In this document: positions 1-64,000 of the stretch, one piece after another
How the letters are laid out: each line of letters opens with the position of its first letter
How positions within the stretch are numbered: the first letter of the stretch is position 1
Source of the DNA: Halovivax limisalsi
GTDB lineage: Archaea > Halobacteriota > Halobacteria > Halobacteriales > Natrialbaceae
Direction: 5' to 3'
Length of the DNA: 64,000 nucleotides
NCBI RefSeq assembly: GCF_023093535.1
Contig: NZ_CP095757.1
Coordinates: forward strand, 310,001 to 374,000
The notes under the pieces: generated by a model
Told to the model about the DNA's origin: nothing
Seen by the model: the letters and a program-made list of their open reading frames with translations, nothing else
Database searches by the model: none
Made by a program: the position numbers and the translations under genes

Positions 1-57
1 GACCGACCAGTCGTAGCGGTTGTGCGAGACCGCACCGACCGTGTCATCGTGATCCAT
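1..57 (-). CDS. 5' end of an unidentified gene, cut by the window edge
   Basis: An ATG at 57 on the minus strand opens a frame that runs off the left edge. The visible 19 residues are MDHDDTVGAVSHNRYDWSV, an acidic N-terminus typical of haloarchaeal cytoplasmic proteins. It is divergent from the regulator starting at 302, so the 244-base gap between them would hold both promoters. Too little is visible to name a family. Confidence 0.5.
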   Translation of the reverse strand, partial: MDHDDTVGAVSHNRYDWSV

Positions 58-301
58 GATACAGTGTGGCAATCGATGGGGATAAGGATTGTGTGACGAT
101 CCGGGTGACAGTTGGCGGATGGCCCGCACGCGTTCGCCTCTCGGTCGCGGATCGGAACGGAACCGACTCCGTCACCTCGACGTTCGGTTTGGCGTCCGGG
201 ACGTCGGTTCGGATCCGCAACGCATACGGCATCGTCGGGCTCGACCGTACTCACAACCGCGCCGGAGCAACCGTTTTACGGACTCATTGCGAAGGTTCAC
301 C

Positions 302-1126
302 ATGGCCAGCGGTGACGTGAAACGTTCTCCGGGCGACTCGCCGACGGCCGACGTCGCGTACCTCTCGCGGGCGGACCACCGCATCCCGGCGCTCGTCGCG
401 CTGTCCGAGCGACCGCGCAGCCGGGCCGAGCTCTGCGAGCTGACCGGGGTCTCATCCTCGACTATCCGGCGGACGCTCGACGGGTTCGAGGCGCGGACCT
501 GGATCCGCAAGGACGGCTACCAGTTCGTCGCGACTCGACTGGGGGAGACGGTCGCGGACGGGATGGAGACGCTGCTCGACCGACTAGAGACGGAGCGAAC
601 GCTTCGCGCCGTCTGGCGGTGGCTGCCCGAGGCGGTGGGCGAGTTCTCCGTCGAGACCTGGGCGGCGATGACGGTCACCGTCGCCGACCCGGACGCCCCC
701 TACCGACCGGTGAGCCGGTTCGAATCGCTGCTCTCGGGGACCAGCGAGTTGCGATACCTCCGCCCCGAGGTCGCCCTCATGGAGCCGTGCTTCGAGACGC
801 TCCCCTCGCTGCTCGACGCAGGCGGCGAGATCACCGTGATCGACCGGCCGAACTGCCACGCGTACTTCGTCTCGACGTACCCGGAGCGCTGCGCCGCGCT
901 GCTCGAGCGCGAGGCCTTTTCGGTACTCGAACACGACGACCTCCCGCCGTACGGGGTCGGTCTGCTCGACGATCGCACCGTCATCAGCTGCTACGAACCG
1001 GGTAGCGGGGCGGTCGCGGCGGTGATCGACACCGACGCGCCGCCGGTCCGCGAGTGGGCGACGTCGGTCTTCGACCGCCACCGCGCCGATGCCAGGCGCT
1101 TCGATCCCCGGCCGATCGGCGAGTGA
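302..1126 (+). CDS. Winged-helix regulator with FilR1-type middle domain
   Basis: This 274-residue protein has an N-terminal winged-helix segment (about residues 18-80, with the core SSSTIRRTL as recognition helix). The rest resembles the ligand-sensing domain of methanogenesis regulator FilR1-like haloarchaeal proteins (conserved pieces SELRYLRPEV and a PPYGVGLLDD-like strand). I chose the ATG at 302, not the longer upstream frame, because a TATA-like TTTTAC lies at 274-279, about 25 nt upstream, which fits a leaderless transcript. It probably binds DNA and an unknown small ligand. The target is unknown; the divergent gene at the left edge and the downstream OsmC gene are candidates by position only. 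Confidence 0.8.
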   Translation: MASGDVKRSPGDSPTADVAYLSRADHRIPALVALSERPRSRAELCELTGVSSSTIRRTLDGFEARTWIRKDGYQFVATRLGETVADGMETLLDRLETERTLRAVWRWLPEAVGEFSVETWAAMTVTVADPDAPYRPVSRFESLLSGTSELRYLRPEVALMEPCFETLPSLLDAGGEITVIDRPNCHAYFVSTYPERCAALLEREAFSVLEHDDLPPYGVGLLDDRTVISCYEPGSGAVAAVIDTDAPPVREWATSVFDRHRADARRFDPRPIGE

Positions 1127-1243
1127 GCCGAGCGCAGGCGGTGACGCGATCGCAAGCGGTGGACATCCGGCAGTCCCCGCCGACCCGTCACGGAATGGCT
1201 ACAATACGGCCGGAAGCGTCCGTATTCTTGCGGGGGAGACACC

Positions 1244-1849
1244 ATGACAGACGATCAGCAACTGGCACACGGTATCGACCGCGAGGCGATGGCCGCGTTC
1301 GCAGAGCACGCGTCGGCCGAGCCCGACGCCGTCCAGCTCGGCCTCGGGGCGTCGGCGACGTACGAGGGGACCGCCGCCCACAGCCTGGCGAAGATCGACA
1401 GCTACGACCTCGGCGGCGAGACCATCGACCGGGAGACGCGCGAGTACACGATTCCCTACGGCGCCTGGAAGGAGGTGCTCGAGGCCGGCGGATGGGTCGG
1501 CGCGACCGACCGCATCGAGCCCGTCGAGGCCGCCCTCTCCGCGCTCGCGGCCTGCATCAACGTCGGCATCTCGATCAACGCGGCGGCCGAGGGCGTCGCG
1601 TTCGACGAGCTCCGGACGAGCGTCCGTACCGACTTCGATCCGGCGGTCCTGTTCAGCCTCGCGGACCTCGAGACGGCCGACTCCGTCTACGGGAACCTGC
1701 AGGCGACGATCGAGATCGAGGGCGGCGACGTCGATCCCGAACGAGTCGACGAGTGGGCCCGCAGAGCCCCGGTCTACACGCTCGTCTCGCTCGCCCAGGA
1801 CGTCGAACTGACCGTCCAGACGCCCGCCGAGGTCGCGGGCGACGACTGA
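1244..1849 (+). CDS. OsmC family protein
   Basis: A 201-residue cytoplasmic protein of the OsmC/Ohr peroxide-resistance family, which normally reduces organic hydroperoxides with a Cys pair. The helix ALSALAACINVGISIN (about residues 97-112) carries the typical family Cys. The second Cys, usually found before a Pro near the C-terminus, is not visible: the corresponding stretch reads RRAPVYTLVSL. The peroxidase chemistry may therefore be altered or absent. A 9-nt gap with a GAGGTGA ribosome-binding site separates it from the methyltransferase at 1859, so the two are probably co-transcribed. Confidence 0.85.
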   Translation: MTDDQQLAHGIDREAMAAFAEHASAEPDAVQLGLGASATYEGTAAHSLAKIDSYDLGGETIDRETREYTIPYGAWKEVLEAGGWVGATDRIEPVEAALSALAACINVGISINAAAEGVAFDELRTSVRTDFDPAVLFSLADLETADSVYGNLQATIEIEGGDVDPERVDEWARRAPVYTLVSLAQDVELTVQTPAEVAGDD

Positions 1850-1858
1850 GGTGACCTG

Positions 1859-2629
1859 ATGGACGCACTCGATACCCAGAAGCTCGAACGCGAGGTCACG
1901 GCGATGTACCGCGACGTCGCGACGGCCGCCGACGCGGAGCGACACTTCGAGACGGGCCGGGACCTCGCCGAGCGACTCGGCTACGACGCCGCCGACCTCC
2001 AGTTCGTGCCCGACGCGGCGATCGACTCGTTCGCGGGCGTCGGCAACGCCTTCGACCTGGCGGCGCTCGAACCGGGCGAGTCGGTCCTCGACCTGGGAAG
2101 CGGGTCGGGCACGGACGCGTTCGTCGCCGCGCTCCGGGTCACCGAGACCGGGTCGGTCGCCGGCGTGGACATGACGCCGGAGCAGGTCGCCAAGGCCCGC
2201 GATCTCGCGGCCGACGGCGGCTTCCACACCGTCGAATTTCGCGAGGAACGCATCGAGTCGCTCCCGTTCGACGACGACGCGTTCGACGCGGTGCTCTCGA
2301 ACGGCGTGATCAACCTCTCGCCCGAGAAGGGGCGGGTGTTCGAGGAGGCCGCGCGGGTGCTTCGGCCCGGCGGTCGACTCGCCATCTCGGACATCGTCAG
2401 CGAGGCCCAGTTGCCCGAGCGCATCAAGACCGACGCGGACCTCTGGGCCGCCTGCATCGGCGGCGCCGAGCAGGTCGATCGCTACACCGACCTGATCGAG
2501 GCCGCGGGCTTCGAGGTGGACGCGATCCGCGCGAACGACGAGTACGCCTTCACCTCCGATCGGGCGGAAAACGCCTGCCAGACGTACGGTGTGCGAAGCG
2601 TCTCGCTATGCGCCCGGATGGAGGCGTAG
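1859..2629 (+). CDS. Class I SAM-dependent methyltransferase, ArsM-like
   Basis: This 256-residue Rossmann-fold methyltransferase has motif I as VLDLGSGSGTD near residue 75, then AGVDMTPEQVAKA, a post-I stretch ESLPFDDDAFDAVLSNGVINL and the FEEAARVLRPGGRLAISDI motif. The overall pattern, including ISDIVSEAQLPE and a late Cys (AACIGGA), matches the arsenite methyltransferase/UbiE-like group. The true substrate cannot be read from the sequence. It follows the OsmC gene closely and probably shares its transcript, suggesting a stress or metalloid detoxification role (inference). Confidence 0.82.
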   Translation: MDALDTQKLEREVTAMYRDVATAADAERHFETGRDLAERLGYDAADLQFVPDAAIDSFAGVGNAFDLAALEPGESVLDLGSGSGTDAFVAALRVTETGSVAGVDMTPEQVAKARDLAADGGFHTVEFREERIESLPFDDDAFDAVLSNGVINLSPEKGRVFEEAARVLRPGGRLAISDIVSEAQLPERIKTDADLWAACIGGAEQVDRYTDLIEAAGFEVDAIRANDEYAFTSDRAENACQTYGVRSVSLCARMEA

Positions 2630-2806
2630 GGGACCGCCACCGACGAGCGCACGTGAGAATATCGGTATTTTGGTCCTGTTTCGGCACTACTTCGAACGAA
2701 AAGCCGATAGACACCGTCGAAGGGTAAGGGGTTGATATGAGAGACGGGTACGTGCGTATTAATTTAATAGAAAATATTTTAGACTGAAATTTCGTATGAA
2801 GCGACA

Positions 2807-3176
2807 ATGGAACGCCGAGAGTTCCTCGCTGGCGGAGGGATAGTTGCCGGGACCATCACGGTTGGCGGCCTCCTTTGGCGCCACACCCGGAGCAATCTGG
2901 CGGTTCACGTGCAAAATCTTACAGACGAGCGCAAGCGGGTCGTCCTGACCATTTCGACACTTGACGGCGGCTACGTGTTCGAGGAAACCTTCGATATCAG
3001 CGGCGGCAGTTCGCTACTTCGACGTAACGTCGCAGGCGGCGGCAGGTATACGGCGACAATTCGATTTTGGAGACCGGGAAGTCGAACACGATATGGAGCG
3101 GTTCATCTGTCACGAACCGACGATCGTGTTCGAGATCGGCGGTGGCCACACGATATCGGCCTATTCGATGTGCTGA
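2807..3176 (+). pseudogene. Small exported or membrane-anchored protein, interrupted by a frameshift
   Basis: The first frame starts MERREFLAGGGIVAGTITVG, a twin-arginine-like N-terminal hydrophobic segment, followed by a beta-rich domain (NLAVHVQNLTDERKRVVLTI). At the TTTT run 3065-3068 the original frame becomes arginine-rich nonsense. Dropping one T restores an acidic, plausible continuation (FGDREVEHDMERFICHEP) that ends at 3176 with SAYSMC. The repaired product would be about 122 residues. An AT-rich promoter region (about 2755-2790, with TTAATTTAATAG) precedes it. A sequencing error in the homopolymer is possible. Family not recognised; the domain recalls the immunoglobulin-like halves of haloarchaeal lipoproteins. 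Confidence 0.7.
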
Positions 3177-3276
3177 GCGGCGGGCGCCCGCGACGCGGCT
3201 TCGGGCGCCCGCCATCGGCCGACCCGCGCCGGCGCGACCACCAGCGGACCCAATACGCTTTTCCTGATTCCTGCGT

Positions 3277-5364
3277 ATGTCCGGGCAGATGGAACTCGAG
3301 TCGATCCCGGGCGTCGGCGCGAAGACGGCCGAAGCGCTGGCCGAGCTCGAGGATCCCGAGGCGGCGCTCGCGGCGGGCGACGTGGCCGAGCTCGCGAGCG
3401 CGCCCGGCATCGAACCGGGCCGGGCCGCTCACATCGCGCGCGGCGCAATCCGGGCCGAGCACGACGATCCCGGCGGATTTTGCGCGACCGACCGGGCGCG
3501 GGAGATCTACCGCGAGTTGCTCGAGGCGGTGCAGGCTCGCGCCGTCACCGACTACGCCACCCGCCGACTCGAGACGTTCTACCCGAGTCGGCGCCGCTCG
3601 CGGATCGAGGAGGCCCGCGAGGTGACCGCGGCGGCGCTCGATCGCGACCCGAACGAGGCCGTTCGCGAGGCGCTCGACGGCGTCGAGCCGGTCGCCGAGC
3701 CCGGCGACGTCCGCGTCCGCGAGCGCTGTCTGGCGACGGTCGACGCCGAGCGCTACTCGCGGGCGCGCGAGTCGTTCCCGGAACTCTCGGTCGAACTCGT
3801 CGAGGACGCCAGGGGGCTAGCCGAACTCGCGCGGGGGTACGCGACGGTGGTCGCCCTCGACGAGCGCTTCGCGGGGGTGGACGTCGAAGGCGACGTCCGC
3901 GTTCGCCCCGACGCGTTCGACGCGCCCGTCGAGATCGTCCCCGAACGCCCGCTCGCGTTCTTCTCGCACAACCGCGATCGGCTCCGCGCCGCGATCGGAG
4001 TGCACCGCGAGAGCGACCTCGAACCGCCGTGCGACCTCGACGACCTCGAGGCGGGCCTCGAACGGCTGGAATCGGACGGGACGGTCGCCGGCGACGACGA
4101 GCTGGATCGACTCGAACGCGCGCTCGACGACCTCGACGCCGCCGTCGACGCGGCGGAGTCGCTGGCCACCGACCGGCTGAAGGAGGCGATCGCGGAGCGA
4201 GACGTCACGATCGAGGGATCCGACCTGCTCTCGCTGGTCGAGCGCGGGGCGGGGGCGGACAGCCTCCTCTCGCGCGAGCTCGGCGACGAGTACGACGCGG
4301 CGGTCGCGGCGGCCCGCGAGCGCCTGATCGCCGACCTCGACCTGGCGGACGACGAGGCCGAGCTCGCCAGACGCGCGTTCCCCGACGAGCCGACCGTCCC
4401 GGTCACGCGCGAGGACGAGGTCGTCGCCCGCCTGCGAGAGAGCCTCCGGACCGCGATGGACCGCCGGGCGAGCAAGCGAAAGCAGGAGCTCGCGAGCGAC
4501 CTCGCCGACCTGCGCGCGGACGCGGAGACGCTCGTCCGGCAGGCGCTCGAACTCGACGTCGAACTGGCCATCGCGCGCTTCGCCGCCGACTACGACTGTA
4601 CGATGCCCGAATTCGTCTGGGGCGGCGAAGCGACCGACGCGGGGGCAGAGGCGGGTGCGGACGCAGAGGGTGACGCGCCCGACGTCGACATCGAGGGCGG
4701 GCGCTCGCCGTTACTCGACGAGCCGCCGGAGCGGATCGATCCGGTCGACTACGCGATCGACGGCGTGCGCCTGCTCTCCGGGGTCAACAGCGGGGGCAAG
4801 ACCTCGACGCTCGACCTCGTCGCGAGCGTGGTCGTCCTCGCCCACATGGGCCTGCCGGTCCCCGCCGACCGGGTGCGCCTGCGTCGCTTCGACGGGCTGC
4901 ACTACCACGCGAAGACCCAGGGTACCCTCGACGCGGGCGCGTTCGAGGCGACCGTGCGCGGCTTCGCCGACCTGGCGACGGGCAACGACGGCGGGCTGGT
5001 GCTGGTCGACGAACTCGAGAGCATCACCGAACCCGGCGCGAGCGCGAAGATAATCGCCGGCATCCTGGAAGCCCTGGCCGAGCGCGACGCGACGGCCGTC
5101 TTCGTCTCCCACCTGGCCGACGAGATCCGCGAGACGGCGGGGTACGACGTCCCCGTCGACGGCATCGAGGCCGTCGGCCTCGTCGACGGCGAACTCGAGG
5201 TGAACCGCTCGCCCGTCCCGGACCACCTCGCGCGCTCGACGCCGGAGTTGATCGTCGAGAAGCTGGCCACCGAGGCCGCCGCGGGGAGTGACGGCGAAAC
5301 GGGCGCCAGCGCGGACGGCGGGGCGGATACGTTCTACGAGCGGTTGCTGACGAAGTTCGAGTGA
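3277..5364 (+). CDS. MutS-family ATPase with N-terminal helix-hairpin-helix
   Basis: A 695-residue protein. Residues about 5-55 form helix-hairpin-helix repeats (SIPGVGAKTAEAL, SAPGIEPGRAAHIA). A long Arg/Glu-rich helical middle resembles the MutS core and clamp. The C-terminal MutS ATPase has Walker A GVNSGGKTS (residues 502-510), the GLHYHAKTQGTLDAGAFEA segment and Walker B GLVLVDELESI, then FVSHLADEI. It lacks the mismatch-recognition domain of MutS1 and resembles archaeal MutS-related proteins of unclear DNA-processing function. The ATG at 3277 follows a short AT-rich patch. Its 3' end (5260-5367) is duplicated at 6092-6202 beyond a toxin-antitoxin pair. Confidence 0.88.
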   Translation: MSGQMELESIPGVGAKTAEALAELEDPEAALAAGDVAELASAPGIEPGRAAHIARGAIRAEHDDPGGFCATDRAREIYRELLEAVQARAVTDYATRRLETFYPSRRRSRIEEAREVTAAALDRDPNEAVREALDGVEPVAEPGDVRVRERCLATVDAERYSRARESFPELSVELVEDARGLAELARGYATVVALDERFAGVDVEGDVRVRPDAFDAPVEIVPERPLAFFSHNRDRLRAAIGVHRESDLEPPCDLDDLEAGLERLESDGTVAGDDELDRLERALDDLDAAVDAAESLATDRLKEAIAERDVTIEGSDLLSLVERGAGADSLLSRELGDEYDAAVAAARERLIADLDLADDEAELARRAFPDEPTVPVTREDEVVARLRESLRTAMDRRASKRKQELASDLADLRADAETLVRQALELDVELAIARFAADYDCTMPEFVWGGEATDAGAEAGADAEGDAPDVDIEGGRSPLLDEPPERIDPVDYAIDGVRLLSGVNSGGKTSTLDLVASVVVLAHMGLPVPADRVRLRRFDGLHYHAKTQGTLDAGAFEATVRGFADLATGNDGGLVLVDELESITEPGASAKIIAGILEALAERDATAVFVSHLADEIRETAGYDVPVDGIEAVGLVDGELEVNRSPVPDHLARSTPELIVEKLATEAAAGSDGETGASADGGADTFYERLLTKFE

Positions 5365-5413
5365 GAGAAAAGGGGCGGACGGATGCAGTCGCGGACCAAC
5401 GGAGGAGACCCCA

Positions 5414-5803
5414 TCACACGAGTTCAGCCGGGGAGATCGCCCCGTGTTCGCGTAATTCGGCGTCGAAAGAGACCAGCGTCGCATCGACGGCGGCCGCTGA
5501 AGCCAGAACGAGGGCGTCCATCGGATACAGAAGCGTCTCCTCCTGCAGTCGGCTCGCTTCGATTGTATCTGCCGCACTGGGGAACGTGACGTTCGTCCGC
5601 GACCGAACTCGTTGTTCAATTTGTGTAACGCGGTCTCGTTCGAACCGCTTCTTTTTCGTCAATACGGTACGCAATTCCATGAGGTTCAACACCGACGTGT
5701 ACGTCTCGTCGAGTTCGTTGAGGGCGTGAATTGCCGTCTCCGATCGATCCGTGTCGACCGTAACGGCGGCAACGAGTACGTTCGTATCGAGAAGATACGT
5801 CAT
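5414..5803 (-). CDS. PIN-domain toxin (VapC-like)
   Basis: A 129-residue PIN-domain protein, presumably an RNA-cleaving toxin. The first acidic residue is in MTYLLDTNVLVAAV, the second in the NLMELRTVL helix, and the last cluster is in YPMDALVLASAAAVDATLVSFD; together these give the Asp/Glu set that binds Mg2+ in PIN nucleases. Its ATG overlaps the stop of the upstream small gene (ATGA), the usual antitoxin-toxin coupling. It lies between the end of the MutS-like gene and a duplicate of that end, so it may be horizontally acquired cargo. Confidence 0.85.
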   Translation of the reverse strand: MTYLLDTNVLVAAVTVDTDRSETAIHALNELDETYTSVLNLMELRTVLTKKKRFERDRVTQIEQRVRSRTNVTFPSAADTIEASRLQEETLLYPMDALVLASAAAVDATLVSFDAELREHGAISPAELV

Positions 5804-5952
5804 AGCCGCTCGCGAACGTCGCGGACGGCATCGACCGAATCGAGTTCGACGTCCACCGCAAGTTCTGCGAGCGCGTCACCGAGCGGCGTGTCTGGATCGT
5901 CCGCTGGATCCTCGACCATGAACTCGGCGAAGTCTTCGGTCGTGAGACTCAT
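5800..5952 (-). CDS. Short antitoxin partner of the PIN toxin
   Basis: This 50-residue frame is short but well supported. It starts at an ATG (5952), is strongly acidic (MSLTTEDFAEFMVEDPADDP at the start), and its stop overlaps the toxin start by four bases. It shows no obvious ribbon-helix-helix or AbrB domain. The sequence looks like a toxin-binding tail (pattern ELAVDVELDSVDAVRDVRERL), so it may neutralise the nuclease by direct binding. A T-rich stretch at about 5972-5982 could be the TATA box, and a TGAC-N6-GTCA dyad lies between it and the ATG. Family not recognised. Confidence 0.75.
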   Translation of the reverse strand: MSLTTEDFAEFMVEDPADDPDTPLGDALAELAVDVELDSVDAVRDVRERL

Positions 5953-5954
5953 GT

Positions 5955-5968
5955 TGACACGTTGGTCA
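5955..5968. promoter_or_regulatory. Candidate operator of the PIN toxin-antitoxin pair
   Basis: A TGAC-N6-GTCA dyad sits 3-16 nt upstream of the antitoxin ATG and downstream of a T-rich TATA-like stretch at about 5972-5982. Autorepression sites of toxin-antitoxin operons usually lie here. The half sites are only four bases long, so this is weak evidence. Confidence 0.3.
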
Positions 5969-6091
5969 GCAGTTTGTAAAAAACTTGCTGGTGAGTACGC
6001 CGCACCGTGGCTCGGACGATGGCTGTCTCGTCAACGCGACCGTCGAATGGGGACCGCCAGCATCGCATCCCTCCCGGACCCGGTCGGCGGG

Positions 6092-6202
6092 AAACTGGCC
6101 ACTGAGGCCGCAGCGAGGAGCGACGGATGGGCGGGCGACGCTAGCGCGGACGGCGGGGCGGATACGTTCTACGAGCGGTTGCTGGCGAAGTTCGAGTGAG
6201 GG
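6092..6202 (+). repeat. Duplicated 3' end of the MutS-like gene
   Basis: This stretch repeats the last 35 codons, stop and a few following bases of the gene ending at 5364 (first copy 5260-5367). The reading frame is preserved: KLATEAAARSDGWAGDASAD followed by GGADTFYERLLAKFE and a stop, against KLATEAAAGSDGETGASADG with the same ending in the gene. The final 55 bases are nearly identical. The upstream frame here has no recognisable MutS sequence, so it is a free-standing gene end. The interval 5368-6091 between the copies holds the PIN toxin-antitoxin pair. Confidence 0.85.
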
Positions 6203-6280
6203 CTGGGATTCGTGACGGCTCGGTTGCCCTCGTCTCACGCTCGAACCAGTTCGTATAGGGGGAGCGGAACGTACGATTTT

Positions 6281-6310
6281 GGAAATTACGATTTCCGAAA
6301 TCGTGATTTC
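6281..6310. repeat. Cluster of three overlapping palindromes
   Basis: Three perfect dyads overlap: GGAAAT-N4-ATTTCC (6281-6296), CGATTTC-C-GAAATCG (6289-6303) and GAAATC-GT-GATTTC (6297-6310). The interval 6203-6542 has no convincing gene. A minus-strand frame starting at 6421 runs across the palindromes and the gene-end duplicate and is not credible beyond its first residues. The AT-rich palindromes could be an operator array, a terminator or a remnant of a mobile element end. Confidence 0.5.
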
Positions 6311-6542
6311 TGAATCCGGTTTCGCCAGGGTTCGTCGGTCACCTCCCCGAAACGACCGCGAGATTCGGAGGGCGATCCGTTCGATCTCGGGATCGCCATC
6401 GTTAGGCGCAGCTTCTGACATACGACCGTACGAACTGTGGACATCATATAGAGACCGCGGGTGACGGCGACGGTGATACTACAGCTAGCGTTTCAGCGAT
6501 AAGTCGCCCGAATGAGCAAGAGTAGCACCGGGTCGAAGTGGT

Positions 6543-6850
6543 GGATCTACTCCAGAAACCGCGCGCCCACGTCACCCTCGGGAATCTCGCAGCGATCCTT
6601 CTTGCCGAAGACGCGATACCGATTGTTCGCCATGAGGTCGTAGACGGCGTCCCGGACGACGCGCGGCACGTAGCGAAACGGCGAGAGCAGGCGGTAGACG
6701 CCGCCGAGGATGGTGGCGATGCGGATGACGGCGCCGGACTTGACGTAGACCGACTCCCCCTTGACGAGGACGATCGAGTCGAACTCCTCGGTGGGCAGAC
6801 CGTGTTCGTCGAGCAACTCCTGGCCAACCTCGGACTGCAGCGAAGCGAGG
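6543..6850 (-). pseudogene. 5'-truncated, diverged copy of the DCC-family gene
   Basis: The minus strand encodes the C-terminal two thirds of the protein encoded intact at 9104-9520. Shared pieces are EEFDSIVLVKGESVYVKSGA, IRIATILGGVYRLLSP and GKKDRCEIPEGDVGARFLE at the stop (6547). Similarity breaks abruptly at about 6850, where AT-rich DNA begins, so the CxxC-containing N-terminus is missing. By eye the two copies differ at roughly one base in fifteen, so the duplication is not very recent. It lies downstream of the intact gene's 3' end, with a 2.25 kb insert between. Confidence 0.88.
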
Positions 6851-7044
6851 TTTAATTGCTCCTTGATACCCCGAGAGGGCCTATTCTAAGAACTGACAAT
6901 TCGTCCAAATAAACTAATATACCTGGTAGCGTAACTCGCATTCCCTAATAAATATCATATATTTTTACTTGATATAGATTTAATACATTTGTGGATGATC
7001 TGATGACGTCGCTTTTGACAATATCCACACGCGAATTAGCGTTG

Positions 7045-8464
7045 ATGGGGCGGCGTCGGTTTATTGAAACACTCACCGCGATAGGCCTCTCCGCGAGTAC
7101 AGTTTCTGGAATGACAAAAGAAAAATTGTTGGATTTGACTGATGACCCAACAGATAGGGTCCCCAGAGCAAAAGCAATTCGGCTGAAAAATCCCGATAAA
7201 TGGGAAGCCCCCCCATTCCCAGAAAGAGAGCCTCAATTTGAGACGGAGTATACGACCATCCCTCGAGACAAATGGGTTCGAATGGAGTCAGCATACGATG
7301 CATCCGAACGGATTAAGAGAAAAGTAAGTTCACAATTTGATTCAAATTCAAAGATAGATGCTGTTACTACCGGAGTAACACGAGAGGTGTTCGGTCAACA
7401 CGAGCAATATGCCGTGAGAGTCGGGCTTAAAAGGGTTCACGGCACACAGAGTGGGATATATAGCAACCGTGAAAGAGACGAGCTAGTTGATTCATTGAAG
7501 GAGATTGCCAGACGAAGCATATGGAGATGCAGCAAAGGAGACAGATCCGTCGGTTGTGAGCGCCAGTGAGATATCAAACTCACCAGCAACAGCTGTCGAA
7601 GACATTCCAATACAATATACGATTGGTACCGAAACAGAGTCAGCTGCGTGTGGGAACAATGGTAGTGATCGATATTACGATCGTCCTTATAGAATTTCTG
7701 AAGTAAGAGATTCTGAGGTTCCATACGGTATCCGAGCAGGAGCATATCGGCCGAAAGAGTGGCCCAATGAAGATGAATATGATTGGTCGGTGGGCACCTT
7801 AGGACCACGCGTTTGGGACCACGAAGATATGGAATATCGATTCACAATTACAGCTCACACCACACTCCAGTACGATGGAGGAAAACCGGACTGGAAGAAT
7901 CCTGATTCACACTCCGATGATGCAATCGGAAGAGCAATCGCTCAACCGGGTGGTTCATCGCACCAAATTGGTACCGTTTCACGGGGTAGCTACCATTACA
8001 CCGACGAGGATTCACCAACATATTTAGATGTAGCAGTAATCAAACCCGACGAGGATCTTTATCCAATAAGATCCGTCGGCGAACAGAATGGGCAAGGTGT
8101 AGATGAAGCGTTCGACATCGGCCATGGCACATATTCAGTCGATCAGCTCAAGGATCTAGAAGCTGGGACGGACCTTATTCGGCAGGGTCAACGTACTGGT
8201 CGATGTGGAACACCCATTGATGAAATCAATAGTTCTGGGAGTCGGTTCAGGCTGGAACACGATGGAGATTACCACGACACGAACGGGGACTCAGGATCCC
8301 CATACTTCGTGGAAGATGACGGAGAGTTCCTCGTGGCAGGTATGCACCGTGCTTCCACACAGACACAGATATACCATCCGGACTTTGGTTGGATCGATGT
8401 TATGGTTGGTATAGGAATGGCTATGGAATGGGTTGAGAATAACATGAATATCAGTTCGATGTGA
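7045..8464 (+). pseudogene. Trypsin-like (S1) serine peptidase, split by a frameshift
   Basis: The first part starts MGRRRFIETLTAIGLSASTV, the twin-arginine-like N-terminus known from haloarchaeal S1-family peptidases, and runs to about 7506. The peptidase domain is in the +1 frame to 8464. It shows a candidate catalytic His in RFTITAHTTL, Asp in TYLDVAVIKPD and Ser in NGDSGSPYF. Removing G7507 joins the frames as LVDSLKEI-PDEAYGDAAKE. All catalytic residues survive, so the break may be recent or a sequencing error. The gene is visibly AT-rich compared with its neighbours, and an AT-rich block at 6880-6990 precedes it, indicating foreign origin. The product would be exported and cleave extracellular protein. 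Confidence 0.78.
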
Positions 8465-8469
8465 TTAGA

Positions 8470-9054
8470 ATGAACGATCTCACTCGCCGCAGCGTGATCA
8501 CGGTCGCACTCGTTACAACAGCTGGCTGTATTGACGGCGATTCGGCCGTGTCGGACGAGCCTGGCGATGAGTCCGGTACGAGCGACGAAGATCCAACGAA
8601 AGGGGAGAACGAGACAGTAAATGGGGACGGGGATCCGAGCGAAGGTCCATCGACGTACATGGATCTCGTGTTCTACCTGGTCGACCCTAACACGGCCGAC
8701 GATGGGGCATGTTACTCCATCGACGACGATCACTTTGCGGGCGTCAAACTGTTCGAAGAAGGGTTCGACGATCTTCGGAGTAATCCGCCGTCGACGTGGG
8801 TCGAAGGAGCCGAGCCCGGAACGGAACGGATTGGAGGAACAGTCGGGGCTGACACGCCGGCTGGATCGGAAGCGGCTACCGTCTATCGGTCAGTGTTCGA
8901 GGATACAGCGGGTGTTTCCGACGGCGTTCCCGACAGCTATCTGCGGGAAGCGGCGGCGGCGAGTGACGCATCTCTGTCGAGCGAGACGGTTCCCTGTGTC
9001 GAGTACGACGGGAACGTCATCGCCCTACTCCTCCGAATCGAGCAAGAGAACTGA
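8470..9054 (+). CDS. Tat-exported lipoprotein of unknown function
   Basis: The N-terminus MNDLTRRSVITVALVTTAGC has a twin Arg, a hydrophobic stretch and a lipobox with Cys20 as the lipid attachment site. It is followed by an acidic Asp/Glu/Ser/Thr linker and a compact domain with two Cys (DDGACYSIDDD and ETVPCVEYDG) that may form a disulfide. The ATG at 8470 gives the cleaner signal; a GTG at 8461 would overlap the peptidase stop. It follows the S1 peptidase directly and may be its operon partner. The domain, including the pattern GVPDSYLREAAAASDASL, is not recognised. Confidence 0.8.
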   Translation: MNDLTRRSVITVALVTTAGCIDGDSAVSDEPGDESGTSDEDPTKGENETVNGDGDPSEGPSTYMDLVFYLVDPNTADDGACYSIDDDHFAGVKLFEEGFDDLRSNPPSTWVEGAEPGTERIGGTVGADTPAGSEAATVYRSVFEDTAGVSDGVPDSYLREAAAASDASLSSETVPCVEYDGNVIALLLRIEQEN

Positions 9055-9103
9055 TCGAGCAATCCGTCGATTCCGCTCATAGTCAGACGAGTCTGTCATA
9101 GAC

Positions 9104-9520
9104 TTACTCCAGAAACCGCGCGCCGACGTCGCCCTCGGGAATCTCGCAGCGATCCTTCTTGCCGAAGACGCGATAGCGATTGGTCGCAACGAGGTCGTAG
9201 ACGGCGTCTCGGACGACGCGCGGCACGTACCGAGTGGGCGAGAGCAGGCGGTAGACCCCGCCGAGAATCGTGGCGATACGGATGACCGCGCCGGACTTGA
9301 CGTAGACCGACTCCCCCTCGACGAGGACGATCGAGTCGAACTCCTCGGTGGGCAGACCGTGTTCTTCGAGCAACTCCTGGCCCACCTCGGACTGCAGCGA
9401 GGCGAAGTAGAACCGCTCCTCGTCGTCCCGCGGCGCGATGAACTGCACGAACCCGTTACAGAGGTTGCAGACACCGTCGAAGAGGACGATCGGCGCGTCC
9501 TCGGGAACCGACGACTCCAT
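9104..9520 (-). CDS. DCC-family thiol-disulfide oxidoreductase-like protein (DUF393)
   Basis: A 138-residue protein with the family motif APIVLFDGVCNLCNGFVQFI at residues 8-27, whose DGVCxLC gives DCC proteins their name, followed by the conserved C-terminal RVFGKKDRCEIPEGDVGARF. DCC proteins are predicted thioredoxin-fold oxidoreductases. The ATG at 9520 is the only start that leaves a clean N-terminus; the longer upstream frame is arginine-rich. A diverged fragment of the same gene lies at 6543-6850. DCC genes often neighbour HTTM proteins, and an HTTM gene does lie 0.7 kb away at 10242. Confidence 0.88.
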   Translation of the reverse strand: MESSVPEDAPIVLFDGVCNLCNGFVQFIAPRDDEERFYFASLQSEVGQELLEEHGLPTEEFDSIVLVEGESVYVKSGAVIRIATILGGVYRLLSPTRYVPRVVRDAVYDLVATNRYRVFGKKDRCEIPEGDVGARFLE

Positions 9521-9664
9521 GCGAGAGCGTTGGCGTGGCCGACAGTAAGGCGTTCCGGTCGGTCGGAGGGGAATTCGACAGAGACGGATATCCGACGGAC
9601 AACTCGCCGGTTCGATTGCGATTCGAGGCGGTTCCACGACCGTTCTATTCATCCATCTCTGGTA

Positions 9665-9673
9665 TTTATATAA
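9665..9673 (+). promoter_or_regulatory. TATA box of the first RNA/zinc-ribbon cassette
   Basis: TTTATATAA is centred 28 nt upstream of the first base of the P1 helix at 9697, the normal archaeal spacing from TATA box to transcription start. The second cassette has TATATATAAT at nearly the same distance. Confidence 0.7.
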
Positions 9674-9696
9674 TCGATACTAATGATTGGTTGAAC

Positions 9697-9847
9697 GGAA
9701 GCCGCGCTCCGCGTTGTCGTGGGGACAGTCACCGAGAATGTCCCGGGTGTTAGGACCACCCGAGACGTGGCTTCCAAATCCGAGGAGGATTTGTCTGCCA
9801 TGATTGCGAACACACTACCGAGACAAAAAGGTCTCGCACGCCTGCGG
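9697..9847 (+). ncRNA. Structured leader RNA, copy A
   Basis: The transcript can fold into a three-way junction. P1 pairs 9697-9706 (GGAAGCCGCG) with 9766-9775; P2 pairs GGGACA (9722-9727) with TGTCCC (9739-9744); P3 pairs GGGTG (9745-9749) with CACCC (9757-9761). P4 follows (AAATCC 9776-9781 with GGATTT 9787-9792), then P5 (GAGAC 9820-9824 with GTCTC 9831-9835) and a short P6. Copy B at 20169-20309 keeps every helix while changing bases in P1, P2 and P4. P4 holds a Shine-Dalgarno-like GAGGAGG (9782-9788) 11 nt before the leader ORF. It matches no riboswitch class I know. Confidence 0.8.
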
Positions 9848-9934
9848 TACAGTCAGCGAATGCTCCGTCCCGATTTCGGTTCGGTTTCGAAAGCGAGCCG
9901 CGAGTCCGTCGCCGGGTCGCTGGAGGGCGCCTGA
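9800..9934 (+). CDS. Leader ORF upstream of zinc-ribbon gene, copy A
   Basis: A 44-residue frame starting MIANTLPRQKGLARLR. The ATG follows GAGGAGG by 11 nt, and its stop overlaps the next ATG as TGATG, so translation of the two would be coupled. Copy B (20262-20414) encodes MLRNTPLRQKGLARLR at the same place and likewise overlaps the zinc-ribbon start (ATGA). After these 16 residues the two peptides diverge completely. The shared nine codons AGA to CGG have no synonymous change, so RNA constraint or a recent common origin may explain the conservation instead of peptide function. It could be a regulatory leader peptide. Confidence 0.5.
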   Translation: MIANTLPRQKGLARLRYSQRMLRPDFGSVSKASRESVAGSLEGA

Positions 9935-10197
9935 TGGGACGTTACGAGTACGGCGAGCCGTCGACCAGTCGCTCGTGCGAGCGCTGCGGGCAGGGACTCG
10001 GGCTGGAACACAGCGTTCGACTCGTCGCGCGTCACGAAGGGGCGCGTTCGAATCGCTATCGGGACGTCGAGCGGTACGTCTGCGGCGACTGCGTCGCCGC
10101 GCTCGGGATGCTGGAGTTCGAGGAGCGGGAATCCGACGGCAGATCCGGGACCGCGGAAGCCGGTCGCCCGCAGCCGGCCCGGTCGATCGGCGAGTGA
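9934..10197 (+). CDS. Small zinc-ribbon protein, paralogue A
   Basis: An 87-residue protein with C15xxC18 and C50xxC53, probably binding one Zn2+. The second knuckle reads RYRDVERYVCGDC and is followed by ALGMLEFEE. The protein at 20411-20647 has the same layout, with exactly 32 residues from the second to the third Cys and the shared patterns RYR-x3-RY-x-C-x-DC and L-x-EF. The two are true paralogues. The start overlaps the leader ORF stop (TGATG). The C-terminal tail (after about residue 65) is low complexity. Function unknown; small CPxCG-type haloarchaeal proteins are often regulators or adaptors. Confidence 0.82.
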   Translation: MGRYEYGEPSTSRSCERCGQGLGLEHSVRLVARHEGARSNRYRDVERYVCGDCVAALGMLEFEERESDGRSGTAEAGRPQPARSIGE

Positions 10198-10241
10198 CAC
10201 CGCACCAGCCGAGGCGACGCGGCGACGACGGCTCGCCCGGT

Positions 10242-11891
10242 CTATCGACAGGCTCGGGTCGCCACCTCGAACGTGGTCGAGTCGGACGCACCGTTCGAGC
10301 CGGGTTCGATCCCGGTCTCGGCACCGGGAAGGGCGAACTCGTGGCGCGTGTACGTGATCCGGATCGACGTCACCGTCCCGTCGAACCGCTCGTCCGCGCG
10401 GGTGCACATGTACTCCGCGTAGGCCTCGCGATAGGGCTCCGCGTCCGTCCCGAAGAGGGCGACGGTGTACTTGCGCCACCGGAAGCTCGGGATTCGATCC
10501 GAGGGGTCCGGCGGTGGCGGGGCCGACAGGGAAGTCCCGCGGAGCACGTCGACCGCCTCTCTGTCAGCGCGTTCGGCCGTGACGGTCAGGTAGCCGAAGT
10601 CGTCGCCCGGATCCGGCGCGTAGACGTCCCAGGCGTAGTCTTCGAGCGAGACGTCGGCGACCGGTTCGACGGGCTGGGCCCAGCCGAGCAGGCCGACCGA
10701 GAGGACGGCGACCACACAGAGGAGCAGGACCAGCGAGATCGTCCATCCCCGGTCGGCCAGCGTGCGAGCGGTCGGGGTGACGACCCGAGCGGCGGCCGCG
10801 TCCAGCTCGCGGTCGAATCGCGCGAGCGGCTTACCGAAGCGGCGCGCGCCCCGACGGAGACGGGCGATCGAATCGCCGACGCCGGCCGAAATCGAAGCGT
10901 CCCAGGCCTCACGACGGGTTGCGACCGAGCGTCGGAGTCGTGTCCCCATCCGTTCGGCTGCATTCCAGAATCGCGGTGGCAGAAACATGACGACGCCGGC
11001 GGCCAGCGACGGTGGGAAGAGTCCGATGGCCATCGTGAGAGCGAGGCCCGAAATCGCCCCCAGAAACGCCAGACAGTGGACTAGCCGAAGCCGGTCGGCG
11101 GTGAGGAGCAACACCGGCGCCGAGCAGAGCAGGCCGAACCAGCCGTAGGTGCCGAGTTCGAGCAGGACGGGGTACTCGACCAGGACCTCGCCGAGCAGGA
11201 TCGTCATGTGATCCTGCCGGAACGCGTAGTCGAGCGCCTCGCCCGTGGGCCAGGTGTCGCCGGCGAGTTTCTCGCCCGCGTTGCTGAAAAAGAGCGTGAC
11301 GACGTGGATCATCGCGGCCGCCGTCGCCGGCGTCGCGATTCGCGACCCACCCCGCCAACGAACCCGGTCGAGCCAGTTCGCGCCCGGTGTATCGTCGACG
11401 GGCTCGTCTTCGGGAGCGCCCCGGGCGGTCGACCGGACCGCCCAGCGATCGGCCAGCGGCAGGAAGACGGCGAGCACGAGGAGTTCCCGAAAGAGGCGAT
11501 CACCCGCGTTGAGGACGTGCGGGTTTCGCCAGTGGAGCGAGAAGACGAGGACGGCCGCGAGCGCCGCGGCGAGGCGCGGCCGGTAGCCGACGACGAGCGC
11601 GATCGCGAGGAGGCCGGTGAACGCGAACAGGAGGGCCTGCGACCACGCACCGCCGGAGAGCGCGTGCAGCGAGAGGTCGGCGGTGAGCCCCGAATTCGCG
11701 TCCAGCAGCGAGCGCGGCAAGACGCCCGCGTCCGTGTAGAACGCCCGCAGGTCGGTCGCGCGATGGCCGACGTCGAACAGCAGCGTTAGTCCCAGAAGGA
11801 CGCGAAACGCCGCGATCGCGCGGCCGTCCATCCCGAGGCGGCGCCCGAGGGCCGATCGAATACTCGCGCGGCTCGACGAGCGAGTGGCCAT
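10242..11891 (-). CDS. HTTM-domain integral membrane protein
   Basis: This 549-residue protein has many transmembrane segments. The N-terminal part (RAIAAFRVLLGLTLLFDVGH, then LRAFYTDAGVLPRSLL, and HWRNPHVLNAGDRLFRELL) matches the HTTM (horizontally transferred transmembrane) domain related to vitamin K-dependent gamma-carboxylase. The C-terminal part after about residue 440 is a soluble domain (EDYAWDVYAPDPGDDFGYLT) after a last membrane helix. The start at 11891 (MATRSSSRAS) was chosen because the upstream frame is arginine-rich nonsense. HTTM proteins commonly occur near DCC-family genes, as here. The substrate is unknown. Confidence 0.82.
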   Translation of the reverse strand: MATRSSSRASIRSALGRRLGMDGRAIAAFRVLLGLTLLFDVGHRATDLRAFYTDAGVLPRSLLDANSGLTADLSLHALSGGAWSQALLFAFTGLLAIALVVGYRPRLAAALAAVLVFSLHWRNPHVLNAGDRLFRELLVLAVFLPLADRWAVRSTARGAPEDEPVDDTPGANWLDRVRWRGGSRIATPATAAAMIHVVTLFFSNAGEKLAGDTWPTGEALDYAFRQDHMTILLGEVLVEYPVLLELGTYGWFGLLCSAPVLLLTADRLRLVHCLAFLGAISGLALTMAIGLFPPSLAAGVVMFLPPRFWNAAERMGTRLRRSVATRREAWDASISAGVGDSIARLRRGARRFGKPLARFDRELDAAAARVVTPTARTLADRGWTISLVLLLCVVAVLSVGLLGWAQPVEPVADVSLEDYAWDVYAPDPGDDFGYLTVTAERADREAVDVLRGTSLSAPPPPDPSDRIPSFRWRKYTVALFGTDAEPYREAYAEYMCTRADERFDGTVTSIRITYTRHEFALPGAETGIEPGSNGASDSTTFEVATRACR

Positions 11892-12048
11892 TCGTTTGGA
11901 GGTTCCAATCGCCTCACATAGCTCTTCTGTCGTCGATCGGTGGCCGGGGTCGATCACCGAACCAACCCCGACAGCGCGTTCCGACCGCCGTCGCCCCGCA
12001 TAGCGGGACACGAAGGCTTTTTCGTGCGTCGGGCCGGCGGGAAACGTA

Positions 12049-13677
12049 ATGACCGACGACGAGCACTCGACCCGCGGCGAGGGCGAATCCGACCCCGTCG
12101 ATCCGCCGGTCGGCACGCGTAGGCGAGCGAGGACCGACGGCGGCGTCGAGGCCGAGGACGTCGACGACGTGGTGCTCGATCCCTGGGGCGCCGCGAACGT
12201 CTCCGACTACCGCAAGCTCTTCGAGGAGTTCGGCATCGAGGAGTTCGACGACGTCCTCTCCGAGGTACCAGAGCCTCACTACCTGATGCGCCGCGGCGTG
12301 ATCTTCGGCCAGCGCGACTACCGGCCCGTGGCCGACGCGTTGCGCGAGGGCGAGGACGCGGCCGTCCTCTCGGGATTCATGCCGACCGGCGACCCCCACA
12401 TCGGCCACAAACTCGTCTTCGACGAGATCATCTGGCACCAGGAGCGCGGCGCCGACGCCTACGGCCTGATCGCCGACCTCGAGGCCCACGCCGCACGCGG
12501 CCTCTCCTGGGACGAGATCGATGAGCACGCGCGCAACTACCTCCTCTCGCTGCTCGCGCTCGGGTTCGACCCGGAGGAGGGCGACCTCTACCGGCAGTCG
12601 ACCAACCGCGAGGTCCAGGACCTGGCGTTCGAACTCGGCGTCGAGGCCAACTTCTCCGAACTCGGCGCGATCTACGGCTTCGACGGCGAGACCGACGTCT
12701 CGCACATGCAGAGCGTCGTCACCCAGATGGCCGACATCCTCTATCCCCAGCTCGACGACCCCAAACCGACCGTCATCCCCGTCGGGCCCGACCAGGATCC
12801 CCACGTCCGGCTGGCCAGGGACCTGGCCTCGCGGATGCGCTACTTCGGCGTCACGGAGGCCTACGCCAGCTTCGAGGCCGACCCGGGGGAACTCGCCGTC
12901 ATCGCCCAGGCTTACGACGCCCGCGAAAAGTACGCCGAGGATCCCGACCAGCCCCGGTGTACCGAGGCGGCCGACTGGCTGCGCGGCGAGGGCGGCGCAC
13001 GGCTCGACGTCCCGGAGGACGAAGGCGCGCTCGACCGCGCCGCGGAGTCGCTCGAGAACGCCGGCATGGAACCGCTGCGCCCGCGCACCCGGATCGTCAA
13101 CCGCCGCGGCGACGACGCGGCCTTCGAGGCGCTGATCGACGCCGTCGACGGCGAGAAGCGCGTCTTCGAGGCCCACGTCGACGCGTTCGACCTCGATCGC
13201 GAGACGGCCGAGGAGCTCGCCCGCGAGGTCGAGGTCGAGCAGGGCGGCTACGGCTTCCTGCCCCCGTCGTCGATCTACCACCGCTTCATGACCGGGTTGA
13301 CCGGCGGCAAGATGTCCTCCTCGATCCCGGCGAGCCACATCTCCCTGCTGGACGACCCCGAGGACGGTTACGACAAGGTGAAGGCGGCGACGACGGGCGG
13401 GCGCGAGACCGCCGAGCTCCAGCGCGAGCTCGGCGGCGAGGCCGACGAGTGTCCGGTCTACGAACTCTACGCCTACCTGCTCGCGGGTGACGACGACGAG
13501 TTCGCCACCCGGGTCTACGACGAGTGCGTCGGCGGCGAGCGCCTCTGCGGCGACTGCAAGGAGCAGGCCGCGGGGTTGATGAAGGAGTTCCTCGAAGCGC
13601 ACCAGGAAAAGCGCGAGGAGGTCGAAGGCCTTCTCGAGGCGGCCGACATCGAACTCGAATCGCCCCGGAAGGGGTGA
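12049..13677 (+). CDS. trpS: Tryptophan-tRNA ligase
   Basis: A 542-residue class I aminoacyl-tRNA synthetase that charges tRNA-Trp. The HIGH motif is in MPTGDPHIGHKLVFDEIIW (H117 to H120), and KMSSS is in TGGKMSSSIPASHISLLDD near residue 421. Tryptophan-enzyme traits include GPDQDPHVRLARDLA and a C-terminal Cys-rich region (DECVGGERLCGDCKEQAA) typical of the archaeal enzyme. The acidic N-terminal extension of about 60 residues is common in haloarchaea. A T-rich patch at about 12017-12024 lies some 28 nt before the ATG and probably serves as promoter. Confidence 0.95.
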   Translation: MTDDEHSTRGEGESDPVDPPVGTRRRARTDGGVEAEDVDDVVLDPWGAANVSDYRKLFEEFGIEEFDDVLSEVPEPHYLMRRGVIFGQRDYRPVADALREGEDAAVLSGFMPTGDPHIGHKLVFDEIIWHQERGADAYGLIADLEAHAARGLSWDEIDEHARNYLLSLLALGFDPEEGDLYRQSTNREVQDLAFELGVEANFSELGAIYGFDGETDVSHMQSVVTQMADILYPQLDDPKPTVIPVGPDQDPHVRLARDLASRMRYFGVTEAYASFEADPGELAVIAQAYDAREKYAEDPDQPRCTEAADWLRGEGGARLDVPEDEGALDRAAESLENAGMEPLRPRTRIVNRRGDDAAFEALIDAVDGEKRVFEAHVDAFDLDRETAEELAREVEVEQGGYGFLPPSSIYHRFMTGLTGGKMSSSIPASHISLLDDPEDGYDKVKAATTGGRETAELQRELGGEADECPVYELYAYLLAGDDDEFATRVYDECVGGERLCGDCKEQAAGLMKEFLEAHQEKREEVEGLLEAADIELESPRKG

Positions 13678-13873
13678 GTGGAGCCGGTTCCGTCCTCTGC
13701 TCCCGCCCCGAACGCTCGGCCGGGCTCGATACCCGTCGACGTCGGTTGGGTGGCACCGAAACAGGGCCCAGGCGGGTGGTTCCGTTACCGACCGGCCGAG
13801 CGACTCATCGTCGTCCGAGGAACGCACATCGGCCTGACCGACGTCTAGGCCGTCCGATACCGGAGCGATTCCG

Positions 13874-14344
13874 TCACTCCGACTGGAACCGGGATTGAGG
13901 GATGATCCCGGAGACGGCCTCGAGTTCGAGGGACGCGATGAGACCCGTCGGGTCGCCGGCGACGAGCGCGAGACCGAGCTTCGTCGACGTGTCCGTGACG
14001 GAGAGGTTCGTCTCCGTCTCGAGTCTCGACTGGAGGTCGTCGAGGGCCGTCGAGACGAGTTCGTCCTGCGCGGATTGCAGTTCCGACTGCGCTTCCTGCT
14101 GGGTCATGTTGCCAGACTGGACCTCCTGCTGGATCTCCTGTCGGGTCGATTGTAATTCGGCCTGATCGAAGTAGGGGACGACCGCGACCGTGACCGACCC
14201 GTCGACAGTCGGTTCCCCATCGGTGTCGTCAGTTTCGTTGCCGTCGGCGCCGTCGTCCTGCTGGAACTGGCAGCCGGCGATCGTCAGGGCGGTTCCCGTC
14301 GCGCCGACCTGGACCAGGCGGCGTCGGGAGAGGGCGTCGTCCAT
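13874..14344 (-). CDS. Lipoprotein with a coiled central region
   Basis: A 156-residue exported protein. RRRLVQVGATGTALTIAGC gives a twin-arginine-type signal and lipobox Cys. An acidic linker follows, and then a Gln/Glu-rich amphipathic helix (about residues 62-95, pattern QEIQQEVQSGNMTQQEAQSE). The C-terminus mixes strands (LGLALVAGDPTGLIASLELE). The arrangement suggests a surface-anchored helical protein. No family recognised. It is divergent from the DUF7119 gene at 14471, sharing a 126-nt promoter region. Confidence 0.78.
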   Translation of the reverse strand: MDDALSRRRLVQVGATGTALTIAGCQFQQDDGADGNETDDTDGEPTVDGSVTVAVVPYFDQAELQSTRQEIQQEVQSGNMTQQEAQSELQSAQDELVSTALDDLQSRLETETNLSVTDTSTKLGLALVAGDPTGLIASLELEAVSGIIPQSRFQSE

Positions 14345-14450
14345 AGCCTCGATTAGCTACCGACACGGAAACGGGTTTTGTTTCGCTCCGTCCGGCCGCG
14401 TGTCAAATCAGCGCTGGAGAAATTTGGCGCCGATCGGGGGTTTTACCCTC

Positions 14451-14464
14451 CGTGAGCGCTCACG
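14451..14464. promoter_or_regulatory. Perfect 14-bp palindrome in the DUF7119 promoter
   Basis: CGTGAGCGCTCACG reads the same on both strands and ends 6 nt before the DUF7119 start at 14471. A TATA-like TTTTA at 14441-14445 fits a leaderless transcript, so the palindrome covers the expected start region and is well placed to be an operator. Confidence 0.5.
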
Positions 14465-14470
14465 TAATCT

Positions 14471-15225
14471 ATGGACGAATCGGGCGAGGATATCGATGGG
14501 GACGGTACGGAGCTCAACCGGGGCGAGGCTGCGACACCGGATCCCGAATCGATTCCGACGGGGCGAGAATCGCCCGTCGGCGCGCCGGTGATCCGCGGCG
14601 ACGAGACGATCACCGGCGATCACGCGGACGAGGCCGTCGGCTTCGACCCCGACGACCCGGCGAGCGTCGCCGAGGCGGCCGAGACCGTGCGGGCGTTCGC
14701 CACGGGTGGTCTCGACGCCAACCAGATCGAGATGCTGCGCGGCGCGGCCGCGTGCGCGGCGCTGGTTCGCGGCGTCGGCTCCTACACCGACGCGGTCGAG
14801 CGCGCCGGCGGCGAGGTGACCGTCTCCTTCGTCCGAAAGTGGGGACGGGTGCACGACCTCCCGCGATCGGTCCGCCTGGCCGTCGCTCGCGGCGAGTTAG
14901 TCCCCAGCGCCGCCAAGCACATCGCCCGGCTGGGCGGGCGCGATCGACACGTCCTCGCCTGGGCGGCCATCGACGCCGATCTCTCGGTCAGGGAGATTCG
15001 GTCGGTCGCCAGTCGCGTCCTCGACGGCGACTCGCTCGACGCCGCGCTGGCCGACGTCGGCGCGACGGTCGGTCGGTTCGAGGTGAATCTGCCGCCGGAC
15101 GCGTACATCGACCTTCGCCGCAGGGCCTCACTCGCCGGCGTCGACCCCGGCGCCGTCGTCGCGGAGGCACTCACCGACGCCGAGACAGAAACGTTTAACC
15201 GCAACTCACCGGAACTATCACGGAA

Positions 15226-15235
<10 letters not shown>
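14471..15235 (+). CDS. DUF7119-like protein with ParB-like helix-turn-helix
   Basis: A 254-residue protein with a disordered acidic N-terminus (about 60 residues). A helical centre follows: SVAEAAETVRAFATGGLDAN, then SYTDAVERAGGEVTVSFVRK and ELVPSAAKHIARL. The last two look like a KorB/ParB-type helix-turn-helix that reads DNA. A C-terminal region (GRFEVNLPPDAYIDLRRRA) may dimerise. The family appears in haloarchaea as DUF7119. Its stop codon lies inside the tRNA-Lys gene, so the CDS and tRNA overlap by 10 nt. A palindrome at 14451-14464 may mediate autoregulation (inference). Confidence 0.78.
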
Positions 15236-15299
<64 letters not shown>

Positions 15300-15392
15300 C
15301 TTTTGTGACGAACGGACGTGAGGAGCAAAGCGGCAACCAGCGATTTGAAGGAGACCAGAAAGGCGCAGCGAAGCGAGCATTTCTGGGCGTGG

Positions 15393-15433
15393 TTCAAATC
15401 GCGCCCGGCCCGCTTTTGTGACGAACGGACGTG
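15393..15433 (+). repeat. First downstream copy of the tRNA-Lys 3' end
   Basis: The 21 bases 15280-15300 (T arm and acceptor 3' strand of tRNA-Lys) recur exactly at 15393-15413. The following TTTTGTGACGAACGGACGTG also matches 15301-15320. The tandem period is 113 bases. Spacer parts are shared as well (CACCAGCGATTTGA and AACCAGCGATTTGA). A hairpin CCAGAAA/TTTCTGG (about 15355-15384) lies between. Duplicated tRNA ends are the hallmark of integrase attachment sites, but no integrase is visible nearby. Confidence 0.85.
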
Positions 15434-15519
15434 GGGAGCAAGCGGTCACCAGCGATTTGAGCCCTGCCAGTCGCAGCCCGCGCAGGGCCAGCGGCCCGAG
15501 CAGGACCGTCTGGCTTCGG

Positions 15520-15540
15520 TTCAAATCGCGCCCGGCCCGC
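15520..15540 (+). repeat. Second downstream copy of the tRNA-Lys 3' end
   Basis: TTCAAATCGCGCCCGGCCCG plus one base repeats the tRNA-Lys end a third time, 127 bases after the second copy. It is preceded by ACCGTCTGGCTT, which resembles the anticodon arm (GCGTCTGGCTT), so this copy looks like a tRNA shortened by loss of the anticodon 3' arm and variable loop. It cannot fold as a tRNA. The stretch 15300-15794 contains no credible gene besides these repeats. Confidence 0.8.
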
Positions 15541-15794
15541 TTCTGCGGGGGTCCGAAAGAGAGCGATCGATATCGGTTTTCCTGGTGACGGTACCGGTGC
15601 GTTCGACCCACGACGGCGACGGACCACCGGGGTTGAAAGGCGCCGTTCCCGATCGGCACCGATCCGTCGGGTCGGCCTACCCGTGCGGATACGGAACGGA
15701 TTTGCAAAATGTCTCCCGGACTCTAGTACGATAGTCAATGAAAAAGGACGTATAATCTCAAAAAGTAAAAGTGGGCGGTGGCCGGAGTGGTGGC

Positions 15795-16871
15795 ATGGAC
15801 GAGCGCGTACGCGAGCACGCACGGATCATCGTCGATCACTCGACCGACGTCTCGGCGGGCGACGAAGTCATCCTCAGCGGGCATCCGCGGGCGTCGGACC
15901 TCGTCACCGAAGTGGCGAGGCTGTGCGGCGAACGGGGTGCGAATCTCGCGATCCGGATGAACGGCGATCGGGCCAGAAGCGCGTATCAACGGGCGATCGA
16001 CGCCGAGAACGTCTCGGAGTCGGCCGTCTCGCTGGCGTCGATCGAGGCGGCCGACGTGGTGATTCGGGTTCGGGCCGACGAGAACACGTTCGAGTCGAGC
16101 GACGTCGATCCGGCGATCAACGCGGCGTTCGCGCGGGCGAACGAAGCGGTTCAGGACGCGATGCTCGAGACGCGGTGGGTGGGCACGCAGTACCCCGCGC
16201 CGGGGAACGCCCAGGCCGCCGAGATGAGCACGGCGGCCTACGAGGACTTCGTCTGGGGTGCGGTTAACAAGGACTGGGACGACGTCCGCGAGTACCAGTC
16301 CCAGCTGGTCGAGATCCTCGACCCGGCCGACCAGGTCCACGTCGTCTCCGGCGACGAGACGGACGTCACGATGTCGATCGCGGGCAACCCGACGCAGAAC
16401 GATTTCGGGGAGAAGAACCTGCCCGGCGGCGAGGTGTTCACGGCGCCGATCGCCGACAGCGTCGAGGGGACGGTCCACTTCGACAAGCCGCTGATGGCCC
16501 AGGGCCGCGAGATTCGCGACGTCTCGCTCCGATTCGAGGACGGCGAGGTCGTCGAGTACTCCGCGGGGAAGAACGAGGCGGTGCTCGACTCCGTGCTGGA
16601 CACGGACCCCGGCGCGAAGCGCCTGGGCGAACTCGGCATCGGGATGAACCGCGATATCGACCAGTTCACCTACAACATGCTCTTCGACGAGAAGATGGGC
16701 GACACCGTCCACATGGCGCTCGGACGGGCCTACGACGACACCGTCGGCGACGAGAACGAGGGCAACGACAGCGTCGTCCACATGGACATGATCGTCGACA
16801 TGAGCGAGGACTCGTTCATCGAGGTCGACGGCGAGCGGATCCAGGAGGACGGGACGTTCGTCTTCGAGTAG
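15795..16871 (+). CDS. M29-family aminopeptidase
   Basis: A 358-residue metallo-aminopeptidase (thermophilic aminopeptidase/AmpS family), cytoplasmic, releasing N-terminal residues from peptides. Family blocks are present: NDFGEKNLPGGEVFTAPIAD, EGTVHFDKPL, GELGIGMNRDI, then MLFDEKMGDTVHMALGRAY and VVHMDMIVDM, which carry the Glu, His, Asp and Tyr residues that bind the two metals. Length is near the family norm (about 360-410). The ATG at 15795 follows an AT-rich patch (15730-15770, AAAAAGTAAAAG), probably the promoter. Confidence 0.9.
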   Translation: MDERVREHARIIVDHSTDVSAGDEVILSGHPRASDLVTEVARLCGERGANLAIRMNGDRARSAYQRAIDAENVSESAVSLASIEAADVVIRVRADENTFESSDVDPAINAAFARANEAVQDAMLETRWVGTQYPAPGNAQAAEMSTAAYEDFVWGAVNKDWDDVREYQSQLVEILDPADQVHVVSGDETDVTMSIAGNPTQNDFGEKNLPGGEVFTAPIADSVEGTVHFDKPLMAQGREIRDVSLRFEDGEVVEYSAGKNEAVLDSVLDTDPGAKRLGELGIGMNRDIDQFTYNMLFDEKMGDTVHMALGRAYDDTVGDENEGNDSVVHMDMIVDMSEDSFIEVDGERIQEDGTFVFE

Positions 16872-16879
16872 CGAGATTC

Positions 16880-17041
16880 GGAGCGCCGGAGGCGCGAGAA
16901 TCTCGGACGCGCGAACGGCGCAGCCGTGAGTAGCGCGGTTTGAGGCCGTCAGGCCGAAAACCGCGAAATAGCGAGCGGGAGGAACGACCCGCGAGCAGCG
17001 AAATTCGGAGCGAGAGCGCGGCGGGAACGAAGTGACCGCCT
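16880..17041. repeat. Run of GC-rich hairpins after the aminopeptidase gene
   Basis: Several inverted repeats follow each other: CGAGATTC/GAATCTCG, GCGGTTT-GAGGCC-gtca-GGCC-AAAACCGC and GGCGG/CCGCC. The interval 16872-17167 has no credible gene. Such hairpin strings are common behind haloarchaeal genes and may act in 3' end formation or stability. Confidence 0.45.
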
Positions 17042-17167
17042 CGGATAGGCGAACGGATGGTCGAACGCCGTCTGTGCCGAATCCGGTCCGGTGGCAGGCG
17101 GGAGTGGGCCGCCGCGACACTGGCCCAGGGGGAAAGACCTATCGGCGACCCAACCCACCTGTCTGGT

Positions 17168-17533
17168 ATGACCGACCTCGAGGTCGATTTCGGCGACGAC
17201 GGCCTGGTCCCCGCCGTCGCCCAGGACGCGGATTCCGGCGACGTGTTGATGCTGGCGTACGTCACGCCGGCGGCGCTCGACCGGACGCGGGAGACCGGAC
17301 TGGCACACTACTACTCGCGTAGCCGGGAGGAACTCTGGCAGAAAGGGGAATCGAGCGGGCACGTCCAGCGCGTCCGGGAGGTTCGCGTGGATTGCGACGC
17401 CGACACCCTGCTCTATCTGGTCGAGCAGGAGGGCGGCGCCTGCCACACCGGCCACCGGTCGTGTTTCTACCGGACGGTCGACGGCGAGCACGTCGGCGAG
17501 CGAGTCTTCGACCCGGAGACGGTCTACGAGTGA
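17168..17533 (+). CDS. hisI: Phosphoribosyl-AMP cyclohydrolase
   Basis: A 121-residue enzyme of histidine biosynthesis (third step, opening the adenine ring of PR-AMP). Signature stretches are [48 protein letters not shown] (Mg2+-binding acidic cluster) and [13 protein letters not shown] (zinc Cys residues). It is the single-domain form, without a HisE part. The start at 17168 gives the standard [13 protein letters not shown] beginning. It ends one base before the next gene at 17535, suggesting a shared transcript. No other his genes are in the window. Confidence 0.95.
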
Positions 17534-17534
17534 T

Positions 17535-18746
17535 ATGACGGACAGTACCCGGGCGGGAACCCGTCACGGTGGCGGCGCGTCGGAGGCGGGGATCGGCTCC
17601 GACGGGGACGACGCGGCCCTCGCGGAACTCGAGGCCGCGATCGATCGCGTCGAGTCGGTCGAGTCGCGGATCGAGGCCCTCGGCGAAGACGAGGTCGAGC
17701 GGGGCGCCGACGCCTATCGACGGGCGCGGGACCTCCTCGAGCGCAACGACGAGCGCGCGGTCGGCACCGGTCGCGAGGCGTTCGCCGCCTACGTCCAGTT
17801 CGAGGCCCAATTCGACGACCTCGTCGAGGACCTAGATTCGGACCTCGCGGAGTACGAGGCGTTCGAGGCGGCCTACGAGGCCATCGACAAGCGCCGCCTC
17901 TACGACGAGGACTTCGAGCGGGCGAAGGCGGCGCTCGAACCGGCCGAGCGCTACGTCGACCTGCTCGACGAGCGCGAGGCCGCGGCGGCCGATCTGTACG
18001 AGGCGCGCACGGCGGCCAATCGGCGCCTCGGCGAGATCGCGGACGAACTCGACCGGCTCGATCGACTCGAGGAACTCGCCGCCGTCGACCTCGACGCGCC
18101 CGTCGACCGGATCCGCGAGCCGATCGAGGCGTACAACGACGCCGTGGAGGCGGCGTTTTCGGCGTTCCTCTCCTCGGTTTCGGCCCGCGAGGTCTTCGCC
18201 CTGCTCGAACGCAGTCGCCTCTATCCCCTCGTCGATTTCGACCGGCCGCCGGCCGACCTCCGCGCGTTCGTCGAGACGAACTCGGCGGGTGAATCGACCA
18301 TCCCGGAGCTCCTCGAGTACGCCGAGTACTCGCGCTCGAAGCTCGCCCACCACGTCGACGATCCGGACGAGCTCAAGCGCCAGGTCGCCACTCAGCAGAC
18401 CTACCTGCGTCGCCTCGACGCCGGGCCGCTGACGATCCCGTGGCCGCCGGCGCCGGCCGCCGAGCTTCGATACCAGGTCCGGGAACGCCGCCCGCTGGTC
18501 GGGCGGATCGACGACGCGGCCGTCGCGCCCGACGTCGACCTGCGCGAGTCGCTCCGGGGGCTGGCGCAACTGACGTACGACGACGCGTACGACCGCCTTC
18601 AGACGGCCGCGACCGCCCGCGAGGAGGTGAGCGATCGCGAACGCGAGCGGATCGAAGACGGTCGCGTCGAGGACGAGATCGACGCGCTCGAACGCGAGCG
18701 CGAGCGCCTGGAAGATGCGCTGGAGCGGACCGACGACCTGACGTGA
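17535..18746 (+). CDS. DUF7118-like coiled-coil protein
   Basis: A 403-residue acidic, almost entirely helical protein (Leu/Glu/Arg heptads over residues 30-230 and again at 350-400). Conserved-looking pieces are VFALLERSRLYPLVDFDRPP and EYAEYSRSKLAHHVDDPDEL. No membrane segment or catalytic motif is visible. Haloarchaeal relatives are annotated DUF7118. It sits immediately after hisI, an arrangement I believe is recurrent in this group, but function is unknown. The C-terminal end (EIDALERERERLEDALER) is a typical coiled coil. Confidence 0.75.
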   Translation: MTDSTRAGTRHGGGASEAGIGSDGDDAALAELEAAIDRVESVESRIEALGEDEVERGADAYRRARDLLERNDERAVGTGREAFAAYVQFEAQFDDLVEDLDSDLAEYEAFEAAYEAIDKRRLYDEDFERAKAALEPAERYVDLLDEREAAAADLYEARTAANRRLGEIADELDRLDRLEELAAVDLDAPVDRIREPIEAYNDAVEAAFSAFLSSVSAREVFALLERSRLYPLVDFDRPPADLRAFVETNSAGESTIPELLEYAEYSRSKLAHHVDDPDELKRQVATQQTYLRRLDAGPLTIPWPPAPAAELRYQVRERRPLVGRIDDAAVAPDVDLRESLRGLAQLTYDDAYDRLQTAATAREEVSDRERERIEDGRVEDEIDALERERERLEDALERTDDLT

Positions 18747-18809
18747 GTTCGCGCGTCCCTGGCGGTTCGAGCCCGAACGTTTGTACCTGCAGCCGCCCTG
18801 CGACAACCC

Positions 18810-19229
18810 ATGACCCGGCAACTCCTCGTCCCGATGGACGACTCGGATCGCGCCCGAGCCGCCCTCGAACACGCGCTCGCGGTCCACCCGGATAGCGAGA
18901 TCACCGTCCTGCACGTCGTCGACCCGCTCGGTGCGGCTTACGGCGGTGACGAGTCGCCGGCGGTTATCGACGGCGAACCCGACTTCTTCGCGGACGTGCG
19001 CGACCTCGCGGCCGAACACGACGGCGCGGTCGAGACGGTCGTCCGCGAGGGAACGGCCGCCGAAACGATCCTCGAGTACGTCTCGGAGGCGAGCGTCGAC
19101 GCCGTTGTGATGGGAAGCGAGGGACGATCGGGCGTCTCGCGGGTGCTCCTCGGGAGCGTCGCCGAAGCCGTGACGCGACAGTCGTCGGTGCCCGTGACGA
19201 TCGTGCCCGGCGGCGATCGAACGGAGTGA
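18810..19229 (+). CDS. Universal stress protein (UspA family)
   Basis: A 139-residue UspA-fold protein. It starts TRQLLVPMDDSDRARAALEH and has the ATP-binding G-x2-G-x9-G-S signature in VVMGSEGRSGVSRVLLGSVAE near the C-terminus, followed by SVPVTIVPGG. It probably forms dimers and responds to stress or ATP status. It stands alone between the DUF7118 gene and a convergent toxin gene. Confidence 0.93.
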   Translation: MTRQLLVPMDDSDRARAALEHALAVHPDSEITVLHVVDPLGAAYGGDESPAVIDGEPDFFADVRDLAAEHDGAVETVVREGTAAETILEYVSEASVDAVVMGSEGRSGVSRVLLGSVAEAVTRQSSVPVTIVPGGDRTE

Positions 19230-19273
19230 GCATCGGGGAGCGGGATTCGTGTTCGCGAGGGTAGCCGGCGGCG

Positions 19274-19669
19274 TCAGTACGATTCGACGGCGAGCCCGTC
19301 GACCCGCTCGAAGTCCCCGTCGTTCGTGACGACAGCTTCCTCGTGGACGAGCCCGGTCGCCGCCACGATCGCGTCCCCCGGTCCGAGGTCGGGTTTCGAG
19401 TCGCTCGCCAGGTGGTCACCCTCGAGCCTCCCGGCCCGGCGGGCGATGCGCTCGTCGATCGAAACGACTGGCTTGTTGGTCACGAGCGCGTCGTACGCGC
19501 GGGCGTTCTCCGCCGGCGTGACCCCTGCTCCAACCCCGACGTAGAGTTCTTCGATGACGGTGGTCGGAACGCGCGTCGGAACACCGGCCGCTTCGAGTTC
19601 TGCGCCGAGTTCGAGCGCGGCCTCGTCGTCGGCCCGGAGCGAGATGAGAAAGTCGGTATCGAGAATCAT
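19274..19669 (-). CDS. vapC: VapC-type PIN toxin
   Basis: A 131-residue PIN nuclease with active-site acids in MILDTDFLISL, VIEELYVGVG, DLGPGDAIVAATGLV and VVTNDGDFERVDGL. VapC toxins cut RNA, often tRNA or rRNA. Its start overlaps the VapB stop (ATGA). The gene is convergent to the UspA gene. Confidence 0.9.
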   Translation of the reverse strand: MILDTDFLISLRADDEAALELGAELEAAGVPTRVPTTVIEELYVGVGAGVTPAENARAYDALVTNKPVVSIDERIARRAGRLEGDHLASDSKPDLGPGDAIVAATGLVHEEAVVTNDGDFERVDGLAVESY

Positions 19670-19911
19670 TCGTCGTCCGCGTCCATCCGCTCGAGAAGTT
19701 CGCGGTGATCTGCGACGCCGGTCTCGTCGGAACGCTCGAGCAGGGCCCGGTGGTCCGCCGCCTCCTCGTCGGTGTAGCCACCCGCGAAGTCGAGCAGCGA
19801 ATACTCCGTCGTTAGTCGATCGATCGCCGCCGAAAACGTCTCGTCTTCCCGCTTTTTCGCTTTGATGCGCTCGTAGACGTCCTCCTCGAGCCGAACGGAC
19901 TTCGTGGCCAT
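19666..19911 (-). CDS. vapB: VapB-type antitoxin
   Basis: An 81-residue partner whose N-terminus (MATKSVRLEEDVYERIKAKK) is a ribbon-helix-helix DNA-binding segment of the haloarchaeal VapB group (Pfam VAPB_antitox-like). The C-terminal half contains a tandem repeat (EEAADHRALLERSDE and GVADHRELLERMDA) that would wrap the toxin. The ATG at 19911 was chosen because the longer upstream frame is unlike protein. A perfect palindrome ends three bases upstream of the start, fitting autorepression. Confidence 0.9.
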   Translation of the reverse strand: MATKSVRLEEDVYERIKAKKREDETFSAAIDRLTTEYSLLDFAGGYTDEEAADHRALLERSDETGVADHRELLERMDADDE

Positions 19912-19913
19912 GT

Positions 19914-19928
19914 GTATACGTCGTATAC
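19914..19928. promoter_or_regulatory. VapBC operator palindrome
   Basis: GTATACG-T-CGTATAC is a perfect 15-bp dyad starting 3 nt upstream of the vapB ATG. Ribbon-helix-helix antitoxins bind such dyads at their own promoter. Confidence 0.65.
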
Positions 19929-20134
19929 GCGAGTCAGTCAATCTTTCGCTGATCGGTCCGTCGTAGCTGAAACTCGAGGGAACGGGCCGAACAGGCGCAG
20001 GTTCGATGTCCAAGGTATGAGGGGTGAACGAGTGCGGTTCTGTTTGCACAATCCCGTATTTGATATCCAAACTGAGGCCCGTCTTGGGCAGCATTTGGAT
20101 GTCTATTTTTGGTGTTAGTTTTTCGTCTCACCAG

Positions 20135-20144
20135 TATATATAAT
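20135..20144 (+). promoter_or_regulatory. TATA box of the second RNA/zinc-ribbon cassette
   Basis: TATATATAAT is centred about 30 nt before the first base of the RNA P1 helix at 20169, matching the spacing in the first cassette. Confidence 0.7.
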
Positions 20145-20168
20145 ACGGTACGAGTCAATATCCCGACT

Positions 20169-20309
20169 GGAAGCCACGGACCCAGAGAGGGGCAGAAATG
20201 CCCCGGGTGGTAGGGCACCCGAGACGTGGCTTCCGAAAACCAAGGGCGGTTTTCAGTAGCCATGTTACGCAACACCCCACTGAGACAAAAAGGTCTCGCA
20301 CGCCTGCGG
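20169..20309 (+). ncRNA. Structured leader RNA, copy B
   Basis: The same fold as 9697-9847. P1 is GGAAGCCACG (20169-20178) with CGTGGCTTCC (20225-20234); P2 is GGGGCA (20189-20194) with TGCCCC (20199-20204); P3 is GGGTG with CACCC (20205-20209, 20216-20220); P4 is GAAAACC (20235-20241) with GGTTTTC (20248-20254); P5 is GAGAC with GTCTC (20282-20286, 20293-20297). Loops differ from copy A while helices are kept. AAGGGCGG (20242-20249), a weak Shine-Dalgarno, lies in the P4 loop 12 nt before the leader ORF ATG. The last 28 bases are identical to copy A. Confidence 0.8.
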
Positions 20310-20414
20310 CACCGGGAGCCGAATCGCTATCCAACGTCGACTTTTGGTTTCGAGGATGGAGGACCGAAGGCCACCGACTGGTCCGCGTCGTCAGACCGGA
20401 GGAACCTCGGATGA
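20262..20414 (+). CDS. Leader ORF upstream of zinc-ribbon gene, copy B
   Basis: A 50-residue frame starting MLRNTPLRQKGLARLR, equivalent to MIANTLPRQKGLARLR in copy A. The stop overlaps the zinc-ribbon start (ATGA), so coupled translation is likely if it is translated. An in-frame ATG at 20226 lies inside the P1 helix and is a less likely start. The peptide after residue 16 does not resemble copy A. Confidence 0.5.
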   Translation: MLRNTPLRQKGLARLRHREPNRYPTSTFGFEDGGPKATDWSASSDRRNLG

Positions 20415-20647
20415 AATCCGTCGAGCAATCGCACGGCGAAGTGATCGAGTCGCAGGCCGACCGGGAGTGTTATCGGTGCGATCGGAACGAAGAACCATCG
20501 CACCTGTTCGAGATCACTGTCGAGCCATCGGCCGCGATCTCTGGGCGGTATCGGGAGTCGGTTCGATACTGTTGTGTCGACTGCGCCGCCGGAATGAATC
20601 TCTCGGAGTTTTCGGAGGGGTGGAAAGGACGCGGCGAGCAGCGGTAG
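20411..20647 (+). CDS. Small zinc-ribbon protein, paralogue B
   Basis: A 78-residue protein with C20xxC23 and C55xxC58, plus RYRESVRYCCVDC and a LSEFSEGW tail. Spacing between the Cys pairs is the same 32 residues as in the protein at 9934-10197. Both follow a structured RNA and an overlapping leader ORF. It has an extra Cys at 54. Function unknown; a zinc-dependent adaptor or regulator is plausible, and the leader RNA may set its expression. Confidence 0.82.
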   Translation: MKSVEQSHGEVIESQADRECYRCDRNEEPSHLFEITVEPSAAISGRYRESVRYCCVDCAAGMNLSEFSEGWKGRGEQR

Positions 20648-20781
20648 TACAATCCCCGCTTCGAACCAGGAGCGTCGAAAAGTCGATTTGCGAATCGGCG
20701 ACCGCTGCTTCCACGAAGCCGATCCCTCTTGTCGGTCAGACCATACAACTCGTAACTCTTGAAGGTACTGCTGGCCGACAT

Positions 20782-21285
20782 TCACACTTCGAGAAAGACG
20801 CCGAACTCACGCGCGGGCGACCGAAAACCGGCCTCGTCGATCCATCGTTTGCGGAACGTGTCTGCCTCGTCCGCAGAAATTTGTCCGTCTTCGACGATCC
20901 GCGCGAGGAGCCCGATCGATCCGGTAACTGTCACGCCGCGCTGTTTCGCGGTGGCACGCGCGTCGCCATCGTCGGTGACGAGCGTTCCGTCGACCGCTTC
21001 CACCACGGCCAGCGCCTGCACCTCACCGGGATCCAGCGTTTTCAGCAGCTCCGTCTCCGATCGTTCCGCAGCCGACGACGGTGTGGAGACTGGAATATCC
21101 GCCTCGAGTACCGTTACCGCTCGCTCGATGTACGGATGGGTTTCGACGCCGCGCTCCAGTTCGTCACGGACGGCATCCACGGTTGCGAGCCGGGGGAGGG
21201 TGAGGAGCAGTCCGACGCGGTCCACGTGTGCAAAGTTGGACAACACAGAGGTGTCGAGAACTGTCGCGCGGTGGGGCGGTTCCAT
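20782..21285 (-). CDS. PIN-like toxin (DUF3368 type)
   Basis: A 167-residue PIN-fold protein with ATVLDTSVLSNFAHVDRVGL at the N-terminus, TLDPGEVQALAVVEA in the centre and GTLVTDDGDARATAKQRGV as the distal acidic motif. This layout fits DUF3368 toxins, which pair with UPF0175 antitoxins. The start overlaps the antitoxin stop by one base (TGATG). A C-terminal helical extension (SADEADTFRKRWIDEAGF) is present. It is probably a nuclease acting on RNA. Confidence 0.83.
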   Translation of the reverse strand: MEPPHRATVLDTSVLSNFAHVDRVGLLLTLPRLATVDAVRDELERGVETHPYIERAVTVLEADIPVSTPSSAAERSETELLKTLDPGEVQALAVVEAVDGTLVTDDGDARATAKQRGVTVTGSIGLLARIVEDGQISADEADTFRKRWIDEAGFRSPAREFGVFLEV

Positions 21286-21611
21286 CAGTCCAGATTGCGA
21301 GCGGCGTCGATCTCCTCTCGCGCCGCGGCCACGTCCTCGGGGCCGACGCGAAGCTCGACGCCCTCCTCTCGCAACACGTCGCGCATCTCGAACCGGTTCA
21401 CGCCGGCGAGGCGGGCGGCGGTCCCTAAGGTGATCTCCCCGTCGCTGTACAGCGACACCGCGGCGGCGATCCGGGCCTCCTGATTCGCCTCGAAGTACTC
21501 GCGGAGGACGTGCCGAATCGCGTCGCTCTTGTTCTCGAAGATTCCCGCTCGGACGGCACCCTCCATGAGGTCGGTCAGGTCCTCGGGGATGGTAGCGGTG
21601 GTTCGGGACAT
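21285..21611 (-). CDS. UPF0175-family antitoxin
   Basis: A 108-residue protein. Residues about 1-40 (RTTATIPEDLTDLMEGAVRA, then NKSDAIRHVLREYFE) form a ribbon-helix-helix-like unit, and the middle (GEITLGTAARLAGVNRFEMR) is the UPF0175 helix-turn-helix. A 15-bp palindrome with the TATA box lies 22 nt upstream, fitting autoregulation together with the toxin encoded next. Confidence 0.85.
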   Translation of the reverse strand: MSRTTATIPEDLTDLMEGAVRAGIFENKSDAIRHVLREYFEANQEARIAAAVSLYSDGEITLGTAARLAGVNRFEMRDVLREEGVELRVGPEDVAAAREEIDAARNLD

Positions 21612-21632
21612 CGTTACACTCCCTGGGTGGCG

Positions 21633-21647
21633 TTCATATAATATGAA
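21633..21647. promoter_or_regulatory. Palindromic promoter/operator of the UPF0175-PIN operon
   Basis: TTCATAT-A-ATATGAA is a perfect 15-bp dyad that includes the likely TATA box, 22-36 nt upstream of the antitoxin ATG at 21611. Binding here would block TBP directly. Confidence 0.6.
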
Positions 21648-21774
21648 TTAGGGCACGGTGGCGCAGTAACGCACCTCTTCACACCGCCGTCCACACGGAC
21701 GAAGCGGTAGTTCCAGCACCGGTGACCGGCGCCTGCAACAAGACATACCCACCGCCCGCCACAACGACGCGCCA

Positions 21775-22731
21775 ATGACCGACGAGCCAGCATCCGGGGC
21801 CCCGCCGACGGTCCTGATCACGGGTGCGACGGCCGGGATCGGTGCGAACGCCGCGAAACGCCTCGCGGCTCGCGGCTGGGACGTCCTCGTCCACGGGAGA
21901 AATCGCGAGCGCGGCGAGGATCTCGTCGGGGACATCCGAGACGCGGGGAACGAGGCCGCCTTCATCCGCGCCGACTTCGCCGATCCCGCGGGCGTTCGCG
22001 CCCTGGCCGACGCGGTCCGCGACCGGGTCGACGAACTCGACGCGCTCGTCCTGAACGCGGCCCTCAGCCGGTCCGAGTGTGCCGAGGGCTGGGGCGGCGT
22101 CGAGCTGACCTTCGCCGTCAATCAGCTCGCGCCGTACCTCCTCGCTCACGAACTGCTGGATCGCGTCCGGGCCGCGCCCCACGGTCGGATCGTCGTCACC
22201 GCCTCGGCGATCCACGCCCGGGGTGACCTGCAGATCGCCGAACGGGCGAGCGACGGCGGCCCGTCGAACGGTGAGCGAGCCGACGGGCTGGCGGCCGATG
22301 GCGAGGCCGCCCCGCGGCTCGACACCGCGCAGTTGACCTGCACCGACGACTACGAGGCCTTCGACGCCTACGCCCGCTCCAAACTCGCGAACTGCTGTTT
22401 CGCGGTCGAACTCGCCGAGCGCGTCCCGGAGATACCGGTCAACGCGTTCCACCCGGGGTTCGTTCCCGGCAGCGGCCTCTACCGCGACGTGGGGTTTCCC
22501 CTCGGCACGATCGTCACCCTCGCGAACTGGCTGCCGTTCGTCGGGACGAGCGTGGCCGACGGCGCGACGCCCATCGTCACCCTCGTCGACGACGCCGGCG
22601 ACGTCACGGGCGCGTACTTCGACGGGACCGAACGGGCCGAACCCGATTCGCGCGTTCGCGATCCGACGTACCGGCTCGCCCTCTGGAACACCTGCGCCGA
22701 CCTCGTCGACGTCTCGCCGGAGTGGGTTTGA
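21775..22731 (+). CDS. SDR-family oxidoreductase (retinol dehydrogenase-like)
   Basis: A 318-residue short-chain dehydrogenase. The nucleotide-binding motif TGATAGIGANAAKRLAARGW lies at about residues 18-37, followed by LNAALSRSE in place of NNAG, catalytic Ser in IVVTASAIHA, and YARSKLANCCFAVELAERV with the Tyr-x3-Lys pair. An insertion of about 25 residues before the Tyr carries an acidic loop. The C-terminal part (AFHPGFVPGSGLYRD) resembles the WWOX/retinol dehydrogenase group acting on lipophilic carbonyls. It is a single gene; the ATG at 21775 follows an AT-poor spacer. Confidence 0.88.
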   Translation: MTDEPASGAPPTVLITGATAGIGANAAKRLAARGWDVLVHGRNRERGEDLVGDIRDAGNEAAFIRADFADPAGVRALADAVRDRVDELDALVLNAALSRSECAEGWGGVELTFAVNQLAPYLLAHELLDRVRAAPHGRIVVTASAIHARGDLQIAERASDGGPSNGERADGLAADGEAAPRLDTAQLTCTDDYEAFDAYARSKLANCCFAVELAERVPEIPVNAFHPGFVPGSGLYRDVGFPLGTIVTLANWLPFVGTSVADGATPIVTLVDDAGDVTGAYFDGTERAEPDSRVRDPTYRLALWNTCADLVDVSPEWV

Positions 22732-22831
22732 GTACCCGCGCCAACTCGCCCACGTCCCACGCCCGCCGATCGAGACGCCGACCCGGCCCAAACCGCCGGG
22801 TCTATGCCGGCGTAGCGGCCACGACAGGGCA

Positions 22832-23341
22832 ATGGACGACCGGGTGGGGACGACGGTGCACACGAGCCTCCTGCTGTCGACGACGGCGGTGCTCGCGTGG
22901 CTCTCCGGACTTCCGATGCTCTTTCCGAGTCTCGGGCCGTCGGCGTTCGTCCTCGCGCTCTTCCAGCGGGGCGACGCGGCGAGTCCGCGGCGGGTGATCG
23001 GCGGGCACGTCATCGGGGTCGTCGCCGGATTGATCGCCTACACCCTCCTGTCGGGCGGCGTCGACATGACGAGCACGCCGGCGCCAGGATCGATCGCGGG
23101 GCTTCGCCTGGGCGCAAGCGCCGTCGTGGCGACGACGCTCACCGCGGGCGGGATGCTCGCGACGGACACCCGGCACCCGCCCGCCTGCGCGACCACGCTC
23201 ATCGTCGCGCTCGGCCTGCTCTCGACGCCAGTCGAGGGGGCCGTCATCGTCGCGGCGGTGATCGTCCTCGTGCTCGCCCACCACCTCCTGCTCGCGACCG
23301 AGCGCCTCGGCGAGGTGTACGGCCCGTCGTGGCTCGGCTGA
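22832..23341 (+). CDS. HPP-family membrane protein
   Basis: A 169-residue protein with four or five hydrophobic helices and the HPP signature in DTRHPPACATTLIVALGLL, preceded by LPMLFPSLGPSAFVLALFQ and SPRRVIGGHVIGVVAGLIAY. HPP proteins are integral membrane proteins, some linked to nitrite transport. The soluble CBS extension seen in other members is missing. Confidence 0.88.
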   Translation: MDDRVGTTVHTSLLLSTTAVLAWLSGLPMLFPSLGPSAFVLALFQRGDAASPRRVIGGHVIGVVAGLIAYTLLSGGVDMTSTPAPGSIAGLRLGASAVVATTLTAGGMLATDTRHPPACATTLIVALGLLSTPVEGAVIVAAVIVLVLAHHLLLATERLGEVYGPSWLG

Positions 23342-23383
23342 ACGGCCCGGACTGCACGCGCGACCCGTCGCCTCTCCTCACCG

Positions 23384-24409
23384 TCACTCCTCACCTTCCT
23401 CGAAATCGACCCGCGGGACGAACGGCCCGAAGTCGGCGGTGCGACTCGCGATCGTCGCGATCCGGAACGTGTAGACCAGCAGCACGATGAAGGGCAGGAA
23501 GACGAGCGTCACCACGGCGCTGACGAGCAGCACGAGGCCGGTTCGGTCGTCGACGGTCGCGATGAGTTCCGGATAGCTCATCATGAACAGCCCGCCGCCG
23601 AACAGCGTCGGAAAGCCGACGTACAGCAGGAGTTTCGAGAGGTGGGCCAGCTCGTGTTGCATGTACATCGTCTTGAACGCCTGGCGGGCGACCGCGAGGT
23701 GGCCGAGGACGTCGATCAGCTCCTCGAGCGTCTCGACGGTCGTAGCGGGGAGGTCGTCCGCGTGGTGGGCCCCGATCGTCCGGGCCGCGTGACGGTGTGC
23801 GCCGTTGAAGTGGCCGAGGACGGCCGAGAGCGCGTCGAACGTGCCGAAGTCGGCCTCCTCGAGCGCCTCGATGACGATCGCGCTCTCCTCGGTGACCGAC
23901 TCGACGAGGTTACCGAGCGGGTCGGCGGCCGGACCGGCGTCGCCCCCCTCAGCGACAGGCCGGAGCGCGTTCGCCCGGTCGTCGACGGCCTCGACCAGGT
24001 GCTGGAGGAAGTCGGCGGGCGCGGCCGGGCTCACGGGGTCGTCCGTCACGCCCTCGACCGTCCGCCGGAAGTCGGCCATGCCGTCGAACCGCTCGGCCAG
24101 GTCGCCGGGCCAGCCGAGTTCCTGCGAGAGGACGAGCTGGTTGATCGCGAGGACGATGGTGATGAACGGGAGCGTCCCGCCGACGATGGCGGCGACGAGG
24201 GTGGTCGCCGTATCGGGGTCGGCAACCGGAACGTACCCGGCGAGGCCGAGTCCGAGCGTCGTCGCGAACACCGCGACCGAGAGGATCCCCGCGAGGACGT
24301 AGCGATTCCCGTCGAGGAGAACCCACCGGCGCAGCGGTGACTCGCGAAGGCGCTCATGAACCAGATCGCTGCGAGTCGTCGCGTCGTCGATCGGCTGATC
24401 GGCCGACAC
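23384..24409 (-). CDS. Uncharacterised membrane protein with two helix pairs
   Basis: A 341-residue protein with two transmembrane helices near the N-terminus (YVLAGILSVAVFATTLGLGL and TLVAAIVGGTLPFITIVLAI). A long soluble helical domain (residues 95-255) is followed by two more helices (LLYVGFPTLFGGGLFMMSY and VLLVSAVVTLVFLPFIVLLV). I chose the GTG at 24409 (VSADQPIDD) because the longer frame upstream is arginine-rich. The family, with its NQLVLSQELGWPGDLAERFD segment, is known in haloarchaea but uncharacterised. It is convergent with the HPP gene. Confidence 0.72.
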   Translation of the reverse strand: MSADQPIDDATTRSDLVHERLRESPLRRWVLLDGNRYVLAGILSVAVFATTLGLGLAGYVPVADPDTATTLVAAIVGGTLPFITIVLAINQLVLSQELGWPGDLAERFDGMADFRRTVEGVTDDPVSPAAPADFLQHLVEAVDDRANALRPVAEGGDAGPAADPLGNLVESVTEESAIVIEALEEADFGTFDALSAVLGHFNGAHRHAARTIGAHHADDLPATTVETLEELIDVLGHLAVARQAFKTMYMQHELAHLSKLLLYVGFPTLFGGGLFMMSYPELIATVDDRTGLVLLVSAVVTLVFLPFIVLLVYTFRIATIASRTADFGPFVPRVDFEEGEE

Positions 24410-24542
24410 ACGAACCGCCTCAACGCGTCGGCGAATAAGCCCACGTTCCGCTCGCACGCGCTGTGACGCCGGCGCGTGGCGACTCGGTACCGAACGAGCG
24501 GATCCGAACCGTCCGATCGCTCGCACGCCCATCCGTCGCCGC

Positions 24543-24706
24543 GATCGGCGACTCGTAGACGTCCCCGACGAGTGGGTCGGCGCTCGGCGTAGTCCGCGGC
24601 GGCTTCGAGTACGGCGGTCACCGACGGTTCGAGCGCCTCCCAGCCATCGCGGTCGTGGGCCACCCGGTCACCGGGCTCGTACGAGGGGGACGTGTCCCAC
24701 GGCAGG
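24543..24706 (-). pseudogene. Broken second carbohydrate-binding module
   Basis: The upstream surface protein leaves its natural frame at 24700. Removing the C at that position on the plus strand turns EYPAVGHVPLV into EYPAWDTSPSYEPGDRVAHD and then RDGWEALEPSV, which matches the first module (YPAWDERVMYFTGDRVVHDG, then DAWEASSW). Further on, another frame shows a DPLVGDVYESPI-like end, so at least one more indel is present. The region 24410-24667 has no other gene. Confidence 0.65.
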
Positions 24707-27199
24707 GTACTCGCCCTCGGACCAGTCGTCGCCGCCCGCTGACTCGTCCTCGATGCGCTCCCAGGGGCTCTCCCGGGACGCGCCGGGCTCGTCGCCGCGG
24801 GTCCACGAGCTGGCCTCCCAGGCGTCGCCGTCGTGGACGACCCGGTCGCCGGTAAAGTACATCACCCTCTCGTCCCAGGCGGGGTAGTCGAGCTCCCCGC
24901 CGTCGTCCTCGGTGACCGTGAGCATCGCGGAGGAGTCGTCTGCCGGGACCGACGCGCTGGCGTTGTCCGCGGGGACGCCGTCCTCGATGTCACCGGTCGG
25001 CGGCAGCCAGACGGCGGTCGCCTCGATCTCGTGGTCGCCGGGCTCTTCGGGGATCACGGTCAACTCGGCGAAGATAGTCTCGCGTGCGTCGACGCTCGTC
25101 CCGCGCCACCACAGCTCCTCCTCGTGGAAGGTGCCGTCGGCGTCGACGTCGACGACCTGGAGGTTCTCGGGCATCTCGACGACCATCGCGGGGCTGCCCA
25201 CGTCGGTCTCGCCGCGGAGCTCCAGGATAACGGTCGTCTCTTCGCCGACCACGGCCTCGCCAGCACCAGCCGCCGCGCTGAGGCGCTCCTGTGGCGGGGC
25301 GTTCGGACCGGTCCGGAGCACGGACGCGCTCGCGTCGACCGGGTTACCGTCGACGGCGGCGGTCGCTCCCACCGGAATGTCGCCCCGGTCCCTGTTCCAG
25401 ACGGTGACCTCGGTGCTGGCCGTCTCGCCGGCCGTCAACTGGGTGAGCTCCCACTCGCGGGCGTCCTCGTCGAACGTGCCGTCGCCGCCGACGTCGAGGA
25501 TCTGGAGGTCCTCGGTGAGCTCGGCGGTCACCGTCGCGTCGGCGACGTCCTCGGTCGCACTCACCTCGAAGGTGATCGCTCCCTCCCCGCGCTCGTAGTG
25601 CTCGGGGACGGAGACGTCGACGGAGAGCGCCTCGTCCGGGACCGTCCCCTCCTCGCGGACGTTGACCGTCGCGTTCGCGCTCTCGACCGGGTCGCCCCGG
25701 ACCAGCGCGTCGGTGCCGACCTCGTACTCGCCGGGCTCGTCCGCCACCACGGTGAGTTCGGCAGCGAGCGTCTCGCCCTGGTCGATCGTCACGTAGCGCC
25801 ATCGGTCGAGATCGCCGTCGTACTGGGCTTTGGCGGAGACATCGACGACCTCGAGCCCGTCGGCTACCGCCACGTCGGCCTCGGGGCCGACGACGTCGGC
25901 GAGGCTCGACAGCGCGACGGTCACCGTCGCCTCCTCGCCGACCTCGACGGTGTCGCCGGTCGCGTCGATCGACAGCGCGTCTTCGGGCGCGGGGGTGGAC
26001 GAGTTGGGTTCGAAGGACACCGTCCCGCTCGTCTCGTCCACCACCTCGCCATCCGCGATCGCGTCGGCGCTGAACTCGTACTCGCCCGCCCGGTCGGCGG
26101 TCACGTAGAGCCGGCCGTCGCGGTACTCGCCCAGGTCGACTTCGTGGAACGCCCAGCGCACCTCATCCTCGTGGAAGGTGCCATCGTAGCTCCGCTCGTC
26201 GAGCAGCTTCAGATCCTCGTCTAGCTCCACGTCGACCTCGGGCTCGGCGACTCGCTCGCCGCCCCGGACCTCGAACTCGATCCACGCCTGCTCGCCCGCC
26301 TCGACGTCCTCGTAGGAGGGCCCCTGGGACGTCTCGAGGGCCAGTGCCGTGTCGGGGCGCTCGGGACGGACGTGCAGGATCGAGTGGTTGTACTCCGCCA
26401 GCTCCCCGTCGACGACCGCGGACGCCGTGGAGTATCTCGCGATGTCCCGCTCGATCGGCTCGTCGGCCCGGACCGTCATCTCGACCTCGCGCGTGTCGTT
26501 GGTCTCGAATCCGGAGAACGCCCAGCGGTACTCCGCGCTGTTGGTCCGGCCCTCGTCGGCCCCGAAGAGCTCGCCCTCGCCGGGCCCGTCGGCCGAGACG
26601 AACTCGGTGTCGTCGGGCACATTGAGCCAGAGCTCGGGGTCGTCGACGCCCGCCATCCCGGAGACGTTCGCCTCGATCGTCGCCTCCTCGCCGGCATACA
26701 CCTCGCCAGCACCGGCACCCACCGCCAGGTCGTAGACGGCGAGGTCGGCGCTCGCGACGTCGCGGACCTCGCCTTCGACGAGCGCCTCCGCGGCGAACTC
26801 GTACTCGCCGGCGTCCTCGGAGTAGGACTTGATCGAGACCGCCGCCGACTCACCCGCCTCGACGTTCGGCAGGTGTACCCGACCCGCCTCCTCGTCGTAC
26901 TCCACCTGGCCCCGCGCGTTGCCGATGCCGTTGACCGACCAGATCTCGGCGCCGTCGGGGACGTCGAGCTCGAGGACGGGATCGTCGGCTGCCGTCTCGG
27001 CCGTCAGTTCGAACTGAAGCCTCGCGAGGTCATAGGATCCCTCGTCCGTGATGTCGCCGGATCCCGATAGCGAGACCTCGGGATCGCGGTCCTCCCGGAC
27101 GTCCGCGGCGCCGACGGTCAGCGCACCGACTGCGACCGTACCGAGGACCAGGGCGATCGCGAGCCCGATGCCGGCCGCGAGCGTGTGTGCGCGTTTCAT
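24668..27199 (-). CDS. Large secreted surface protein with six beta-domain repeats and a CBM5/12-like module
   Basis: An 843-residue protein with an N-terminal signal (MKRAHTLAAGIGLAIALVLG). About six acidic immunoglobulin-like repeats of 105-130 residues follow, each with a pattern such as GTFHEDEVRWAF or GTFDEDAREWEL, then a GE-x2-EYE strand. Near residue 770 a chitin-binding-type module appears (YPAWDERVMYFTGDRVVHDG). The repeats resemble the DUF11/CARDB group of extracellular adhesion domains. The C-terminus EYPAVGHVPLVRAR results from a frameshift into a second module. A promoter is likely in the AT-rich block 27410-27470, giving a leader of over 200 nt. Its role may be binding polysaccharide at the cell surface. 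Confidence 0.8.
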   Translation of the reverse strand: MKRAHTLAAGIGLAIALVLGTVAVGALTVGAADVREDRDPEVSLSGSGDITDEGSYDLARLQFELTAETAADDPVLELDVPDGAEIWSVNGIGNARGQVEYDEEAGRVHLPNVEAGESAAVSIKSYSEDAGEYEFAAEALVEGEVRDVASADLAVYDLAVGAGAGEVYAGEEATIEANVSGMAGVDDPELWLNVPDDTEFVSADGPGEGELFGADEGRTNSAEYRWAFSGFETNDTREVEMTVRADEPIERDIARYSTASAVVDGELAEYNHSILHVRPERPDTALALETSQGPSYEDVEAGEQAWIEFEVRGGERVAEPEVDVELDEDLKLLDERSYDGTFHEDEVRWAFHEVDLGEYRDGRLYVTADRAGEYEFSADAIADGEVVDETSGTVSFEPNSSTPAPEDALSIDATGDTVEVGEEATVTVALSSLADVVGPEADVAVADGLEVVDVSAKAQYDGDLDRWRYVTIDQGETLAAELTVVADEPGEYEVGTDALVRGDPVESANATVNVREEGTVPDEALSVDVSVPEHYERGEGAITFEVSATEDVADATVTAELTEDLQILDVGGDGTFDEDAREWELTQLTAGETASTEVTVWNRDRGDIPVGATAAVDGNPVDASASVLRTGPNAPPQERLSAAAGAGEAVVGEETTVILELRGETDVGSPAMVVEMPENLQVVDVDADGTFHEEELWWRGTSVDARETIFAELTVIPEEPGDHEIEATAVWLPPTGDIEDGVPADNASASVPADDSSAMLTVTEDDGGELDYPAWDERVMYFTGDRVVHDGDAWEASSWTRGDEPGASRESPWERIEDESAGGDDWSEGEYPAVGHVPLVRAR

Positions 27200-27706
27200 G
27201 GTTGTTGGGAGTCGGCCGATACCTCGCGGCCGGTGGGCGCGCGTTCAGGAGCCGATTCCTCGACGCTCGCAGAGGGCTCGACGTTCCGCGGACGAACGGG
27301 TTCGTCCCACGGCGAGCCGGTCGTTCGACGATTCGACGATGCGGTCGATCGGCGGCAGCCGGGACCGCCGGGCCTCGTCTGCTGAAGTCTGGGTTCCATA
27401 CGCGGGAGAAGAAGAGAAATCAATTGAAGAGTATTTTTCAATATTTGTAGAAATTATCTCCAAATTCCGTCTAGAATTCCCTCGAACGGGCGACCCCCGG
27501 GTCGTCGACTCGCGGAACCGGACCGGTGACCGACGCTGATCGATCCGTGTTTCTGGCGGACAGCAACCGGGTACGCGATGCCGACGTCGACCGGCGTGCG
27601 ATGCGTCTCGTTCGCGCGTCGGGATGCGGGCTGCGGCGGTGTCGCCCGCGGCTACCCGCGATTCGTTCGCGATCCGGAGGCGGTGAGCGAGACGAACCGC
27701 CTCGCC
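27200..27706. other. Gap with an AT-rich promoter-like block
   Basis: No credible gene is seen. The block 27410-27475 is conspicuously AT-rich (AGTATTTTTCAATATTTGTAG) and probably promotes the surface protein gene on the minus strand. The part 27480-27706 is high-GC spacer after the phosphohexomutase stop. Confidence 0.4.
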
Positions 27707-29068
27707 TTACCCGTCGACGGCGGCGACCAACACGTCGTAGAGCTCGTCGGCGAGCGACGCCGCGCGGTCGGCGTCGCGCGCCTCGGCGTAGATGCGGACC
27801 AGCGGTTCGGTGCCCGAGGGGCGAGCGAGGACCCAGGCGTCGCCGTAGTCGAGGCGGTAGCCGTCGCGGGTGTTGAGTTCGGCGTCGGCGGTGCGGGCGT
27901 GGTTGGCCGCGGCGTCGAGCATGGCGTCGCGTTCGGCTGACGAGTCGTACTCGACGTTCCGACGGACGTTGGCGTAGCCGTCGTAGGGCGCGACGAGGTC
28001 GCTCGGCGGCGTCTCGACGACGAGTTCGAGAAAGCGCGCGGCGATGTAGGCGCCGTCGCGGGCCAGGCGGTAGTCGGGAAAGAAGATCCCCCCGTTGCCC
28101 TCGCCCGCGATCGGGACGTGTCGGCCGGCCCGCTGCAGGTCGCGGATGCGCGTGATGATGTTGGTCGAGCCGATCGGCGTGAGTTCGACGTCGGCGCCGA
28201 CCTCGGTCGCGACGTCGACCAGGCGCTGGGAGACGTTGACCGCCGAGACGAGCGCGTCGCCCGCCTCGAGTTCCGCCGCGGCGAGGGCGGCGAAGGTGGC
28301 GTCGCCTTCGAGGTACGTTCCGGATTCGTCGAAGAAGATGGCGCGATCGGCGTCGCCGTCGTGGGCGATACCGACGTCGGCGTCGGCCGCCCGCACCAGC
28401 CGGCCCAGATCCCCGAGGTTCTCCGCGACCGGTTCCGGATCGCGACCCGGGAAGCGGCCGTCGGGCTGGGCGTTGACGGTGACGACGCGACAGCCCAGCG
28501 ACCGGAAGAGTTCCGGGTTGGTCAGCGAGCCGGCGCCGTGGCCGGGGTCGAGGGCGACGGTGAGGTCGGCGTCGGCGATCCGCTCGCGATCGACGGCCGA
28601 GCGCACCGCCTCGACGTAGCGTCGGCGGGCGCCGTCGACCTCGCGGACGCGACCGATCTCGTCCCAGGGCGCGTCGACGAACGCCTCCGCGAGTAGCGTC
28701 TCCTCGATGCGCTCCAGGTCGGTCACCGCGAGTTCGACGCCGTCGGCGCCGATCAGCTTCACGCCGTTGTACTCCGGCGGGTTGTGCGAGGCGGTGACGA
28801 CGATGGCCGGGACGCCCTCGCGCTCGGCGTAGGCCTGGGCGCCCGGCGTCGGGACGATCCCCAGCCGATCTACGTCCGTCCCGACGCTCGCCAGTCCGCT
28901 CGTCGCCGCGTCGACGAGCATCCGGCCGGTCTTCCGGGTGTCGCGCGCGATGGCGACGCGGGGGACGTCCCAGGCCGTGCCGGCGGCTTTCGCCACCCGT
29001 AGGACGAACGCCGGCGTCAGCTCCTCGTTCGCCACGCCGCGAGCCCCGCTCGACCCGAATACGTCCAT
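27707..29068 (-). CDS. Phosphoglucosamine/phosphomanno-mutase family enzyme
   Basis: A 453-residue alpha-D-phosphohexomutase. The phosphoserine loop is in IVVTASHNPPEYNGVKLIGA (about residue 93), the metal loop is GIAHDGDADRAIFF (about 235), the sugar loop is GEGNGGIFFPDY, and the phosphate-binding loop ARPSGTEPLVRIYAEA is near the C-terminus. The ATG at 29068 gives the canonical start MDVFGSSGARGVANEELTPA. It probably interconverts hexose or glucosamine 6- and 1-phosphates for glycan precursor synthesis. It is divergent from the HVO_0234-like gene at 29183, with a 114-nt shared promoter region. Confidence 0.92.
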   Translation of the reverse strand: MDVFGSSGARGVANEELTPAFVLRVAKAAGTAWDVPRVAIARDTRKTGRMLVDAATSGLASVGTDVDRLGIVPTPGAQAYAEREGVPAIVVTASHNPPEYNGVKLIGADGVELAVTDLERIEETLLAEAFVDAPWDEIGRVREVDGARRRYVEAVRSAVDRERIADADLTVALDPGHGAGSLTNPELFRSLGCRVVTVNAQPDGRFPGRDPEPVAENLGDLGRLVRAADADVGIAHDGDADRAIFFDESGTYLEGDATFAALAAAELEAGDALVSAVNVSQRLVDVATEVGADVELTPIGSTNIITRIRDLQRAGRHVPIAGEGNGGIFFPDYRLARDGAYIAARFLELVVETPPSDLVAPYDGYANVRRNVEYDSSAERDAMLDAAANHARTADAELNTRDGYRLDYGDAWVLARPSGTEPLVRIYAEARDADRAASLADELYDVLVAAVDG

Positions 29069-29182
29069 TACCGGATACTCCGACCGCCCACCCCAAAGAA
29101 ATTCCGACACGGTTCCCCGCCGCTCGCGGCCGGTCGACCTCGATTGGGAACACTTTCCTCCCGGCTGGCCGACGCTTCCCCC

Positions 29183-30385
29183 ATGCAGACGCTCTCCGAG
29201 AAGCGCGTCTACGACGACCGCGTCGGCGCGCGGACGGGTTACGTCGCGTGCGAAACCGGCCTCGTCGCGGTTCGCGTCACCGGGACGAGCGTCGGCGAGT
29301 TCTCGCTCGTCGATCGCCGCCCGGCCCGCGACGTTGCACTCACACGGACCGGGCCGACGGTTGACGGGGCGAGGGCGGCCGGCGATCCGACCGCCGCGAC
29401 GACGGTGGACGGGGGGTCGGCCGACGCGAGGACGGCGGCCGATGCTTCGGAATCGGCCCCCGAGTCGGCGTCCGGATCCGCCCGATCGCTGCTCGTCGTC
29501 GCGACGGCCGACGACGTCGTGGTCGGGACTCCCGCTTCGGACCGAGCCGCCGCTCCGGACGGGGACGCCGGTGATTCGCCGACCGACCCGGCGCTGGCGG
29601 CGACCGGCTTCGGGCCCGCCGTCGCCGTCGGGATCGGACCGAACGGGATCGTCGCCGCCTCGCCGGCGGGTGAACTTCGGCGACTCGAATACGAGCGCCC
29701 TGGGTCGGTGACGAACGGTGACCGGGAGCCGGGCGACGATCCCGAAAGCTGGGAGTCGATCGACACGCCCGACGACTGGAAAACGGGTGACGCCCCGGAG
29801 TCGGCGACGATCGACGCGCACGATAACCCGGAGACGGCGGGCGATTCCGACGGCGAGCGGGTCACGGCCGTCGCCCCGCCCCTCGTCGGAACCGACCGCG
29901 GCGTCTACCGACTCGGCGGGGACTCGCTCCGCCCGGCCGGCCTCGAGGCGGTCCGGACGGTGGCGAGCGCCGACGCGCCGCTGGTTGGAACGACCGCGGG
30001 CCTCTACGCCCTCGGAAACGGCTGGCTGCGACGGTTCGACGGACCGGTCGATGCCGTCACTCGCGTCGAGTCCGCGTCGTCGGCCGCGACGGGGCGGAAC
30101 GGGGCGCCGACGGTCGGTGCGTCGGCGGTCCTGGCCAGCGGGCGCGAACTGTACGCCGCGACCGAGGGGTCGACGACCGATAGCGAGTCGTGGACTCCCG
30201 TCGCGACCGCCGAGGCGCCCGTCGTCGACCTGACGAGCGTCGCGTCGGGCCACGTCTGGGCGCTCGCGGCCGACGGGTCGATACTCGTGCTCGATTGTCG
30301 CGATGCGGACGCCGACTCGATCGACGCCCGGAGCCACCCGCTCGGCATCGTCGACCCGCGGTCGGTCGACGCGCCGACCGCGTGA
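29183..30385 (+). CDS. HVO_0234-like beta-propeller protein
   Basis: A 400-residue protein starting MQTLSEKRVYDDRVGARTGY, which I recognise as the start of the haloarchaeal HVO_0234 family. Repeated short strands such as GTDRGVYRLGGDSL, GTTAGLYALGNGWLRRF and SGRELYAATEG point to a beta-propeller. Several low-complexity acidic Asp/Pro/Glu insertions (about residues 60-95, 112-130 and 180-225) separate the blades. Function unknown; it may be a scaffold. The start follows a short AT-rich patch at 29140-29160. Confidence 0.72.
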   Translation: MQTLSEKRVYDDRVGARTGYVACETGLVAVRVTGTSVGEFSLVDRRPARDVALTRTGPTVDGARAAGDPTAATTVDGGSADARTAADASESAPESASGSARSLLVVATADDVVVGTPASDRAAAPDGDAGDSPTDPALAATGFGPAVAVGIGPNGIVAASPAGELRRLEYERPGSVTNGDREPGDDPESWESIDTPDDWKTGDAPESATIDAHDNPETAGDSDGERVTAVAPPLVGTDRGVYRLGGDSLRPAGLEAVRTVASADAPLVGTTAGLYALGNGWLRRFDGPVDAVTRVESASSAATGRNGAPTVGASAVLASGRELYAATEGSTTDSESWTPVATAEAPVVDLTSVASGHVWALAADGSILVLDCRDADADSIDARSHPLGIVDPRSVDAPTA

Positions 30386-30475
30386 TCGACGCGGGAATCG
30401 GGACCGACCGCCTCGTGATGCTTCTCCGATGAATGTCTGACAAAGTGTTATCCCACCCTAGACGAATTGCCGGGT

Positions 30476-31018
30476 ATGACCCGACCGACACGAAGACGGC
30501 TGCTCGGCGTCGCCGGCGCCGCGAGCGTCGGCGCCGTCGCCGGCTGTCTCGGCGGCGACGAGCCGGACGAGGGGACGTCCGACGGGAGCGACGGCGAGGA
30601 CGGCACCGACGGGAACACGACCGACGGCGAGGGTAGCGGAGATGGCGACGATAGCGGCGACGACGACGGGAGCGACGAGTCGCCCGAGCCGGCGGGGACC
30701 GTCCTCGGCGACATTTCGATTCACAACCTCCACGAGCAGGAACACGAACTCTCCGTCATGGTCGAGATCGGCGGCGAGACGCGGACGTGGCCGGAACCGA
30801 TCCTCGAAGCGGGTCCCAGCACGACGACGCTCGAACGGGAGTGGCCGGACAGCGGCGAGCCGTTCATGGTCCGCGTCCGAATGGACGGCGGCCAGTTCCG
30901 CGACGTCCGACCGGACCAGTGGAACGACCCGGCCTGCGTCAACCTCGTCGTCGTGATCGACGCGTCCGGCTCGCTCAACGTCGCCGGCGACACGACCGGC
31001 GGCTACTGCGCCGAGTAG
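30476..31018 (+). CDS. Tat-exported lipoprotein, small beta domain
   Basis: A 180-residue protein starting MTRPTRRRLLGVAGAASVGA with lipobox AGC, then about 45 acidic Gly/Asp/Glu residues and a beta-sandwich-like domain (ISIHNLHEQEHELSVMVEIG, then FMVRVRMDGGQFRDV and CVNLVVVIDASGSLNV). Similar domains occur in many haloarchaeal lipoproteins of unknown role. The ATG at 30476 was preferred over the TTG at 30467. A TATA-like run lies around 30448. Confidence 0.8.
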   Translation: MTRPTRRRLLGVAGAASVGAVAGCLGGDEPDEGTSDGSDGEDGTDGNTTDGEGSGDGDDSGDDDGSDESPEPAGTVLGDISIHNLHEQEHELSVMVEIGGETRTWPEPILEAGPSTTTLEREWPDSGEPFMVRVRMDGGQFRDVRPDQWNDPACVNLVVVIDASGSLNVAGDTTGGYCAE

Positions 31019-31119
31019 GCGTCGGAGTCCGGGTCGTCTCGGAGCCGGCCTCGACTCCAACCAACCGATCGCGTCCCACAACCGAAACCGGTTCGTACCC
31101 GCCGCCGCAGATGTCGGGT

Positions 31120-31977
31120 ATGATCGTCAGTGGCTCTTCCTCGCAGTCCCTCGCCGCGAGCCTCGCCGCGGCGCTGTCCGAACCGCTCGCGGACGTCTCG
31201 GTGTCGCACTTTCCGGACGGCGAACTCCTCGCCGCGATCGAGGACGGGCTCGCGTCGGTCGAGCGCGCGGTGATCGTGGCCGCGACCGTCTCGAGCGACG
31301 ACCACCTCGAACTCCTCCAGTTGCAGGACGCCGCGCGCGAAGCCGGCGTCGGTGAGGTCGTCACGGTCCTGCCGTACATGGGCTACGCCCGACAGGATCG
31401 GGCGTTCGAGGCCGGCCAGCCCGTGTCGGCGCGCGCCGTCGCCCGCGCCGTCTCGACGGGGACCGACCGGGTCCTGACGGTGAACCCCCACGAGCGGGCC
31501 GTCTGCGACTTCTTCGACCCGCCCGCGACGGCCGTGGACGCGGCGCCCGCCCTCGCGGAGCCGCTGCCGGCCGACCTCGACGACCCCGTCTTCCTCTCCC
31601 CCGACGCGGGCGCGGTCGACATCGCCGAGGCCGTCCGCGACGCCCACGGCGGCGGGACCGTCGACTACTTCGAGAAGACCCGTCGCTCGGGGACCGAGGT
31701 CGAGATCGCCCCGAGCGACGTCGCCGTGGCCGATCGCGACGTGGTCGTCGTCGACGACATCATCGCCACCGGCGGGACGATGAGCGAGGCCGTCGCCGTC
31801 CTCGAATCGCGCGGCGCCGCCCGCACGTTCGTCGGCTGCGTCCACCCGCTGCTCGCCGGCGCGGCCTACACCCGCCTCTCGCGCGCCGGCGTCGAAGCGA
31901 TCTACGGCACGGATACGATCGAGGGGCCCGCGAGCGCCGTCTCCGTCGCGCCGATCCTGGCGGACGCGCTCGAGTGA
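31120..31977 (+). CDS. prs: Ribose-phosphate diphosphokinase
   Basis: A 285-residue enzyme making PRPP from ribose 5-phosphate and ATP, feeding purine, pyrimidine, histidine and tryptophan synthesis. Signatures are SVSHFPDGELLAAIEDG, VLPYMGYARQDRAFEAGQPV (flexible ATP loop), TVNPHERAVCDFFD, FLSPDAG and the PRPP loop VVVVDDIIATGGTMSEAV (from about residue 208). The ATG at 31120 yields MIVSGSSSQSLAASL, the standard archaeal start; the upstream ATG at 31111 adds three residues. A GC hairpin CGCACGG/CCGTGCG followed by TTT at 31991-32019 may be its terminator. Confidence 0.94.
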   Translation: MIVSGSSSQSLAASLAAALSEPLADVSVSHFPDGELLAAIEDGLASVERAVIVAATVSSDDHLELLQLQDAAREAGVGEVVTVLPYMGYARQDRAFEAGQPVSARAVARAVSTGTDRVLTVNPHERAVCDFFDPPATAVDAAPALAEPLPADLDDPVFLSPDAGAVDIAEAVRDAHGGGTVDYFEKTRRSGTEVEIAPSDVAVADRDVVVVDDIIATGGTMSEAVAVLESRGAARTFVGCVHPLLAGAAYTRLSRAGVEAIYGTDTIEGPASAVSVAPILADALE

Positions 31978-32055
31978 GCGGGCGCGGCGGCGCACGGACC
32001 GCGACCGGACCGTGCGTTTATGGGGACGTCCATTGTGGACGGACACTGCACACTG

Positions 32056-32289
32056 ATGGTATCTCGCTTGATCGATGGAATCCGGGACTACGTTTCGCCG
32101 CAAACGCCACCGCTCGACGGCGGCGGGTGCGCCGACGGGAACGCCACGTCGACTTCGCTCTTTACGTGTCACTCGTGCGGGGAGACGTACATCTCGGAGG
32201 AGATGGACGACTGTCCTCGCTGCAGCGAACCGGTCGAACGAACGCCCTCGTTCGATGACCTCGGGATTCGGACCGGTCGCGGACGGTGA
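32056..32289 (+). CDS. Small zinc-ribbon protein
   Basis: A 77-residue protein with a single zinc ribbon: FTCHSCGETYISEEMDDCPRC (two CxxC knuckles, 17 residues apart). A hydrophilic tail SEPVERTPSFDDLGIR follows. It belongs to the haloarchaeal CPxCG-related small proteins. The ATG at 32056 follows a hairpin GTCCA-TTG-TGGAC at 32028-32040; a start further upstream would run through it. Function unknown. Confidence 0.75.
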   Translation: MVSRLIDGIRDYVSPQTPPLDGGGCADGNATSTSLFTCHSCGETYISEEMDDCPRCSEPVERTPSFDDLGIRTGRGR

Positions 32290-32533
32290 GCGGTCCGGGA
32301 CGACAGACCGCGTGGTGATTCCGCTCGCCGGACGGTATTCGATCGGAATCGGTAGAGTGCGAACACGGCCGGGTTCGCACCCGCCCATACCGGGGTGGTG
32401 ATCGGTCGTAACCGAGGGCTACTTCGATTCTCGACGCGGCGGAACGGCCGTCAGCGCTGCTGTCGACGATCTCGTCGCCGCGCCGTTCGGACGTCGGACG
32501 ACGGCAGTCCCCGGTGATCACCCATCGCAGCGG

Positions 32534-32875
32534 CTACGCCCCGTCGCGGATCGATTCGATCGACTCGTCCGGGACCGCGACCAGTCGGGCCGTCGGGTCG
32601 TACTCGATGACGCCCGCGTCGGCCAGCTTCGGGAGGTGGACGTGGTGGAGTTCGATCGCGATCCGGTCCGGGTCGGCGTCCGGGCCCCCGTCGGGTCCGT
32701 CCATCGCGGCGATCGCCGCCGCGACGTCCGCGAGGTCGACCGTTCGTGGCGCCGTTTCGAGGACCGCGATCACCTGCCGTCGTCGCCGGGAGGCGAGCAG
32801 CTCGTGGCGATCGCTCGCGGGCAGTTCGATCGATCGCACCCTCTCGTCGGCCGCTCGGTTGCGTGATTGGGACAT
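32534..32875 (-). CDS. DUF7344-type winged-helix regulator
   Basis: A 113-residue protein with LLASRRRRQVIAVLETAPRT as the first helices, VDLADVAAAIAAMDG, then IAIELHHVHLPKLADAGVIE and a wing EYDPTARLVAVPD. This is the DUF7344 winged-helix typical of haloarchaeal regulators. Targets unknown. The upstream interval 32876-33184 holds an AT-rich spot (GATATTTTAACG at 32988-32999) but no gene. Confidence 0.85.
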   Translation of the reverse strand: MSQSRNRAADERVRSIELPASDRHELLASRRRRQVIAVLETAPRTVDLADVAAAIAAMDGPDGGPDADPDRIAIELHHVHLPKLADAGVIEYDPTARLVAVPDESIESIRDGA

Positions 32876-33184
32876 GATTTCACGTAGTAGCGGACTACTG
32901 CTTCGTAACGATAGATAACCCGCCGTCTCCCTAAGGGTGCGGCCACAGTGATTAGGCCAGGTCGATCGAACCAGTCATTCGGATCGGATATTTTAACGAA
33001 AGTGCCGTCGCCTGCAGAGCGTTACCGGACGACCACGGGTGAGAGATCCCTCCATCGACGGAGCCCCGCGGGAAAGCGCCTCGTTCGACCCGCTACCCGC
33101 GCCCGACGCCCGATAGACGGTTCGGCCGTCGAAGCCGGTCGCGCGACGGCGTGAATCGCCGCGGCGCCGGTAGGGTGAGGGCCC

Positions 33185-33934
33185 TCAATCGCCGTCCGCT
33201 CCGCTCGCCGACGGCGCGTCGGCCGCCGTCCGCTCGACGCCCAGCGGATTCGCATCCGCGGGCGCGGTTAGCAGCCGGAGGAACTCGCCCGCGTTCGTCA
33301 GCACCTTGTTCTCCGCCTTCCGGAGGTGCTCTTCGAACGTCGAGCGCGCGACGGCGGTCCGCTCGGCGAGGTCGCGAAGCGACGTCCGTCGCGGCTGTTC
33401 GTAGTACCCGCGCTCCAGCGCCAGTCGGAGAGCGGCGAGCTGCCGATCGGTCAGCGAATCGAAGAGCCGGTCGACCGGCGCCAGCATGCTGTAGGGGAGG
33501 GTTCCCTCGGCGAGTTCGATCTTCGAGCGGACGTCGATGTCGCGATCGGCCTCCAGATCCCGGTGGAGCGCCCGGACGTCGGCCTCGTCGAAGGCGATCA
33601 CGCTGTAGTGCTCCCAGCCCTGGCGGTGAACCGTCGGCGGCTGGTAGAGGCAGTTGTGCGCCTCGAATCGCTCGACGATCGACGATTCGAGCGAGCAGAG
33701 GCAGGCCCGGGTCACGACGTGCAGGCCGGACTCGTCGATCGAGCGGTGGAGGATCGTCCCCATCGACTCGATCTCGGCCAGCAGGTCGTCCGTCGGCGTC
33801 CCCGGCGCGTCGAGCTCGAGCACCTGGCAGTCGTGCAGGTACCACTCGCGGATCGTCAGGTCCGGGTGCCGCTCGGATAGCTCCCGGTAGGGACACTCGT
33901 GGCGAATCCGGAACGAGGCCTGGTACAGGCTCAT
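33185..33934 (-). CDS. Bat-type HTH_10 transcription regulator
   Basis: A 249-residue protein. Residues about 1-150 form a bacterio-opsin activator-like sensor domain (SFRIRHECPYRELSERHPDL, and then HDCQVLELDAPG). Residues 155-225 are the HTH_10 domain (LFDSLTDRQLAALRLALERG, YYEQPRRTSLRDLAERTAVA, STFEEHLRKAENKVL). It is divergent from the rhodanese/beta-lactamase and MFS pair at 34023-36425 and is a good candidate for their regulator (inference). Cys residues in the sensor (CPYREL, HDCQV, ACLCSLE) might bind a metal or sense redox. Confidence 0.88.
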   Translation of the reverse strand: MSLYQASFRIRHECPYRELSERHPDLTIREWYLHDCQVLELDAPGTPTDDLLAEIESMGTILHRSIDESGLHVVTRACLCSLESSIVERFEAHNCLYQPPTVHRQGWEHYSVIAFDEADVRALHRDLEADRDIDVRSKIELAEGTLPYSMLAPVDRLFDSLTDRQLAALRLALERGYYEQPRRTSLRDLAERTAVARSTFEEHLRKAENKVLTNAGEFLRLLTAPADANPLGVERTAADAPSASGADGD

Positions 33935-34022
33935 ACCGAATGAAGGGGACGACGTCGCGTAAGGGTGCCGGTCATGACCGGCAGTGCTTACATCGAGGAT
34001 CGGTGCCTACGGGTGACCACGG

Positions 34023-35132
34023 ATGACCGAAATCACGCCCGCTGAACTCGGCGACCGGATCGGGACCGACGAGGCCCCGCTCGTCGTCGACGTTCGCTCA
34101 CAGGAGGAGTACGCTGACTGGCACGTCCCGGGAAGTATCAACGTCGACGTCTACGACGAGCTGCAATCGGACCCGGCCGCGGCGGCCGAATCGCTCGCGG
34201 ACCTGCCCGAAGACCGAGAGATCGTCACCGTCTGCGCCGCCGGAGTCGTCGCGGAGACGGCGGCGGACGCCCTTCGAGACAGGGGCTACGACGCGAAGAC
34301 GCTCGTCGACGGGATGAACGGCTGGAGCCGCGTGCACCGGAGCGCCGTCGTCAGGACCGATCTCGACGGCACGCTCGTCCAGGTCGCCCGTCCGGGGAAG
34401 GGCTGTCTCTCGCACGTGCTCGTGGCCGACGGCGAGGCCGCGGTCTTCGACCCCTCGCACTACCTCGCGGCGTACGACGCGATCCTCGAGGCGTACGACG
34501 CCGATCTCGTCGGCGTCTTCGACACGCACGCCCACGCGGATCACGTCTCCGGCGGGGCCGACCTCGCCGCGCGCCACGACGTCCCGTACTACCTGCACCC
34601 CGACGACGCGCTCGCGATCGACGTTGCCCCGATCGCTGACGGTGAGACGATCACGGTCGGGACGGTCGACATCGACGTGATCCACACGCCCGGCCACAGC
34701 GAGGGCAGCGTCACCTTCGCCCTCGCGGGCGAGGCGCTCCTGACGGGCGATACGCTCTTTCACGAGAGCGTCGGTCGCGTCGAGCTGGGTGTCGAGGCCG
34801 GCATCGAGGACTCGGACGTCGAGTCGAACGCGGCAACGCTCTACGAGAGCCTCCAGCGCATCATCGAACGACCGGACGACGCGGTCGTCCTCCCGGCGCA
34901 CGATCCCGGCTCGCCGGAACCGCCGGTGAGCGCGACGCTCGACGAGGTTCGGGCGCGAAATCCGGATCTCGATCGCGACCGGGCGGCGTTCGTCCGGACG
35001 CTCGCGGCGGATGTCCCGGACCACCCGCCGAACTTCGAACGCGTCAAGCGAGCGAACGTCGGCCGGGCGGACGTTCCGGACGACGAACTGTCCGAGCTCG
35101 AACTGGGGCCAAACCGCTGTGCCGCGGAGTGA
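34023..35132 (+). CDS. Rhodanese and beta-lactamase-fold fusion (persulfide metabolism type)
   Basis: A 369-residue fusion. Residues 1-105 form a rhodanese domain (APLVVDVRSQEEYADWHVPG and active-site loop VCAAGVVAE). Residues 110-300 form a metallo-beta-lactamase domain with THAHADHVSGG (H168, H170, D172, H173), the later HTPGHSEGSV and LLTGDTLFHESVGRVEL, giving a metal site like that of persulfide dioxygenase or glyoxalase II. The C-terminal 60 residues are helical. The fusion order is reversed compared with many persulfide dioxygenases. It starts an operon with the MFS gene three bases after its stop. Confidence 0.88.
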   Translation: MTEITPAELGDRIGTDEAPLVVDVRSQEEYADWHVPGSINVDVYDELQSDPAAAAESLADLPEDREIVTVCAAGVVAETAADALRDRGYDAKTLVDGMNGWSRVHRSAVVRTDLDGTLVQVARPGKGCLSHVLVADGEAAVFDPSHYLAAYDAILEAYDADLVGVFDTHAHADHVSGGADLAARHDVPYYLHPDDALAIDVAPIADGETITVGTVDIDVIHTPGHSEGSVTFALAGEALLTGDTLFHESVGRVELGVEAGIEDSDVESNAATLYESLQRIIERPDDAVVLPAHDPGSPEPPVSATLDEVRARNPDLDRDRAAFVRTLAADVPDHPPNFERVKRANVGRADVPDDELSELELGPNRCAAE

Positions 35133-35135
35133 TCG

Positions 35136-36425
35136 ATGAGCGAGTCCACCCGACTCACGCAGGGCATCCGCGAGCACCTCGGCCAGTTCTCGCTGCACGT
35201 TCTGCTGGTGTTCGCGACGGGACTGACGATCGGCTCCGAACGGACCGTCGTCCCCATCCTCGGCGAGGAGGTCCTCGGCGTCGAGTCGTTTCTCGTCATC
35301 GGCTCGTTCGTCGTCTCCTTCGGCTTCGTGAAGGCGCTACTCAACCTCTACGCCGGCAAGTGGGGCGAGACGTACGGCCGCAAGCCGGTCCTCGTCGCGG
35401 GGTGGCTCACCGCCCTGCCGATTCCGGTCGTCCTCATCTACGCGCCGAGCTGGAGCTGGATCACCGTCGGGAACGTGCTGCTGGGGGTCAACCAGGCGCT
35501 GACCTGGAGCATGGCGATCAACGCCAAGATCGACCTCGCCGGGCCCGACCAGCGCGGGCTCGCCGTGGGGATCGACGAGGCGTTCGGCTACACCGGCGTC
35601 GCCGCCGGCGCCTGGCTCACGGGCGTCATCGCCGGCCGGACGAGTCTGCGTCCGGAGCCGTTCTACTTCCTCGCCGTCGTCGTGGTCCTGGCGACGCTCG
35701 TCTCGATATTCCTCGTCAGGGAGACCGTCCAGTTCGCCCAGCTCGAGGGCGACGAGGATCACCACGACGCGAACCTGCCGTTCGTCGCCGTCCTCAAGCG
35801 GGCCACCTACGGCGATCGGACGCTCTTCGCGGCGGCCCAAGCCGGCCACATCGAAAACTTCGTCGACACCCTGTTCTGGATCGCCGTCCCGCTGTACCTC
35901 ACGAGTCGGGGCCTGGCGATCGAGGCCGTCGGAGTCGTCGTCGGCGTCCACAGCGCGATGTACTTCGCCCAGATCGCGACCGGCGGCCTGGCCGACCGCA
36001 TCGGCCGCCGCCCGCCCGTGGTGGTCGGGATGTTCGTCGCCGGCGGTGGCGTCCTCGGGATGGTCTTCGTCGAGGGCTACCTCGCGTGGACGGGCCTGGC
36101 CGCCGTCTCCGGGCTCGGGATGGCGCTGCTCTACCCGAACCTGATGACGGTGCCGGGCGACGCCGCCCACCCCACCTGGCGCTCGGCCGGCATGGGCGTC
36201 TACCGCATGTGGCGCGACGCGGGCTACGGCGTCGGCGCCATCCTGATCGGCGTCGCGATGCAATTCGCGAGCGCGGAAGCCGCGTTCTACGTGACCGGGA
36301 TCGCCATGCTGCTCTCCGGCGTCGTCGTCTACCTGTGGATGGAGGAGACCCATCCCGACTTCGGCACGCACGAGCCGCCCGCGCCGGCCGCGACACCGGC
36401 GAGCGGGGGACCGGCCGAGGACTGA
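35136..36425 (+). CDS. MFS transporter
   Basis: A 429-residue major facilitator with about 12 helices. The loop between helices 2 and 3 reads LYAGKWGETYGRKPVLVAGW, the classical MFS signature, and a second copy is in GGLADRIGRRPPVVVGMF. No substrate can be inferred. It begins 3 nt after the rhodanese/beta-lactamase gene, so the two are co-transcribed, suggesting export or import of a sulfur compound or drug. Confidence 0.88.
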   Translation: MSESTRLTQGIREHLGQFSLHVLLVFATGLTIGSERTVVPILGEEVLGVESFLVIGSFVVSFGFVKALLNLYAGKWGETYGRKPVLVAGWLTALPIPVVLIYAPSWSWITVGNVLLGVNQALTWSMAINAKIDLAGPDQRGLAVGIDEAFGYTGVAAGAWLTGVIAGRTSLRPEPFYFLAVVVVLATLVSIFLVRETVQFAQLEGDEDHHDANLPFVAVLKRATYGDRTLFAAAQAGHIENFVDTLFWIAVPLYLTSRGLAIEAVGVVVGVHSAMYFAQIATGGLADRIGRRPPVVVGMFVAGGGVLGMVFVEGYLAWTGLAAVSGLGMALLYPNLMTVPGDAAHPTWRSAGMGVYRMWRDAGYGVGAILIGVAMQFASAEAAFYVTGIAMLLSGVVVYLWMEETHPDFGTHEPPAPAATPASGGPAED

Positions 36426-36495
36426 GGGCGGCAGGTAGGCCCGAACAGTCGCTCTTCCTATTCGTACCGAACACTCGCGAGCATCGCGACCACCG

Positions 36496-38703
36496 TCAGA
36501 CCAGCCCGCGACGGCGCGCCGCGACCAGGCCGACGAGACCGATCAGACCGACGCCGACGGCCAGCGCCGTTCCCGGGTCGGTCGACGTGACGGCGGTCTC
36601 CGCGCGGACGAGCAGCCCGGGAATCGTCCCCACGCCGACCAGAACCTGCTCGTCCCCGACGGTTACCTCGTTTCGTCCCTCCCGAGTGAAGGTGACGGTC
36701 GTCTCGACGCGCCTCGTCTCGCCGGGCCCCAGGTGGACCGTCCGTTCGGTGGCATCGTCCGGCGTGGAGACGACGAGCGTCGTGCGCGACGGCCGCGTCT
36801 CGTGACCCGCGACCGTCACCGTCGCGGTCACCGGCTCGCCGACGGCCGCCGACCGCGCGGAGACGGAGAGATCGGACACCTTCGCCTCCGCCGGCGGTCG
36901 GATCGACACGCTCGCCCGCTGCCCCGAACCGTCTCGCCCGGAACGTACTCGGAGGTCGATTTCGCCCGCCGTTTCGGGCGTCCAGGCGAGGTCGACGGTC
37001 GTGCTCGCGCCGGGGTCGAGCCGGCCGCGCGCCTCGTCGACCACGCGGGCGCCCGCCTGCGCATAGACGCTGAAGGAGCCCGCTTCGTCGTCGACGTTTC
37101 GCACTGACACCGGGACGCGAACCGTCTCCTCCGGGACGACGGCGGCGAGGGAGGCGACGGTCGCGTTTCGATAGGGGCCCGTGACCTGGAAGGGAGCCTC
37201 CCCGGTCGCGACGTCGAACGCCGTCGGGTCGGCGCCGAAGACGCGTTCGTGTTCGAGGCGCGTCCAGGTGTCGGGGATCGACTCGCGCTCGACTGCGCGC
37301 TCGGCGACGGCGACCGCCTCGCTCCCGCCAGCGTCCCCGACGGCGTCGTAGAAGCCCTCGCGTCCGATCGGACGCTCCGCGCGGTTGAGCGCCCGGACGG
37401 CGTCGAGCAGCGTCCGGTCGTTGTCGGTGGCCGCCCGGATCTCGCGGTCGATCGCGGCCAGCGCCAGCGGGCCGCGGGCGTACGGCAGTGTCCGGTCCGC
37501 CCACGACCCCGGGTCGGCGAGGACGCCCTCGTCGTAGGGGTGGCGGGCGCCGCGTTCGAGGTGGTCGCGGAACTCGCGGTAGGAAACGGCGCCGGATTCG
37601 TGGGCCAGCAGCGCGGCGAGGTACTCGGCCTGGCCCTCGACCAGCCAGCGCATCGACTCGGTCGTTCCGCCCTCGACACCCGCGTACGGCTGACGCGAGT
37701 GGACGTACTCGTGCAGCCAGACGTTGCCGGGCTCGTCGAGGCGGGCGTCGGCGCGCACCCACGCGTCGTCGTCACCGTACTGGGTCCCCCGGGATCGCCA
37801 CTCGACGCCCTCGGTCGGCGCGGCCACCACGAAGAACTCGTCGTTGCTCGCCCCGACCGGCAGCGCGGACTCGGCCCGCCCCAGCGCCGAGAGGACGGCG
37901 TCGGGCGATTCGGCGAGGTCGGCCGCCTCGGGGACGACGAGGCGGTGCGTCTCGGCGCCCGCGTCGGCCACGTACTCCTCGATCTGGCCGAAGACGGCGA
38001 TCGTCTCGCCCGCGGTCCCCGGTCCGTCGACCGACGCCGACCGGTCGACCGAGATCGCGGTTCCGCGGCGGTGTTCCCACTGGTAGCCGAACTGCGGGAT
38101 GGCCACGATACCCCACTGGCCCGTCTCGACGAAGTCGAGGCCATCGTCAGTTCCCCGGGCCGCCGCGCCGTGCGACCCGCCAGCGTCCCCGCCGACCGTC
38201 GCCGGTTCGTCGGTCGGTCCGGGTTCGTACGGGCCAGTCCCCTGCGTCCGGTTCGCCTCGACGGCGAACGTGGCCGTCGGGGTAGCCGTCTCGCCCGTCC
38301 AGACCAGCGTCGACGGCCCCGCCCGCTCGAAACCGTCGAGGGACTCGGCGGTCGCCGTCCGCGGAACCGACACCTCGAGGTGTGAGACCGCGTCCGGGAC
38401 CGACACGGTCGCCTCGGCGCCGAACTCGCCCGGCCGGTCCGGGCGCTGGGTCAGGACGAGCGCTTCCTCGATGGTCGCCGCGTCCGGGCGCGTCCGGGTC
38501 GCCGTCGCTGGCACGGCAGCGCCGGTCGGAACGGTGTCGCCGCCGGACGAGACGAGCCCGTCATCGACCGTGTTCGGCCCGTCGCCGACCGGGTCAACCG
38601 CTCCGGCCGAATCCGGCCCGTCACCGGCCGCGCCGACGGCTCCGGCGCCCGCCCCCGACAGGACGAGCAGCGCGACCAGCACGACCGCGATACCCTCTCG
38701 CAT
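36496..38703 (-). CDS. Secreted gluzincin-type metallopeptidase with C-terminal anchor
   Basis: A 735-residue protein with a signal peptide (VVLVALLVLSGAGAGAVGAA). Zinc ligands appear to be H331 and H335 in WLHEYVHSRQPYAG, with catalytic E332 and a third ligand E356 in RWLVEGQAEYLAAL; the HExxH-20-E spacing fits gluzincins such as M61/M1 relatives. Two beta domains follow (residues 500-700; RVPVSVRNVDDEAGSF and VGEPVTATVTVAGHE). One C-terminal helix with Arg tail (ALAVGVGLIGLVGLVAARRR) is a membrane or sorting anchor. It would act outside the cell. Confidence 0.8.
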   Translation of the reverse strand: MREGIAVVLVALLVLSGAGAGAVGAAGDGPDSAGAVDPVGDGPNTVDDGLVSSGGDTVPTGAAVPATATRTRPDAATIEEALVLTQRPDRPGEFGAEATVSVPDAVSHLEVSVPRTATAESLDGFERAGPSTLVWTGETATPTATFAVEANRTQGTGPYEPGPTDEPATVGGDAGGSHGAAARGTDDGLDFVETGQWGIVAIPQFGYQWEHRRGTAISVDRSASVDGPGTAGETIAVFGQIEEYVADAGAETHRLVVPEAADLAESPDAVLSALGRAESALPVGASNDEFFVVAAPTEGVEWRSRGTQYGDDDAWVRADARLDEPGNVWLHEYVHSRQPYAGVEGGTTESMRWLVEGQAEYLAALLAHESGAVSYREFRDHLERGARHPYDEGVLADPGSWADRTLPYARGPLALAAIDREIRAATDNDRTLLDAVRALNRAERPIGREGFYDAVGDAGGSEAVAVAERAVERESIPDTWTRLEHERVFGADPTAFDVATGEAPFQVTGPYRNATVASLAAVVPEETVRVPVSVRNVDDEAGSFSVYAQAGARVVDEARGRLDPGASTTVDLAWTPETAGEIDLRVRSGRDGSGQRASVSIRPPAEAKVSDLSVSARSAAVGEPVTATVTVAGHETRPSRTTLVVSTPDDATERTVHLGPGETRRVETTVTFTREGRNEVTVGDEQVLVGVGTIPGLLVRAETAVTSTDPGTALAVGVGLIGLVGLVAARRRGLV

Positions 38704-38776
38704 CTAGACGTGTCGGCGCGGCGGACGAGCAAATCCCTTGTGGTCGAGTCGGTCCGATCGGCGTGGGAGTCCGCGA

Positions 38777-39478
38777 TCAGGGCCGCGAACCGCCGATGAC
38801 GGCCGAGAGGTCGGCCAGCGACGGGAGGACGTACGTCGGCTTCGGTTCGCCGGGCGGGACGGACGCGCGCTCGTCCGGGATCCACGCCGCGTCGATGCCG
38901 AGCGCCGTCGCCCCGCGCACGTCCGTGGCGAGCGAGTCGCCCACCTTCAGCGCCCGCTCGGGATCGCACCCGAGTTCCGCGAGGGCCCGCTCGAACGGGT
39001 CCGCGGCCGGTTTCACCCGATCGACGTCGTCCCCGAACACCGTCGCGTCGAAGCGACCGGCGAGACCGACCGCGTCCAGTTTGGGCGCGTGAGTGCGCTC
39101 GGGGCCGTTCGTGAGCAGCGCGGTCGCGAGCGAGTCCGACGCCGAGACCGCCTCGCCGACGCCCGGGCGCCGCGAGGCGGTCCCCGGATCGAACGCCGCC
39201 TCGTACGCCGACGCGAGGGCGGCGCCGTCCACGTCGACGCCGGCGGCCGCGCCGGCCGTCTCGAAGACGCGCCGGCCGAACGTCGCGGCGTCGAGATCGG
39301 TCGTCTCGGCGGCGACGACCCGTTTCGCCAGTCGCAGCGTCTCCGGCCGGCAGAACGGGTCCAGCTCACGCGCCGCGCACGCCGCCTCGAACGCGGTCGC
39401 GGGAGACTCCTCGTGCTCGATGAGCGTCCCGTCGAGGTCGAACAGGACCGCGTCGTACGGTCGCTCGTCGCCACTCAT
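38777..39478 (-). CDS. HAD-family hydrolase
   Basis: A 233-residue phosphatase-like HAD protein: motif I AVLFDLDGTLIEHEES (nucleophile Asp), motif II ATALLTNGPERTHAPKLDAV, motif III Lys in DRVKPAADPF and motif IV ALKVGDSLATDVRGATALGI. The cap is helical (type C1). The ATG at 39478 overlaps the stop of the GNAT gene by four bases (ATGA), so the pair is translated from one mRNA. Substrate unknown. Confidence 0.9.
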   Translation of the reverse strand: MSGDERPYDAVLFDLDGTLIEHEESPATAFEAACAARELDPFCRPETLRLAKRVVAAETTDLDAATFGRRVFETAGAAAGVDVDGAALASAYEAAFDPGTASRRPGVGEAVSASDSLATALLTNGPERTHAPKLDAVGLAGRFDATVFGDDVDRVKPAADPFERALAELGCDPERALKVGDSLATDVRGATALGIDAAWIPDERASVPPGEPKPTYVLPSLADLSAVIGGSRP

Positions 39479-40227
39479 CCGCGGCCACTCCGTCCTCCGG
39501 CGCCGACCTCGTCGCGATCGCCGTCGGGAGCCGCGTCGAAACGCCGATCGGCGTCCGAGCACCGCTCGCGACGCCACGCATCTTCGAGGACGGCGTAGCG
39601 GTCGACGTCCCCGTAGTCGCCGTTTGTGATGCGACACTCCCGCATCGTTCCCTCGTGGACGAATCCGAGTCGCTCGAGGAGGCGTCGGGAGTCGTCGTTC
39701 TCGGCGAACACCTCGGCCTCGATCCGGTGGAGGCCGAGATCCGCGAACGCGACGTCGACGAGCAGCGAGACCGCCTCGCTCGCGTAGCCGCGGCCCCTGT
39801 ACGCGTCGAACAGCCAGTAACTGAGCGTCCCCGAAACGCGGTCGACGTCGAAGAGGTTGACCGCGCCGGCGACCGGGTGGTCCGCGTTCGCCTGGGCCTC
39901 GCGGACCGCGGGCGGAAGGGCGGACTCGCCACCAGGAGGGAGGGCGCGCTCGGCGCCGGGCGGCGGGGTTGACTCGCCGTCCGCCCCCTCGCCAGCCTCG
40001 CGGTGATGGTCGCGCGGACAGACGAAGCAATTGCAGTTGGATTCGTCCGCGAGGGTGGACTCGAGGAAGGCGTCGGTTCGCCCCCGCGGCCACGGCGAGT
40101 CGAACCCGAGCGCGCGCCTGAAGTCGGGATCGTTGCGCACGTAGCCGAGGAAGCGACGGTCGACGTCGGTCTGCTCGACCGCGCGCAGGTCGAGACGATC
40201 GCCGCGACAGAAGACGGGACCGGGCAT
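39475..40227 (-). CDS. GNAT-family N-acetyltransferase
   Basis: A 250-residue RimJ/RimL-like acetyltransferase. DRLDLRAVEQTDVDRRFLGY lies at the N-terminus, SYWLFDAYRGRGYASEAVSL is the acetyl-CoA pyrophosphate loop, and NDDSRRLLERLGFVHEG the C-terminal motif. An insertion at about residues 75-100 has an internal repeat (GAERALPP and GGESALPP) absent from usual members and probably forms a loop. The ATG at 40227 was chosen since upstream sequence is proline/arginine-rich nonsense. Confidence 0.85.
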   Translation of the reverse strand: MPGPVFCRGDRLDLRAVEQTDVDRRFLGYVRNDPDFRRALGFDSPWPRGRTDAFLESTLADESNCNCFVCPRDHHREAGEGADGESTPPPGAERALPPGGESALPPAVREAQANADHPVAGAVNLFDVDRVSGTLSYWLFDAYRGRGYASEAVSLLVDVAFADLGLHRIEAEVFAENDDSRRLLERLGFVHEGTMRECRITNGDYGDVDRYAVLEDAWRRERCSDADRRFDAAPDGDRDEVGAGGRSGRG

Positions 40228-40361
40228 GGTTCGTGTGCGATCGTCGGTGCGGGCGGGCCATAGCGGTTTGGAGAAATTACCTTCCCCCGGCCGGCGAGTG
40301 AAACTACCGTCCCCCGGATGGCGAGGGAAACCGCTTTCCGGTGCGGGCCGACAGGTCCGGT

Positions 40362-41282
40362 ATGACACGCCGGAATTCGACCCCGGAGGGCGGCGATCGC
40401 GACGACGGCGACCGACCGCCGACGTCCGTCGGGGACGACGCCTTCGGGCGGCTCGCGAGCGATCTCCGCCTGGAACTGCTCGCCATCGTCGCCCGGAGCG
40501 AGGCGCCGCCGTCGCACTCGACGCTGCTCGAACGCTCGTCGGCTACCGACGCCGGGCGGCTCAACTACCACCTCAGACGACTCGGCGGGTCGCTGCTCCG
40601 GGCGTCGGACGAGGGCTACGAACTCACCCAGCAGGGCCGGTGGGCGCACAACCTCCTGATCGCGGACGTCCTCGACGGCGAGACGACGCGCGAAGGGGAA
40701 TCGATCGACGGCCCGTGTGGCCACTGCGGGGCGGTTCGGGTCGAGATCGCGTATCGAGGTGGGGAAGGGATCGTCACCTGTCCGTCCTGCGAGCGCACCC
40801 ACAGCGCGTTCGACTTTCCGCCGGGCGCCGCTCGCCGTCTCGAAACCGAGGCCTTCGTCGAAGCGTACGCGGCGCGAACCCGGCGATTCGTCGGCCTCGC
40901 CGACGAGGGCGTCTGCCCGTTCTGCGCGCAACCGACGCGAGCGACGCTCGAAGACTGGCCCGACCCCTCGTCGCCCGACCGCGGCGGTGAGCCAAAGAGC
41001 TGCGCCGTCAGGTTCGAGTGTTCGGGCTGTACCGGCCGGATTCGCGCACCGCTCGGCCTCGTGTTGTCGACGCGGCCGCGCGTCCGGGCGACGCTGTCAG
41101 ACCACGGCGTTCGTCTCACAGACGCGCCGTTCTGGACGTTCGAGTGGGGCGTCTTTTCGGCGTCAAAGATCCAGGAGGACGATCCGCGCCGGGTCTCGCT
41201 CGACGTTCCGCTGGACGACACCGTCTGGCGGGCCGTCGTCGACGCCGACGTCGACCTCGCGGAGTGGCGGAACGTGGGCTAA
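40362..41282 (+). CDS. ArsR-like regulator with DUF7351-type zinc ribbons
   Basis: A 306-residue protein. The N-terminal winged helix (DDAFGRLASDLRLELLAIVA, then DAGRLNYHLRRLGGSLL and GYELTQQGRWAHN) is followed by two zinc ribbons. The first has PCGHCG and TCPSCER; the second has CPFCAQP and CSGCTG. The C-terminal part (APFWTFEWGVFSASKIQEDD) is strand-rich. This matches haloarchaeal DUF7351 regulators. It is divergent from the HAD and GNAT operon, with a 134-nt shared promoter region. The ATG at 40362 gives a short acidic lead-in. Confidence 0.85.
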   Translation: MTRRNSTPEGGDRDDGDRPPTSVGDDAFGRLASDLRLELLAIVARSEAPPSHSTLLERSSATDAGRLNYHLRRLGGSLLRASDEGYELTQQGRWAHNLLIADVLDGETTREGESIDGPCGHCGAVRVEIAYRGGEGIVTCPSCERTHSAFDFPPGAARRLETEAFVEAYAARTRRFVGLADEGVCPFCAQPTRATLEDWPDPSSPDRGGEPKSCAVRFECSGCTGRIRAPLGLVLSTRPRVRATLSDHGVRLTDAPFWTFEWGVFSASKIQEDDPRRVSLDVPLDDTVWRAVVDADVDLAEWRNVG

Positions 41283-41494
41283 CCCGTCGAGAGCTAGATA
41301 CAGGTACGTCGACCGGTCCGTTCCCGCCAACGGACGCACTCGAACGTGACCCCTCAGGCGCTCACGGCCGGTACCCGCCTCGGGTTCGGGATTCGGGTGC
41401 CGTTGGTTTCGACTGAAAGCATTAAGTAGGGTATGGTAGTACGAACTTCGGTGGTCGGTAGCAGGTGACACACTTTCCGATCACCGGGGCACGC

Positions 41495-41905
41495 ATGGCG
41501 ACGAACACCACACCGTACGACGAGACGACGACGGACATCGAGGAGACGCTGGGCCTCGTCCCGGGGTACCTAGCGGAACTGCCGGAGGACGCGCTGGTGA
41601 ACGAGTGGCCGACGCTGAAGCGGTTTCTCTTCGGCGAGTCCGCGATCGATCCCAAGACCCGAGAACTGGTCGGGCTGGCGGTCGCGGCGGCGATCGGCTG
41701 CGAGTATTGCAGGCACTTCCACCGAGGGGTCGCGAAGCTCCACGGCGCGAGCGAGGACGAGCTCGCGGAACTGGCGTTCCTGGCCAGCTACACGCCGCGC
41801 TACAGCGCGATGATCCAGGCGCTGGACTACGACCTCGACGAATTCTACGACGAGGCCGAACGGATCGCAACGCACGTCCAGTCACAGCAGGCGGCAGGGG
41901 ATTGA
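41495..41905 (+). CDS. Carboxymuconolactone decarboxylase/AhpD-like protein
   Basis: A 136-residue all-helical protein with the AhpD-type redox motif IGCEYCRHFHRGVAKLHGAS (Cys-x2-Cys followed by His), preceded by SAIDPKTRELVGLAVAAA. Such proteins are peroxidase-type or thiol oxidoreductases. The ATG at 41495 was preferred over the frame start at 41465. A DUF1059-like mini-gene begins immediately after the stop, perhaps in one transcript. Confidence 0.85.
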   Translation: MATNTTPYDETTTDIEETLGLVPGYLAELPEDALVNEWPTLKRFLFGESAIDPKTRELVGLAVAAAIGCEYCRHFHRGVAKLHGASEDELAELAFLASYTPRYSAMIQALDYDLDEFYDEAERIATHVQSQQAAGD

Positions 41906-41906
41906 T

Positions 41907-42080
41907 CTGACACGGGTACTCAAACTCGACCGCGAATCGGCGACGGGCGACTGCCACGTTATCGTCCAGTCGGAGGACGAATCCGAGGGGATCGAACTGG
42001 CGCGAAATCACATGCAGTCGGTTCACGGCGCCGAGTACTCCGACGACGAACTCCGCGAGGAGCACCGCCGGACAAGCTAA
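41907..42080 (+). CDS. DUF1059-like small protein with non-ATG start
   Basis: A short frame (57 residues) reading TRVLKLDRESATGDCHVIVQ, then SEDESEGIELARNHMQSVHG and AEYSDDELREEHRRTS. The pattern of a Cys followed by an ARNHMQSVH helix matches DUF1059-type small proteins. No ATG, GTG or TTG lies in frame upstream; CTG at 41907, one base after the preceding stop, is the best available start. An alternative is a start lost by mutation. Confidence 0.6.
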   Translation: MTRVLKLDRESATGDCHVIVQSEDESEGIELARNHMQSVHGAEYSDDELREEHRRTS

Positions 42081-43377
42081 CGGGTGCCGACGGAGCGACG
42101 ACCGAGTGTCGCGATGGACTCGGGGCAGGCCCGAACCCACCCGGACCGGTCGCCGGATCGAAGCACGACGAAAAACCAATAAGAGACATAATTATCCGCA
42201 TTTTTATCGGTCCGATATCGACCCGGATCGGGGCCGACCTGACGGAGGAGGCGCCTACCCGAGGAGGACGCTCACGGACCCGTCGGATCTCGGTGCTGGG
42301 TGTGCATCGCGGCCCCGTCCGACCCGATCGGGCGGTCGTCCAGCCGGCCGCGTCGGACCAGATATCGGGCGACAGTCGCCGGACGGGCCGTTCGGCCCCC
42401 TCGCGCCGGCCCCGGTCGAATGTCGGCGGCCGGCCGAGCGACGTCGGTCACCGCTCCAGGCACGGGCGCCCCTCGAACCGGCCGAGTCAGCCGTCGACCG
42501 CCCGCTCGCCCAGGTCGAGACACCGGTGATTGTCGGCACGGGCGGACCCGTCCGTACCGGATCGCGATCAGCGGGCGCTTCGTCGCGCCCCCTCGCCGGC
42601 CCCGCGTTCCACGACGCGCCAGTCCGCGATCTCGCCGGATCGGCGAGAGGGGACGCGTGAGCGGACGTAGCTGTCATTACTTCTGTCGTCTATCGTGGTT
42701 CGAGCGGGTGCCGGGACGGTCATTCCGCCGAGGCGGTGAGTCGCAGTTTGCAGAAAACCGCACCTGCAGTTCCGTGGTCGACCGACCGGGTCACCCGTGA
42801 GCGCTAGCTTGCCCGATCCGGCAGACGGACGGGTCGAGGAGCACCGCCGACGGCGCACCCGCCGGAATCGTCCGTCCGGCACGTAATCGAGATCCGCAGG
42901 TGATCGAGGCGACCGATTCTCGAGCGAGTTCGGGGCCGGATAGGCCCGACTTCGCTCTGCCCGGAAGCCAGAGCAGGACGTGCGCCGATGCAGACGATCC
43001 CGATCGTCGAGGTGGCGGCTCCGGGACAGGAAGAGGACGACGGCGACGAGGAGCGTTCCGAGGCCGAACGTCGCCCTCGCGCGGCCGAACCAGCACTCGG
43101 AGTCGTCGGCGGGCGAGGCCGTCGGTTCGCGACGAGTACGATCCAGCGAATCCGTCTCCTCGCCCGTCGCGGAGCGCCGCTCGGCCCGGCCTCGGATCCG
43201 GACGAACAGCCCCCGCGATCGAGTCGTCGCGTCGAGACGGAAAGGCGGCCTTCCTGCGCCCGTTCTCCAAAGCTCCCGGGCGCCCGGTGCCGTCCGATCC
43301 GCCCGGATCGATCCGTCCCGTTCGGGACCGAACACCGAAGGGATGGTGCTTTTCCGCGTCGCGAATCCAGAACTGGT
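42081..43377. other. 1.3-kb gap without a convincing gene
   Basis: Frames here are long on both strands but are arginine/proline/serine-rich, as expected by chance at this GC. The only hydrophobic stretch is on the minus strand near 43015-43080 (FGLGTLLVAVVLFLSRSRHL), which could be a relic of a small membrane protein. An AT-rich spot at 42175-42215 (CATAATTATCCGCATTTTTA) looks like a promoter with no gene following. The last part is upstream of the Bat regulator. Confidence 0.4.
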
Positions 43378-46122
43378 ATGGATCGGTCGAGTCAGCCCGG
43401 CGACGTCTCGCTGCGCGCGACTCGTCGCTGTTTCGTCGAGCGAGACGATCCGGGTGCGCCCCGTACCACGCCGGAGGTCGCGGCCGAGCTCGACTGTCCG
43501 ACCGGGGTCGCGGCCGAGCGGCTCGCGACGCTGGCCGAGCGCGGCGACCTGCGGCGAAAGCGGCTCGATTCGGACACCTGCGTGTGGTGGCAGGCCGTCG
43601 ACGAACGATCAGAACGCCACCCGCTACCCGCGGAGCGAGCGCAGGACGGACACCGAGACCAGGAAGTCGCGGAGCAGTTCCGGCTGCTGGTCGACAGCGT
43701 CGAGGAGTACGCCATCTTCATGACCGACCCCGACGGCTACATTCGGAGCTGGAACGCCGGGGCCCAGCAGGTCAAAGGCTACGCGAAAGACGAGATCCTC
43801 GGCGAGCACATCTCGGTCTTCTACACGGAGGACGCGGCCGCGGACGGAGTCCCCGAGCGGAACCTCGAAGCGGCTCGACGGACCGGCCTCGTCGAGGACG
43901 AGGGCTGGCGGGTCCGCAAGGACGGCTCTCGTTTCTGGGCGAACGTCACCCTCTCGCCGATCCGCGACGACGCCGACGAGCTGGTCGGCTTCGCGAAGGT
44001 CACGCGAGACATGACCGAGCGCCACGCCTCCGAGCGTCGGCTCCGCCGGGAGAAAGAGCGCGTGCAGCGAATGATCGAGGAGGTCCGCGACTACGCGATC
44101 TTCAGGCTGGATACGGACGGGTTCATCCAGACCTGGAACGAGGGCGCCGAACGCATCAAGGGCTACGCGGAAGACGAGATCGTCGGCGAGCACCTCTCGA
44201 CGTTCTATCCCGACGACGAGGAGACCATCGACCCCGGGACGCTGCTCGACAGGGCCGCCGCGGAGGGTCGCGCTGCCAGCGAGGGCTGGCGCGCCCGCAA
44301 AGACGGCTCGCGCTTCTGGGCCGGGGTGGTCCTCACCGCGATTCACGACGACGGCGGCGAGCTCGCCGGCTTCGCGAAGATCACGCGCGACCTGACCGAA
44401 CGCAAGCGGCGCGAGGATCGGCTCGCGGCCCTCGACGAACTCGGCCGGGCGCTGCTCGCGGCGGAGACGTCCCAGGACGTCAGCGAAATCGTCGTCGAGG
44501 CGGCCGAGACCGAACTCGACCTGCCGATTTCGACGATCGCGCTCTACGACGAGGAACGCGGCCGGCTGGCGGCGACCGGGCGAACGACGCGCGCCGCGGC
44601 CTCCCAGTCCGACGTGCCGTTCCTCGATCCGTCGTCGGGCGTCGCGTGGGAGGCCTTCGGGGCCGACGAACCCATCGTCGTCGACGATCCCGACACCCGC
44701 GAAGAGGCCGACACGTCCCTGACCGGCGGCGTCGTCGTTCCGATCGGCGGCCACGGCGTCTTCATCGTCGGATGCACCGACGAGCCGAGCGAGGAGACGA
44801 TCGATCTCGCGAAGATCGTCGCCGCGGACGCCGAGACGGCGTTGAACCAGGCCGAGCGCCAGCACCTCCTCCGGGAACGCGAGGCGACGCTCGCGGACCA
44901 GAACGAACGGCTCGAGCGCCTCAACCGCATCAACGACGTCATCCGGACGATCGACCAGTCCCTCGTCGACGCGACCTCGCGGACCGAGATCGAGCAGGCG
45001 GTGTGTACCGAACTGGCGACGGCCAGGCCGTACCGATTCGCCTGGATCGGACACCGGGAGTCGGCCTCGGGGTCGATCACGCCCCGAACGTGGGCCGGCG
45101 TCGAGTCCGGCTACCTGGAGACGCTCTCCGCGTCCGATCGACCGCGTGGAGACCACCCAGCCAGCATCGCGGCTCGGTCGCGGTCGCCGGCCGTCGCGCA
45201 GGACCTTCGAACGGATCCGCCGTTCGATCCGTGGCGCAAGGCGGCGCTCGAACGGGGCGTTCGATCCGCGATCGCCGTTCCGATTCGGTACGAGGATTCA
45301 CTCTACGGCGTTCTCACGGTGTACGCGGACGAGTCCGACGCGTTCACCGAGATGGAACGGGCGGTCGTCGCGGAACTGGGCGAGACGGCCGGCCACGCGA
45401 TCAACGCACTCGAGAGCAAACGGGCGCTCGTCGGCGACGAGATCGTCGAACTCGAGTTCGTCGTTCGCGATCCGTCGCTGCCGATCCTCCGGCTGGTCGC
45501 TGCCGCCGACTGCGCGTTCGAATTCGACGGCGTCCAGTCGCACACGGACGGCGATATCAGCGGGTACTTCACCACCCGCGGCGCCGAGCCGGCGGCGGTC
45601 GAGAGCGCCGTCGAGGAGTTGCTCGCGGTCACCGACCTCCGGCGCATCGGCGACGGATCCGACGCGTGCTCGTTCGAGGCGGTGCTGACCGAGGAGAGCT
45701 TCGTGAGGACCCTGCTGGACCACGGGGCCGCCCCAGCGACGATCGTCGCCGAGGACGGCGAAGCGACGGTCGTCGTCGAGCTGTCCACGCGGGCCGACGT
45801 CCGGGAGTTCGTCGAGATGCTCCGGACGAAGTACCCCGACTCGGAGCTGACGGCCCGTCGGACCCGGGACCGGGCCGCCAGAACGCCACAGGGGTTCGCG
45901 GCCGCGTTCGAGGATCGGATCACCGATCGGCAGGCGGAAGTCCTTCGGACGGCGTACTTCAGCGGCTTCTTCGACTCGCCCAGAGCGACGACGGGCCGGG
46001 AGATCGGCGAGGCCCTCGGCATCTCCCAGCCGACGGTCGCACACCACCTCCGGGCGGCCCAGCGCGAACTCCTCGGGTTGCTGTACGAGCGAGCGCAGCC
46101 GCCGGTAACTCTAGACAGATAG
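43378..46122 (+). CDS. Multidomain PAS-PAS-GAF-GAF Bat-type regulator
   Basis: A 914-residue soluble sensor-regulator. The N-terminal winged segment (about 25-80, TPEVAAELDCPTGVAAERLA) is followed by PAS1 (EEYAIFMTDPDGYIRSWNAG, KGYAKDEILGEHISVFYTED), PAS2 (RDYAIFRLDTDGFIQTWNEG, KGYAEDEIVGEHLSTFYPDD), two GAF domains (350-500 and 510-680), a bacterio-opsin-activator domain and C-terminal HTH_10 (EDRITDRQAEVLRTAYFSGF, GEALGISQPTVAHHL). The two PAS domains are near-duplicates. Such proteins may sense light, oxygen or redox. The ATG at 43378 gives a normal acidic start. A HalOD1 gene follows. Confidence 0.9.
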   Translation: MDRSSQPGDVSLRATRRCFVERDDPGAPRTTPEVAAELDCPTGVAAERLATLAERGDLRRKRLDSDTCVWWQAVDERSERHPLPAERAQDGHRDQEVAEQFRLLVDSVEEYAIFMTDPDGYIRSWNAGAQQVKGYAKDEILGEHISVFYTEDAAADGVPERNLEAARRTGLVEDEGWRVRKDGSRFWANVTLSPIRDDADELVGFAKVTRDMTERHASERRLRREKERVQRMIEEVRDYAIFRLDTDGFIQTWNEGAERIKGYAEDEIVGEHLSTFYPDDEETIDPGTLLDRAAAEGRAASEGWRARKDGSRFWAGVVLTAIHDDGGELAGFAKITRDLTERKRREDRLAALDELGRALLAAETSQDVSEIVVEAAETELDLPISTIALYDEERGRLAATGRTTRAAASQSDVPFLDPSSGVAWEAFGADEPIVVDDPDTREEADTSLTGGVVVPIGGHGVFIVGCTDEPSEETIDLAKIVAADAETALNQAERQHLLREREATLADQNERLERLNRINDVIRTIDQSLVDATSRTEIEQAVCTELATARPYRFAWIGHRESASGSITPRTWAGVESGYLETLSASDRPRGDHPASIAARSRSPAVAQDLRTDPPFDPWRKAALERGVRSAIAVPIRYEDSLYGVLTVYADESDAFTEMERAVVAELGETAGHAINALESKRALVGDEIVELEFVVRDPSLPILRLVAAADCAFEFDGVQSHTDGDISGYFTTRGAEPAAVESAVEELLAVTDLRRIGDGSDACSFEAVLTEESFVRTLLDHGAAPATIVAEDGEATVVVELSTRADVREFVEMLRTKYPDSELTARRTRDRAARTPQGFAAAFEDRITDRQAEVLRTAYFSGFFDSPRATTGREIGEALGISQPTVAHHLRAAQRELLGLLYERAQPPVTLDR

Positions 46123-46182
46123 ATCGCGCATCGAGCGTCGGCTATCTATCTACAAGTCACCCTCATCCCCGACCCGGGCCAA

Positions 46183-46491
46183 GTGAGTGACGTGACAGAG
46201 ACTCGATCCCGACCGACCATCGACGGCATCGATTCGACCCAGCCGGTCAGCACCGCCGTCGTCTTCGCGATCGCCGAGACGACGGGCACCGATCCGCTGG
46301 AGCTGCCGCCCCTGTACGATGCCATCGACCCCGATTCGCTCGACGCCCTCTTCGCCTCGCTGGATCCCGAATCGGCGTCCGCCGCGCAGTTGTCGTTCAC
46401 GCTGGCCGGCTGCGACGTCGTCGTCGACGGCGCCGGTCGAGTGACGGTGAGCGGACCGGACCCGACCGTCGAGAGCGAGGTCGCCGAGTGA
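46183..46491 (+). CDS. HalOD1 output-domain protein
   Basis: A 102-residue protein with GTG start, reading STAVVFAIAETTGTDPLELP, then PLYDAIDPDSLDALFASLD and LSFTLAGCDVVVDGAGRVTV; this is the HalOD1 domain used by haloarchaea as a signalling output. It lies 60 nt after the Bat regulator and probably belongs to the same pathway. Confidence 0.88.
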   Translation: MSDVTETRSRPTIDGIDSTQPVSTAVVFAIAETTGTDPLELPPLYDAIDPDSLDALFASLDPESASAAQLSFTLAGCDVVVDGAGRVTVSGPDPTVESEVAE

Positions 46492-46519
46492 CGACGCATC
46501 AGGTAGCCCGGAGCGGTCG

Positions 46520-46726
46520 ATGAGCGACTCGTCCGACGAGTCGGAGGGGACGGGCGGAGCCGAAGCGACGGGCGACGATCTCGACTACTGCGCACGCTGC
46601 GGAGCGACTCTGCCGGACGAGGTGTGGTGTCCCGTCCGGACCGAGCGCGAACCGGACGGAACGGTCCGGATCCGGTCGTTCTGCGACGAGACCTGCCTGA
46701 ACGCCTGGCTCGCGGCCGAGGAGTGA
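46520..46726 (+). CDS. DUF7576-like small zinc-binding protein
   Basis: A 68-residue protein with DDLDYCARCGATLPDEVWCP (CxxC plus a third Cys) and IRSFCDETCLNAWLAAEE (a C-x3-C TRASH-like end). These four or five Cys can hold one zinc. It is 28 nt after the HalOD1 gene, so possibly co-transcribed. Function unknown. Confidence 0.78.
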   Translation: MSDSSDESEGTGGAEATGDDLDYCARCGATLPDEVWCPVRTEREPDGTVRIRSFCDETCLNAWLAAEE

Positions 46727-46957
46727 CCGAGCGCCCCCGGCGACGGCTTCGTCGACGAGTCGGGTCACGCGGTCGAGAGACTGGGTCCGCCCCCGCCCGA
46801 CTCGGCTCGTCGGTCGCGCCGGTTGCTGGCGACGTTCGTCGGGTAGCGTGGTATTACGCGCACGCTGGACGCAATCAACCACTGCCTGAACGTCGATAGC
46901 GCACTGTACCGACAGCGCGTATACAGCCGCGATGACACCGGGGTCGATCGGTCGGCC

Positions 46958-48106
46958 TCAGGCCACGTAGTCGACGAAGGCGTCGAGCCCCGCCCTGAGT
47001 TCGTCGTCGGGCAGGACCCACGTCGCGCGGACGTAGCCCGGCGTGCCGAACGCGCTCCCCGGCGTGAACGCGAGTTGCTTGTCGTCCAGAATGTCCTTGC
47101 AGAACTGGACGTCGTCCTCGGTGTCGACGGGGATGAACATGTACATCCCGGAGTGGGGTTTCGGGAAGTCGAGGCCGGCGTCGGCCAGTCGCTCGACCAT
47201 GATGTCGCGCCGGCGCGCCAGTTCCGCACGCTTTTCCGCGACGTGATCCTGCGGACCGGTCACCGCCTCGATGGCGCCGTGCTGGAGGAACGTCGGCACC
47301 GCCGTCACCGAATTCGAGTGGACCTTGGCGACTTCGTCCACGAACGCCTGCGGCGCGGCGAGGTAGCCGATCCGCCAGCCCAGCATCGAGTAGGCCTTCG
47401 AGAAGCCGCTGACCGTGATCGTCCGCTCGGCCATCCCGTCGAACGACGCGATCGCGTGGTGCTCGCCCTCGTAGATCAGTTTCTCGTAGATCTCGTCGGA
47501 GAGGACCCAGAAGTCGTGTTCGACGGCCAGGTCGCGCAGCCGCTCCAGGCCCTCGCGGGTGAACACGCCGCCGGTCGCGTTCAGCGGCGTGTTCAGCACG
47601 ACGAGTCGCGTCGAATCGCCCACCGCCTCGTCCAGGTCGGCGTTACGAAGTAGGAACTCGTCGTCGAGCGAGACGCGTTCGACGGTGCCGTCGGCGATGT
47701 CGACCATCTTGTTGTACGACACCCAGGAGGGGTCCAGCACGACGACCTCGTCGCCCGGATCGACGAAGGAGAGGACCGACTCGAACAGCGCGTACTTCGT
47801 CCCGGGCGTCACCAGCACCTGGTCGGACTCGACCGGGACGTCGTTCTCGTCGCGCAACTTGGCCGCGAGCGCCTCGCGAAGCTCCGGGAGCCCCTTGCTC
47901 GGCGCCAGGTGCGTCTGGCCGTCGTCGAGGGCGGCCTGACTCGCCTCGCTGATGTGCTCGGGGGTCACGAAGTCGCGCGGTTCGGCCTGCGTCCCGGTCG
48001 TGAAATTCGTCACGTCGGTGCCGGCCGCCTCCATCTCCCGGACTTTGTCGATGATCGCGACCGTCTCACTGGGGGTAATCTGGGCTACCCGATCGGCGAA
48101 CTCCAT
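46958..48106 (-). CDS. Class I/II pyridoxal-phosphate aminotransferase
   Basis: A 382-residue AspC-like enzyme. The PLP lysine is K237 in ITVSGFSKAYSMLGWRIGYL. Other motifs are HLAPSKGLPELREALAAKL, VLNTPLNATGGVFTREGLER and WVLSDEIYEKLIYEGEHHA. It transfers an amino group between an amino acid and a 2-oxo acid; substrate not readable. Residue order at the usual NPxNPTG is NTPLNATGG, a small deviation. It is divergent from the catabolic island that begins at 48418. Confidence 0.92.
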   Translation of the reverse strand: MEFADRVAQITPSETVAIIDKVREMEAAGTDVTNFTTGTQAEPRDFVTPEHISEASQAALDDGQTHLAPSKGLPELREALAAKLRDENDVPVESDQVLVTPGTKYALFESVLSFVDPGDEVVVLDPSWVSYNKMVDIADGTVERVSLDDEFLLRNADLDEAVGDSTRLVVLNTPLNATGGVFTREGLERLRDLAVEHDFWVLSDEIYEKLIYEGEHHAIASFDGMAERTITVSGFSKAYSMLGWRIGYLAAPQAFVDEVAKVHSNSVTAVPTFLQHGAIEAVTGPQDHVAEKRAELARRRDIMVERLADAGLDFPKPHSGMYMFIPVDTEDDVQFCKDILDDKQLAFTPGSAFGTPGYVRATWVLPDDELRAGLDAFVDYVA

Positions 48107-48417
48107 GGCGGAAACAGGGGGAACTGCTCACATAAAGCTAGGTGTATCGATCCACGAGTCGCGGTCCCCGACGGCGACTGCGAACCGAGTGACACCGAGG
48201 GGAGCCCCCGACCGACAGCACCCGGCCGTCGAAACGGCTCGATCTCGCGACGGGCGGACGCGGATCGGCCGCCCACGCCCCCGTCGGGCCCGCGTATCGT
48301 CGCACGGGCCACAGATCGTAGCCCCGCTTTCCGTACGCGCCCCGTAGTTTGGATTGTTCGATAAATTTGGCCAATTTTACCGATATGCTTATACTGCTTC
48401 TGGATCGTCTAGGATTC

Positions 48418-49137
48418 ATGTACGGTTGGAGAGCGAGAGCCGGCCTCATCGTCCCGTCGGTCAACAGCACGGCAGAGACGGAGCTCGGCCCGCGTATGCC
48501 CGATGGCGTCTCGTCGCACGTCTCCCGGATGTACCTCGAAGACGGGACCGTCGATCACCTCGAGAAGATGGCCGGCGAGGCCGAGGAGAGCGCGTCCCTC
48601 CTCGGCACGGCCGACGTCGACGTCATCGCGTACACCTGCACGGCGGGATCACTCCACGAGGGGCTGGGCTTCGACGAACAGCTCGAGTCCGAGCTCAGCG
48701 AGGCGGCCGGCGGCGTCCCGACGGTGGCCACCGCCGCGTCGATCAAGCGCGCGTTCGATGCCCTCGGCCTCGAGCGCCTCTCGGTGACGGCTCCCTACAT
48801 CGACGACCTGAACGACCTCGAAGTCGAGTTCCTGGAGGCGTCGGGCTACGACGTGACCAACATGAACGGGCTCGGGATCAAGTCCGGCCTCGAGATCGGC
48901 GCGCAGAAGCAGGAAGACACCTACCGGACCGTCCGCGAGGCCGACCACTCGGGCGCCGACGCCGTCTTCATCAGCTGTACGAACCTGCCCACGCTCGACA
49001 TCATCGAGAAGCTCGAAGCCGACCTGGGTATGCCCGTCCTCTCCTCGAACCAGGCGACGCTCTGGGACGTGATGCAGAACCTCCCGGTCTCCCCCGAGGA
49101 ACCGGTCGGGCCCGGCACGCTGTTCGAGGAAACGTAA
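48418..49137 (+). CDS. Maleate isomerase / arylmalonate decarboxylase-like racemase-family protein
   Basis: A 239-residue Asp/Glu racemase-superfamily protein. It starts MYGWRARAGLIVPSVNSTAE and has the two catalytic Cys regions DVIAYTCTAGSLHEGLGFDE and AVFISCTNLPTLDIIEKLEA. The VPSVNSTAE start and Cys spacing fit maleate cis-trans isomerase and related decarboxylases. AT-rich DNA at 48358-48395 (ATAAATTTGGCCAATTTTAC) probably contains the promoter. The ATG at 48418 was chosen over the 48349 frame start. It is convergent with the hydantoinase genes. Confidence 0.85.
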   Translation: MYGWRARAGLIVPSVNSTAETELGPRMPDGVSSHVSRMYLEDGTVDHLEKMAGEAEESASLLGTADVDVIAYTCTAGSLHEGLGFDEQLESELSEAAGGVPTVATAASIKRAFDALGLERLSVTAPYIDDLNDLEVEFLEASGYDVTNMNGLGIKSGLEIGAQKQEDTYRTVREADHSGADAVFISCTNLPTLDIIEKLEADLGMPVLSSNQATLWDVMQNLPVSPEEPVGPGTLFEET

Positions 49138-49280
49138 GCCGTCGGCGCGGTTCGGGTTATTCTGCTTCGAGATCGTGCCCCGAGAGCCGTCGCTCGGGTC
49201 GGTGATGCGTCGGGTGACCGCCGATCGGACCGTCGGGTTCCGACGGAAACCGGGATAGTGGGGTGCCAGAGAGTGGTCGG

Positions 49281-50960
49281 TTACTCGTCTACGTCGACGC
49301 CGTAGACCGATTGCGCGGTTTCGGCGGTGATGTAGCCCTTCTCGACGTCGGCCCTGACGGCCTCGGGCGAGCGCTCTTCCGGCGGGCCGTAGCCGCCGCC
49401 ACCGGCGTCCCTGATGGTGAATCGGTCGCCCGTCTCGAGCCGTTCCTGCCCGAGCGGGGCGACCGGTTCGCCGTTGACCGCCGTTTCGAGCACGTGGCCG
49501 GGGTCGCCCCCCTCGAGGCCCTCCGGCGGGTGCGTGTCCGTGTTGCACATGAGGTTGACCTGGACCGTTCCCTCGGCCGTCGACTCGAACTCGATCTCCT
49601 CGCCGAGGCCGCCGCGGTACGTGCCGTCACCGCCGGAGTCGGTCCACAGGCGCTTGTGGTGGTAGCGGAGGCTGTTGGTCTTCTCCTCCATCGCCTCGAT
49701 GCCGGCCGTGTTGATGTTGGTCGGGGCGGCCGTCGCGGAGAGGCCGTCCTTTGTCGGCCGGGCGCCGAACCCGCCCGTCGAGAAGTGCAGGACGGAGAAC
49801 TCCTCCGAGGGCGTCGACTCGCCGTAGAGCTGGATGACCGAGACCATGCCGGGGTCGGCGGGCACCCGCTCGGGGACGACCTCCGCGAGCAGTTTGAGGA
49901 CGATGAGCGAGGCGTAGTGACCGAGGGTCTGCCGGGCGCTGATCGGCGCCGGCTTCGTCGGGTTGAAGATCGATCCTTCGGGCATGTCGACGTCGACCGC
50001 CATGTAGTCGCCCTCGTTGGCCGTGATCTTCGGCGTCGTCACGCACTTGATCGGATACTGGGTAAAGGCCTCCGCGTACAGCGCCGGGACGTTCAGCCCG
50101 TAGTCGATCTGGGGGCTCGTCCCCTCGTAGTCGATGTGGATGCGCTCGTCCTCGATCGTCATTTTCGCGGCGATGGTGAGGTCCTCGTCGACGCCGCTGA
50201 CCGTCATCTCCTCTTCGTACTCGCCGTTTGGCATCTCTCGGATCTCCTCGACGAAGCTCGAACGGGCGGTCTCGACGATCTGGTCGCACAGCGCCTGGAA
50301 GTCGACGTCCGCCTCCTCGACGAAGTCCGTCACCAGCGAACTGCCGGTGTGGTGGGCGAACAGGCAGGCCTTGATGTCGCTGATCACTTCCTCCGGGTTC
50401 CGGACGTTGGCGCCGACGATGTCGAGCAGTTCCTGGTTCAGCTCGCCGCCGCGCATCAGCTTCGTGAAGGGCAGGGTCAGCCCCTCTTCGTAGTTGGATT
50501 CCGCCCACGGGGAGAAGCGGTTGCCGCCGATGTCCGAGAGGTGAGCCATCGTCCCGGTGAAGCCGATCAGGTCGCCGTCGACGAAGATCGGCCGGAACAT
50601 GGCCATGTCGTACTCGTGGGTCGTCGTCGGCTTCCACGGGTCGTTGCTGATCAGAACGTCGCCCGGCTGGAGGCTGTCCTCGTCGTACTCCTCGGCGATG
50701 GTCGAGGCCGCCTCCGACATCGACTTCGTGAACACGGGAATCGTGAACGTGCTCTGGGCGACCTGGTTGCCGTGTTTGTCGCAGATCAGCGTCGAGAGGT
50801 CGTAGCTCTCGCGGATGATGGGCGAGATCGCCGTCCGGACCAGGTCGTTGACCATCTGGTCGCAGAAGGAGGCGAGCTTGTCCCAGTAGATGCCGAGCGT
50901 GATCTCGTCGAACGATTCGTCCGCGCCGCCGGCCGCTCCGGGGGTGTCTTCGGTGCTCAT
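49281..50960 (-). CDS. Hydantoinase B / 5-oxoprolinase family subunit
   Basis: A 559-residue HyuB-type protein: GIYWDKLASFCDQMVNDLVR, CDKHGNQVAQSTFTIPVFTK, VLISNDPWKPTTTHEYDMAM, THPPEGLEGGDPG, and a Gly-rich end RDAGGGGYGPPEERSPEAV. With HyuA it hydrolyses N-methylhydantoin, hydantoin or 5-oxoproline using ATP. The ATG at 50960 lies two bases after the HyuA stop, so the subunits are co-translated. Substrate cannot be decided from the sequence. Confidence 0.9.
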   Translation of the reverse strand: MSTEDTPGAAGGADESFDEITLGIYWDKLASFCDQMVNDLVRTAISPIIRESYDLSTLICDKHGNQVAQSTFTIPVFTKSMSEAASTIAEEYDEDSLQPGDVLISNDPWKPTTTHEYDMAMFRPIFVDGDLIGFTGTMAHLSDIGGNRFSPWAESNYEEGLTLPFTKLMRGGELNQELLDIVGANVRNPEEVISDIKACLFAHHTGSSLVTDFVEEADVDFQALCDQIVETARSSFVEEIREMPNGEYEEEMTVSGVDEDLTIAAKMTIEDERIHIDYEGTSPQIDYGLNVPALYAEAFTQYPIKCVTTPKITANEGDYMAVDVDMPEGSIFNPTKPAPISARQTLGHYASLIVLKLLAEVVPERVPADPGMVSVIQLYGESTPSEEFSVLHFSTGGFGARPTKDGLSATAAPTNINTAGIEAMEEKTNSLRYHHKRLWTDSGGDGTYRGGLGEEIEFESTAEGTVQVNLMCNTDTHPPEGLEGGDPGHVLETAVNGEPVAPLGQERLETGDRFTIRDAGGGGYGPPEERSPEAVRADVEKGYITAETAQSVYGVDVDE

Positions 50961-50962
50961 GG

Positions 50963-53050
50963 TTAGCGGGTGATGACGATGTTTCGCTGGTCGTCGATCG
51001 ATGCGACCGACTCCGGGCCCACGACCGTCGTGGAGCCCTTCCCCTCGATGACCGCCGGGCCCTCGAGCTCGTCGCCGCGCTGGAGTCGCAGGCGGTCGAC
51101 GAACGGCGTCGTCGTGTACTCGCCCGTCTCGGGGAAGAAGACGTCGCGCTCTTCGATCAGCCCGTCGCCGTCGGCGCTGGACTGGCTCTTCGCGATCGAG
51201 TCGACGTCGAAGCGCTGCCGGCCGGCGGAGACCTCCAGTTTGATGTTGGTGATCTCGACGTCGCGGTCGAGCGAGAGGCCGTACTTCTCGGTGTAGTGCT
51301 CCGCGAAGATCGACTCGATCGTCCCGACGTCCGCCAGCTCCGTCGGGGCAGGCACCTCGATCTCCTCGTCGAACCCCTGGCCGCGGAACCTGGCGTCGAG
51401 CTTGTAGCTTGTGGTCGCGGCGTCGTCGGCGAGCGAGTCGAGCGAGAGCGTCGAGACGGCCTCGTCGCGCATCCGGTGCCACTGCTCACTCAGCTCGTCG
51501 ACCGAGAGGTCGCGCAGGGTGTGTTTGTATGCCTCGACGGAGTGTAGCGACCGCGGCGTCACCAGGAGGCCGAGACTGGCCAGCACGCCGGCGTTCGGCG
51601 GGACGATGATCCGGTCGATGTTGAGCGAGTCGGCGATCTTCTGGGCGTGGATCGGGCCGGCGCCGCCGAAGGCGAGCATCGAGAACTCTCGGATGTCGAC
51701 GCCGTGTTCGGCCGCGTGCTCCTGGAACGCGTTCGCGATGTTCTCGTTCGTCTTGCGGTAGATCCCTTCGGCCGCCTCGCGGACGCTGACGTCGAGTTCC
51801 TCGGCGACGTTCGTCCGCAACGCCTCCTCGGCCAGGTCGGGGTCGACGTCGAGGTCGCTGGTCTCGAAGACGTCCGGTCGCAGGTAGCCGAGGTGCATGT
51901 CCGCGTCGGTGATCGTCGGCCGGGTTCCGCCGAGGTTGTAGCTCGCCGGGCCCGGGTTCGAACCCGCGCTCTCTGGGCCGACCTCGAGCGTGCCGCGGGC
52001 GTCGATGGTCGCGATGCTCCCGCCGCCGGAGCTGAACTCGATCAGGTCGACGTTCGGGATGTACAGGGGCAGGCCGCTGCCCGGCTTGAACTCGTGCTCT
52101 CGGGCCGCCTCGAAGACGTAGGAGCGATCGAGTTCGTGATCGGTGATGAGACAGCCCTTCGAGGTCGTCCCGCCCATGTCGAAGGCGAGCAGGTTCGGCG
52201 AGTCGGTCGTCTCGCTGAGTCGGCGGGAGATGAGCGAGCCGGCGGTAGGGCCGGATTCGAGTAACTGGACCGGCCGTTCCTTGGCCGCCTCCGGGGGCAT
52301 CAGCCCGCCGCCGGAGGTCATCATCAGGAAGGTCCCGTCGAAGCCCTTCTCGTCGAGGTAGCCCCCCAGCGAGGTCAGGTAATCCTTCAACAGCGGTTTG
52401 ACGTAGGCGTTGACCCCCGCAGTCGTAAAGCGCGGGTACTCGCGCATCCGCGGGGCGATGCCGGAGGAGGTGGTGATCTCCAGGTCGGGGTAGGCCTCCT
52501 CGACGACCCGCCTGGCGCGGCGCTCGTTCTCGTCGTTGGCGTAGGAGTGGAGGAAGGCGATGGCCAGCGATTCGACGCCCCGGTCGACGAGGTCGCCGAC
52601 CTGGCGTTCGAGTTCGTCGACGTCGAGTTCCTCGATCAGTTCGCCGCGATGATCGACGCGCTCGGGGACGCCCGCGCGATACTGGCGCTCGGGAATCGGC
52701 GTGGGATTGTCGATCATCAGGTCGTAGATGTCGTATCGTCCCTCGTCGCGCATCTCGACGACGTCCCGGAATCCTTCGGTCGTCACCATCCCCGTCTTCG
52801 CGCCGTCGCGCTCGAGCAGCGCGTTCGTCGCGAGCGTCGTCGCGTGGGTGAACAGGTCGCACGCGCCCAGGTCGAGCAGTCCCCGGCTCTCGAGGTCGTC
52901 GAGCACCCGCTCGACGGTGTCGATCGGGTCGTCGCTCGTGAGGTACTTCTCGATGAGCAACTCCTCGGTCGCGTCCGTGACGAAACTGACGTCGGTGAAC
53001 GTGCCACCGATATCTATGCCTAGCTGTTGTCCGCCTGGCGGCCTGCCCAT
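50963..53050 (-). CDS. Hydantoinase A / 5-oxoprolinase family subunit
   Basis: A 695-residue HyuA-type protein with ATP-site motifs QQLGIDIGGTFTDVSFVTD at the N-terminus and NLLAFDMGGTTSKGCLITDH in the centre, plus SSGGGSIATIDARGTLEVGP and AFGGAGPIHAQKIADSLNID. These are the acetate-kinase/HSP70-fold features of the family. TTTAAG at about 53073-53079, some 25 nt upstream of the ATG, is a likely TATA element, giving a leaderless hyu transcript. The 340-nt interval 53051-53390 before the TRAP genes has no gene. Confidence 0.9.
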   Translation of the reverse strand: MGRPPGGQQLGIDIGGTFTDVSFVTDATEELLIEKYLTSDDPIDTVERVLDDLESRGLLDLGACDLFTHATTLATNALLERDGAKTGMVTTEGFRDVVEMRDEGRYDIYDLMIDNPTPIPERQYRAGVPERVDHRGELIEELDVDELERQVGDLVDRGVESLAIAFLHSYANDENERRARRVVEEAYPDLEITTSSGIAPRMREYPRFTTAGVNAYVKPLLKDYLTSLGGYLDEKGFDGTFLMMTSGGGLMPPEAAKERPVQLLESGPTAGSLISRRLSETTDSPNLLAFDMGGTTSKGCLITDHELDRSYVFEAAREHEFKPGSGLPLYIPNVDLIEFSSGGGSIATIDARGTLEVGPESAGSNPGPASYNLGGTRPTITDADMHLGYLRPDVFETSDLDVDPDLAEEALRTNVAEELDVSVREAAEGIYRKTNENIANAFQEHAAEHGVDIREFSMLAFGGAGPIHAQKIADSLNIDRIIVPPNAGVLASLGLLVTPRSLHSVEAYKHTLRDLSVDELSEQWHRMRDEAVSTLSLDSLADDAATTSYKLDARFRGQGFDEEIEVPAPTELADVGTIESIFAEHYTEKYGLSLDRDVEITNIKLEVSAGRQRFDVDSIAKSQSSADGDGLIEERDVFFPETGEYTTTPFVDRLRLQRGDELEGPAVIEGKGSTTVVGPESVASIDDQRNIVITR

Positions 53051-53390
53051 GACTTCCTAACTCGAAAGCAACGCCTTAAATCTCTCGCTGTGCGCAGCCA
53101 CGGCCGCCGGTACCCGGGACCGACGCCGGATCGGCCCGCCGACGGCGAGCGATTCGCGATCGACGTCGGCCGATTCGTGACACCGTCCGATGGCTCGCCG
53201 GACGCGGGCATTCCGGGCGCCGAGAGCGAGTAGTTCGCCGGGCGGCGCTGCTCGGCCGTCGGGTGGATCACCGCTCGGCCGTCGAACGACGACGCTGGAC
53301 CGACGACGCGGCCCCGGTCGACCGTCGAAGGCGGTCACCGTTCGTCGATCGGCTGACGGGCGAAAAGCGGGTGCCGCGCGGGAGTCGGGC

Positions 53391-54680
53391 TCAGTTGAAG
53401 CCGAAGTACTCGGGCAGGACGGTCGTGGTCTCGGGAACGAGGATCACGGTCACGATCGACGCGCTGATCAGGACGAAGAAGGGGACGATCCGCTTCGCGA
53501 TGTCCCAGACCGGCACGTCCGAGACGCTCTGGGCGGCGAAGAGGCAGATGCCGACGGGCGGCGTGATCAGCCCGATGTTGATGCTCAGGATGAACACCAT
53601 GCCGAACTGGTACTCGTGGATCCCCAGCGAGAGCGCGATGTCCGAGAGCGTCGGCGCGAGGATGATCGTCGCCGCGATGGTCTCGAGCCACGTACCGACG
53701 AACAGCATGATCGCGAACGTCAGCAGCAGGAAGGCGACGGGGCCGAGTCCCATGCCCTGGATGCCGGCCGCCAGCTGATCCGGGATCCCCTCGAACGCGA
53801 TGAGCCACGACAGGATGCCGGAGAAGGCCACAATGATGTAGAGCTGGCCGGTTCGACTCACGGCCAGTTTCATCGACTCGTGGAGGCCGTCCACGCCGAG
53901 GTTTCGGTAGAGGAAGCCGATGCAGATCGCGTACACCGAGGCGACCGCAGCCGCTTCGGTCGGCGTGAAGTAGCCGAAGAGGATGCCGAGGAGGATGATC
54001 GCCGGCATCGTCAGCGCGACGAAGGTGTGAAACAGGATCCGCGGCGCTTCGGACCACTCGACGTCCGGATCGTGTTTCGGGAAGTCGTACCGGCGCGCCT
54101 GGGCGTAGACGACCAGCATCACGGCGACGCCGAGGAGGATCCCCGGGACGATCGCGGCGGCGAAGAGGCCGCCGACGGACGTCTCGGTCATCCCGCCGTA
54201 GATCACGATGATGATGCTCGGCGGGATGATCGGCCCGATCAGCGACGAGGCGGCGGTCAGGGCGGCGCTGTAATCGCGGTCGTAGCCCTCCTTCGCCATC
54301 GACGGGACGAAGATCGACCCGAGGGCGGCGACGTCGGCCACCGCGGCGCCGGTGATCCCGGCGAAGAGGAAACTCGTCCCGACGTTGGCCTGGGCGAGGC
54401 CGCCGCGCGCCCGGCCGAGCGTGAGGTTCGCGGTGCGGATGAGGTTCTCGGTGAGGCCCGATCGGTTCATCAGTTCCCCCGCGAGGAGGAAGAACGGGAC
54501 GGCGAGCAGGATGAACTGGTCGATGCTGTTGAACGCCCGGGAGACCAGCACCGTCGGCGGCATCTCGATCAGCAACAGCCAGAGCAGGCCGACGAGACCG
54601 ATCGAGAACGCCACCTCCATCCGGGAGAAGATGAGGGCGACGAGGATGACGCCCATGATCGCGGCCAGGACGAGGCTCAT
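53391..54680 (-). CDS. dctM: TRAP transporter large permease (DctM family)
   Basis: A 429-residue membrane protein with about 12 helices, the DctM family of Na+-driven importers. Recognisable parts are AVPFFLLAGELMNRSGLTEN, FAGITGAAVADVAALGSIFV, SLIGPIIPPSIIIVIYGGMT and NIGLITPPVGICLFAAQSVS. The start at 54680 overlaps the DctQ stop by four bases. It follows the family length norm. Substrate probably an organic acid. Confidence 0.93.
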   Translation of the reverse strand: MSLVLAAIMGVILVALIFSRMEVAFSIGLVGLLWLLLIEMPPTVLVSRAFNSIDQFILLAVPFFLLAGELMNRSGLTENLIRTANLTLGRARGGLAQANVGTSFLFAGITGAAVADVAALGSIFVPSMAKEGYDRDYSAALTAASSLIGPIIPPSIIIVIYGGMTETSVGGLFAAAIVPGILLGVAVMLVVYAQARRYDFPKHDPDVEWSEAPRILFHTFVALTMPAIILLGILFGYFTPTEAAAVASVYAICIGFLYRNLGVDGLHESMKLAVSRTGQLYIIVAFSGILSWLIAFEGIPDQLAAGIQGMGLGPVAFLLLTFAIMLFVGTWLETIAATIILAPTLSDIALSLGIHEYQFGMVFILSINIGLITPPVGICLFAAQSVSDVPVWDIAKRIVPFFVLISASIVTVILVPETTTVLPEYFGFN

Positions 54681-55252
54681 TCGGCCACCTCCTCGACCTT
54701 TTCCGCCCGCGAGACGCTGTCGATCGCCTCCCGGTCGACCGTGATCTCGAGGAACTTCGACAGGCTGTGCAGTGCGAGCAGGAGTCCGAAGATCGGCATG
54801 ATCAGGTAGGGGTAGAACATCTCGATCCCGAGCGTCGGCGAGGTCTGGCCCAGCCCGCTGTTCAGCGCGTAGACGAGACCGTACTCGGTCACGAATACCG
54901 CGAGGACGAAGATCAGGCCGAGCTGGACGCTCCGGATGCGATACTGCCACTCGGTCGAGAGTTTCTCGAACAGGAGGTCGACGCCGAGGTGACTGTCCTC
55001 CATCAGGAGCTTGCCGACGACGAGCAGCGAGAGCCAGATCGCCAGGAATTGGGACAGTTCCTGGCTCCAGGCGTAGGTGAAGTCGAACAGGTACCGCGTC
55101 ACCACGCGCATGAACACGATCGCGAGCAGCAGGTACATCATCGCGATCGCGCTGTACCACATCGCCGTCCCGACGACCCGGGTAACAGCGCGCATCCCCC
55201 GCTGTGCCGTCGTTAGCAGCCTGAATACGCTCTCACGAGAGTTGTCGTTCAT
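54677..55252 (-). CDS. dctQ: TRAP transporter small permease (DctQ family)
   Basis: A 191-residue protein with four transmembrane helices (YSAIAMMYLLLAIVFMRVVT, ELSQFLAIWLSLLVVGKLLM, LGLIFVLAVFVTEYGLVYAL and YPYLIMPIFGLLLALHSLSK), typical of DctQ, which docks the binding protein to DctM. It starts 73 nt after the binding-protein stop and overlaps dctM. Confidence 0.9.
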   Translation of the reverse strand: MNDNSRESVFRLLTTAQRGMRAVTRVVGTAMWYSAIAMMYLLLAIVFMRVVTRYLFDFTYAWSQELSQFLAIWLSLLVVGKLLMEDSHLGVDLLFEKLSTEWQYRIRSVQLGLIFVLAVFVTEYGLVYALNSGLGQTSPTLGIEMFYPYLIMPIFGLLLALHSLSKFLEITVDREAIDSVSRAEKVEEVAE

Positions 55253-55325
55253 TAGTCCAAGTTGCCGTTACTGTGTCGCCACACCATTTGAATCTTACTT
55301 CGCCGAAAAGTCCACCGACCCGAAC

Positions 55326-56438
55326 TTACGCCTGGCCCGTCTCCTCGAGCGCCCAGTCGTACGCTTCGAGCAGGCTGTCCAGCAGGGCCGTGTCCGTCAT
55401 TTCGTCGCGGATCACTTCTTCGACCGGCTCCTGGGTCTGCGATCGGAGTTCGTCGAGGGTCGACTCGTCGGGTTCGACGATCTCGACGCCCAGCTCGTTG
55501 CGGACCATCGGGATCTGGCGACTGCGGTTGAGCCGGTTGAGGTACCTGGCGTCCATCGCCGCCGAGAACGCCGCCTCCCTGATCAGGCTCTGGTAGGCCG
55601 CCGGCAGGCCGTTGAACCACTCCTCGTTCGTGTACGGCACCTGGATCATCGCCTGGTGATTGTCGAGGAAGATGTAGTCCTGGACCTCGTGGAGGTTGCC
55701 GAGCACGAACGTCGCGATCGGGTTCTTCTGGCCAGAGATCACGCCGGTGTCGAGCGCCTCGTAGAGTTCCGTCCAGGACATCACTTCCGAGGTGGCGCCG
55801 AGTTCCTCGGTGAGGGCCTGATGGGAGGGAGAGGCCATCGTCCGGAAGCTCATCCCCTCGAAGTCGGACGCCGAGGCGACGCGCGAGTTGGCGCTCCAGA
55901 CCTGGAAGCCGCCGCCGTCGTAGACCGGCCCCATCAACATCGCGTTGGTGTTCTCCCGGAGGTTCCGATCGAACTCCTCCTGCCACTGGTTGTCGATGGC
56001 GTACAGGAGCGTCTCCATGTCGTCGAACGCGTAGGGGATCGTCCAGGCGATGACGTTCGGGTTGAACGGCGCGAACACCTGGCCGGTCGTGTTGTTGAAC
56101 TCGATGACGCCGTCGAGGACCTGCTCCATCACCTCGGTCTCGTTACCCAACTCGCCGCCGGCCGCGATCTCGACGCTGAACTGCCCGTCGGTCGCGTTCT
56201 CCACGTAATTCTTGAAGCTAAGGGCGTACCGATGATCCCGGTTGAGCCCGGGCGGGGCCGGATGGGCGATCGTGGCCTCCATCGACTCGAGGTCGGAGAA
56301 ATCCTCGCCAGCCGCAGCCCCCTCACCGCCGTCGTCACCGCCGAGGATTTCGGTACATCCCGCCGTGAGCGTTACCCCACCGACCGCAGCCGCGCCGGTA
56401 AGGAACCGCCGTCGTGTGCGAACCGTTGACTCAGGCAT
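55326..56438 (-). CDS. dctP: TRAP substrate-binding lipoprotein (DctP family)
   Basis: A 370-residue extracytoplasmic binding protein. Twin Arg and lipobox (RRRFLTGAAAVGGVTLTAGC) anchor it outside. DctP features include LGNETEVMEQVLDGVIEFNN, SFRTMASPSHQALTEELGAT, WTELYEALDTGVISGQKNPI and the partner Arg in SFRTM that binds carboxylates. This makes a carboxylate ligand likely. An AT-rich promoter region (56460-56520) lies between it and the divergent RraA-like gene, and a GGAGG ribosome-binding site precedes the ATG at 56438. Confidence 0.92.
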   Translation of the reverse strand: MPESTVRTRRRFLTGAAAVGGVTLTAGCTEILGGDDGGEGAAAGEDFSDLESMEATIAHPAPPGLNRDHRYALSFKNYVENATDGQFSVEIAAGGELGNETEVMEQVLDGVIEFNNTTGQVFAPFNPNVIAWTIPYAFDDMETLLYAIDNQWQEEFDRNLRENTNAMLMGPVYDGGGFQVWSANSRVASASDFEGMSFRTMASPSHQALTEELGATSEVMSWTELYEALDTGVISGQKNPIATFVLGNLHEVQDYIFLDNHQAMIQVPYTNEEWFNGLPAAYQSLIREAAFSAAMDARYLNRLNRSRQIPMVRNELGVEIVEPDESTLDELRSQTQEPVEEVIRDEMTDTALLDSLLEAYDWALEETGQA

Positions 56439-56717
56439 GCTACGTGCCTCCAAAGCAAGGCGGGGGATATAATACTATCGCCACCAATATTTTTGACTAA
56501 TTATATCTATCTTAAATCAACGGAGTCGGAGGTGGCGTGTGGGTCGCGCACCTGTCGGAAGAAACCATCGGAGACAGTCGCCGGGCGGGCCAGGTGAGAA
56601 GTCGAGGTCCGTCGGGCCGCAACGCGAATCGGTGCGCTCCGGGATCGACCGAAGGACGTCCAGCGTTCCAGGGCCACGGTCGGCAGGTTTAATGGCACGA
56701 CCGGGCATCGACAGGGT

Positions 56718-57419
56718 ATGTCACCCACGATCACGGCGGAGATTCCGCGGCTAGCGTCGGCGACGCTCGATCGCCTCGCGTCGGTCAGCGCGGCGGTGGC
56801 GCACGAGGCGATGGACCAGACCGGTGCGATGGAGCCGCCGATGGCGCTTCGAACGGCCGGCGGGCCGATCTGCGGCCAGGCCATCACCGTCTCGCTGCCG
56901 CCCGGCGACAACCTGATGATCCACGTCGGTACCGAGTTCGCCGAGCCGGGTGACGTCCTCGTCATCGAGGCCCGCTCCCAGACCGCCGCGACCTGGGGCG
57001 AACTGGCGACGAAAAACGCGATGCGACGCGGCGTGGCCGGGGTCGTCACCGGCGGGAACGTGCGCGACGTCGCCGAGATTTCGGCGGCCGACTTCCCGGT
57101 GTTCGCGCCGGCGGTCTCCCACCACGGCGGGGCCAAGGACGAACTCGGATCGGTCAACGTCCCCGTCGTCGTCGGCGGCGTGTCGGTCGATCCCGGCGAC
57201 GTCGTCGTCGGCGACGCCGACGGGGTCACCGTCGTGCCCCACGAACGGGCGAGCGAGGTCGCGGACGCCGCCGAATCGAAACGGCAGCGAGAGCGGGAGA
57301 TCGACGACGCGATCGAATCCGGCACGCCGCTCCTCGAAGCCGCCGACCTGACCGAGACCGTCGAACGACTCGCCGCCGAGGCCGACGTCGACCTGCCGTC
57401 GCGACTCGCCGGCGAATAG
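56718..57419 (+). CDS. RraA-like aldolase (4-hydroxy-4-methyl-2-oxoglutarate aldolase family)
   Basis: A 233-residue RraA-fold protein. The active-site region is ELATKNAMRRGVAGVVTGGN followed by VRDVAEI (Arg-Asp pair), and then VSHHGGAKDELGSVNVPVVV and VDPGDVVVGDADGVTVVPHE. Members cleave 4-carboxy-4-hydroxy-2-oxoadipate or decarboxylate oxaloacetate; some are RNase inhibitors. The catabolic context favours an aldolase. It is divergent from dctP. Confidence 0.85.
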   Translation: MSPTITAEIPRLASATLDRLASVSAAVAHEAMDQTGAMEPPMALRTAGGPICGQAITVSLPPGDNLMIHVGTEFAEPGDVLVIEARSQTAATWGELATKNAMRRGVAGVVTGGNVRDVAEISAADFPVFAPAVSHHGGAKDELGSVNVPVVVGGVSVDPGDVVVGDADGVTVVPHERASEVADAAESKRQREREIDDAIESGTPLLEAADLTETVERLAAEADVDLPSRLAGE

Positions 57420-57457
57420 CGCTCCCTCGACGAATACCCCGGACCCAGTCTCCCGAC

Positions 57458-57859
57458 TCAGTCGACCCGGTCCTCGGGGACGTGTTTGATCTCGAGTTTG
57501 GCGCAGTCGGTCCGGGCCCGCGCCGAGTGGACGACGCCGGGACCGTGATAGTACGCGGCGCCGGGCGTCGCGTCGTACGTCTCGCCGTCGATTTCGACAT
57601 CGACCTCGCCCTCGAGCAGGTACGAGAGCGATTCGTGATCGGGGTGGACGTGCGGCGGGTCGTAGGATCCCGCGTCGCGTTCGGCGTACAGCAGGAGCAT
57701 CCGCTCGCCGCGCAATAGCGGCTTCGCTCGCGTGCTCCCCGGCGGTTCGACTCGCCACGTGAGAGGTTGCAGCGGCGGATCGTCGCGGTGGACCAAGTCC
57801 GTCGGCTCGTAGTCGGCGTAGTACTTCTCGAGCAGGTCGTCCAGGGTCAGTTCGTCCAT
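57458..57859 (-). CDS. Cupin-domain protein
   Basis: A 133-residue single-cupin protein with YDPPHVHPDHESLSYLLEGE (His-x-His and Glu metal site) and GAAYYHGPGVVHSARARTDC (second motif, last His). Cupins bind a metal and act as small isomerases, dioxygenases or sensors. ATG at 57859 preferred over GTG at 57865. It is convergent with the RraA-like gene. Confidence 0.85.
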   Translation of the reverse strand: MDELTLDDLLEKYYADYEPTDLVHRDDPPLQPLTWRVEPPGSTRAKPLLRGERMLLLYAERDAGSYDPPHVHPDHESLSYLLEGEVDVEIDGETYDATPGAAYYHGPGVVHSARARTDCAKLEIKHVPEDRVD

Positions 57860-58097
57860 GCACACCCTGGCGCGAGTCGGGGAATAAGCGTTTCGTACGG
57901 AACATCGAGGCGCTCGCCCGGATCAGGCCTCGGGCACAGAACGCGGTCGCCGACGCCGATCCGCGGCCCCGGTCCGGAACAGGGGCGCCGACGCCCGTTC
58001 CGCTGCGCCGGCCACCGCCCGGTCGCCGGTTCGCCGTACCGACCGCCGCTTGCTCGCTCGGCAGAACGATTATGGGCCGGGCTGGTGCTGTTCAGCC

Positions 58098-58886
58098 ATG
58101 GATCTGGAACTCGAAGGATCGGTCGCACTGGTCGCCGTGTCGAGCCGCGGACTGGGGAAGGCGACGGCGCGGGCGCTGGCCCGAGAGGGCGCAGGCGTCG
58201 TCGTCAACGGGCGGACCGAAGCGACGATCGACGAAACGGTCGCGGAGCTCGCGGACGTCGGTCCCGGCCGCGTCGTCGGCGTTCCGGCCGATCTCACGGT
58301 CGCCGAGGACGTCGATCGGCTCGTCGACGAGACCGTGGAGGCGTTCGGGCGACTCGACCACCTGATCACGAACGCCGGCGGTCCGGCGAGTGCGCCCGTG
58401 CGCCGGACCACCGAGGCCGACTGGATCGGAGCCTACGAGCTGCTCGTACTGAGCGCGGTTCGGCTCGTGTGGGCCGCCGCCGAGCACCTCGAACGCGACG
58501 GCGGCACCATCACGATGATCGCCTCGCGAGCCGTCGAAGAGGCCGTCCCGAACAATCCGCTGTCGAATTCGGTCCGAATGGGCGTCGTCGGACTCGGGAA
58601 GACGCTCTCGATGGAACTGGCGCCGGCGGTCCGGACGAACGCCGTGTTGCCCGGCGCCCACGCGACGGACCGCATTCGCGAACTGGCCGAACAGAAGATC
58701 GAGCGCGGCGAGATCGACACCGTGCAGGACGACATCGACGAGCGAACCGAGGCGATTCCCCTCGACCGGCTCGGCGATCCGATCGAACTCGGGAACGCGA
58801 TCGCCTTCCTCTGCTCGCCCCGGGCCGGGTTCGTCAACGGCGAGACGATCACCGTCGACGGGGGTCGGACGCGGGCGACGCTCTGA
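58098..58886 (+). CDS. Short-chain dehydrogenase-like protein lacking the Tyr-x3-Lys pair
   Basis: A 262-residue SDR-fold protein. Nucleotide-binding region VALVAVSSRGLGKATARALA, then DHLITNAGGPASAPV (NAG present), TITMIASRAVEEAVPNNPLS and SVRMGVVGLGKTLSMELAPA, ending GFVNGETITVDGGRTR. At the usual Tyr-x3-Lys position the sequence reads SNSVR, so the catalytic Tyr and Lys are Ser and Arg. A subgroup of SDR proteins shares this. The ATG at 58098 follows GATTATG at 58067, about 28 nt upstream. Confidence 0.85.
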   Translation: MDLELEGSVALVAVSSRGLGKATARALAREGAGVVVNGRTEATIDETVAELADVGPGRVVGVPADLTVAEDVDRLVDETVEAFGRLDHLITNAGGPASAPVRRTTEADWIGAYELLVLSAVRLVWAAAEHLERDGGTITMIASRAVEEAVPNNPLSNSVRMGVVGLGKTLSMELAPAVRTNAVLPGAHATDRIRELAEQKIERGEIDTVQDDIDERTEAIPLDRLGDPIELGNAIAFLCSPRAGFVNGETITVDGGRTRATL

Positions 58887-59004
58887 GCGACACGCCGACT
58901 CGCGGCGCCGGCGCGTCGAACCGCCACGGTGCTCGACGCGCCTGCAACGCGACGGCCCACGGACCGGGACAACGTTTATCGTCCGAGGTGGGAAATCGAG
59001 TGGC

Positions 59005-60039
59005 ATGGCATTCGACGACAGCGCCAGCGGCGAGATCATCGACCAGGTGATCGGCATCGAAGCCCGTCCGAACGGCCTGCCGACGGTCCACCCGTTGTAC
59101 GAGGCCGCCCGCGAGCTCGGCGACGAGGCGATGACGTACTCGGCCGCGACGGCGCTGCTCGACGCGGTCGAGCCCGGCGACACCGTCCTCATCACCTACG
59201 GGGCGAACGTCCCGCCGTGGTATCCGCGGGGCGAGACTGACGGGCCGTACGGGGCGGCCGCGCTGGCCCGAACGCTGGCGCTGACAGCCGGCGTCCGTCC
59301 GGTGATCGCGACCGAGGAACGGAACGCGGACGCGATGAAACCCGTCCTCCGGTCGATCGGCCTCGACGCCGTCTCGGTCGAAACGCTCTACGAACGCAAC
59401 CACGCGGCGGCGGTGGTTCCATACACCGAGGACGCCGACGAGGCGGAATCGGAGGCGGCGGCCGTCCTCGACCGCCACGATCCGCAGGCGCTCGTCGCCG
59501 TCGAGAAGCTGGGGCCCACCCGCGACGGCACGGTCCGGTCCCTGATCGGCGCGGATCGCTCGGCGAACCACGCCAAGCTGGGGCCGCTGTTCGACCGGGC
59601 TCGCGAGGAGGGACGCCTGACGGTCGGGTTCGGCGACGGCGGGAACGAGATCGGGATGGCGAAGATCCGCGACGCCGTCGTCGAGCACATCCCCGCCGGC
59701 GAGGAGATCTGTACGCGCATCGAGACGGACGAGTTGATCGTCGGCGGGTCGTCGAACCTCGGCGCGTACGGCGTCGCCGCGATGATCGCCGTCCTCGAAC
59801 GCGACCCGGACGCGTTCCACACCCCCGCAGACGAACGCCGGATGCTCGACGCGGGGATGACGGCGGGAATCGCGGACGGACTCACGACGCGACCGACGGC
59901 CACCGTGGACGGCATGAACCGGGACTCGCTGGAGGGCATCGTCGCCGTTCTCAACAACATCATCGAGAACCGGACCTCGGAAATCAACCGCGAGGTTCGG
60001 GAGTACGGCGACATCGACGAACCGGTCGAGGACGCCTGA
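59005..60039 (+). CDS. D-glutamate cyclase-like protein (DUF4392)
   Basis: A 344-residue protein with AVEKLGPTRDGTVRSLIGAD, TVGFGDGGNEIGMAKIRDAV (GDGGNEIGM at 210-218) and VGGSSNLGAYGVAAMIAVLE, which match the DUF4392/D-glutamate cyclase family that converts D-glutamate to 5-oxo-D-proline. An N-terminal part (GDTVLITYGANVPPWYPRGE) carries the other conserved block. CGTTTATC at 58973-58980 is a likely TATA box. With the HyuAB genes nearby, 5-oxoproline could be shared (inference). Confidence 0.85.
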   Translation: MAFDDSASGEIIDQVIGIEARPNGLPTVHPLYEAARELGDEAMTYSAATALLDAVEPGDTVLITYGANVPPWYPRGETDGPYGAAALARTLALTAGVRPVIATEERNADAMKPVLRSIGLDAVSVETLYERNHAAAVVPYTEDADEAESEAAAVLDRHDPQALVAVEKLGPTRDGTVRSLIGADRSANHAKLGPLFDRAREEGRLTVGFGDGGNEIGMAKIRDAVVEHIPAGEEICTRIETDELIVGGSSNLGAYGVAAMIAVLERDPDAFHTPADERRMLDAGMTAGIADGLTTRPTATVDGMNRDSLEGIVAVLNNIIENRTSEINREVREYGDIDEPVEDA

Positions 60040-60141
60040 ACGAGGACGTGCCTGCGTCAGAAATCGTATCACGCACCGGACGGGCACCGGCATCGCGTCT
60101 GCGGGATCAGATCACCCGGACAACGACAGTTCGGACCACGG

Positions 60142-61347
60142 CTACTCTTCCTCGTGTTCGCGGAGAACACCCGATTCGACGAACGCGTCGATCTCCGCGT
60201 CGTCGTAGCCGACCGCCTGTAGCACCTCCCGCGAGTGTTCGCCGAGTCGCGGCGGATGGGCGTCGATCGACTGCTCGGCGTTCTCGTACTTGACGGGGAA
60301 GCCGAGCGTGTCGACCTCGCCGACGTCCGGGTGCGTCATCGTTCGGCGCATCTCTCTGGCCTGGACCTGCTCGTCATCGAAGACGGAGAGCGTGTCGTTG
60401 ATCGGCGCCGCGGGGACGCCCGCCTCCCGCAAGTCGTCGATGAGCGACTCGAGCGAGCGGGACTCGATCGTCGCGGCGACCGCCTCGAAACAGGCATCGT
60501 TGTTCTCGATCCGATCGTCGAGCGTCTCGAACCGGTCGTCCTCGCGGAGGTCGGTCGCCCCGACCACGTCGCAGAATCGCCGCCAGTGTCTGTCCGTGAC
60601 GATCGAGAGGTGGAGCTCGCCGTCGGCGGCCTCGAAGACCCCTTCCGGCGCGAAGTAGTTGTGCCGGCGGCCGAAGGGCGGGTACGGTTCCGCCGTCGCC
60701 AGGCTGTAGGTCGCGCGAGTGCTGAGGCCGGCGACGCTCGCGTCGAGCAGCGAGACGTCGACGAAGTCGCCCTCGCCGGTGTCGCGTCGGTGGAGGAGGG
60801 CGAGCAAGATCCCCTGCACGGCGTAGAGCGAGGCGTAGATGTCGTTGAACGGCATGCCCGAGCGCATCGGCCGCGTCTCTTCCGTCCGCGTCATCGACAT
60901 CGCTCCGCTCAGCGCCTGGACGGTGGTGTCGACGCCGTTGTACCCGCTGTAGGGCCCCGTGTGGCCGAACGCGGAGATCGAACAGTAGATGAGGTCGTCG
61001 TTGCGCTCTCGGAGGGAATCGTCATCCAGGTCGTAGCGCTCGGCGAAGGCCGGCGGGAAGTTGAGCAGCACGACGTCCGCCGCCTCGACGAGGTCGAGGA
61101 AGGCGTCCCGGCCGTCCTCGCTCGTCACGTCCATCGCGAGACTCCGCTTGTTCCGGTTCGGGGTCAGGTAGTAGAAGCTCTCGCCGCCGAGGTCCGGTTC
61201 GATCCCGCGCGAGAGTTCGCCGCCGGACGGCCGCTCGATTTTGACCACGTCCGCGCCGAGGTCGCCGAGCATCTGCCCGGCGTACGGGCCGGCGACCATC
61301 GTCGTTAACTCGAGGACGGACAGCCCGTCCAGTGGCTTCGGAGGCAT
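60142..61347 (-). CDS. CaiB/BaiF family CoA-transferase (class III)
   Basis: A 401-residue class III CoA-transferase. It starts PLDGLSVLELTTMVAGPYAG, then GADVVKIERPSGGELSRG, CSISAFGHTGPYSGYNGVDT (the catalytic Asp is probably the D following GYNGV), RPMRSGMPFNDIYASLYAVQ and TMTHPDVGEVDTLGFPVKYE. It moves CoA between carboxylic acids. The TPP enzyme gene at 61863 lies upstream on the same strand, 515 nt away. Confidence 0.92.
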   Translation of the reverse strand: MPPKPLDGLSVLELTTMVAGPYAGQMLGDLGADVVKIERPSGGELSRGIEPDLGGESFYYLTPNRNKRSLAMDVTSEDGRDAFLDLVEAADVVLLNFPPAFAERYDLDDDSLRERNDDLIYCSISAFGHTGPYSGYNGVDTTVQALSGAMSMTRTEETRPMRSGMPFNDIYASLYAVQGILLALLHRRDTGEGDFVDVSLLDASVAGLSTRATYSLATAEPYPPFGRRHNYFAPEGVFEAADGELHLSIVTDRHWRRFCDVVGATDLREDDRFETLDDRIENNDACFEAVAATIESRSLESLIDDLREAGVPAAPINDTLSVFDDEQVQAREMRRTMTHPDVGEVDTLGFPVKYENAEQSIDAHPPRLGEHSREVLQAVGYDDAEIDAFVESGVLREHEEE

Positions 61348-61862
61348 ACAGTCGAGCCTCCGGTGGGCTCCACATAAGTATTCGCACTCCGGATAGTCCC
61401 GCCGCTCGGGTGCGAGGCGTCGAGTACGCTCGGCCCGGCAATACGCCGGCGTGGTTCCCGGCGTTCGATCGTGTCACGCGGGAACCTGGGATGGCATACC
61501 ACGACGTGGGAACTCGGCACTCAGCCAGAGGAAATAACGTCCTTAGGGCGTTATTACAGGTGACCGGACGGTGAGATGTGGAGATTTTGCAGTACCGAGC
61601 TACAGAGCCACAGATCATGTCCGCTGGGCGTCCATTGAGGCCCGTGGGCGGCTGTCGCAGCTCGTCTCCACGAGCGAAGCACGCTCGACCGCAGTGACGG
61701 CGGGCGGCCCCGACGAACGGTCGGGGGACGACCGACGCAGTCGACGGTGGACCACGAGACCGGGAACGCGGCGGTACGCCGCGATCGCGGCGAACGGACG
61801 CACCGAGGGACAACGCCGGTACGTCGGTCGTCTCACTTCGAGCCGGGCGGGCGGGACGGCCG
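61348..61862. other. 515-base gap upstream of the CoA-transferase gene
   Basis: No credible gene is seen. The part 61350-61400 probably holds the CoA-transferase promoter, and a strong inverted repeat lies at 61533-61555. The remaining sequence is high-GC spacer with chance frames. Confidence 0.4.
61533..61555. repeat. 23-bp near-perfect dyad
   Basis: AATAACG-T-CCT-T-AGG-G-CGTTATT has arms of seven and three bases plus a T-G pair around a single centre base. It lies 186-208 nt upstream of the CoA-transferase ATG, and could be an operator or a hairpin terminating the upstream TPP-enzyme transcript. Confidence 0.45.
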
Positions 61863-63527
61863 TTAGATCTTGCTCCGGTGGCGGACGTGGTGATTGACGG
61901 TACATTCGACGACGCGCGGGCCGTCCGGCGGCGTGGCGAAGACGTCGGCGAGGTCGCGCACGTCGTCGATCGACGTCGCCGAATGCGCATCGGCGCCGAA
62001 CGCCTCGGCGACGTCTTTGAAGGAGGGCGAGGGGATCCGCGAGACCTCGGGTTCGTCGCCGCGCGCGACGAGGGTGTGGTACTCTGAGCTGAGCGTGCTG
62101 TCGTCCATGACGATGACCGTGACGTCGACGTCGTGGCGGACCGCGGTTTCGAGTTCCTGGATCGACATCATGGTGCCGCCGTCGCCGGCGATGACGAACG
62201 ACTGCTCGTCCGCGGTGCCGACGGCCGTCCCGAGGCCGATGGGGAGTCCGAGGCCGATCGAGGCGAAATCGGCCGTGAAGTGGAACTTCGAGGGCGGCGC
62301 GGAGATTCCGTCGGCGACCCAGCGCGCGAAGTGGCCCGCGTCGATCGTGATCTGGCGGTCCGCGGGCAGCACCTCGTCGAGCGTGCGCACCAGCTCCCTC
62401 GGATCCATCGCGTCGGGCCGTTCCGGGAACTCGCGGTCGTTCATCGGGTCGAAGGTCGCGGCCCGCTCCCGGAGGTCATCGGTCCACAGCTCGCCCTCGC
62501 GGTCGATGCCGATCTCCTCGAGCGCCTCGATCAGTCGGTTCACGGTGCGTTTGGCGTCGCCCTGAATCCCGAGGTCGATATCGGCGTGTTCGCCGATGAC
62601 GCCCGGATCGCTGTCGACGTGGATGACTTCCGTCTCGTCGCCGAAGACGTGACCCTTGTCGATCGTGTAGGGATTCAGCGACGCCCCGATCGCGACGAGC
62701 AGTTTGCTCTCGTTGGCGTGCGTGTTCGCCAGGTCGCTGCCCCACTTGCCGGTGAATCCCAGGTAGTACGGGTGATCGTCGAAGTAGTCCTTGGCCTGCA
62801 GCGAGGTGACCAGCAGCGCGCTCATCCGCTCGGCGAGGTCGTAGATCGCCTCCTTGGCGTCGGCCCGGACGGCCCCGCGACCGGCCAGAATCACCGGCGG
62901 CGTGAACGCGTCCGACTCGACGTACATGTCGACGGCCTCTTCGATGCGCTCCGGGGCGGGGTCGAGACGGGCGTCCGGCGCTCCGGTCGCGGCTCCGCGC
63001 GCCTCGACGGTCCGCTCCGCTTCCGTTTCGGGCAACTGCCCGTCGAGGACGTCCCAGGCGATCTGCAGCGCGAGGGGCCCGTCGCCGATCTTCACCCGTC
63101 GAATCGCCTCGCGCACCTTCGGGACGAGCGCCTCCGGCGATCGGACCGAAATCACGTCGCCGATCGTCGAGGTGAGGTAGCCCTCCTGGTCGAAGGCCTT
63201 GATATCGTAGGCGGCCGACCCCATCGGCTCGGGCACCATCACGAGGACGTTCGAGCCCTTCTTTCGGGCGGTCACCATCGCCGTCCCGGCCTGGGCGATC
63301 GCCGGCCCCCGGCCGACGAGGCTGACGCCGAACGAGTCGGTGGCGCGTGCGTACCCGTCCGACATCGCGATGGCCCCTTGCTCGTGTCGGCTCTTGTAGA
63401 GGCGGATGTCCGCGTCACCCTCGGCGATCTCGGACATCATGCTCATGTTGTCCTCGGACATATACGTGAATAGATTGTCGACGCCCTCGGCTTGCAGAAT
63501 CTCGATTACTTTGTCGTGTCCGTGCAT
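61863..63527 (-). CDS. Thiamine-diphosphate-dependent enzyme (acetolactate synthase-like)
   Basis: A 554-residue three-domain ThDP enzyme. Residues 1-170 are the Pyr domain, with the activating Glu in YKSRHEQGAIAMSDGYARAT; 200-340 is the central domain (PPVILAGRGAVRADAKEAIY); 370-540 is the PP domain with AGDGGTMMSIQELETAVRHD around residue 447. The normally conserved Asn pair at the end of the ThDP motif reads VMDDSTLSSE, so an Asp may replace one metal-binding Asn. It may decarboxylate or condense a 2-oxo acid in the island. Substrate unknown. Confidence 0.85.
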   Translation of the reverse strand: MHGHDKVIEILQAEGVDNLFTYMSEDNMSMMSEIAEGDADIRLYKSRHEQGAIAMSDGYARATDSFGVSLVGRGPAIAQAGTAMVTARKKGSNVLVMVPEPMGSAAYDIKAFDQEGYLTSTIGDVISVRSPEALVPKVREAIRRVKIGDGPLALQIAWDVLDGQLPETEAERTVEARGAATGAPDARLDPAPERIEEAVDMYVESDAFTPPVILAGRGAVRADAKEAIYDLAERMSALLVTSLQAKDYFDDHPYYLGFTGKWGSDLANTHANESKLLVAIGASLNPYTIDKGHVFGDETEVIHVDSDPGVIGEHADIDLGIQGDAKRTVNRLIEALEEIGIDREGELWTDDLRERAATFDPMNDREFPERPDAMDPRELVRTLDEVLPADRQITIDAGHFARWVADGISAPPSKFHFTADFASIGLGLPIGLGTAVGTADEQSFVIAGDGGTMMSIQELETAVRHDVDVTVIVMDDSTLSSEYHTLVARGDEPEVSRIPSPSFKDVAEAFGADAHSATSIDDVRDLADVFATPPDGPRVVECTVNHHVRHRSKI

Positions 63528-63901
63528 GCTCGTGGGAAAGAACGCTCGCTCAATCCATATACAACTATCGCTCAGGGCGATGATTCGCCGGTCGAGACGG
63601 TACTCCGTCCGATCGACGGACGCGGACGACCGCTCGCGCTCGGTCGCCGGGCCCGTCGAAGCGGTTGGCTCGTCGGTCCGTATGGCTCGTCTCCGATGGG
63701 GAATCCGTCTCCGATCGAGAATTCGACGGTCACGACCGAGTGCGCGACGATCGATCGCGCCATCCCCGCGGTGAGACGGTCGGGTCGGCGAGTCGACGGT
63801 GAGCGGCCGGTCGATGCGCCGGCGAGTGTCGTTCGACGGCCGGAGCGGGTTGGCACTCGGACCGACGGTGAGTCGGTCGACGCAGCTGCCCGTTTCGCGA
63901 C
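63528..63901. other. 374-base gap upstream of the ThDP-enzyme gene
   Basis: No credible gene. The start of the interval (63545-63565, TCCATATACAACTATCG) has AT-rich sequence about 25-35 nt upstream of the ThDP-enzyme ATG and is the likely promoter. The rest is Ser/Arg-type chance frames. Confidence 0.4.
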
Positions 63902-64000
63902 TCAGCTCTCGGACGTCGGGAAGTACTTGCGCATGTCCGTCTCGCGGCGGGTTTCGAGGAAGAAGTCGACTGACTCGACGCCCTCGATCGCCCGCACGGC
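63902..64000 (-). CDS. 3' end of an unidentified gene, cut by the window edge
   Basis: The minus strand encodes the last 32 residues of a protein: AVRAIEGVESVDFFLETRRE followed by TDMRKYFPTSES and a stop at 63902. The sequence is acidic and protein-like. Too little is visible for a family call; it lies upstream of the ThDP-enzyme gene on the same strand. Confidence 0.6.
   Translation of the reverse strand, partial: AVRAIEGVESVDFFLETRRETDMRKYFPTSES

Follow-up and report, generated by a model that had tools for sequence, protein, structure and literature searches.

Two-gene modules probably enter haloarchaeal chromosomes by one-sided homologous recombination at the 3′ ends of resident genes, a reading to which we assign a probability of about 0.6. 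The layout common to these sites is a complete gene, a module behind its stop codon, and a 5′-truncated second copy of the gene end beyond the module; where an empty site is available for comparison, this second copy carries the native downstream flank of the gene. Two such sites lie in the window, by which we mean the whole 64,000-nucleotide stretch of Halovivax limisalsi analyzed here (contig NZ_CP095757.1, positions 310,001 to 374,000). Their features are collected in Table 1, together with the cases found by scanning.

Table 1. Features of the two insertion sites, in window coordinates, and cases recovered by the gene-end scan.
Feature	Position	Strand	Basis
MutS-like target gene, complete	3277..5364	+	HHH, MutS domain V
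MutS-like 3′ end, gene-attached copy	5252..5365	+	Repeat alignment
PIN-domain (VapC-type) toxin gene, cargo	5414..5803	-	Pfam PIN 4.4e-17; conserved in G003
Presumed antitoxin frame overlapping toxin start	5800..5952	-	Conserved in G003, no family match
Second copy of MutS-like 3′ end	6084..6200	+	Repeat alignment
5′-truncated second copy of DCC 3′ end (aligned 6548-6847, 93%)	6547..6850	-	Repeat and Pfam
Protease gene, first half, apparently frameshifted, Tat-type	6991..7569	+	blastp to intact relatives L375, L376, L377
Protease gene, second half, His118, Asp175, Ser263 invariant	7505..8464	+	Alignment
Lipoprotein gene, cargo, 4-nt overlap with protease stop	8461..9054	+	ORF, locus comparison
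DCC1-like target gene, complete	9104..9520	-	Pfam 1.6e-31; one orthologue in each of G001-G004
DCC gene 3′ end, gene-attached copy	9105..9404	-	Repeat alignment
HicAB behind ahcY			Scan case
DUF433 gene and pieces of a second gene, behind ArsP_2 permease			Scan case
VapBC behind MutS-like gene			Scan cases, own genome and G003
Protease/lipoprotein behind DCC			Scan case, own genome
327-aa secreted protein and 166-aa lipoprotein behind TPP enzyme			Scan case, G003
ParE-type pair behind methyltransferase			Scan case, G001

The DCC1-like gene is matched by its Pfam model at 9107-9520, and the last 300 nt of the gene recur in direct orientation at a copy-to-copy distance of 2557 nt; the model also matches the short copy (6550-6816, 3.5e-14). 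An earlier note on this DNA had proposed that a diverged 3′ copy of the gene and the intact gene enclose cargo, and the direct repeat bears this out. Because mismatched flanks of unrelated loci reach only 43.7 bits (a ceiling that leaves aside 4 outliers among 730 mismatched pairs, all between evidently related loci), as against 458 bits for the DCC repeat, chance is excluded as its origin. An independent paralogue, the source that the earlier note had named as incompatible with its proposal, is likewise ruled out for the truncated copy, since the own genome holds only these two DCC matches, the intact gene and the short copy, and each of four sister species (G001-G004) holds one. Between the two copies, 3 differences fall at first, 2 at second, and 16 at third codon positions, and the truncated copy contains neither a stop nor a frameshift. 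Polarized by hand against G001, G003, and G004, with G002 left out because its aligned row was one codon out of frame, nine differences are derived in the intact copy, seven in the truncated copy (five of these at third positions), and four are unpolarized. Small as the numbers are, this pattern would fit better with two alleles than with one decaying copy; the direction of divergence is ambiguous.

Among the sister species, the DCC gene is single and cargo-free in G001 and G003, and the protease/lipoprotein insertion is absent from all four; G002 and G004 do carry extra DNA (two insertions) at the DCC 3′ end, but without a gene-end copy. The 21 further haloarchaeal loci inspected around DCC relatives (243 kb) gave zero 3′-end copies, and a structured element at 9698-9774 of the window gave no Rfam match. 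The truncated DCC copy is likely the old gene end, as at the MutS-like and ahcY sites, although the similarity between the flank behind it and the sister spacers is not significant (shuffle p 0.06-0.74).

The earlier note had seen the same layout at the MutS-like gene, and the second gene end beyond the cargo is indeed there. The nearest NCBIfam models for this gene are KamC and MutS2, both below their cut-offs. A core repeat of 97% identity (5304-5365 versus 6139-6200) extends at 85% identity over the last 114 nt of the gene. The cargo is a VapBC-type pair consisting of a PIN toxin, matched by Pfam within 5417-5803, and a small overlapping frame of 50 aa upstream of it, which is presumed to be the antitoxin; this identity of the cargo is an addition to the earlier note.

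Empty sites in the sister species reveal which of the two gene ends is the older. Behind the MutS-like gene of G003 come a VapBC-type pair, a second, decayed gene end, and only then the native downstream sequence, which in G004 stands directly behind the stop codon of the gene without any module. At ahcY, the own genome and G001 both carry HicA and HicB behind the gene, then a truncated ahcY end and the native neighbor; in G003 and G004 the same neighbor follows ahcY without the HicAB module. The repeat is thus single at the empty sites of both genes (G003 versus G004 for the MutS-like gene, own genome and G001 versus G003 and G004 for ahcY). Since the empty sites put the native flank behind the truncated copy, that copy is the native gene end in both the ahcY/HicAB and the MutS/VapBC cases, and the cargo arrived together with a new end. 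That the truncated copy is the native end wherever an empty site can be compared had escaped the earlier note. Both at ahcY and at a radical-SAM (wyosine-type) gene (L228/L233), the copies within a genome are more alike (87-93%) than those across genomes (72-82%), which could reflect either separate insertions or gene conversion.

The proximity of the two sites in the window has a separate cause. In all four sister species, the DCC and MutS-like genes face each other across 30-58 kb; the ends of the intervening block are conserved and keep their order at 217-268 kb in the own genome. The adjacency in the window is therefore secondary, the product of a rearrangement that broke the chromosome at the ends of both genes. 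The earlier note had read the two neighboring events as one local hot spot and had called for a synteny comparison; as carried out on G001-G004, that comparison traces the "two in a row" to the rearrangement and leaves the local hot spot unsupported. The own genome still has, at 268.4 kb, a decayed native MutS-like end beside its old neighbor (a match of 72.5 bits with the final 154 nt of the gene), so that the MutS-like gene has undergone at least two such events.

A gene-end scan covering 1.46 Mb of three genomes (570 kb of the own genome, 492 kb of G003, and 400 kb of G001) recovered seven copies of gene 3′ ends beyond cargo after paralogues had been set aside, three of them known beforehand (DCC and MutS-like in the own genome, MutS-like in G003) and four new. 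All seven lie downstream of the gene and on the same strand; once paralogues were set aside, no 3′-end copy was found upstream anywhere in the 1.46 Mb, nor was there a non-paralogous 3′-end copy without cargo between the copies. The cargo measures about 0.7-2.3 kb in these cases and consists of a toxin-antitoxin module in five of the seven and of a secreted-protein/lipoprotein pair in the other two. The predominance of toxin-antitoxin modules had not been noticed in the earlier note. Its more general claim, a common mechanism that duplicates gene ends around cargo, has gained ground: the search of other genomes that it proposed yielded cases in G003, in G001, and beyond, and the pattern is seen again behind many genes, in other genera as well.

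The boundaries of the scan are as follows. Paralogue arrays were left out by eye at 87-113 kb, 273-281 kb, and 550-570 kb of the own genome, at 456-463 kb of G003, and at 31-36 kb and 141-146 kb of G020, and the DCC case was removed by the coverage filter in one scan listing and is present in the other. Copies of 5′ ends were met in the own genome at 232582 (43 nt) and 123324 (a repeat array), at 456-463 kb of G003 (paralogues), and in G020 at 34337 (33 nt, opposite strand) and 146598 (inside an array). The G020 stretch, at 1.4-1.8 Mb, was picked in the knowledge of its L227 site and does not enter into the 1.46 Mb; its one array is made up of zinc-ribbon gene ends, among which several toxin modules are found, and zinc-ribbon genes, named as such by eye, are array sites in both G001 and G020. 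A scan of 59 bacterial loci (658 kb) gave a single non-paralogous 3′-end case, with repeated copies in L099, at a rate not strictly comparable with the haloarchaeal one since a longest-ORF gene caller was used there.

The association with toxin genes was approached from the cargo side as well, by comparing the 1.5 kb to the left of each family match with the 1.5 kb to the right and counting a direct repeat at 55 bits or more, a line chosen after the scores had been seen (L209 with 34.6 bits, L389 with 42.8 bits, and others below it are not counted). Loci for HicA, DUF433, and ParE were retrieved by searching 41 genomes of the order and those for PIN by searching five genomes of the genus; the 27 ParE loci were reduced to 26 because one was too short. 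Direct repeats surround 23 of the 116 toxin loci (HicA 3/30, DUF433 9/30, PIN 7/30, ParE 4/26), which do not amount to 23 independent sites, as L227 with L250, L349 with L391, and L351 with L360 and L370 make up three arrays. None was found around the 30 Usp loci. Mismatched flanks reached the line in four of 730 pairs (HicA 0/150, DUF433 0/150, PIN 2/150, ParE 2/130, Usp 0/150), every one of the four between evidently related loci. The stop of the adjacent ORF lies inside the repeat at 13 of the 23 loci and a structured RNA-like gene at two (L229, L402); the remaining eight repeats are unclear or additional array members. Repeat length is variable, from 41 to 447 nt in the cases examined, and the copies are very alike in recent-looking cases (98% at L396; 96% over 447 nt at L402). 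For the other 93 toxin loci no repeat was detected within 1.5 kb, and it follows that most insertions are old or arose otherwise.

Similar DUF433/DUF5615 modules stand behind different genes (L227 versus L228/L233) with their similarity limited to the operon (1495-2039), and no shared element ends were found among them. A target 3′ end coding for ...IELNKVEQRENR is followed by a PIN toxin in the own genome (L359) and by a ParDE pair in G008 (L388). The cargo proteins match the Pfam families PIN/VapC, HicA, ParE, and DUF433-DUF5615; the toxin proteins themselves are nothing new, and the novelty lies in the mode of insertion only.

The cargo at the DCC gene is of a different kind, comprising the gene for a Tat-type secreted serine protease, in two frames, and a lipoprotein gene, both between the repeat copies. 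The earlier note had described an insert with an S1 peptidase and a lipoprotein, and both genes stand; what needs amending is the state of the protease gene in the window, which appears to be split by a frameshift. The AT-richness ascribed to the peptidase half holds too, with a GC content of 0.48 across the protease gene, 0.59 across the lipoprotein gene, and about 0.70 in neighboring genes. Relatives of the protease were found in 3 of 61 genomes, the own genome counted. Because the three other copies are uninterrupted ORFs of 471, 478, and 454 aa, we take the window copy for a frameshifted gene, unless a sequence error is responsible. His118, Asp175, and Ser263 are invariant in the four protease sequences and occur in the S1 order with a GDSG motif; on the strength of this motif we take them to be the S1 triad. 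One relative matches Pfam Trypsin below the Pfam cut-off (E 0.008), and a search of solved structures (PDB) with the protease alignment gave weak matches only, to chymotrypsin-fold proteases. A lipoprotein-like gene directly follows the protease gene in all four loci, and the window lipoprotein has no match to those of the other three at E 1e-3. The combination of a conserved secreted enzyme, a fast-changing membrane-bound partner, and the same route of spread as the toxin modules suggests that the pair is a candidate toxin with its immunity partner, a role possibly filled by the lipoprotein.

We propose that the incoming DNA would carry the end of the same gene together with the module and would recombine homologously with the resident gene, by means of the host RadA, and that its far side would be joined illegitimately inside the old gene end; alternatively, an equivalent circle could integrate by one crossover. 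The recombination route itself is one that we infer. As the newcomer would supply a complete gene end, the target gene would survive, and this would account for the occurrence of the copies at 3′ ends. The direct repeats would then permit gene conversion and, presumably, clean loop-out, as conjectural a step as the circle, whereas loss of the module would be selected against through its addiction property. In the window, the DCC gene would have taken up the protease/lipoprotein pair and the MutS-like gene a VapBC module, the latter at least twice, before a later rearrangement brought the two sites together.

Several other routes could lead to a similar structure. A staggered double-strand break with 40-450-nt overhangs, into which the module is joined and whose fill-in duplicates the target on both sides, would produce the same final structure, with variable repeat length and no shared ends, and would accommodate both the very similar copies at L396 and L402 and the duplication of a whole RNA-like gene in L229 and L402. 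According to this version, only breaks that span a gene end or a small RNA gene keep the gene usable and survive selection. The DCC copies speak against it, however, in that their differences fall mostly at third codon positions and the truncated copy is free of stops and frameshifts, which two functional alleles explain better, the small numbers notwithstanding. We consider a staggered break a credible but rather unlikely origin. The repeat sequences by themselves contain nothing that separates one-sided recombination from a long staggered break. Tandem partial duplication of a gene end in situ, with cargo inserted later between the copies, would also yield direct repeats with a complete gene upstream; the absence of any cargo-free, non-paralogous 3′-end copy from the 1.46 Mb scanned makes it highly improbable, and it leaves the mostly-toxin nature of the cargo unexplained.

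Some integrative elements insert into the 3′ ends of genes or tRNAs and restore them, leaving a complete gene on one side and a 3′ fragment on the other, as is seen here. Descent of the present cargos from a site-specific element of this type, whose attachment sites lay in the gene 3′ ends and which is now reduced to its cargo, nevertheless seems very improbable to us: no recombinase-like ORF was seen in the seven scanned cargos (ORFs judged by reading), the targets are many and unrelated, with no fixed attachment core or common ends, and the cargo is only about 0.7-2.3 kb long. It is scarcely more probable that the rearrangement uniting the two loci produced the duplications as a side effect (an inversion-type duplication), with the cargo acquired later. 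The breakpoints do lie at both gene ends, but the MutS-like duplication with VapBC is present in G003 without the rearrangement, the same pattern occurs at many unrearranged genes, and the repeats are direct and close rather than inverted and distant.

One-sided recombination at gene 3′ ends, the reading we prefer, has partial precedents. Restriction-modification systems insert with a long, variable target duplication (of the order of 100 bp) that is linked to rearrangements (Nobusato et al. 2000; Furuta et al. 2010, as described in passages of PMC3874152 and PMC3031569). As far as those passages go, the resemblance extends to an addiction-type module, the lack of a transposase, long variable direct target repeats, and rearrangements nearby. 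Unlike in restriction-modification insertion, the haloarchaeal cargo consists of toxin-antitoxin or secreted/lipoprotein pairs (PIN/VapC, HicAB, DUF433-DUF5615, ParE-type, or a secreted/lipoprotein pair, with no restriction-modification cargo in the cases identified), the duplicated segment is typically a gene 3′ end or an RNA-like gene, and the module sits behind the stop codon. Insertion of restriction-modification systems with long target duplication is thus the closest known kind, of which the haloarchaeal pattern is a variation. For arrays of effector-immunity modules in the type VI secretion clusters of Vibrio cholerae, homology-facilitated illegitimate recombination has been proposed (excerpts of PMC5361080 and PMC2884548). 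By these excerpts, the two systems share one homologous anchor and one illegitimate joint, the retention of old sequence behind the newcomer, and the growth of arrays by repetition; they differ in that V. cholerae uses shared upstream sequence as the anchor and accumulates immunity genes, whereas in the haloarchaea the target gene itself would serve as the anchor, with its old 3′ end remaining in place. Among the open-access papers searched, we found no report of such gene-end duplications, either with toxin-antitoxin modules or in haloarchaea.

It is an open question by what route toxin-antitoxin modules arrive at chromosomal sites where no mobile element can be seen. Gene-end duplications provide a readable footprint of the process: sister species offer empty sites, the old gene end can be read next to the new one, and unrelated modules reuse the same targets. 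This footprint looks like the entry of small modules without a transposase or integrase of their own. More tentatively, the toxin-antitoxin and secreted-toxin/immunity modules of haloarchaea might be viewed as integrase-free mobile cassettes, for which the 3′ end of a host gene would act as a private attachment site and RadA as the integrase, the repeats would let the cassette leave as a circle with the gene end on it, and its maintenance would be paid for by the addiction function; the protease/lipoprotein pair might then be a new extracellular toxin-immunity addiction module, recognized by its route of entry. The footprint makes the insertion route testable through its RadA dependence, the formation of circles, and the rate of loss. 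Addiction-like modules not yet recognized could also be sought by it, the secreted protease and its variable lipoprotein partner being one example.

A strongly structured RNA-like element lies in the window, with a predicted fold of -62 kcal/mol over 160 nt, and a search of Rfam with this element returned no matches. Two further copies are present in L229, and the 447-nt repeat in L402 holds what appears, as judged by eye, to be the same element. At both of these loci, a toxin module is bracketed by the duplicated element, its identity in L402 again being a visual assignment. Upstream of the MutS-like gene, the window encodes a small protein with the N-terminal sequence MERREFLAGGG, which the extra gene inserted at the DCC 3' end in the sister species G004 resembles by eye.

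Locations of the elements, genes, arrays and islands described
Feature	Genome	Position	Locus
RNA-like element	Window	9698-9774 (~9650-9860 with flanks)	
MERREFLAGGG protein	Window	2807-3625	
Extra gene at DCC 3' end	G004	10839-11252 of the locus	L057
Large-gene array	Own genome	87845-112592	L158, L159
CRISPR-like repeat array	Own genome	123324-124244	L160
Tandem family	G003 (sister species)	456700-462200	L192
Toxin-antitoxin island	G001 (sister species), C1	1449046-1458230	L351, L360, L370
Toxin-antitoxin island	G020 (further haloarchaeon), C1	1546.7-1551.8 kb	L331

In the large-gene array, the final 170-300 nt are ~79-93% alike between genes, which suggests common C-terminal domains. Successive genes in G003 are alike at their starts or ends and form an expanding tandem family. 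The CRISPR-like array can be read as ORFs with a recurring peptide. In both toxin-antitoxin islands, the ends of a small zinc-ribbon gene recur between unrelated modules, and the islands look as if they had been assembled through repeated insertion.

Follow-up and report, generated by a model that had tools for sequence, protein, structure and literature searches.

What is the role of the structured sequence that lies, at two places in the window, between a TATA box and two overlapping small ORFs? (The window is the whole stretch of DNA analysed, 64,000 nt, i.e. positions 310001-374000 of a 3.89 Mb single-contig genome.) A preliminary description had seen in it a structured RNA that precedes coupled ORFs and controls their translation. 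Comparison with homologous sequences supports this proposal as the most likely one, on the basis of the conserved order of the elements and of a helix that can be exchanged at the start codon: the element most likely represents a new class of cis-regulatory RNA controlling translation.

Organization of the two copies in the window

The features of the two copies are as follows (window coordinates).

9665..9673, + strand: TATA box of copy 1 (sequence)
9697-9802, + strand: whole RNA of copy 1 (covariance-model match)
9697..9775, + strand: three-way junction of copy 1 (covariation; model match of 83.8 bits)
9697-9706/9766-9775, extended by 9707-9709/9762-9764, + strand: P1 of copy 1 (covariation)
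9722-9727/9739-9744, + strand: P2 of copy 1 (covariation)
9745-9749/9757-9761, + strand: P3 of copy 1 (covariation)
9776..9792, + strand: P4 hairpin of copy 1, 9776-9781/9787-9792 (the pairs covary; the loop sequence is not conserved)
9766..9802, + strand: putative alternative helix of copy 1, CGUGGC 9766-9771 with GCCAUG 9797-9802 (start codon), exclusive with P1 (complementarity in f1, co-variation outside f1, energies)
9800..9934, + strand: leader ORF of copy 1, 44 aa, ATG at 9800, starting MIANTLPRQKGLARLRY (K10 in 100/102 homologues)
9819..9836, + strand: P5 hairpin of copy 1, inside the leader codons, CGAGAC 9819-9824/GTCTCG 9831-9836 (two-sided changes)
9922..9926, + strand: GGAGG Shine-Dalgarno (SD) of the zinc-ribbon ORF, inside the leader ORF (sequence; see below for the other copies)
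9932-9936, + strand: TGATG overlap of the leader and zinc-ribbon ORFs of copy 1 (sequence)
9934..10197, + strand: zinc-ribbon ORF of copy 1, 87 aa, CxRC-31-CxxC (alignment A7)
20135..20143, + strand: TATA box of copy 2 (sequence)
20169..20264, + strand: RNA of copy 2, with P1 at 20169-20178/20225-20234, then P2-P4 and GCCATG (model match of 77.9 bits)
20262..20414, + strand: leader ORF of copy 2, 50 aa, with P5
20411..20647, + strand: zinc-ribbon ORF of copy 2, 78 aa, ATGA overlap

The order TATA box, three-way junction, P4, GCCATG, leader ORF and overlapping small ORF is the same in both copies. All the main elements that the preliminary description had given for copy 1 (TATA box, P1 to P4, leader ORF, TGATG overlap and zinc-ribbon gene) were found there, and the second copy, which it had placed at 20135-20647 in the same order, was recovered as well. 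Some details had to be corrected: the zinc-ribbon gene, described as CxxC-32-CxxC, does possess two CxxC motifs, 31 and not 32 residues apart, and the GAGGAGG assigned to the P4 loop is a non-conserved sequence that overlaps the P4 3' stem. Copy 1 is adjoined by an oxidoreductase gene, of which a partial copy is present in the window (6548-6863 and 9105-9420, 92% identical), and copy 2 sits between two gene pairs (19274-20094 and 20782-21611) that look PIN-toxin/antitoxin-like by eye in the ORF list.

A TATA-like motif, mostly at about -31, was found in 65 of 95 copies versus 2% of the control windows; transcripts probably start with the structured RNA, near P1. At the non-Natrialbaceae loci (L277-L306 and L321-L349), locus-specific 7-mer repeats surround the TATA box, within the 85 nt upstream of the RNA; direct and inverted repeats were observed at 49% and 57% of the loci versus 13% and 16% after shuffling. 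They are absent from the copies of f1, the family group of the window copies, taken as Natrialbaceae. These repeats look like operators, different at each locus.

Distribution and turnover of the RNA

A DNA search gave 35 matching places in the genome. A first covariance model (R1), built from 27 copies of this genome, retained 29 RNAs, dispersed and on both strands, so that the two copies of the preliminary description, both real, were an underestimate. The same model was positive in 62 of 292 haloarchaeal genomes. The covariance-model search over haloarchaeal genomes that the preliminary description had suggested was extended with a broader model (R2, from 66 sequences, among them relatives from other families), which matched 203 of 392 genomes and 68 of 86 genera. 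In a phylum-wide set, all 14 positive genomes belong to the window's own order, and no match was found in the approximately 164 genomes outside that order. Multiple copies were also seen in another family, with 16, 13 and 9 in genomes G183, G362 and G339, respectively. Tandem cassettes occur, i.e. three copies within 3.4 kb in genome G212 (C1:1570917-1574253) and two within 0.6 kb at locus L059 of another genome.

The copies turn over between congeners. Copy 1 of the window is absent at the same site in four of them, in which tyrS and the upstream oxidoreductase gene are immediate neighbours, and only a minority of the copies of the genome have a syntenic counterpart in two congeners (as judged on incomplete flanks). 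The RNA at locus L039, from a congener (G071), is identical to that at L081 of Halovivax asiaticus.

As to viruses, a 37-kb proviral contig from IMG/VR contains two strong matches. Those in BJ1 and Humcor1 are weak (E 0.005-0.16), yet they end at annotated or in-frame start codons: at the starts of BJ1_gp21 (9660) and HrrHm1_220 (34108) and, in BJ1, at ATG 3598, which shares its frame with the valine start annotated for BJ1_gp07. The model found no match in HF2, phiCh1, HCTV-1, HCTV-5, HGTV-1, HHTV-1, HHTV-2, ChaoS9, HSTV-1, SNJ1, SH1 and a Deep Lake Halorubrum tailed virus. Positions 10292-10359 of HF2 (L350), annotated as a predicted hammerhead ribozyme, are not matched by the model of this RNA. 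A virus origin of the Natrialbaceae form was considered and rejected: the f1 motif gave no IMG/VR contig, and its sole phage match, in a Caulobacter phage, looks like chance.

Structure and covariation

Two-sided changes affect 11 pairs among the 27 copies from the genome itself, 16 of 30 pairs among 95 distinct model-aligned sequences, and 29 of 30 when distant relatives are included (64 distinct sequences). With alignments fitted to the covariance model, and thus biased towards the structure, this last set gave 407 compensatory cells versus 133 ± 10.5 after shuffling and 97 or fewer when slid; 90.9% of its cells were paired versus at most 50% when slid. That P3 looks invariant in f1 comes in part from the choice of loci, about half of the f1 loci having been chosen by an exact P3/P1 motif; in the distant set, found by the model, P3 covaries (GGGUG/CACCC, GCGUG/CACGC, CGGUG/CACCG). 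The RNA, a three-way junction plus a hairpin, is real and not a product of chance, since the TATA-like motif is far more frequent than in the control windows and covariation greatly exceeds that of the shuffled and slid controls. A conserved and covarying 5' UTR structure, as expected of a riboswitch, is present, its 5' end being deduced from the TATA box. Degenerate copies exist (L023, L030), and in one copy (L036, G000:3512571-3512731) P2 is interrupted by an insertion that contains two additional hairpins, P1, P3 and the start region being retained.

A helix exchangeable with P1 at the start codon

The P1 3' strand shows complementarity to a segment of 6-9 nt whose end is the start codon. 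In f1 this strand, CGUGGCUUCC, is complementary to (GAA)GCCAUG, the GCC being found before the ATG in 84 of 102 copies versus 5 of 248 background genes. The commonest form of the exchange helix has only 6 bp, including one G-U. Within f1, covariation was sought and none was found, both sides being nearly invariant; there, the evidence is of complementarity. In the homologues outside f1, i.e. distant relatives outside Natrialbaceae, the P1 3' strand and the start region change together, as illustrated by GGUCUUU/AAAGACC (L302), UGGUUUC/GAAACCA (L286), GGUUCC/GGAACC (L294), CGUGUCU/AGACAUG (L284) and UGCUGUC/GACAGCA (BJ1). When 36 distinct P1 strands were subjected to a permutation test, the match weight with their own start was 15.4 versus 11.2 ± 0.44 with permuted ones (z = 9.6, 0/20000); the members tested were found with models ending in the start region, which pulls them to one consensus and so acts against variation, not for it.

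Since the P1 3' strand is complementary to the start region and both change together, P1 and the start-sequestering helix are mutually exclusive, which, as far as sequences tell, is the anatomy of a translational switch. An alternative pairing capable of hiding or freeing an initiation signal, like the expression platform of a riboswitch, is in this way present at the sequence level. Comparison of the homologues establishes the exchangeable helix, together with the structure, its covariation and the conserved order of the elements. According to predicted energies, the two folds are within a few kcal/mol of each other for most copies; P1 is favoured by a median of 3.9 kcal/mol, a gap that a ligand or factor could close, and in 89% of fold predictions, so that hiding of the start may need such a factor or a kinetic route.

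Leader ORF and coupling to the second ORF

The model matches end at the start of an ORF on the same strand. In the leader the first residues are conserved (for K10, see the list above) and the mean net charge over the first 24 residues is +4.6. Hairpin P5 corresponds to leader codons 7-13. There, R(AGA)...L(CTC) and G(GGA)...P(CCC) alternate, with 36 compensatory cells versus 17 after shuffling; such joint changes of amino acids are those expected from base pairing in P5. Outside f1, P5 is found in part of the members only. In 77 of the 95 non-duplicate f1 copies the second ORF begins at most 20 nt from the leader stop, mostly with an ATGA overlap. The preliminary description had a Shine-Dalgarno sequence held in the P4 hairpin, as in an attenuator. 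This was not borne out: before the leader start, SD-like sites were seen in just 15 of 102 copies, and the conserved one precedes the second ORF (71 of 82 copies). At three loci (L033, L034, L035) the leader ORF is extended into a CPxC...PCGC domain of its own, and at the first two a second Cys-rich ORF is coupled behind it.

We consider it probable that the element is a haloarchaeal cis-regulatory RNA at the mRNA 5' end, with control over the initiation of translation at the first ORF and, through coupling, at the next one. Transcription would start near P1 and two exclusive folds would be available to the RNA. In the first, the P1 5' strand, GGAAGCCACG, would close the three-way junction and leave the AUG free; in the second, the P1 3' strand would pair with (GAA)GCCAUG, hide the AUG and enclose P4. 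A factor acting on the junction, whether a protein, an ion or a small molecule, would set the balance by stabilising or opening it. In the window's family, a short basic leader with P5 embedded in its codons comes first; the second ORF, usually Cys-rich and with its own SD inside the leader, would be translated by coupling. Exchange in the cell, its regulatory effect, its direction (P1 as the on state) and the existence of a ligand are what we infer from the comparisons. A more ambitious version, which we put forward tentatively, is that of a native archaeal riboswitch class, widespread across Halobacteria and some viruses or proviruses. In it, capture of the start codon by the P1 3' strand would depend on a ligand bound at the three-way junction, and dozens of copies per genome would have arisen as portable control cassettes for small Cys-rich proteins.

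Downstream proteins and alternative explanations

Proteins with at least two CxxC/CxC motifs follow 78% of the Natrialbaceae copies and 40% of the others (strict count) versus 15% of background ORFs. In alignment A7 of the zinc-ribbon protein, four Cys and R17 are invariant in 15 homologues. The window zinc-ribbon proteins have no Pfam or NCBIfam family above cut-off; relatives of them behind this RNA match HVO_2142 or HVO_2901 only far below it, and an AlphaFold model (pLDDT 72) bears a weak resemblance to ribosomal proteins (eS26/eS21-like chains; best E 0.04). No ribosomal-protein family was found among the downstream ORFs scanned. In other families the downstream ORFs encode SWIM proteins, HF1/HF2-type CxxC proteins or unknowns, some without Cys pairs; the controlled genes differ completely between families and no biochemical pathway points to a ligand. 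At four loci (L041, L083, L092, L127) the second ORF looks HalOD1-like (for L127, E 1.7e-4, below cut-off), several having a C-terminal CPxC...CGC tail. In other haloarchaea a second ORF appeared RAMP-like by eye; nothing useful came from Pfam, PADLOC or PDB.

Could one of the encoded proteins be the regulator? The basic leader peptide, or the Cys-rich protein, might bind its own mRNA and repress it, in the manner of ribosomal-protein leaders. The charge of the leader and its conserved first residues are consistent with this, and so is the fact that the following proteins are often putative zinc-binding ones, a class often binding nucleic acid. However, the same RNA precedes unrelated proteins (SWIM, CxxC, unknowns), and therefore no single self-binding product explains all members; we regard such autoregulation as unlikely. 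Quite improbable is a constitutive 5' structure, which would stabilise the mRNA or keep the start codon open without switching: the thermodynamic preference for P1 in most copies and transcripts that probably begin with the structured RNA would suit it, but a stabiliser needs no co-variation of the start region with the P1 3' strand. A riboswitch for zinc or another metal, the ligand guessed at in the preliminary description, serving zinc-binding proteins, would be the translational switch proposed above with its ligand named. It would fit the enrichment in Cys-rich proteins downstream, in both Natrialbaceae and the others, but we find it very doubtful: among the copies inspected, no gene for metal transport or metal homeostasis was recognised immediately downstream, some of the ORFs that follow are without Cys pairs, and haloarchaeal viruses such as HF2 commonly have CxxC proteins in any case. 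Finally, a mobile-element end or a trans-acting small RNA, with small genes downstream by chance, would agree with the dispersed copies, their limited synteny and the absence of copy 1 in congeners but is highly improbable, because no terminal repeats, transposase or target duplication were noticed in the stretches read, which cover the flanks only in part, because homology begins at the promoter and is joined to the ORF start at near-constant spacing, and because P5 and the exchange helix span the start codon.

Comparison with known systems

The preferred reading, a switch of translation at the start codon, concerns an RNA that is apparently undescribed in the sources searched, as the preliminary description had held: none of 4227 Rfam models matched, which rules out a known Rfam RNA, and no haloarchaeal RNA of such description was found in the open literature, subscription papers being outside the search. 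Established natural archaeal cis-regulatory RNAs are very few; here is a family that shows strong covariation, spans a whole archaeal class, reaches about 29 copies in a genome and has an exchange helix, tested by evolution, on the start codon. It gives a testable model of start-codon control for haloarchaea, where translation is not strictly dependent on the Shine-Dalgarno sequence (PMC8241225), a handle on unannotated families of small Cys-rich proteins, and an incentive to search for its ligand.

The window proteins are small and have two Cys-pair motifs, like the haloarchaeal zinc-finger proteins of the HVO_2142 and HVO_2901 families and Halobacterium Brz (PMC2253796), from which they differ in matching no Pfam or NCBIfam family above cut-off. 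The archaeal ribosomal-protein leaders (S15, eL15, L4; PMC7247131) are likewise covarying structured RNAs in the 5' region of mRNAs; in contrast to them, the present RNA has no recognised ribosomal-protein gene downstream, and occurs in dozens of copies per genome and in a proviral contig. The fluoride riboswitch of Thermococcus kodakarensis, which a 2021 paper (PMC8241225) calls the sole natural riboswitch determined experimentally in archaea, is also a naturally occurring archaeal 5' RNA with a presumed action on translation, but no Rfam riboswitch model matches the element described here and the genes are different. With bacterial translational riboswitches it shares the 5' position, a junction closed by P1 and a P1 strand that can alternatively pair with initiation signals. 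It differs from them in being archaeal, in that the element it would sequester is the start codon rather than the SD and, in the window's family, in having an extra hairpin, P5, inside the first codons.

Follow-up and report, generated by a model that had tools for sequence, protein, structure and literature searches.

To our knowledge, natural riboswitches and other switching leaders are almost unknown in haloarchaea. Ribosomal-protein leaders offer one general model, a 5’ fold that is autoregulated by the product of the mRNA. An experimentally shown archaeal riboswitch, as cited in PMC8241225, is the fluoride riboswitch of Thermococcus kodakarensis. Initiation at haloarchaeal 5’ UTRs proceeds without use of a Shine-Dalgarno motif, and overlapping gene pairs tested in Haloferax are strictly coupled in their translation (PMC6728339). 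In the haloviruses phiH and phiCh1, a repressor gene facing T4 (phiH) or ORF49 (phiCh1) forms a known lysogeny circuit, and RNA processing has been reported in the phiH L region (PMC4284463).

The element described here occurs twice in a 64,000-nucleotide stretch of the Halovivax limisalsi genome (NZ_CP095757.1, positions 310,001 to 374,000; hereafter the window, in whose numbering all positions are given), at 9697 (copy 1) and 20169 (copy 2). It resembles translational riboswitches in its junction-type fold, in a closing stem that competes with sequestration of the start, and in its location in cis in the 5’ UTR. Unlike them, it would cover the AUG itself, in a setting of initiation without Shine-Dalgarno, and it extends into the coding region through a fifth helix, P5. 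With ribosomal-protein leaders it may share feedback of a product on a 5’ leader fold, but the products downstream are here of several kinds. The overlap of its two frames, ORF1 and ORF2, has the same geometry (ATGA/TGATG) as the coupled pairs of Haloferax; unlike those pairs, the upstream frame is short, with a structured, conserved start and an unconserved end.

We consider it likely that the element forms the 5’ leader on a short mRNA, with two mutually exclusive folds that gate translation of ORF1 and, through coupling, that of ORF2. In fold A, helix P1 would be the closing stem of a three-way junction whose other arms are P2 and P3, and the start codon of ORF1 would be accessible (ON). 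In fold B, the 3’ strand of P1 would leave that helix and pair with the start region GAAGCC-AUG, a mimic of the P1 5’ strand, forming the stem that we call P1*; P4 would cap this hairpin, and the start codon would be covered (OFF). Since haloarchaeal 5’ UTRs do without Shine-Dalgarno sequences, covering the AUG itself would be a natural platform. The first codons of ORF1 are predicted to hold the further hairpin P5, and the overlap of the ORF1 stop with the ORF2 start would allow ORF2 to be made by termination-reinitiation when ORF1 is translated. The state would be set by whatever favours P1: a ligand, an ion or a protein, possibly the zinc protein itself. Comparison among copies establishes the pairing potential of both folds, the predicted ORF1, the coupling geometry and the association with putative zinc-binding genes; the ON/OFF polarity and the switching in the cell we infer. 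The anatomy of the leader is riboswitch-like, and we do not class it as a riboswitch, a class that requires ligand binding. Such a leader family, with as many as 32 members in a genome, a start region mimicking one P1 strand and a mapped viral transcript that opens with a similar fold, would be a directly testable model of translation control in haloarchaea. Dozens of uncharacterised small zinc-finger proteins would become approachable through it, and the classic lysogeny circuit of phiH might gain a further level of control.

Table 1. Features of the two copies of the leader and its genes in the window.
Feature	Positions	Strand	Evidence or remark
TATA-box-like promoter element TATATATAAT (copy 2)	20135..20144	+	sequence; 25-34 nt 5’ of P1
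P1 5’ strand GGAAGCCACG (copy 2)	20169..20178	+	sequence, fold, alignment
P2 hairpin GGGGCA-GAAA-TGCCCC (copy 2)	20189..20204	+	sequence, covariation
P3 hairpin GGGTG-GTAGGG-CACCC (copy 2)	20205..20220	+	sequence, covariation
P1 3’ strand CGTGGCTTCC (copy 2)	20225..20234	+	alternative partners: P1 5’ strand or start region
P4 hairpin GAAAACC/GGTTTTC (copy 2)	20235..20254	+	would cap the alternative start-covering hairpin
Start region and start codon, AGCCATG (copy 2)	20258..20264	+	predicted P1* partner of 20225-20231; MFE fold
ORF1 (copy 2), 50 aa, MLRNTPLRQKGLARLRHRE...	20262..20414	+	absent from the original prediction
P5 hairpin GAGAC-AAAAAG-GTCTC (copy 2), within ORF1	20282..20297	+	sequence, fold, covariation
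ORF2 (copy 2), 78 aa, putative zinc-binding protein (CYRC...CCVDC)	20411..20647	+	start overlaps ORF1 stop, ATGA
TATA-box-like element TATTTATATAAT (copy 1)	9663..9674	+	sequence
P1-P2-P3 domain (copy 1)	9696..9775	+	covariance model R1, 77.2 bits; copy 1 is among the sequences used to build R1
P4 hairpin AAATCC/GGATTT (copy 1)	9776..9793	+	sequence, fold energies
ORF1 (copy 1), 44 aa, MIANTLPRQKGLARLRY..., with P5 at 9820-9835 inside	9800..9934	+	
ORF2 (copy 1), 87 aa, putative zinc-binding protein (CERCG...CGDC)	9934..10197	+	start overlaps ORF1 stop, TGATG

The two copies in the window differ in the manner that the original prediction had taken as a sign of selected structure, and every helix it named was found at both places. 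P1 is GGAAGCCGCG/CGTGGCTTCC in copy 1 and GGAAGCCACG/CGTGGCTTCC in copy 2, a change from G-U to A-U; P2 changes from GGGACA/TGTCCC to the GGGGCA/TGCCCC of copy 2, and P4 from AAATCC/GGATTT to GAAAACC/GGTTTTC. P3 and P5 have the same sequence in both copies, and the P4 loops and P1-P2 linkers are, as had been claimed, unrelated. The 28-mer GAGACAAAAAGGTCTCGCACGCCTGCGG is present twice, where none is expected from shuffles. Taken alone, positions 20155-20410 of copy 2 fold more stably than shuffled sequences (z -2.9) and the copy at 9690 reaches a z of only -1.6, so the structural case depends on comparison of copies. Just 5’ of copy 2, the minus strand at 19274-20094 carries what is, judged from its sequence, likely a VapBC-type toxin-antitoxin pair.

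That comparison supports selection on the structure. Across 102 distinct aligned copies, pairing is retained in 98% of P1, 95% of P2 and 100% of P3 cells, with inner P1 pairs at only 72%. Overall, 93.3% of P1-P3 cells are paired, against 90.5% in shuffles and about 49% after a one-column slide, and two-sided changes affect 11 pairs (4.4 shuffled) and 61 cells (14.4 shuffled), counts that none of 500 shuffles reached; as the alignment was fitted to the structure, these figures lean in its favour. Under a tree-simulated null with column-specific rates, one P2 pair and one P5 pair (A-U to G-C) remain at E < 0.01, and the best P1 pair has an E of only 0.42. Several non-pairing column couples also score highly in this test, which we take as subfamily signal. 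P3 is almost invariant within the Natrialbaceae, the family to which the window’s genome belongs in GTDB, and carries compensatory changes in other families (GAGTG/CACTC, ACGTG/CACGT, GCGTG/CACGC, GGGCG/CGCCC, CGGTG/CACCG). The P4 spacer has 99 different sequences among 101 copies, and 78 of these 101 can nevertheless fold into a hairpin with 4 bp or more, with a mean energy of -4.8 kcal/mol against -1.6 for shuffled spacers. The proposal that further haloarchaeal copies would covary was thus upheld, and a conserved structured domain, a hallmark of riboswitches, lies in the 5’ leader. An additional pseudoknot arm around the P2 5’ strand (CGCAG-GGGA-CTGCG), seen by eye in long copies, left no clear column signal in alignment A4 and was dropped.

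The RNA is a previously uncatalogued family. When the window and 12 loci were searched against Rfam 15, only a tRNA in the window passed the gathering threshold, and a permissive search of two stretches gave matches at chance level only. A literature search, mainly of openly accessible work and therefore weak evidence of absence, found no earlier description of this RNA.

The P1-P5 structure proposed for the cassette stands; an alternative pairing with the start codon had been overlooked. In the MFE fold of copy 2, CGTGGCT of the P1 3’ strand pairs with AGCCATG at the start codon; that of copy 1 forms P1. Forcing copy 2 into each fold gives -57.9 kcal/mol for A and -54.0 for B. Over 99 copies the median of B minus A is +2.7 kcal/mol, with 73 within 6 kcal/mol and B better in 22, under an energy model that disregards molar KCl. 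At 26 loci, the pairing of each start region with its own P1 3’ strand averages -10.7 kcal/mol, against -7.8 when partners are permuted (z -6.5; none of 20,000 permutations as good), and the 19 loci outside the family give z -6.1; these loci were collected after the hypothesis and their sequences had already been inspected by eye, with strand and start set by rules independent of pairing. Within the Natrialbaceae alone the same test was not significant (631 of 5,000 permutations), because the strands hardly vary there, and the proof of P1* rests on the other families. Two deviants within the Natrialbaceae are nevertheless suggestive, GGTTTC with GAAACC (L138) and GCTTC with GAAGC (L119). Elsewhere the start region tracks P1 through GGTCTTC/GAAGACC (Haladaptatus), GGTTGTC/GACAACC (L217), GGGTTC/GAACCC (L266), GGCTTTC/GAAAGCC (L257) and GGTTCC/GGAACC (L264), and is only partial at some loci of other families, for example L246, L249, L261 and L268. 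Further examples of the match are GGCTTC/GAAGCC and GGCCTT/AAGGCC. The start region thus repeats the P1 5’ strand, and all three strands co-vary, the signature expected of competing stems P1 and P1*, with P4 inside the latter. A competing stem that hides the start, as in an expression platform, is in this way present as pairing potential, not as function.

The start codon at 20262 opens a frame of 50 codons. For copy 2, the cassette at 20135-20647 had been credited with its zinc-ribbon gene, ORF2, and rightly so; ORF1 and its predicted translational coupling had been missed. The hairpin P5 is where it had been placed, and it lies within coding sequence, where it encodes RQKGLAR. The identity of P5 between the two window copies may thus be due in part to coding, and in other copies P5 covaries. 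There GAGAC..GTCTC becomes GGGAY..RTCCC and the peptide changes from R..L to G..P; since pairing is retained through this replacement, RNA pairing, rather than the peptide, appears to be what is kept. Codons 9-11 of ORF1 read [HYQEL][KE]R (HKR, YKR, QER, LER, EKR; also QKG), a motif that recurs in otherwise unrelated proteins of other families, apparently as a consequence of its codons forming the P5 loop.

The ORF1 stop falls between -20 and +5 of the zinc ORF start in 96 of the 106 copies that have a separate zinc ORF, and in 63 of these the offset is -4; for the two remaining frames of that ATG, the stop falls in this range in 8 copies and 1 copy. Seven further copies have ORF1 fused to the zinc domain. 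The stop/start overlap of a translationally coupled pair is therefore present, and by likeness to the Haloferax pairs we read ORF2 translation as dependent on that of ORF1. As the tail of ORF1 is without conservation, and as similar N-terminal codons are in other families fused to the downstream protein, we read ORF1 as a carrier frame that would connect the switch to ORF2.

The association of the RNA with zinc-type genes, proposed to have been kept after duplication, holds broadly: a four-cysteine ORF lies within 600 nt downstream in 115 of 139 Natrialbaceae copies, whereas 4.8% of the stretches used as controls have one. The stricter expectation, that each copy always precedes such a gene, fails in 24 copies without an intact zinc ORF. 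Several of these are decayed (L031, L132, L118), and an ORF1-only subclass (L034, L035, L042, L066, in Halopiger, Natrinema and the window’s own genome) has no zinc ORF. In the decayed L031 (G000:C1:3472582-3472664, own genome), the ORF1 ATG has become ACG, and the P1 end and the P5 loop are altered. Nor do the downstream proteins form the single zinc-ribbon family first supposed. They include CYRC..CCxxC, CxRCG..CxDCxAALGMLEF, CPxCG..PCGC and CQVCG types, a HalOD1-like domain with a ribbon (E 0.021, under the cut-off) and SWIM fingers (Pfam SWIM in Haladaptatus at 22.9 bits, above the cut-off of 19.6), with zinc-type patterns such as CxxC-CxxC and CxxC-CxC. Zinc binding by ORF2 is suggested by cysteine spacing, and its cysteines are invariant across 15 paralogues. 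Searches of ORF1 and ORF2 against Pfam, NCBIfam and PADLOC gave nothing above cut-off apart from the Haladaptatus SWIM match. The structure that AlphaFold predicted for ORF2 was weak (mean pLDDT 68), its Foldseek search gave no significant fold match (best E 0.17, with ribosomal chains among the weak matches), and it was set aside. One published comparison system resembles ORF2 in size and cysteine pattern, and the accessible part of its description mentions no RNA leader.

The CQVCG proteins adjoin a RAMP-like gene. At L060, L214 and L217 the leader is followed by a small gene (of CQVCG type in L214, a relative in L060) and then the RAMP-like gene, which at L217 has a PADLOC Csm3 match (E 1.4e-5); the arrangement is possibly an unusual CRISPR type III/IV-like operon.

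Two narrower versions of the switch name its trigger, and we hold each only tentatively. In the first, the P1-P2-P3 junction would bind a small molecule or metal ion, perhaps zinc or another transition metal. Riboswitches usually work through competition for a stem such as P1, conservation within the Natrialbaceae extends to the GAAA next to P2 and to the GAGAC strand, and a single RNA fold precedes zinc proteins of different kinds. Zinc is an attractive signal because one leader serves zinc-binding proteins that differ in fold. Yet some downstream genes are without a zinc motif (L225, L254, L262, L258, L261), the presence of as many as 32 copies in a genome ahead of paralogous genes would be unusual for a riboswitch, and no transporter or metabolic gene was seen directly downstream. 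In the second, of similar standing, the trigger would be a protein that binds the leader and so controls its own synthesis, the simplest candidates being the zinc protein encoded there and the ORF1 peptide. Leader and cysteine-rich ORF have stayed together through many duplications and in a virus, and zinc fingers frequently bind nucleic acids; against this, the proteins are of several kinds while P1-P3 is a single fold, and the ORF1-only subclass retains the RNA without a zinc ORF. Feedback by the encoded proteins may be about as likely as a zinc signal.

That there is no switch at all seems to us improbable. A rigid P1-P5 would then stabilise the mRNA or be cut by an RNase, and the match at the start region would serve some other end, such as ribosome recruitment. 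P1 is predicted to be stronger than P1* in most copies, and stabilisation of mRNA by 5’ stem-loops is possible, as is processing of the kind reported in the phiH L region (PMC4284463). A rigid structure, however, would not need a start region that changes together with P1 across families, as it does here. A dispersed repeat, that is a mobile element or recombination target, would suit the many copies per genome and their presence on plasmids, but is largely refuted by covarying helices with unrelated linkers, by the fixed position 5’ of ORF1 and the zinc ORF and by the promoter-like box ahead of the copies, and we regard it as very improbable.

The proposed two-state leader is widely distributed. 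Blastn finds 29 copies in the window’s own Halovivax genome, and a covariance model, R1, from which P4, ORF1 and ORF2 were deliberately omitted so that it covers P1-P3, finds 29 matches there at E < 1e-4. In the Natrialbaceae it is present in 76 of 125 genomes and 23 of 29 genera, among them Halovivax, Natrinema, Natrialba, Halostagnicola, Halopiger and Natronorubrum, with a maximum of 32 copies per genome. Nearly all copies have an AT-rich, promoter-like box at a similar distance 5’ of P1. A broader model, R2, built from the 102 copies, matches 113 of 391 genomes and 54 of 86 genera across the Halobacteria, where many of the matches outside the Natrialbaceae are weak (E 1e-4 to 1e-7) and about 50 loci were checked by reading. 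Carriers outside the family include Haladaptatus, Halobacterium salinarum, Haloprofundus, Halorubrum and Haloarcula plasmids; the Halobacterium salinarum copy in NZ_CP128378 is on a plasmid. P1-P3 is quasi-palindromic, and the reverse-strand matches at L208, L212, L213 and other loci outside the family are cross-matches, whose orientation was corrected by hand. Bacterial pattern matches occurred at chance level and failed the covariance model. Haladaptatus plasmids (for example NZ_CP085339 and NZ_CP085340) have up to 30 similar places each, with leader and SWIM zinc-finger gene, and in Natrinema pallidum (L111:2858-3420) two leaders lie 494 nt apart, one with a degenerate zinc ORF.

Outside the Natrialbaceae, a small wHTH gene often faces the leader, starting roughly 50-150 nt upstream. 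By inspection, at least 36 of 51 other-family loci have such an ORF there; a crude pattern finds it in 22 of the 51, and in none of the 139 Natrialbaceae copies, both window copies included. Some of these facing regulators are phiH1-repressor-like (PHROG transcriptional regulator, E 2e-33; 64% identity to halovirus BJ1). Paired palindromic operator-like repeats flank the leader TATA box in other families (L207-L269; for example L211:1430-1500, L209, L214, L250 and L269). Their sequences vary by copy (ACTACGTAGTAC, TTACTG..CAGTAA, CCATCACC..GGTGATGG), which suggests a separate cognate regulator for each.

Viral genomes carry the unit as well. In Haloarcula virus Harhisp1, the leader, its P1* partner and a facing regulator are accompanied by ORF1 and a cysteine-rich ORF2 that overlap as GTGA; on an IMG/VR contig, leader and P1* partner are present. 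The early lytic transcript T4 of phiH1 has its annotated start site at the first base of a P1 stem, some 16 bp long, that encloses P2 and P3 in the MFE fold (19.9 bits, E 5e-4, a weak score from 1.7 kb with filters off). A fold 5’ of phiCh1 ORF49, likewise P1-P2-P3 in the MFE structure, gives 20.8 bits (E 1.3e-4, a weak score from a short stretch with filters off); a filtered search of the whole phiCh1 record gave no match, and phiH1 was searched unfiltered only. A putatively similar fold lies at the T4 start, and the likeness of phiH1 and phiCh1 rests on fold, position and loop likeness jointly. The lysogeny region, with repR facing T4 or ORF49, shares with the other-family loci a regulator facing the leader and operator-like repeats around the TATA box, and in phiH1 also a putative P1-P2-P3 domain at the mapped T4 5’ end and overlapping small ORFs (phiH1_275/280, 4 nt). 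It differs from the Natrialbaceae copies, which by the crude pattern are without a facing regulator, and in these viruses extra hairpins precede the start codon.

The unit probably descends from, or travels with, virus or plasmid immunity loci and was amplified without the regulator in the Natrialbaceae. The boldest reading, of a widespread haloarchaeal riboswitch that senses zinc or another shared signal, gates zinc proteins through the start codon and is shared with the control of halovirus lysogeny, where it would open an early lytic transcript, we consider rather unlikely. In phiH1 and phiCh1 the start codon is more distant and is reached only via additional alternating hairpins; for them, the simple two-state picture would need modification. 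In these leaders (L282, phiH1 34556-34730; L275, phiCh1), a relay of alternating strands after P1 replaces the single start-covering strand, and in phiCh1 its strands are TGCCTTC, GAAGGCA, GTGTCTTC and GAAGACATG.
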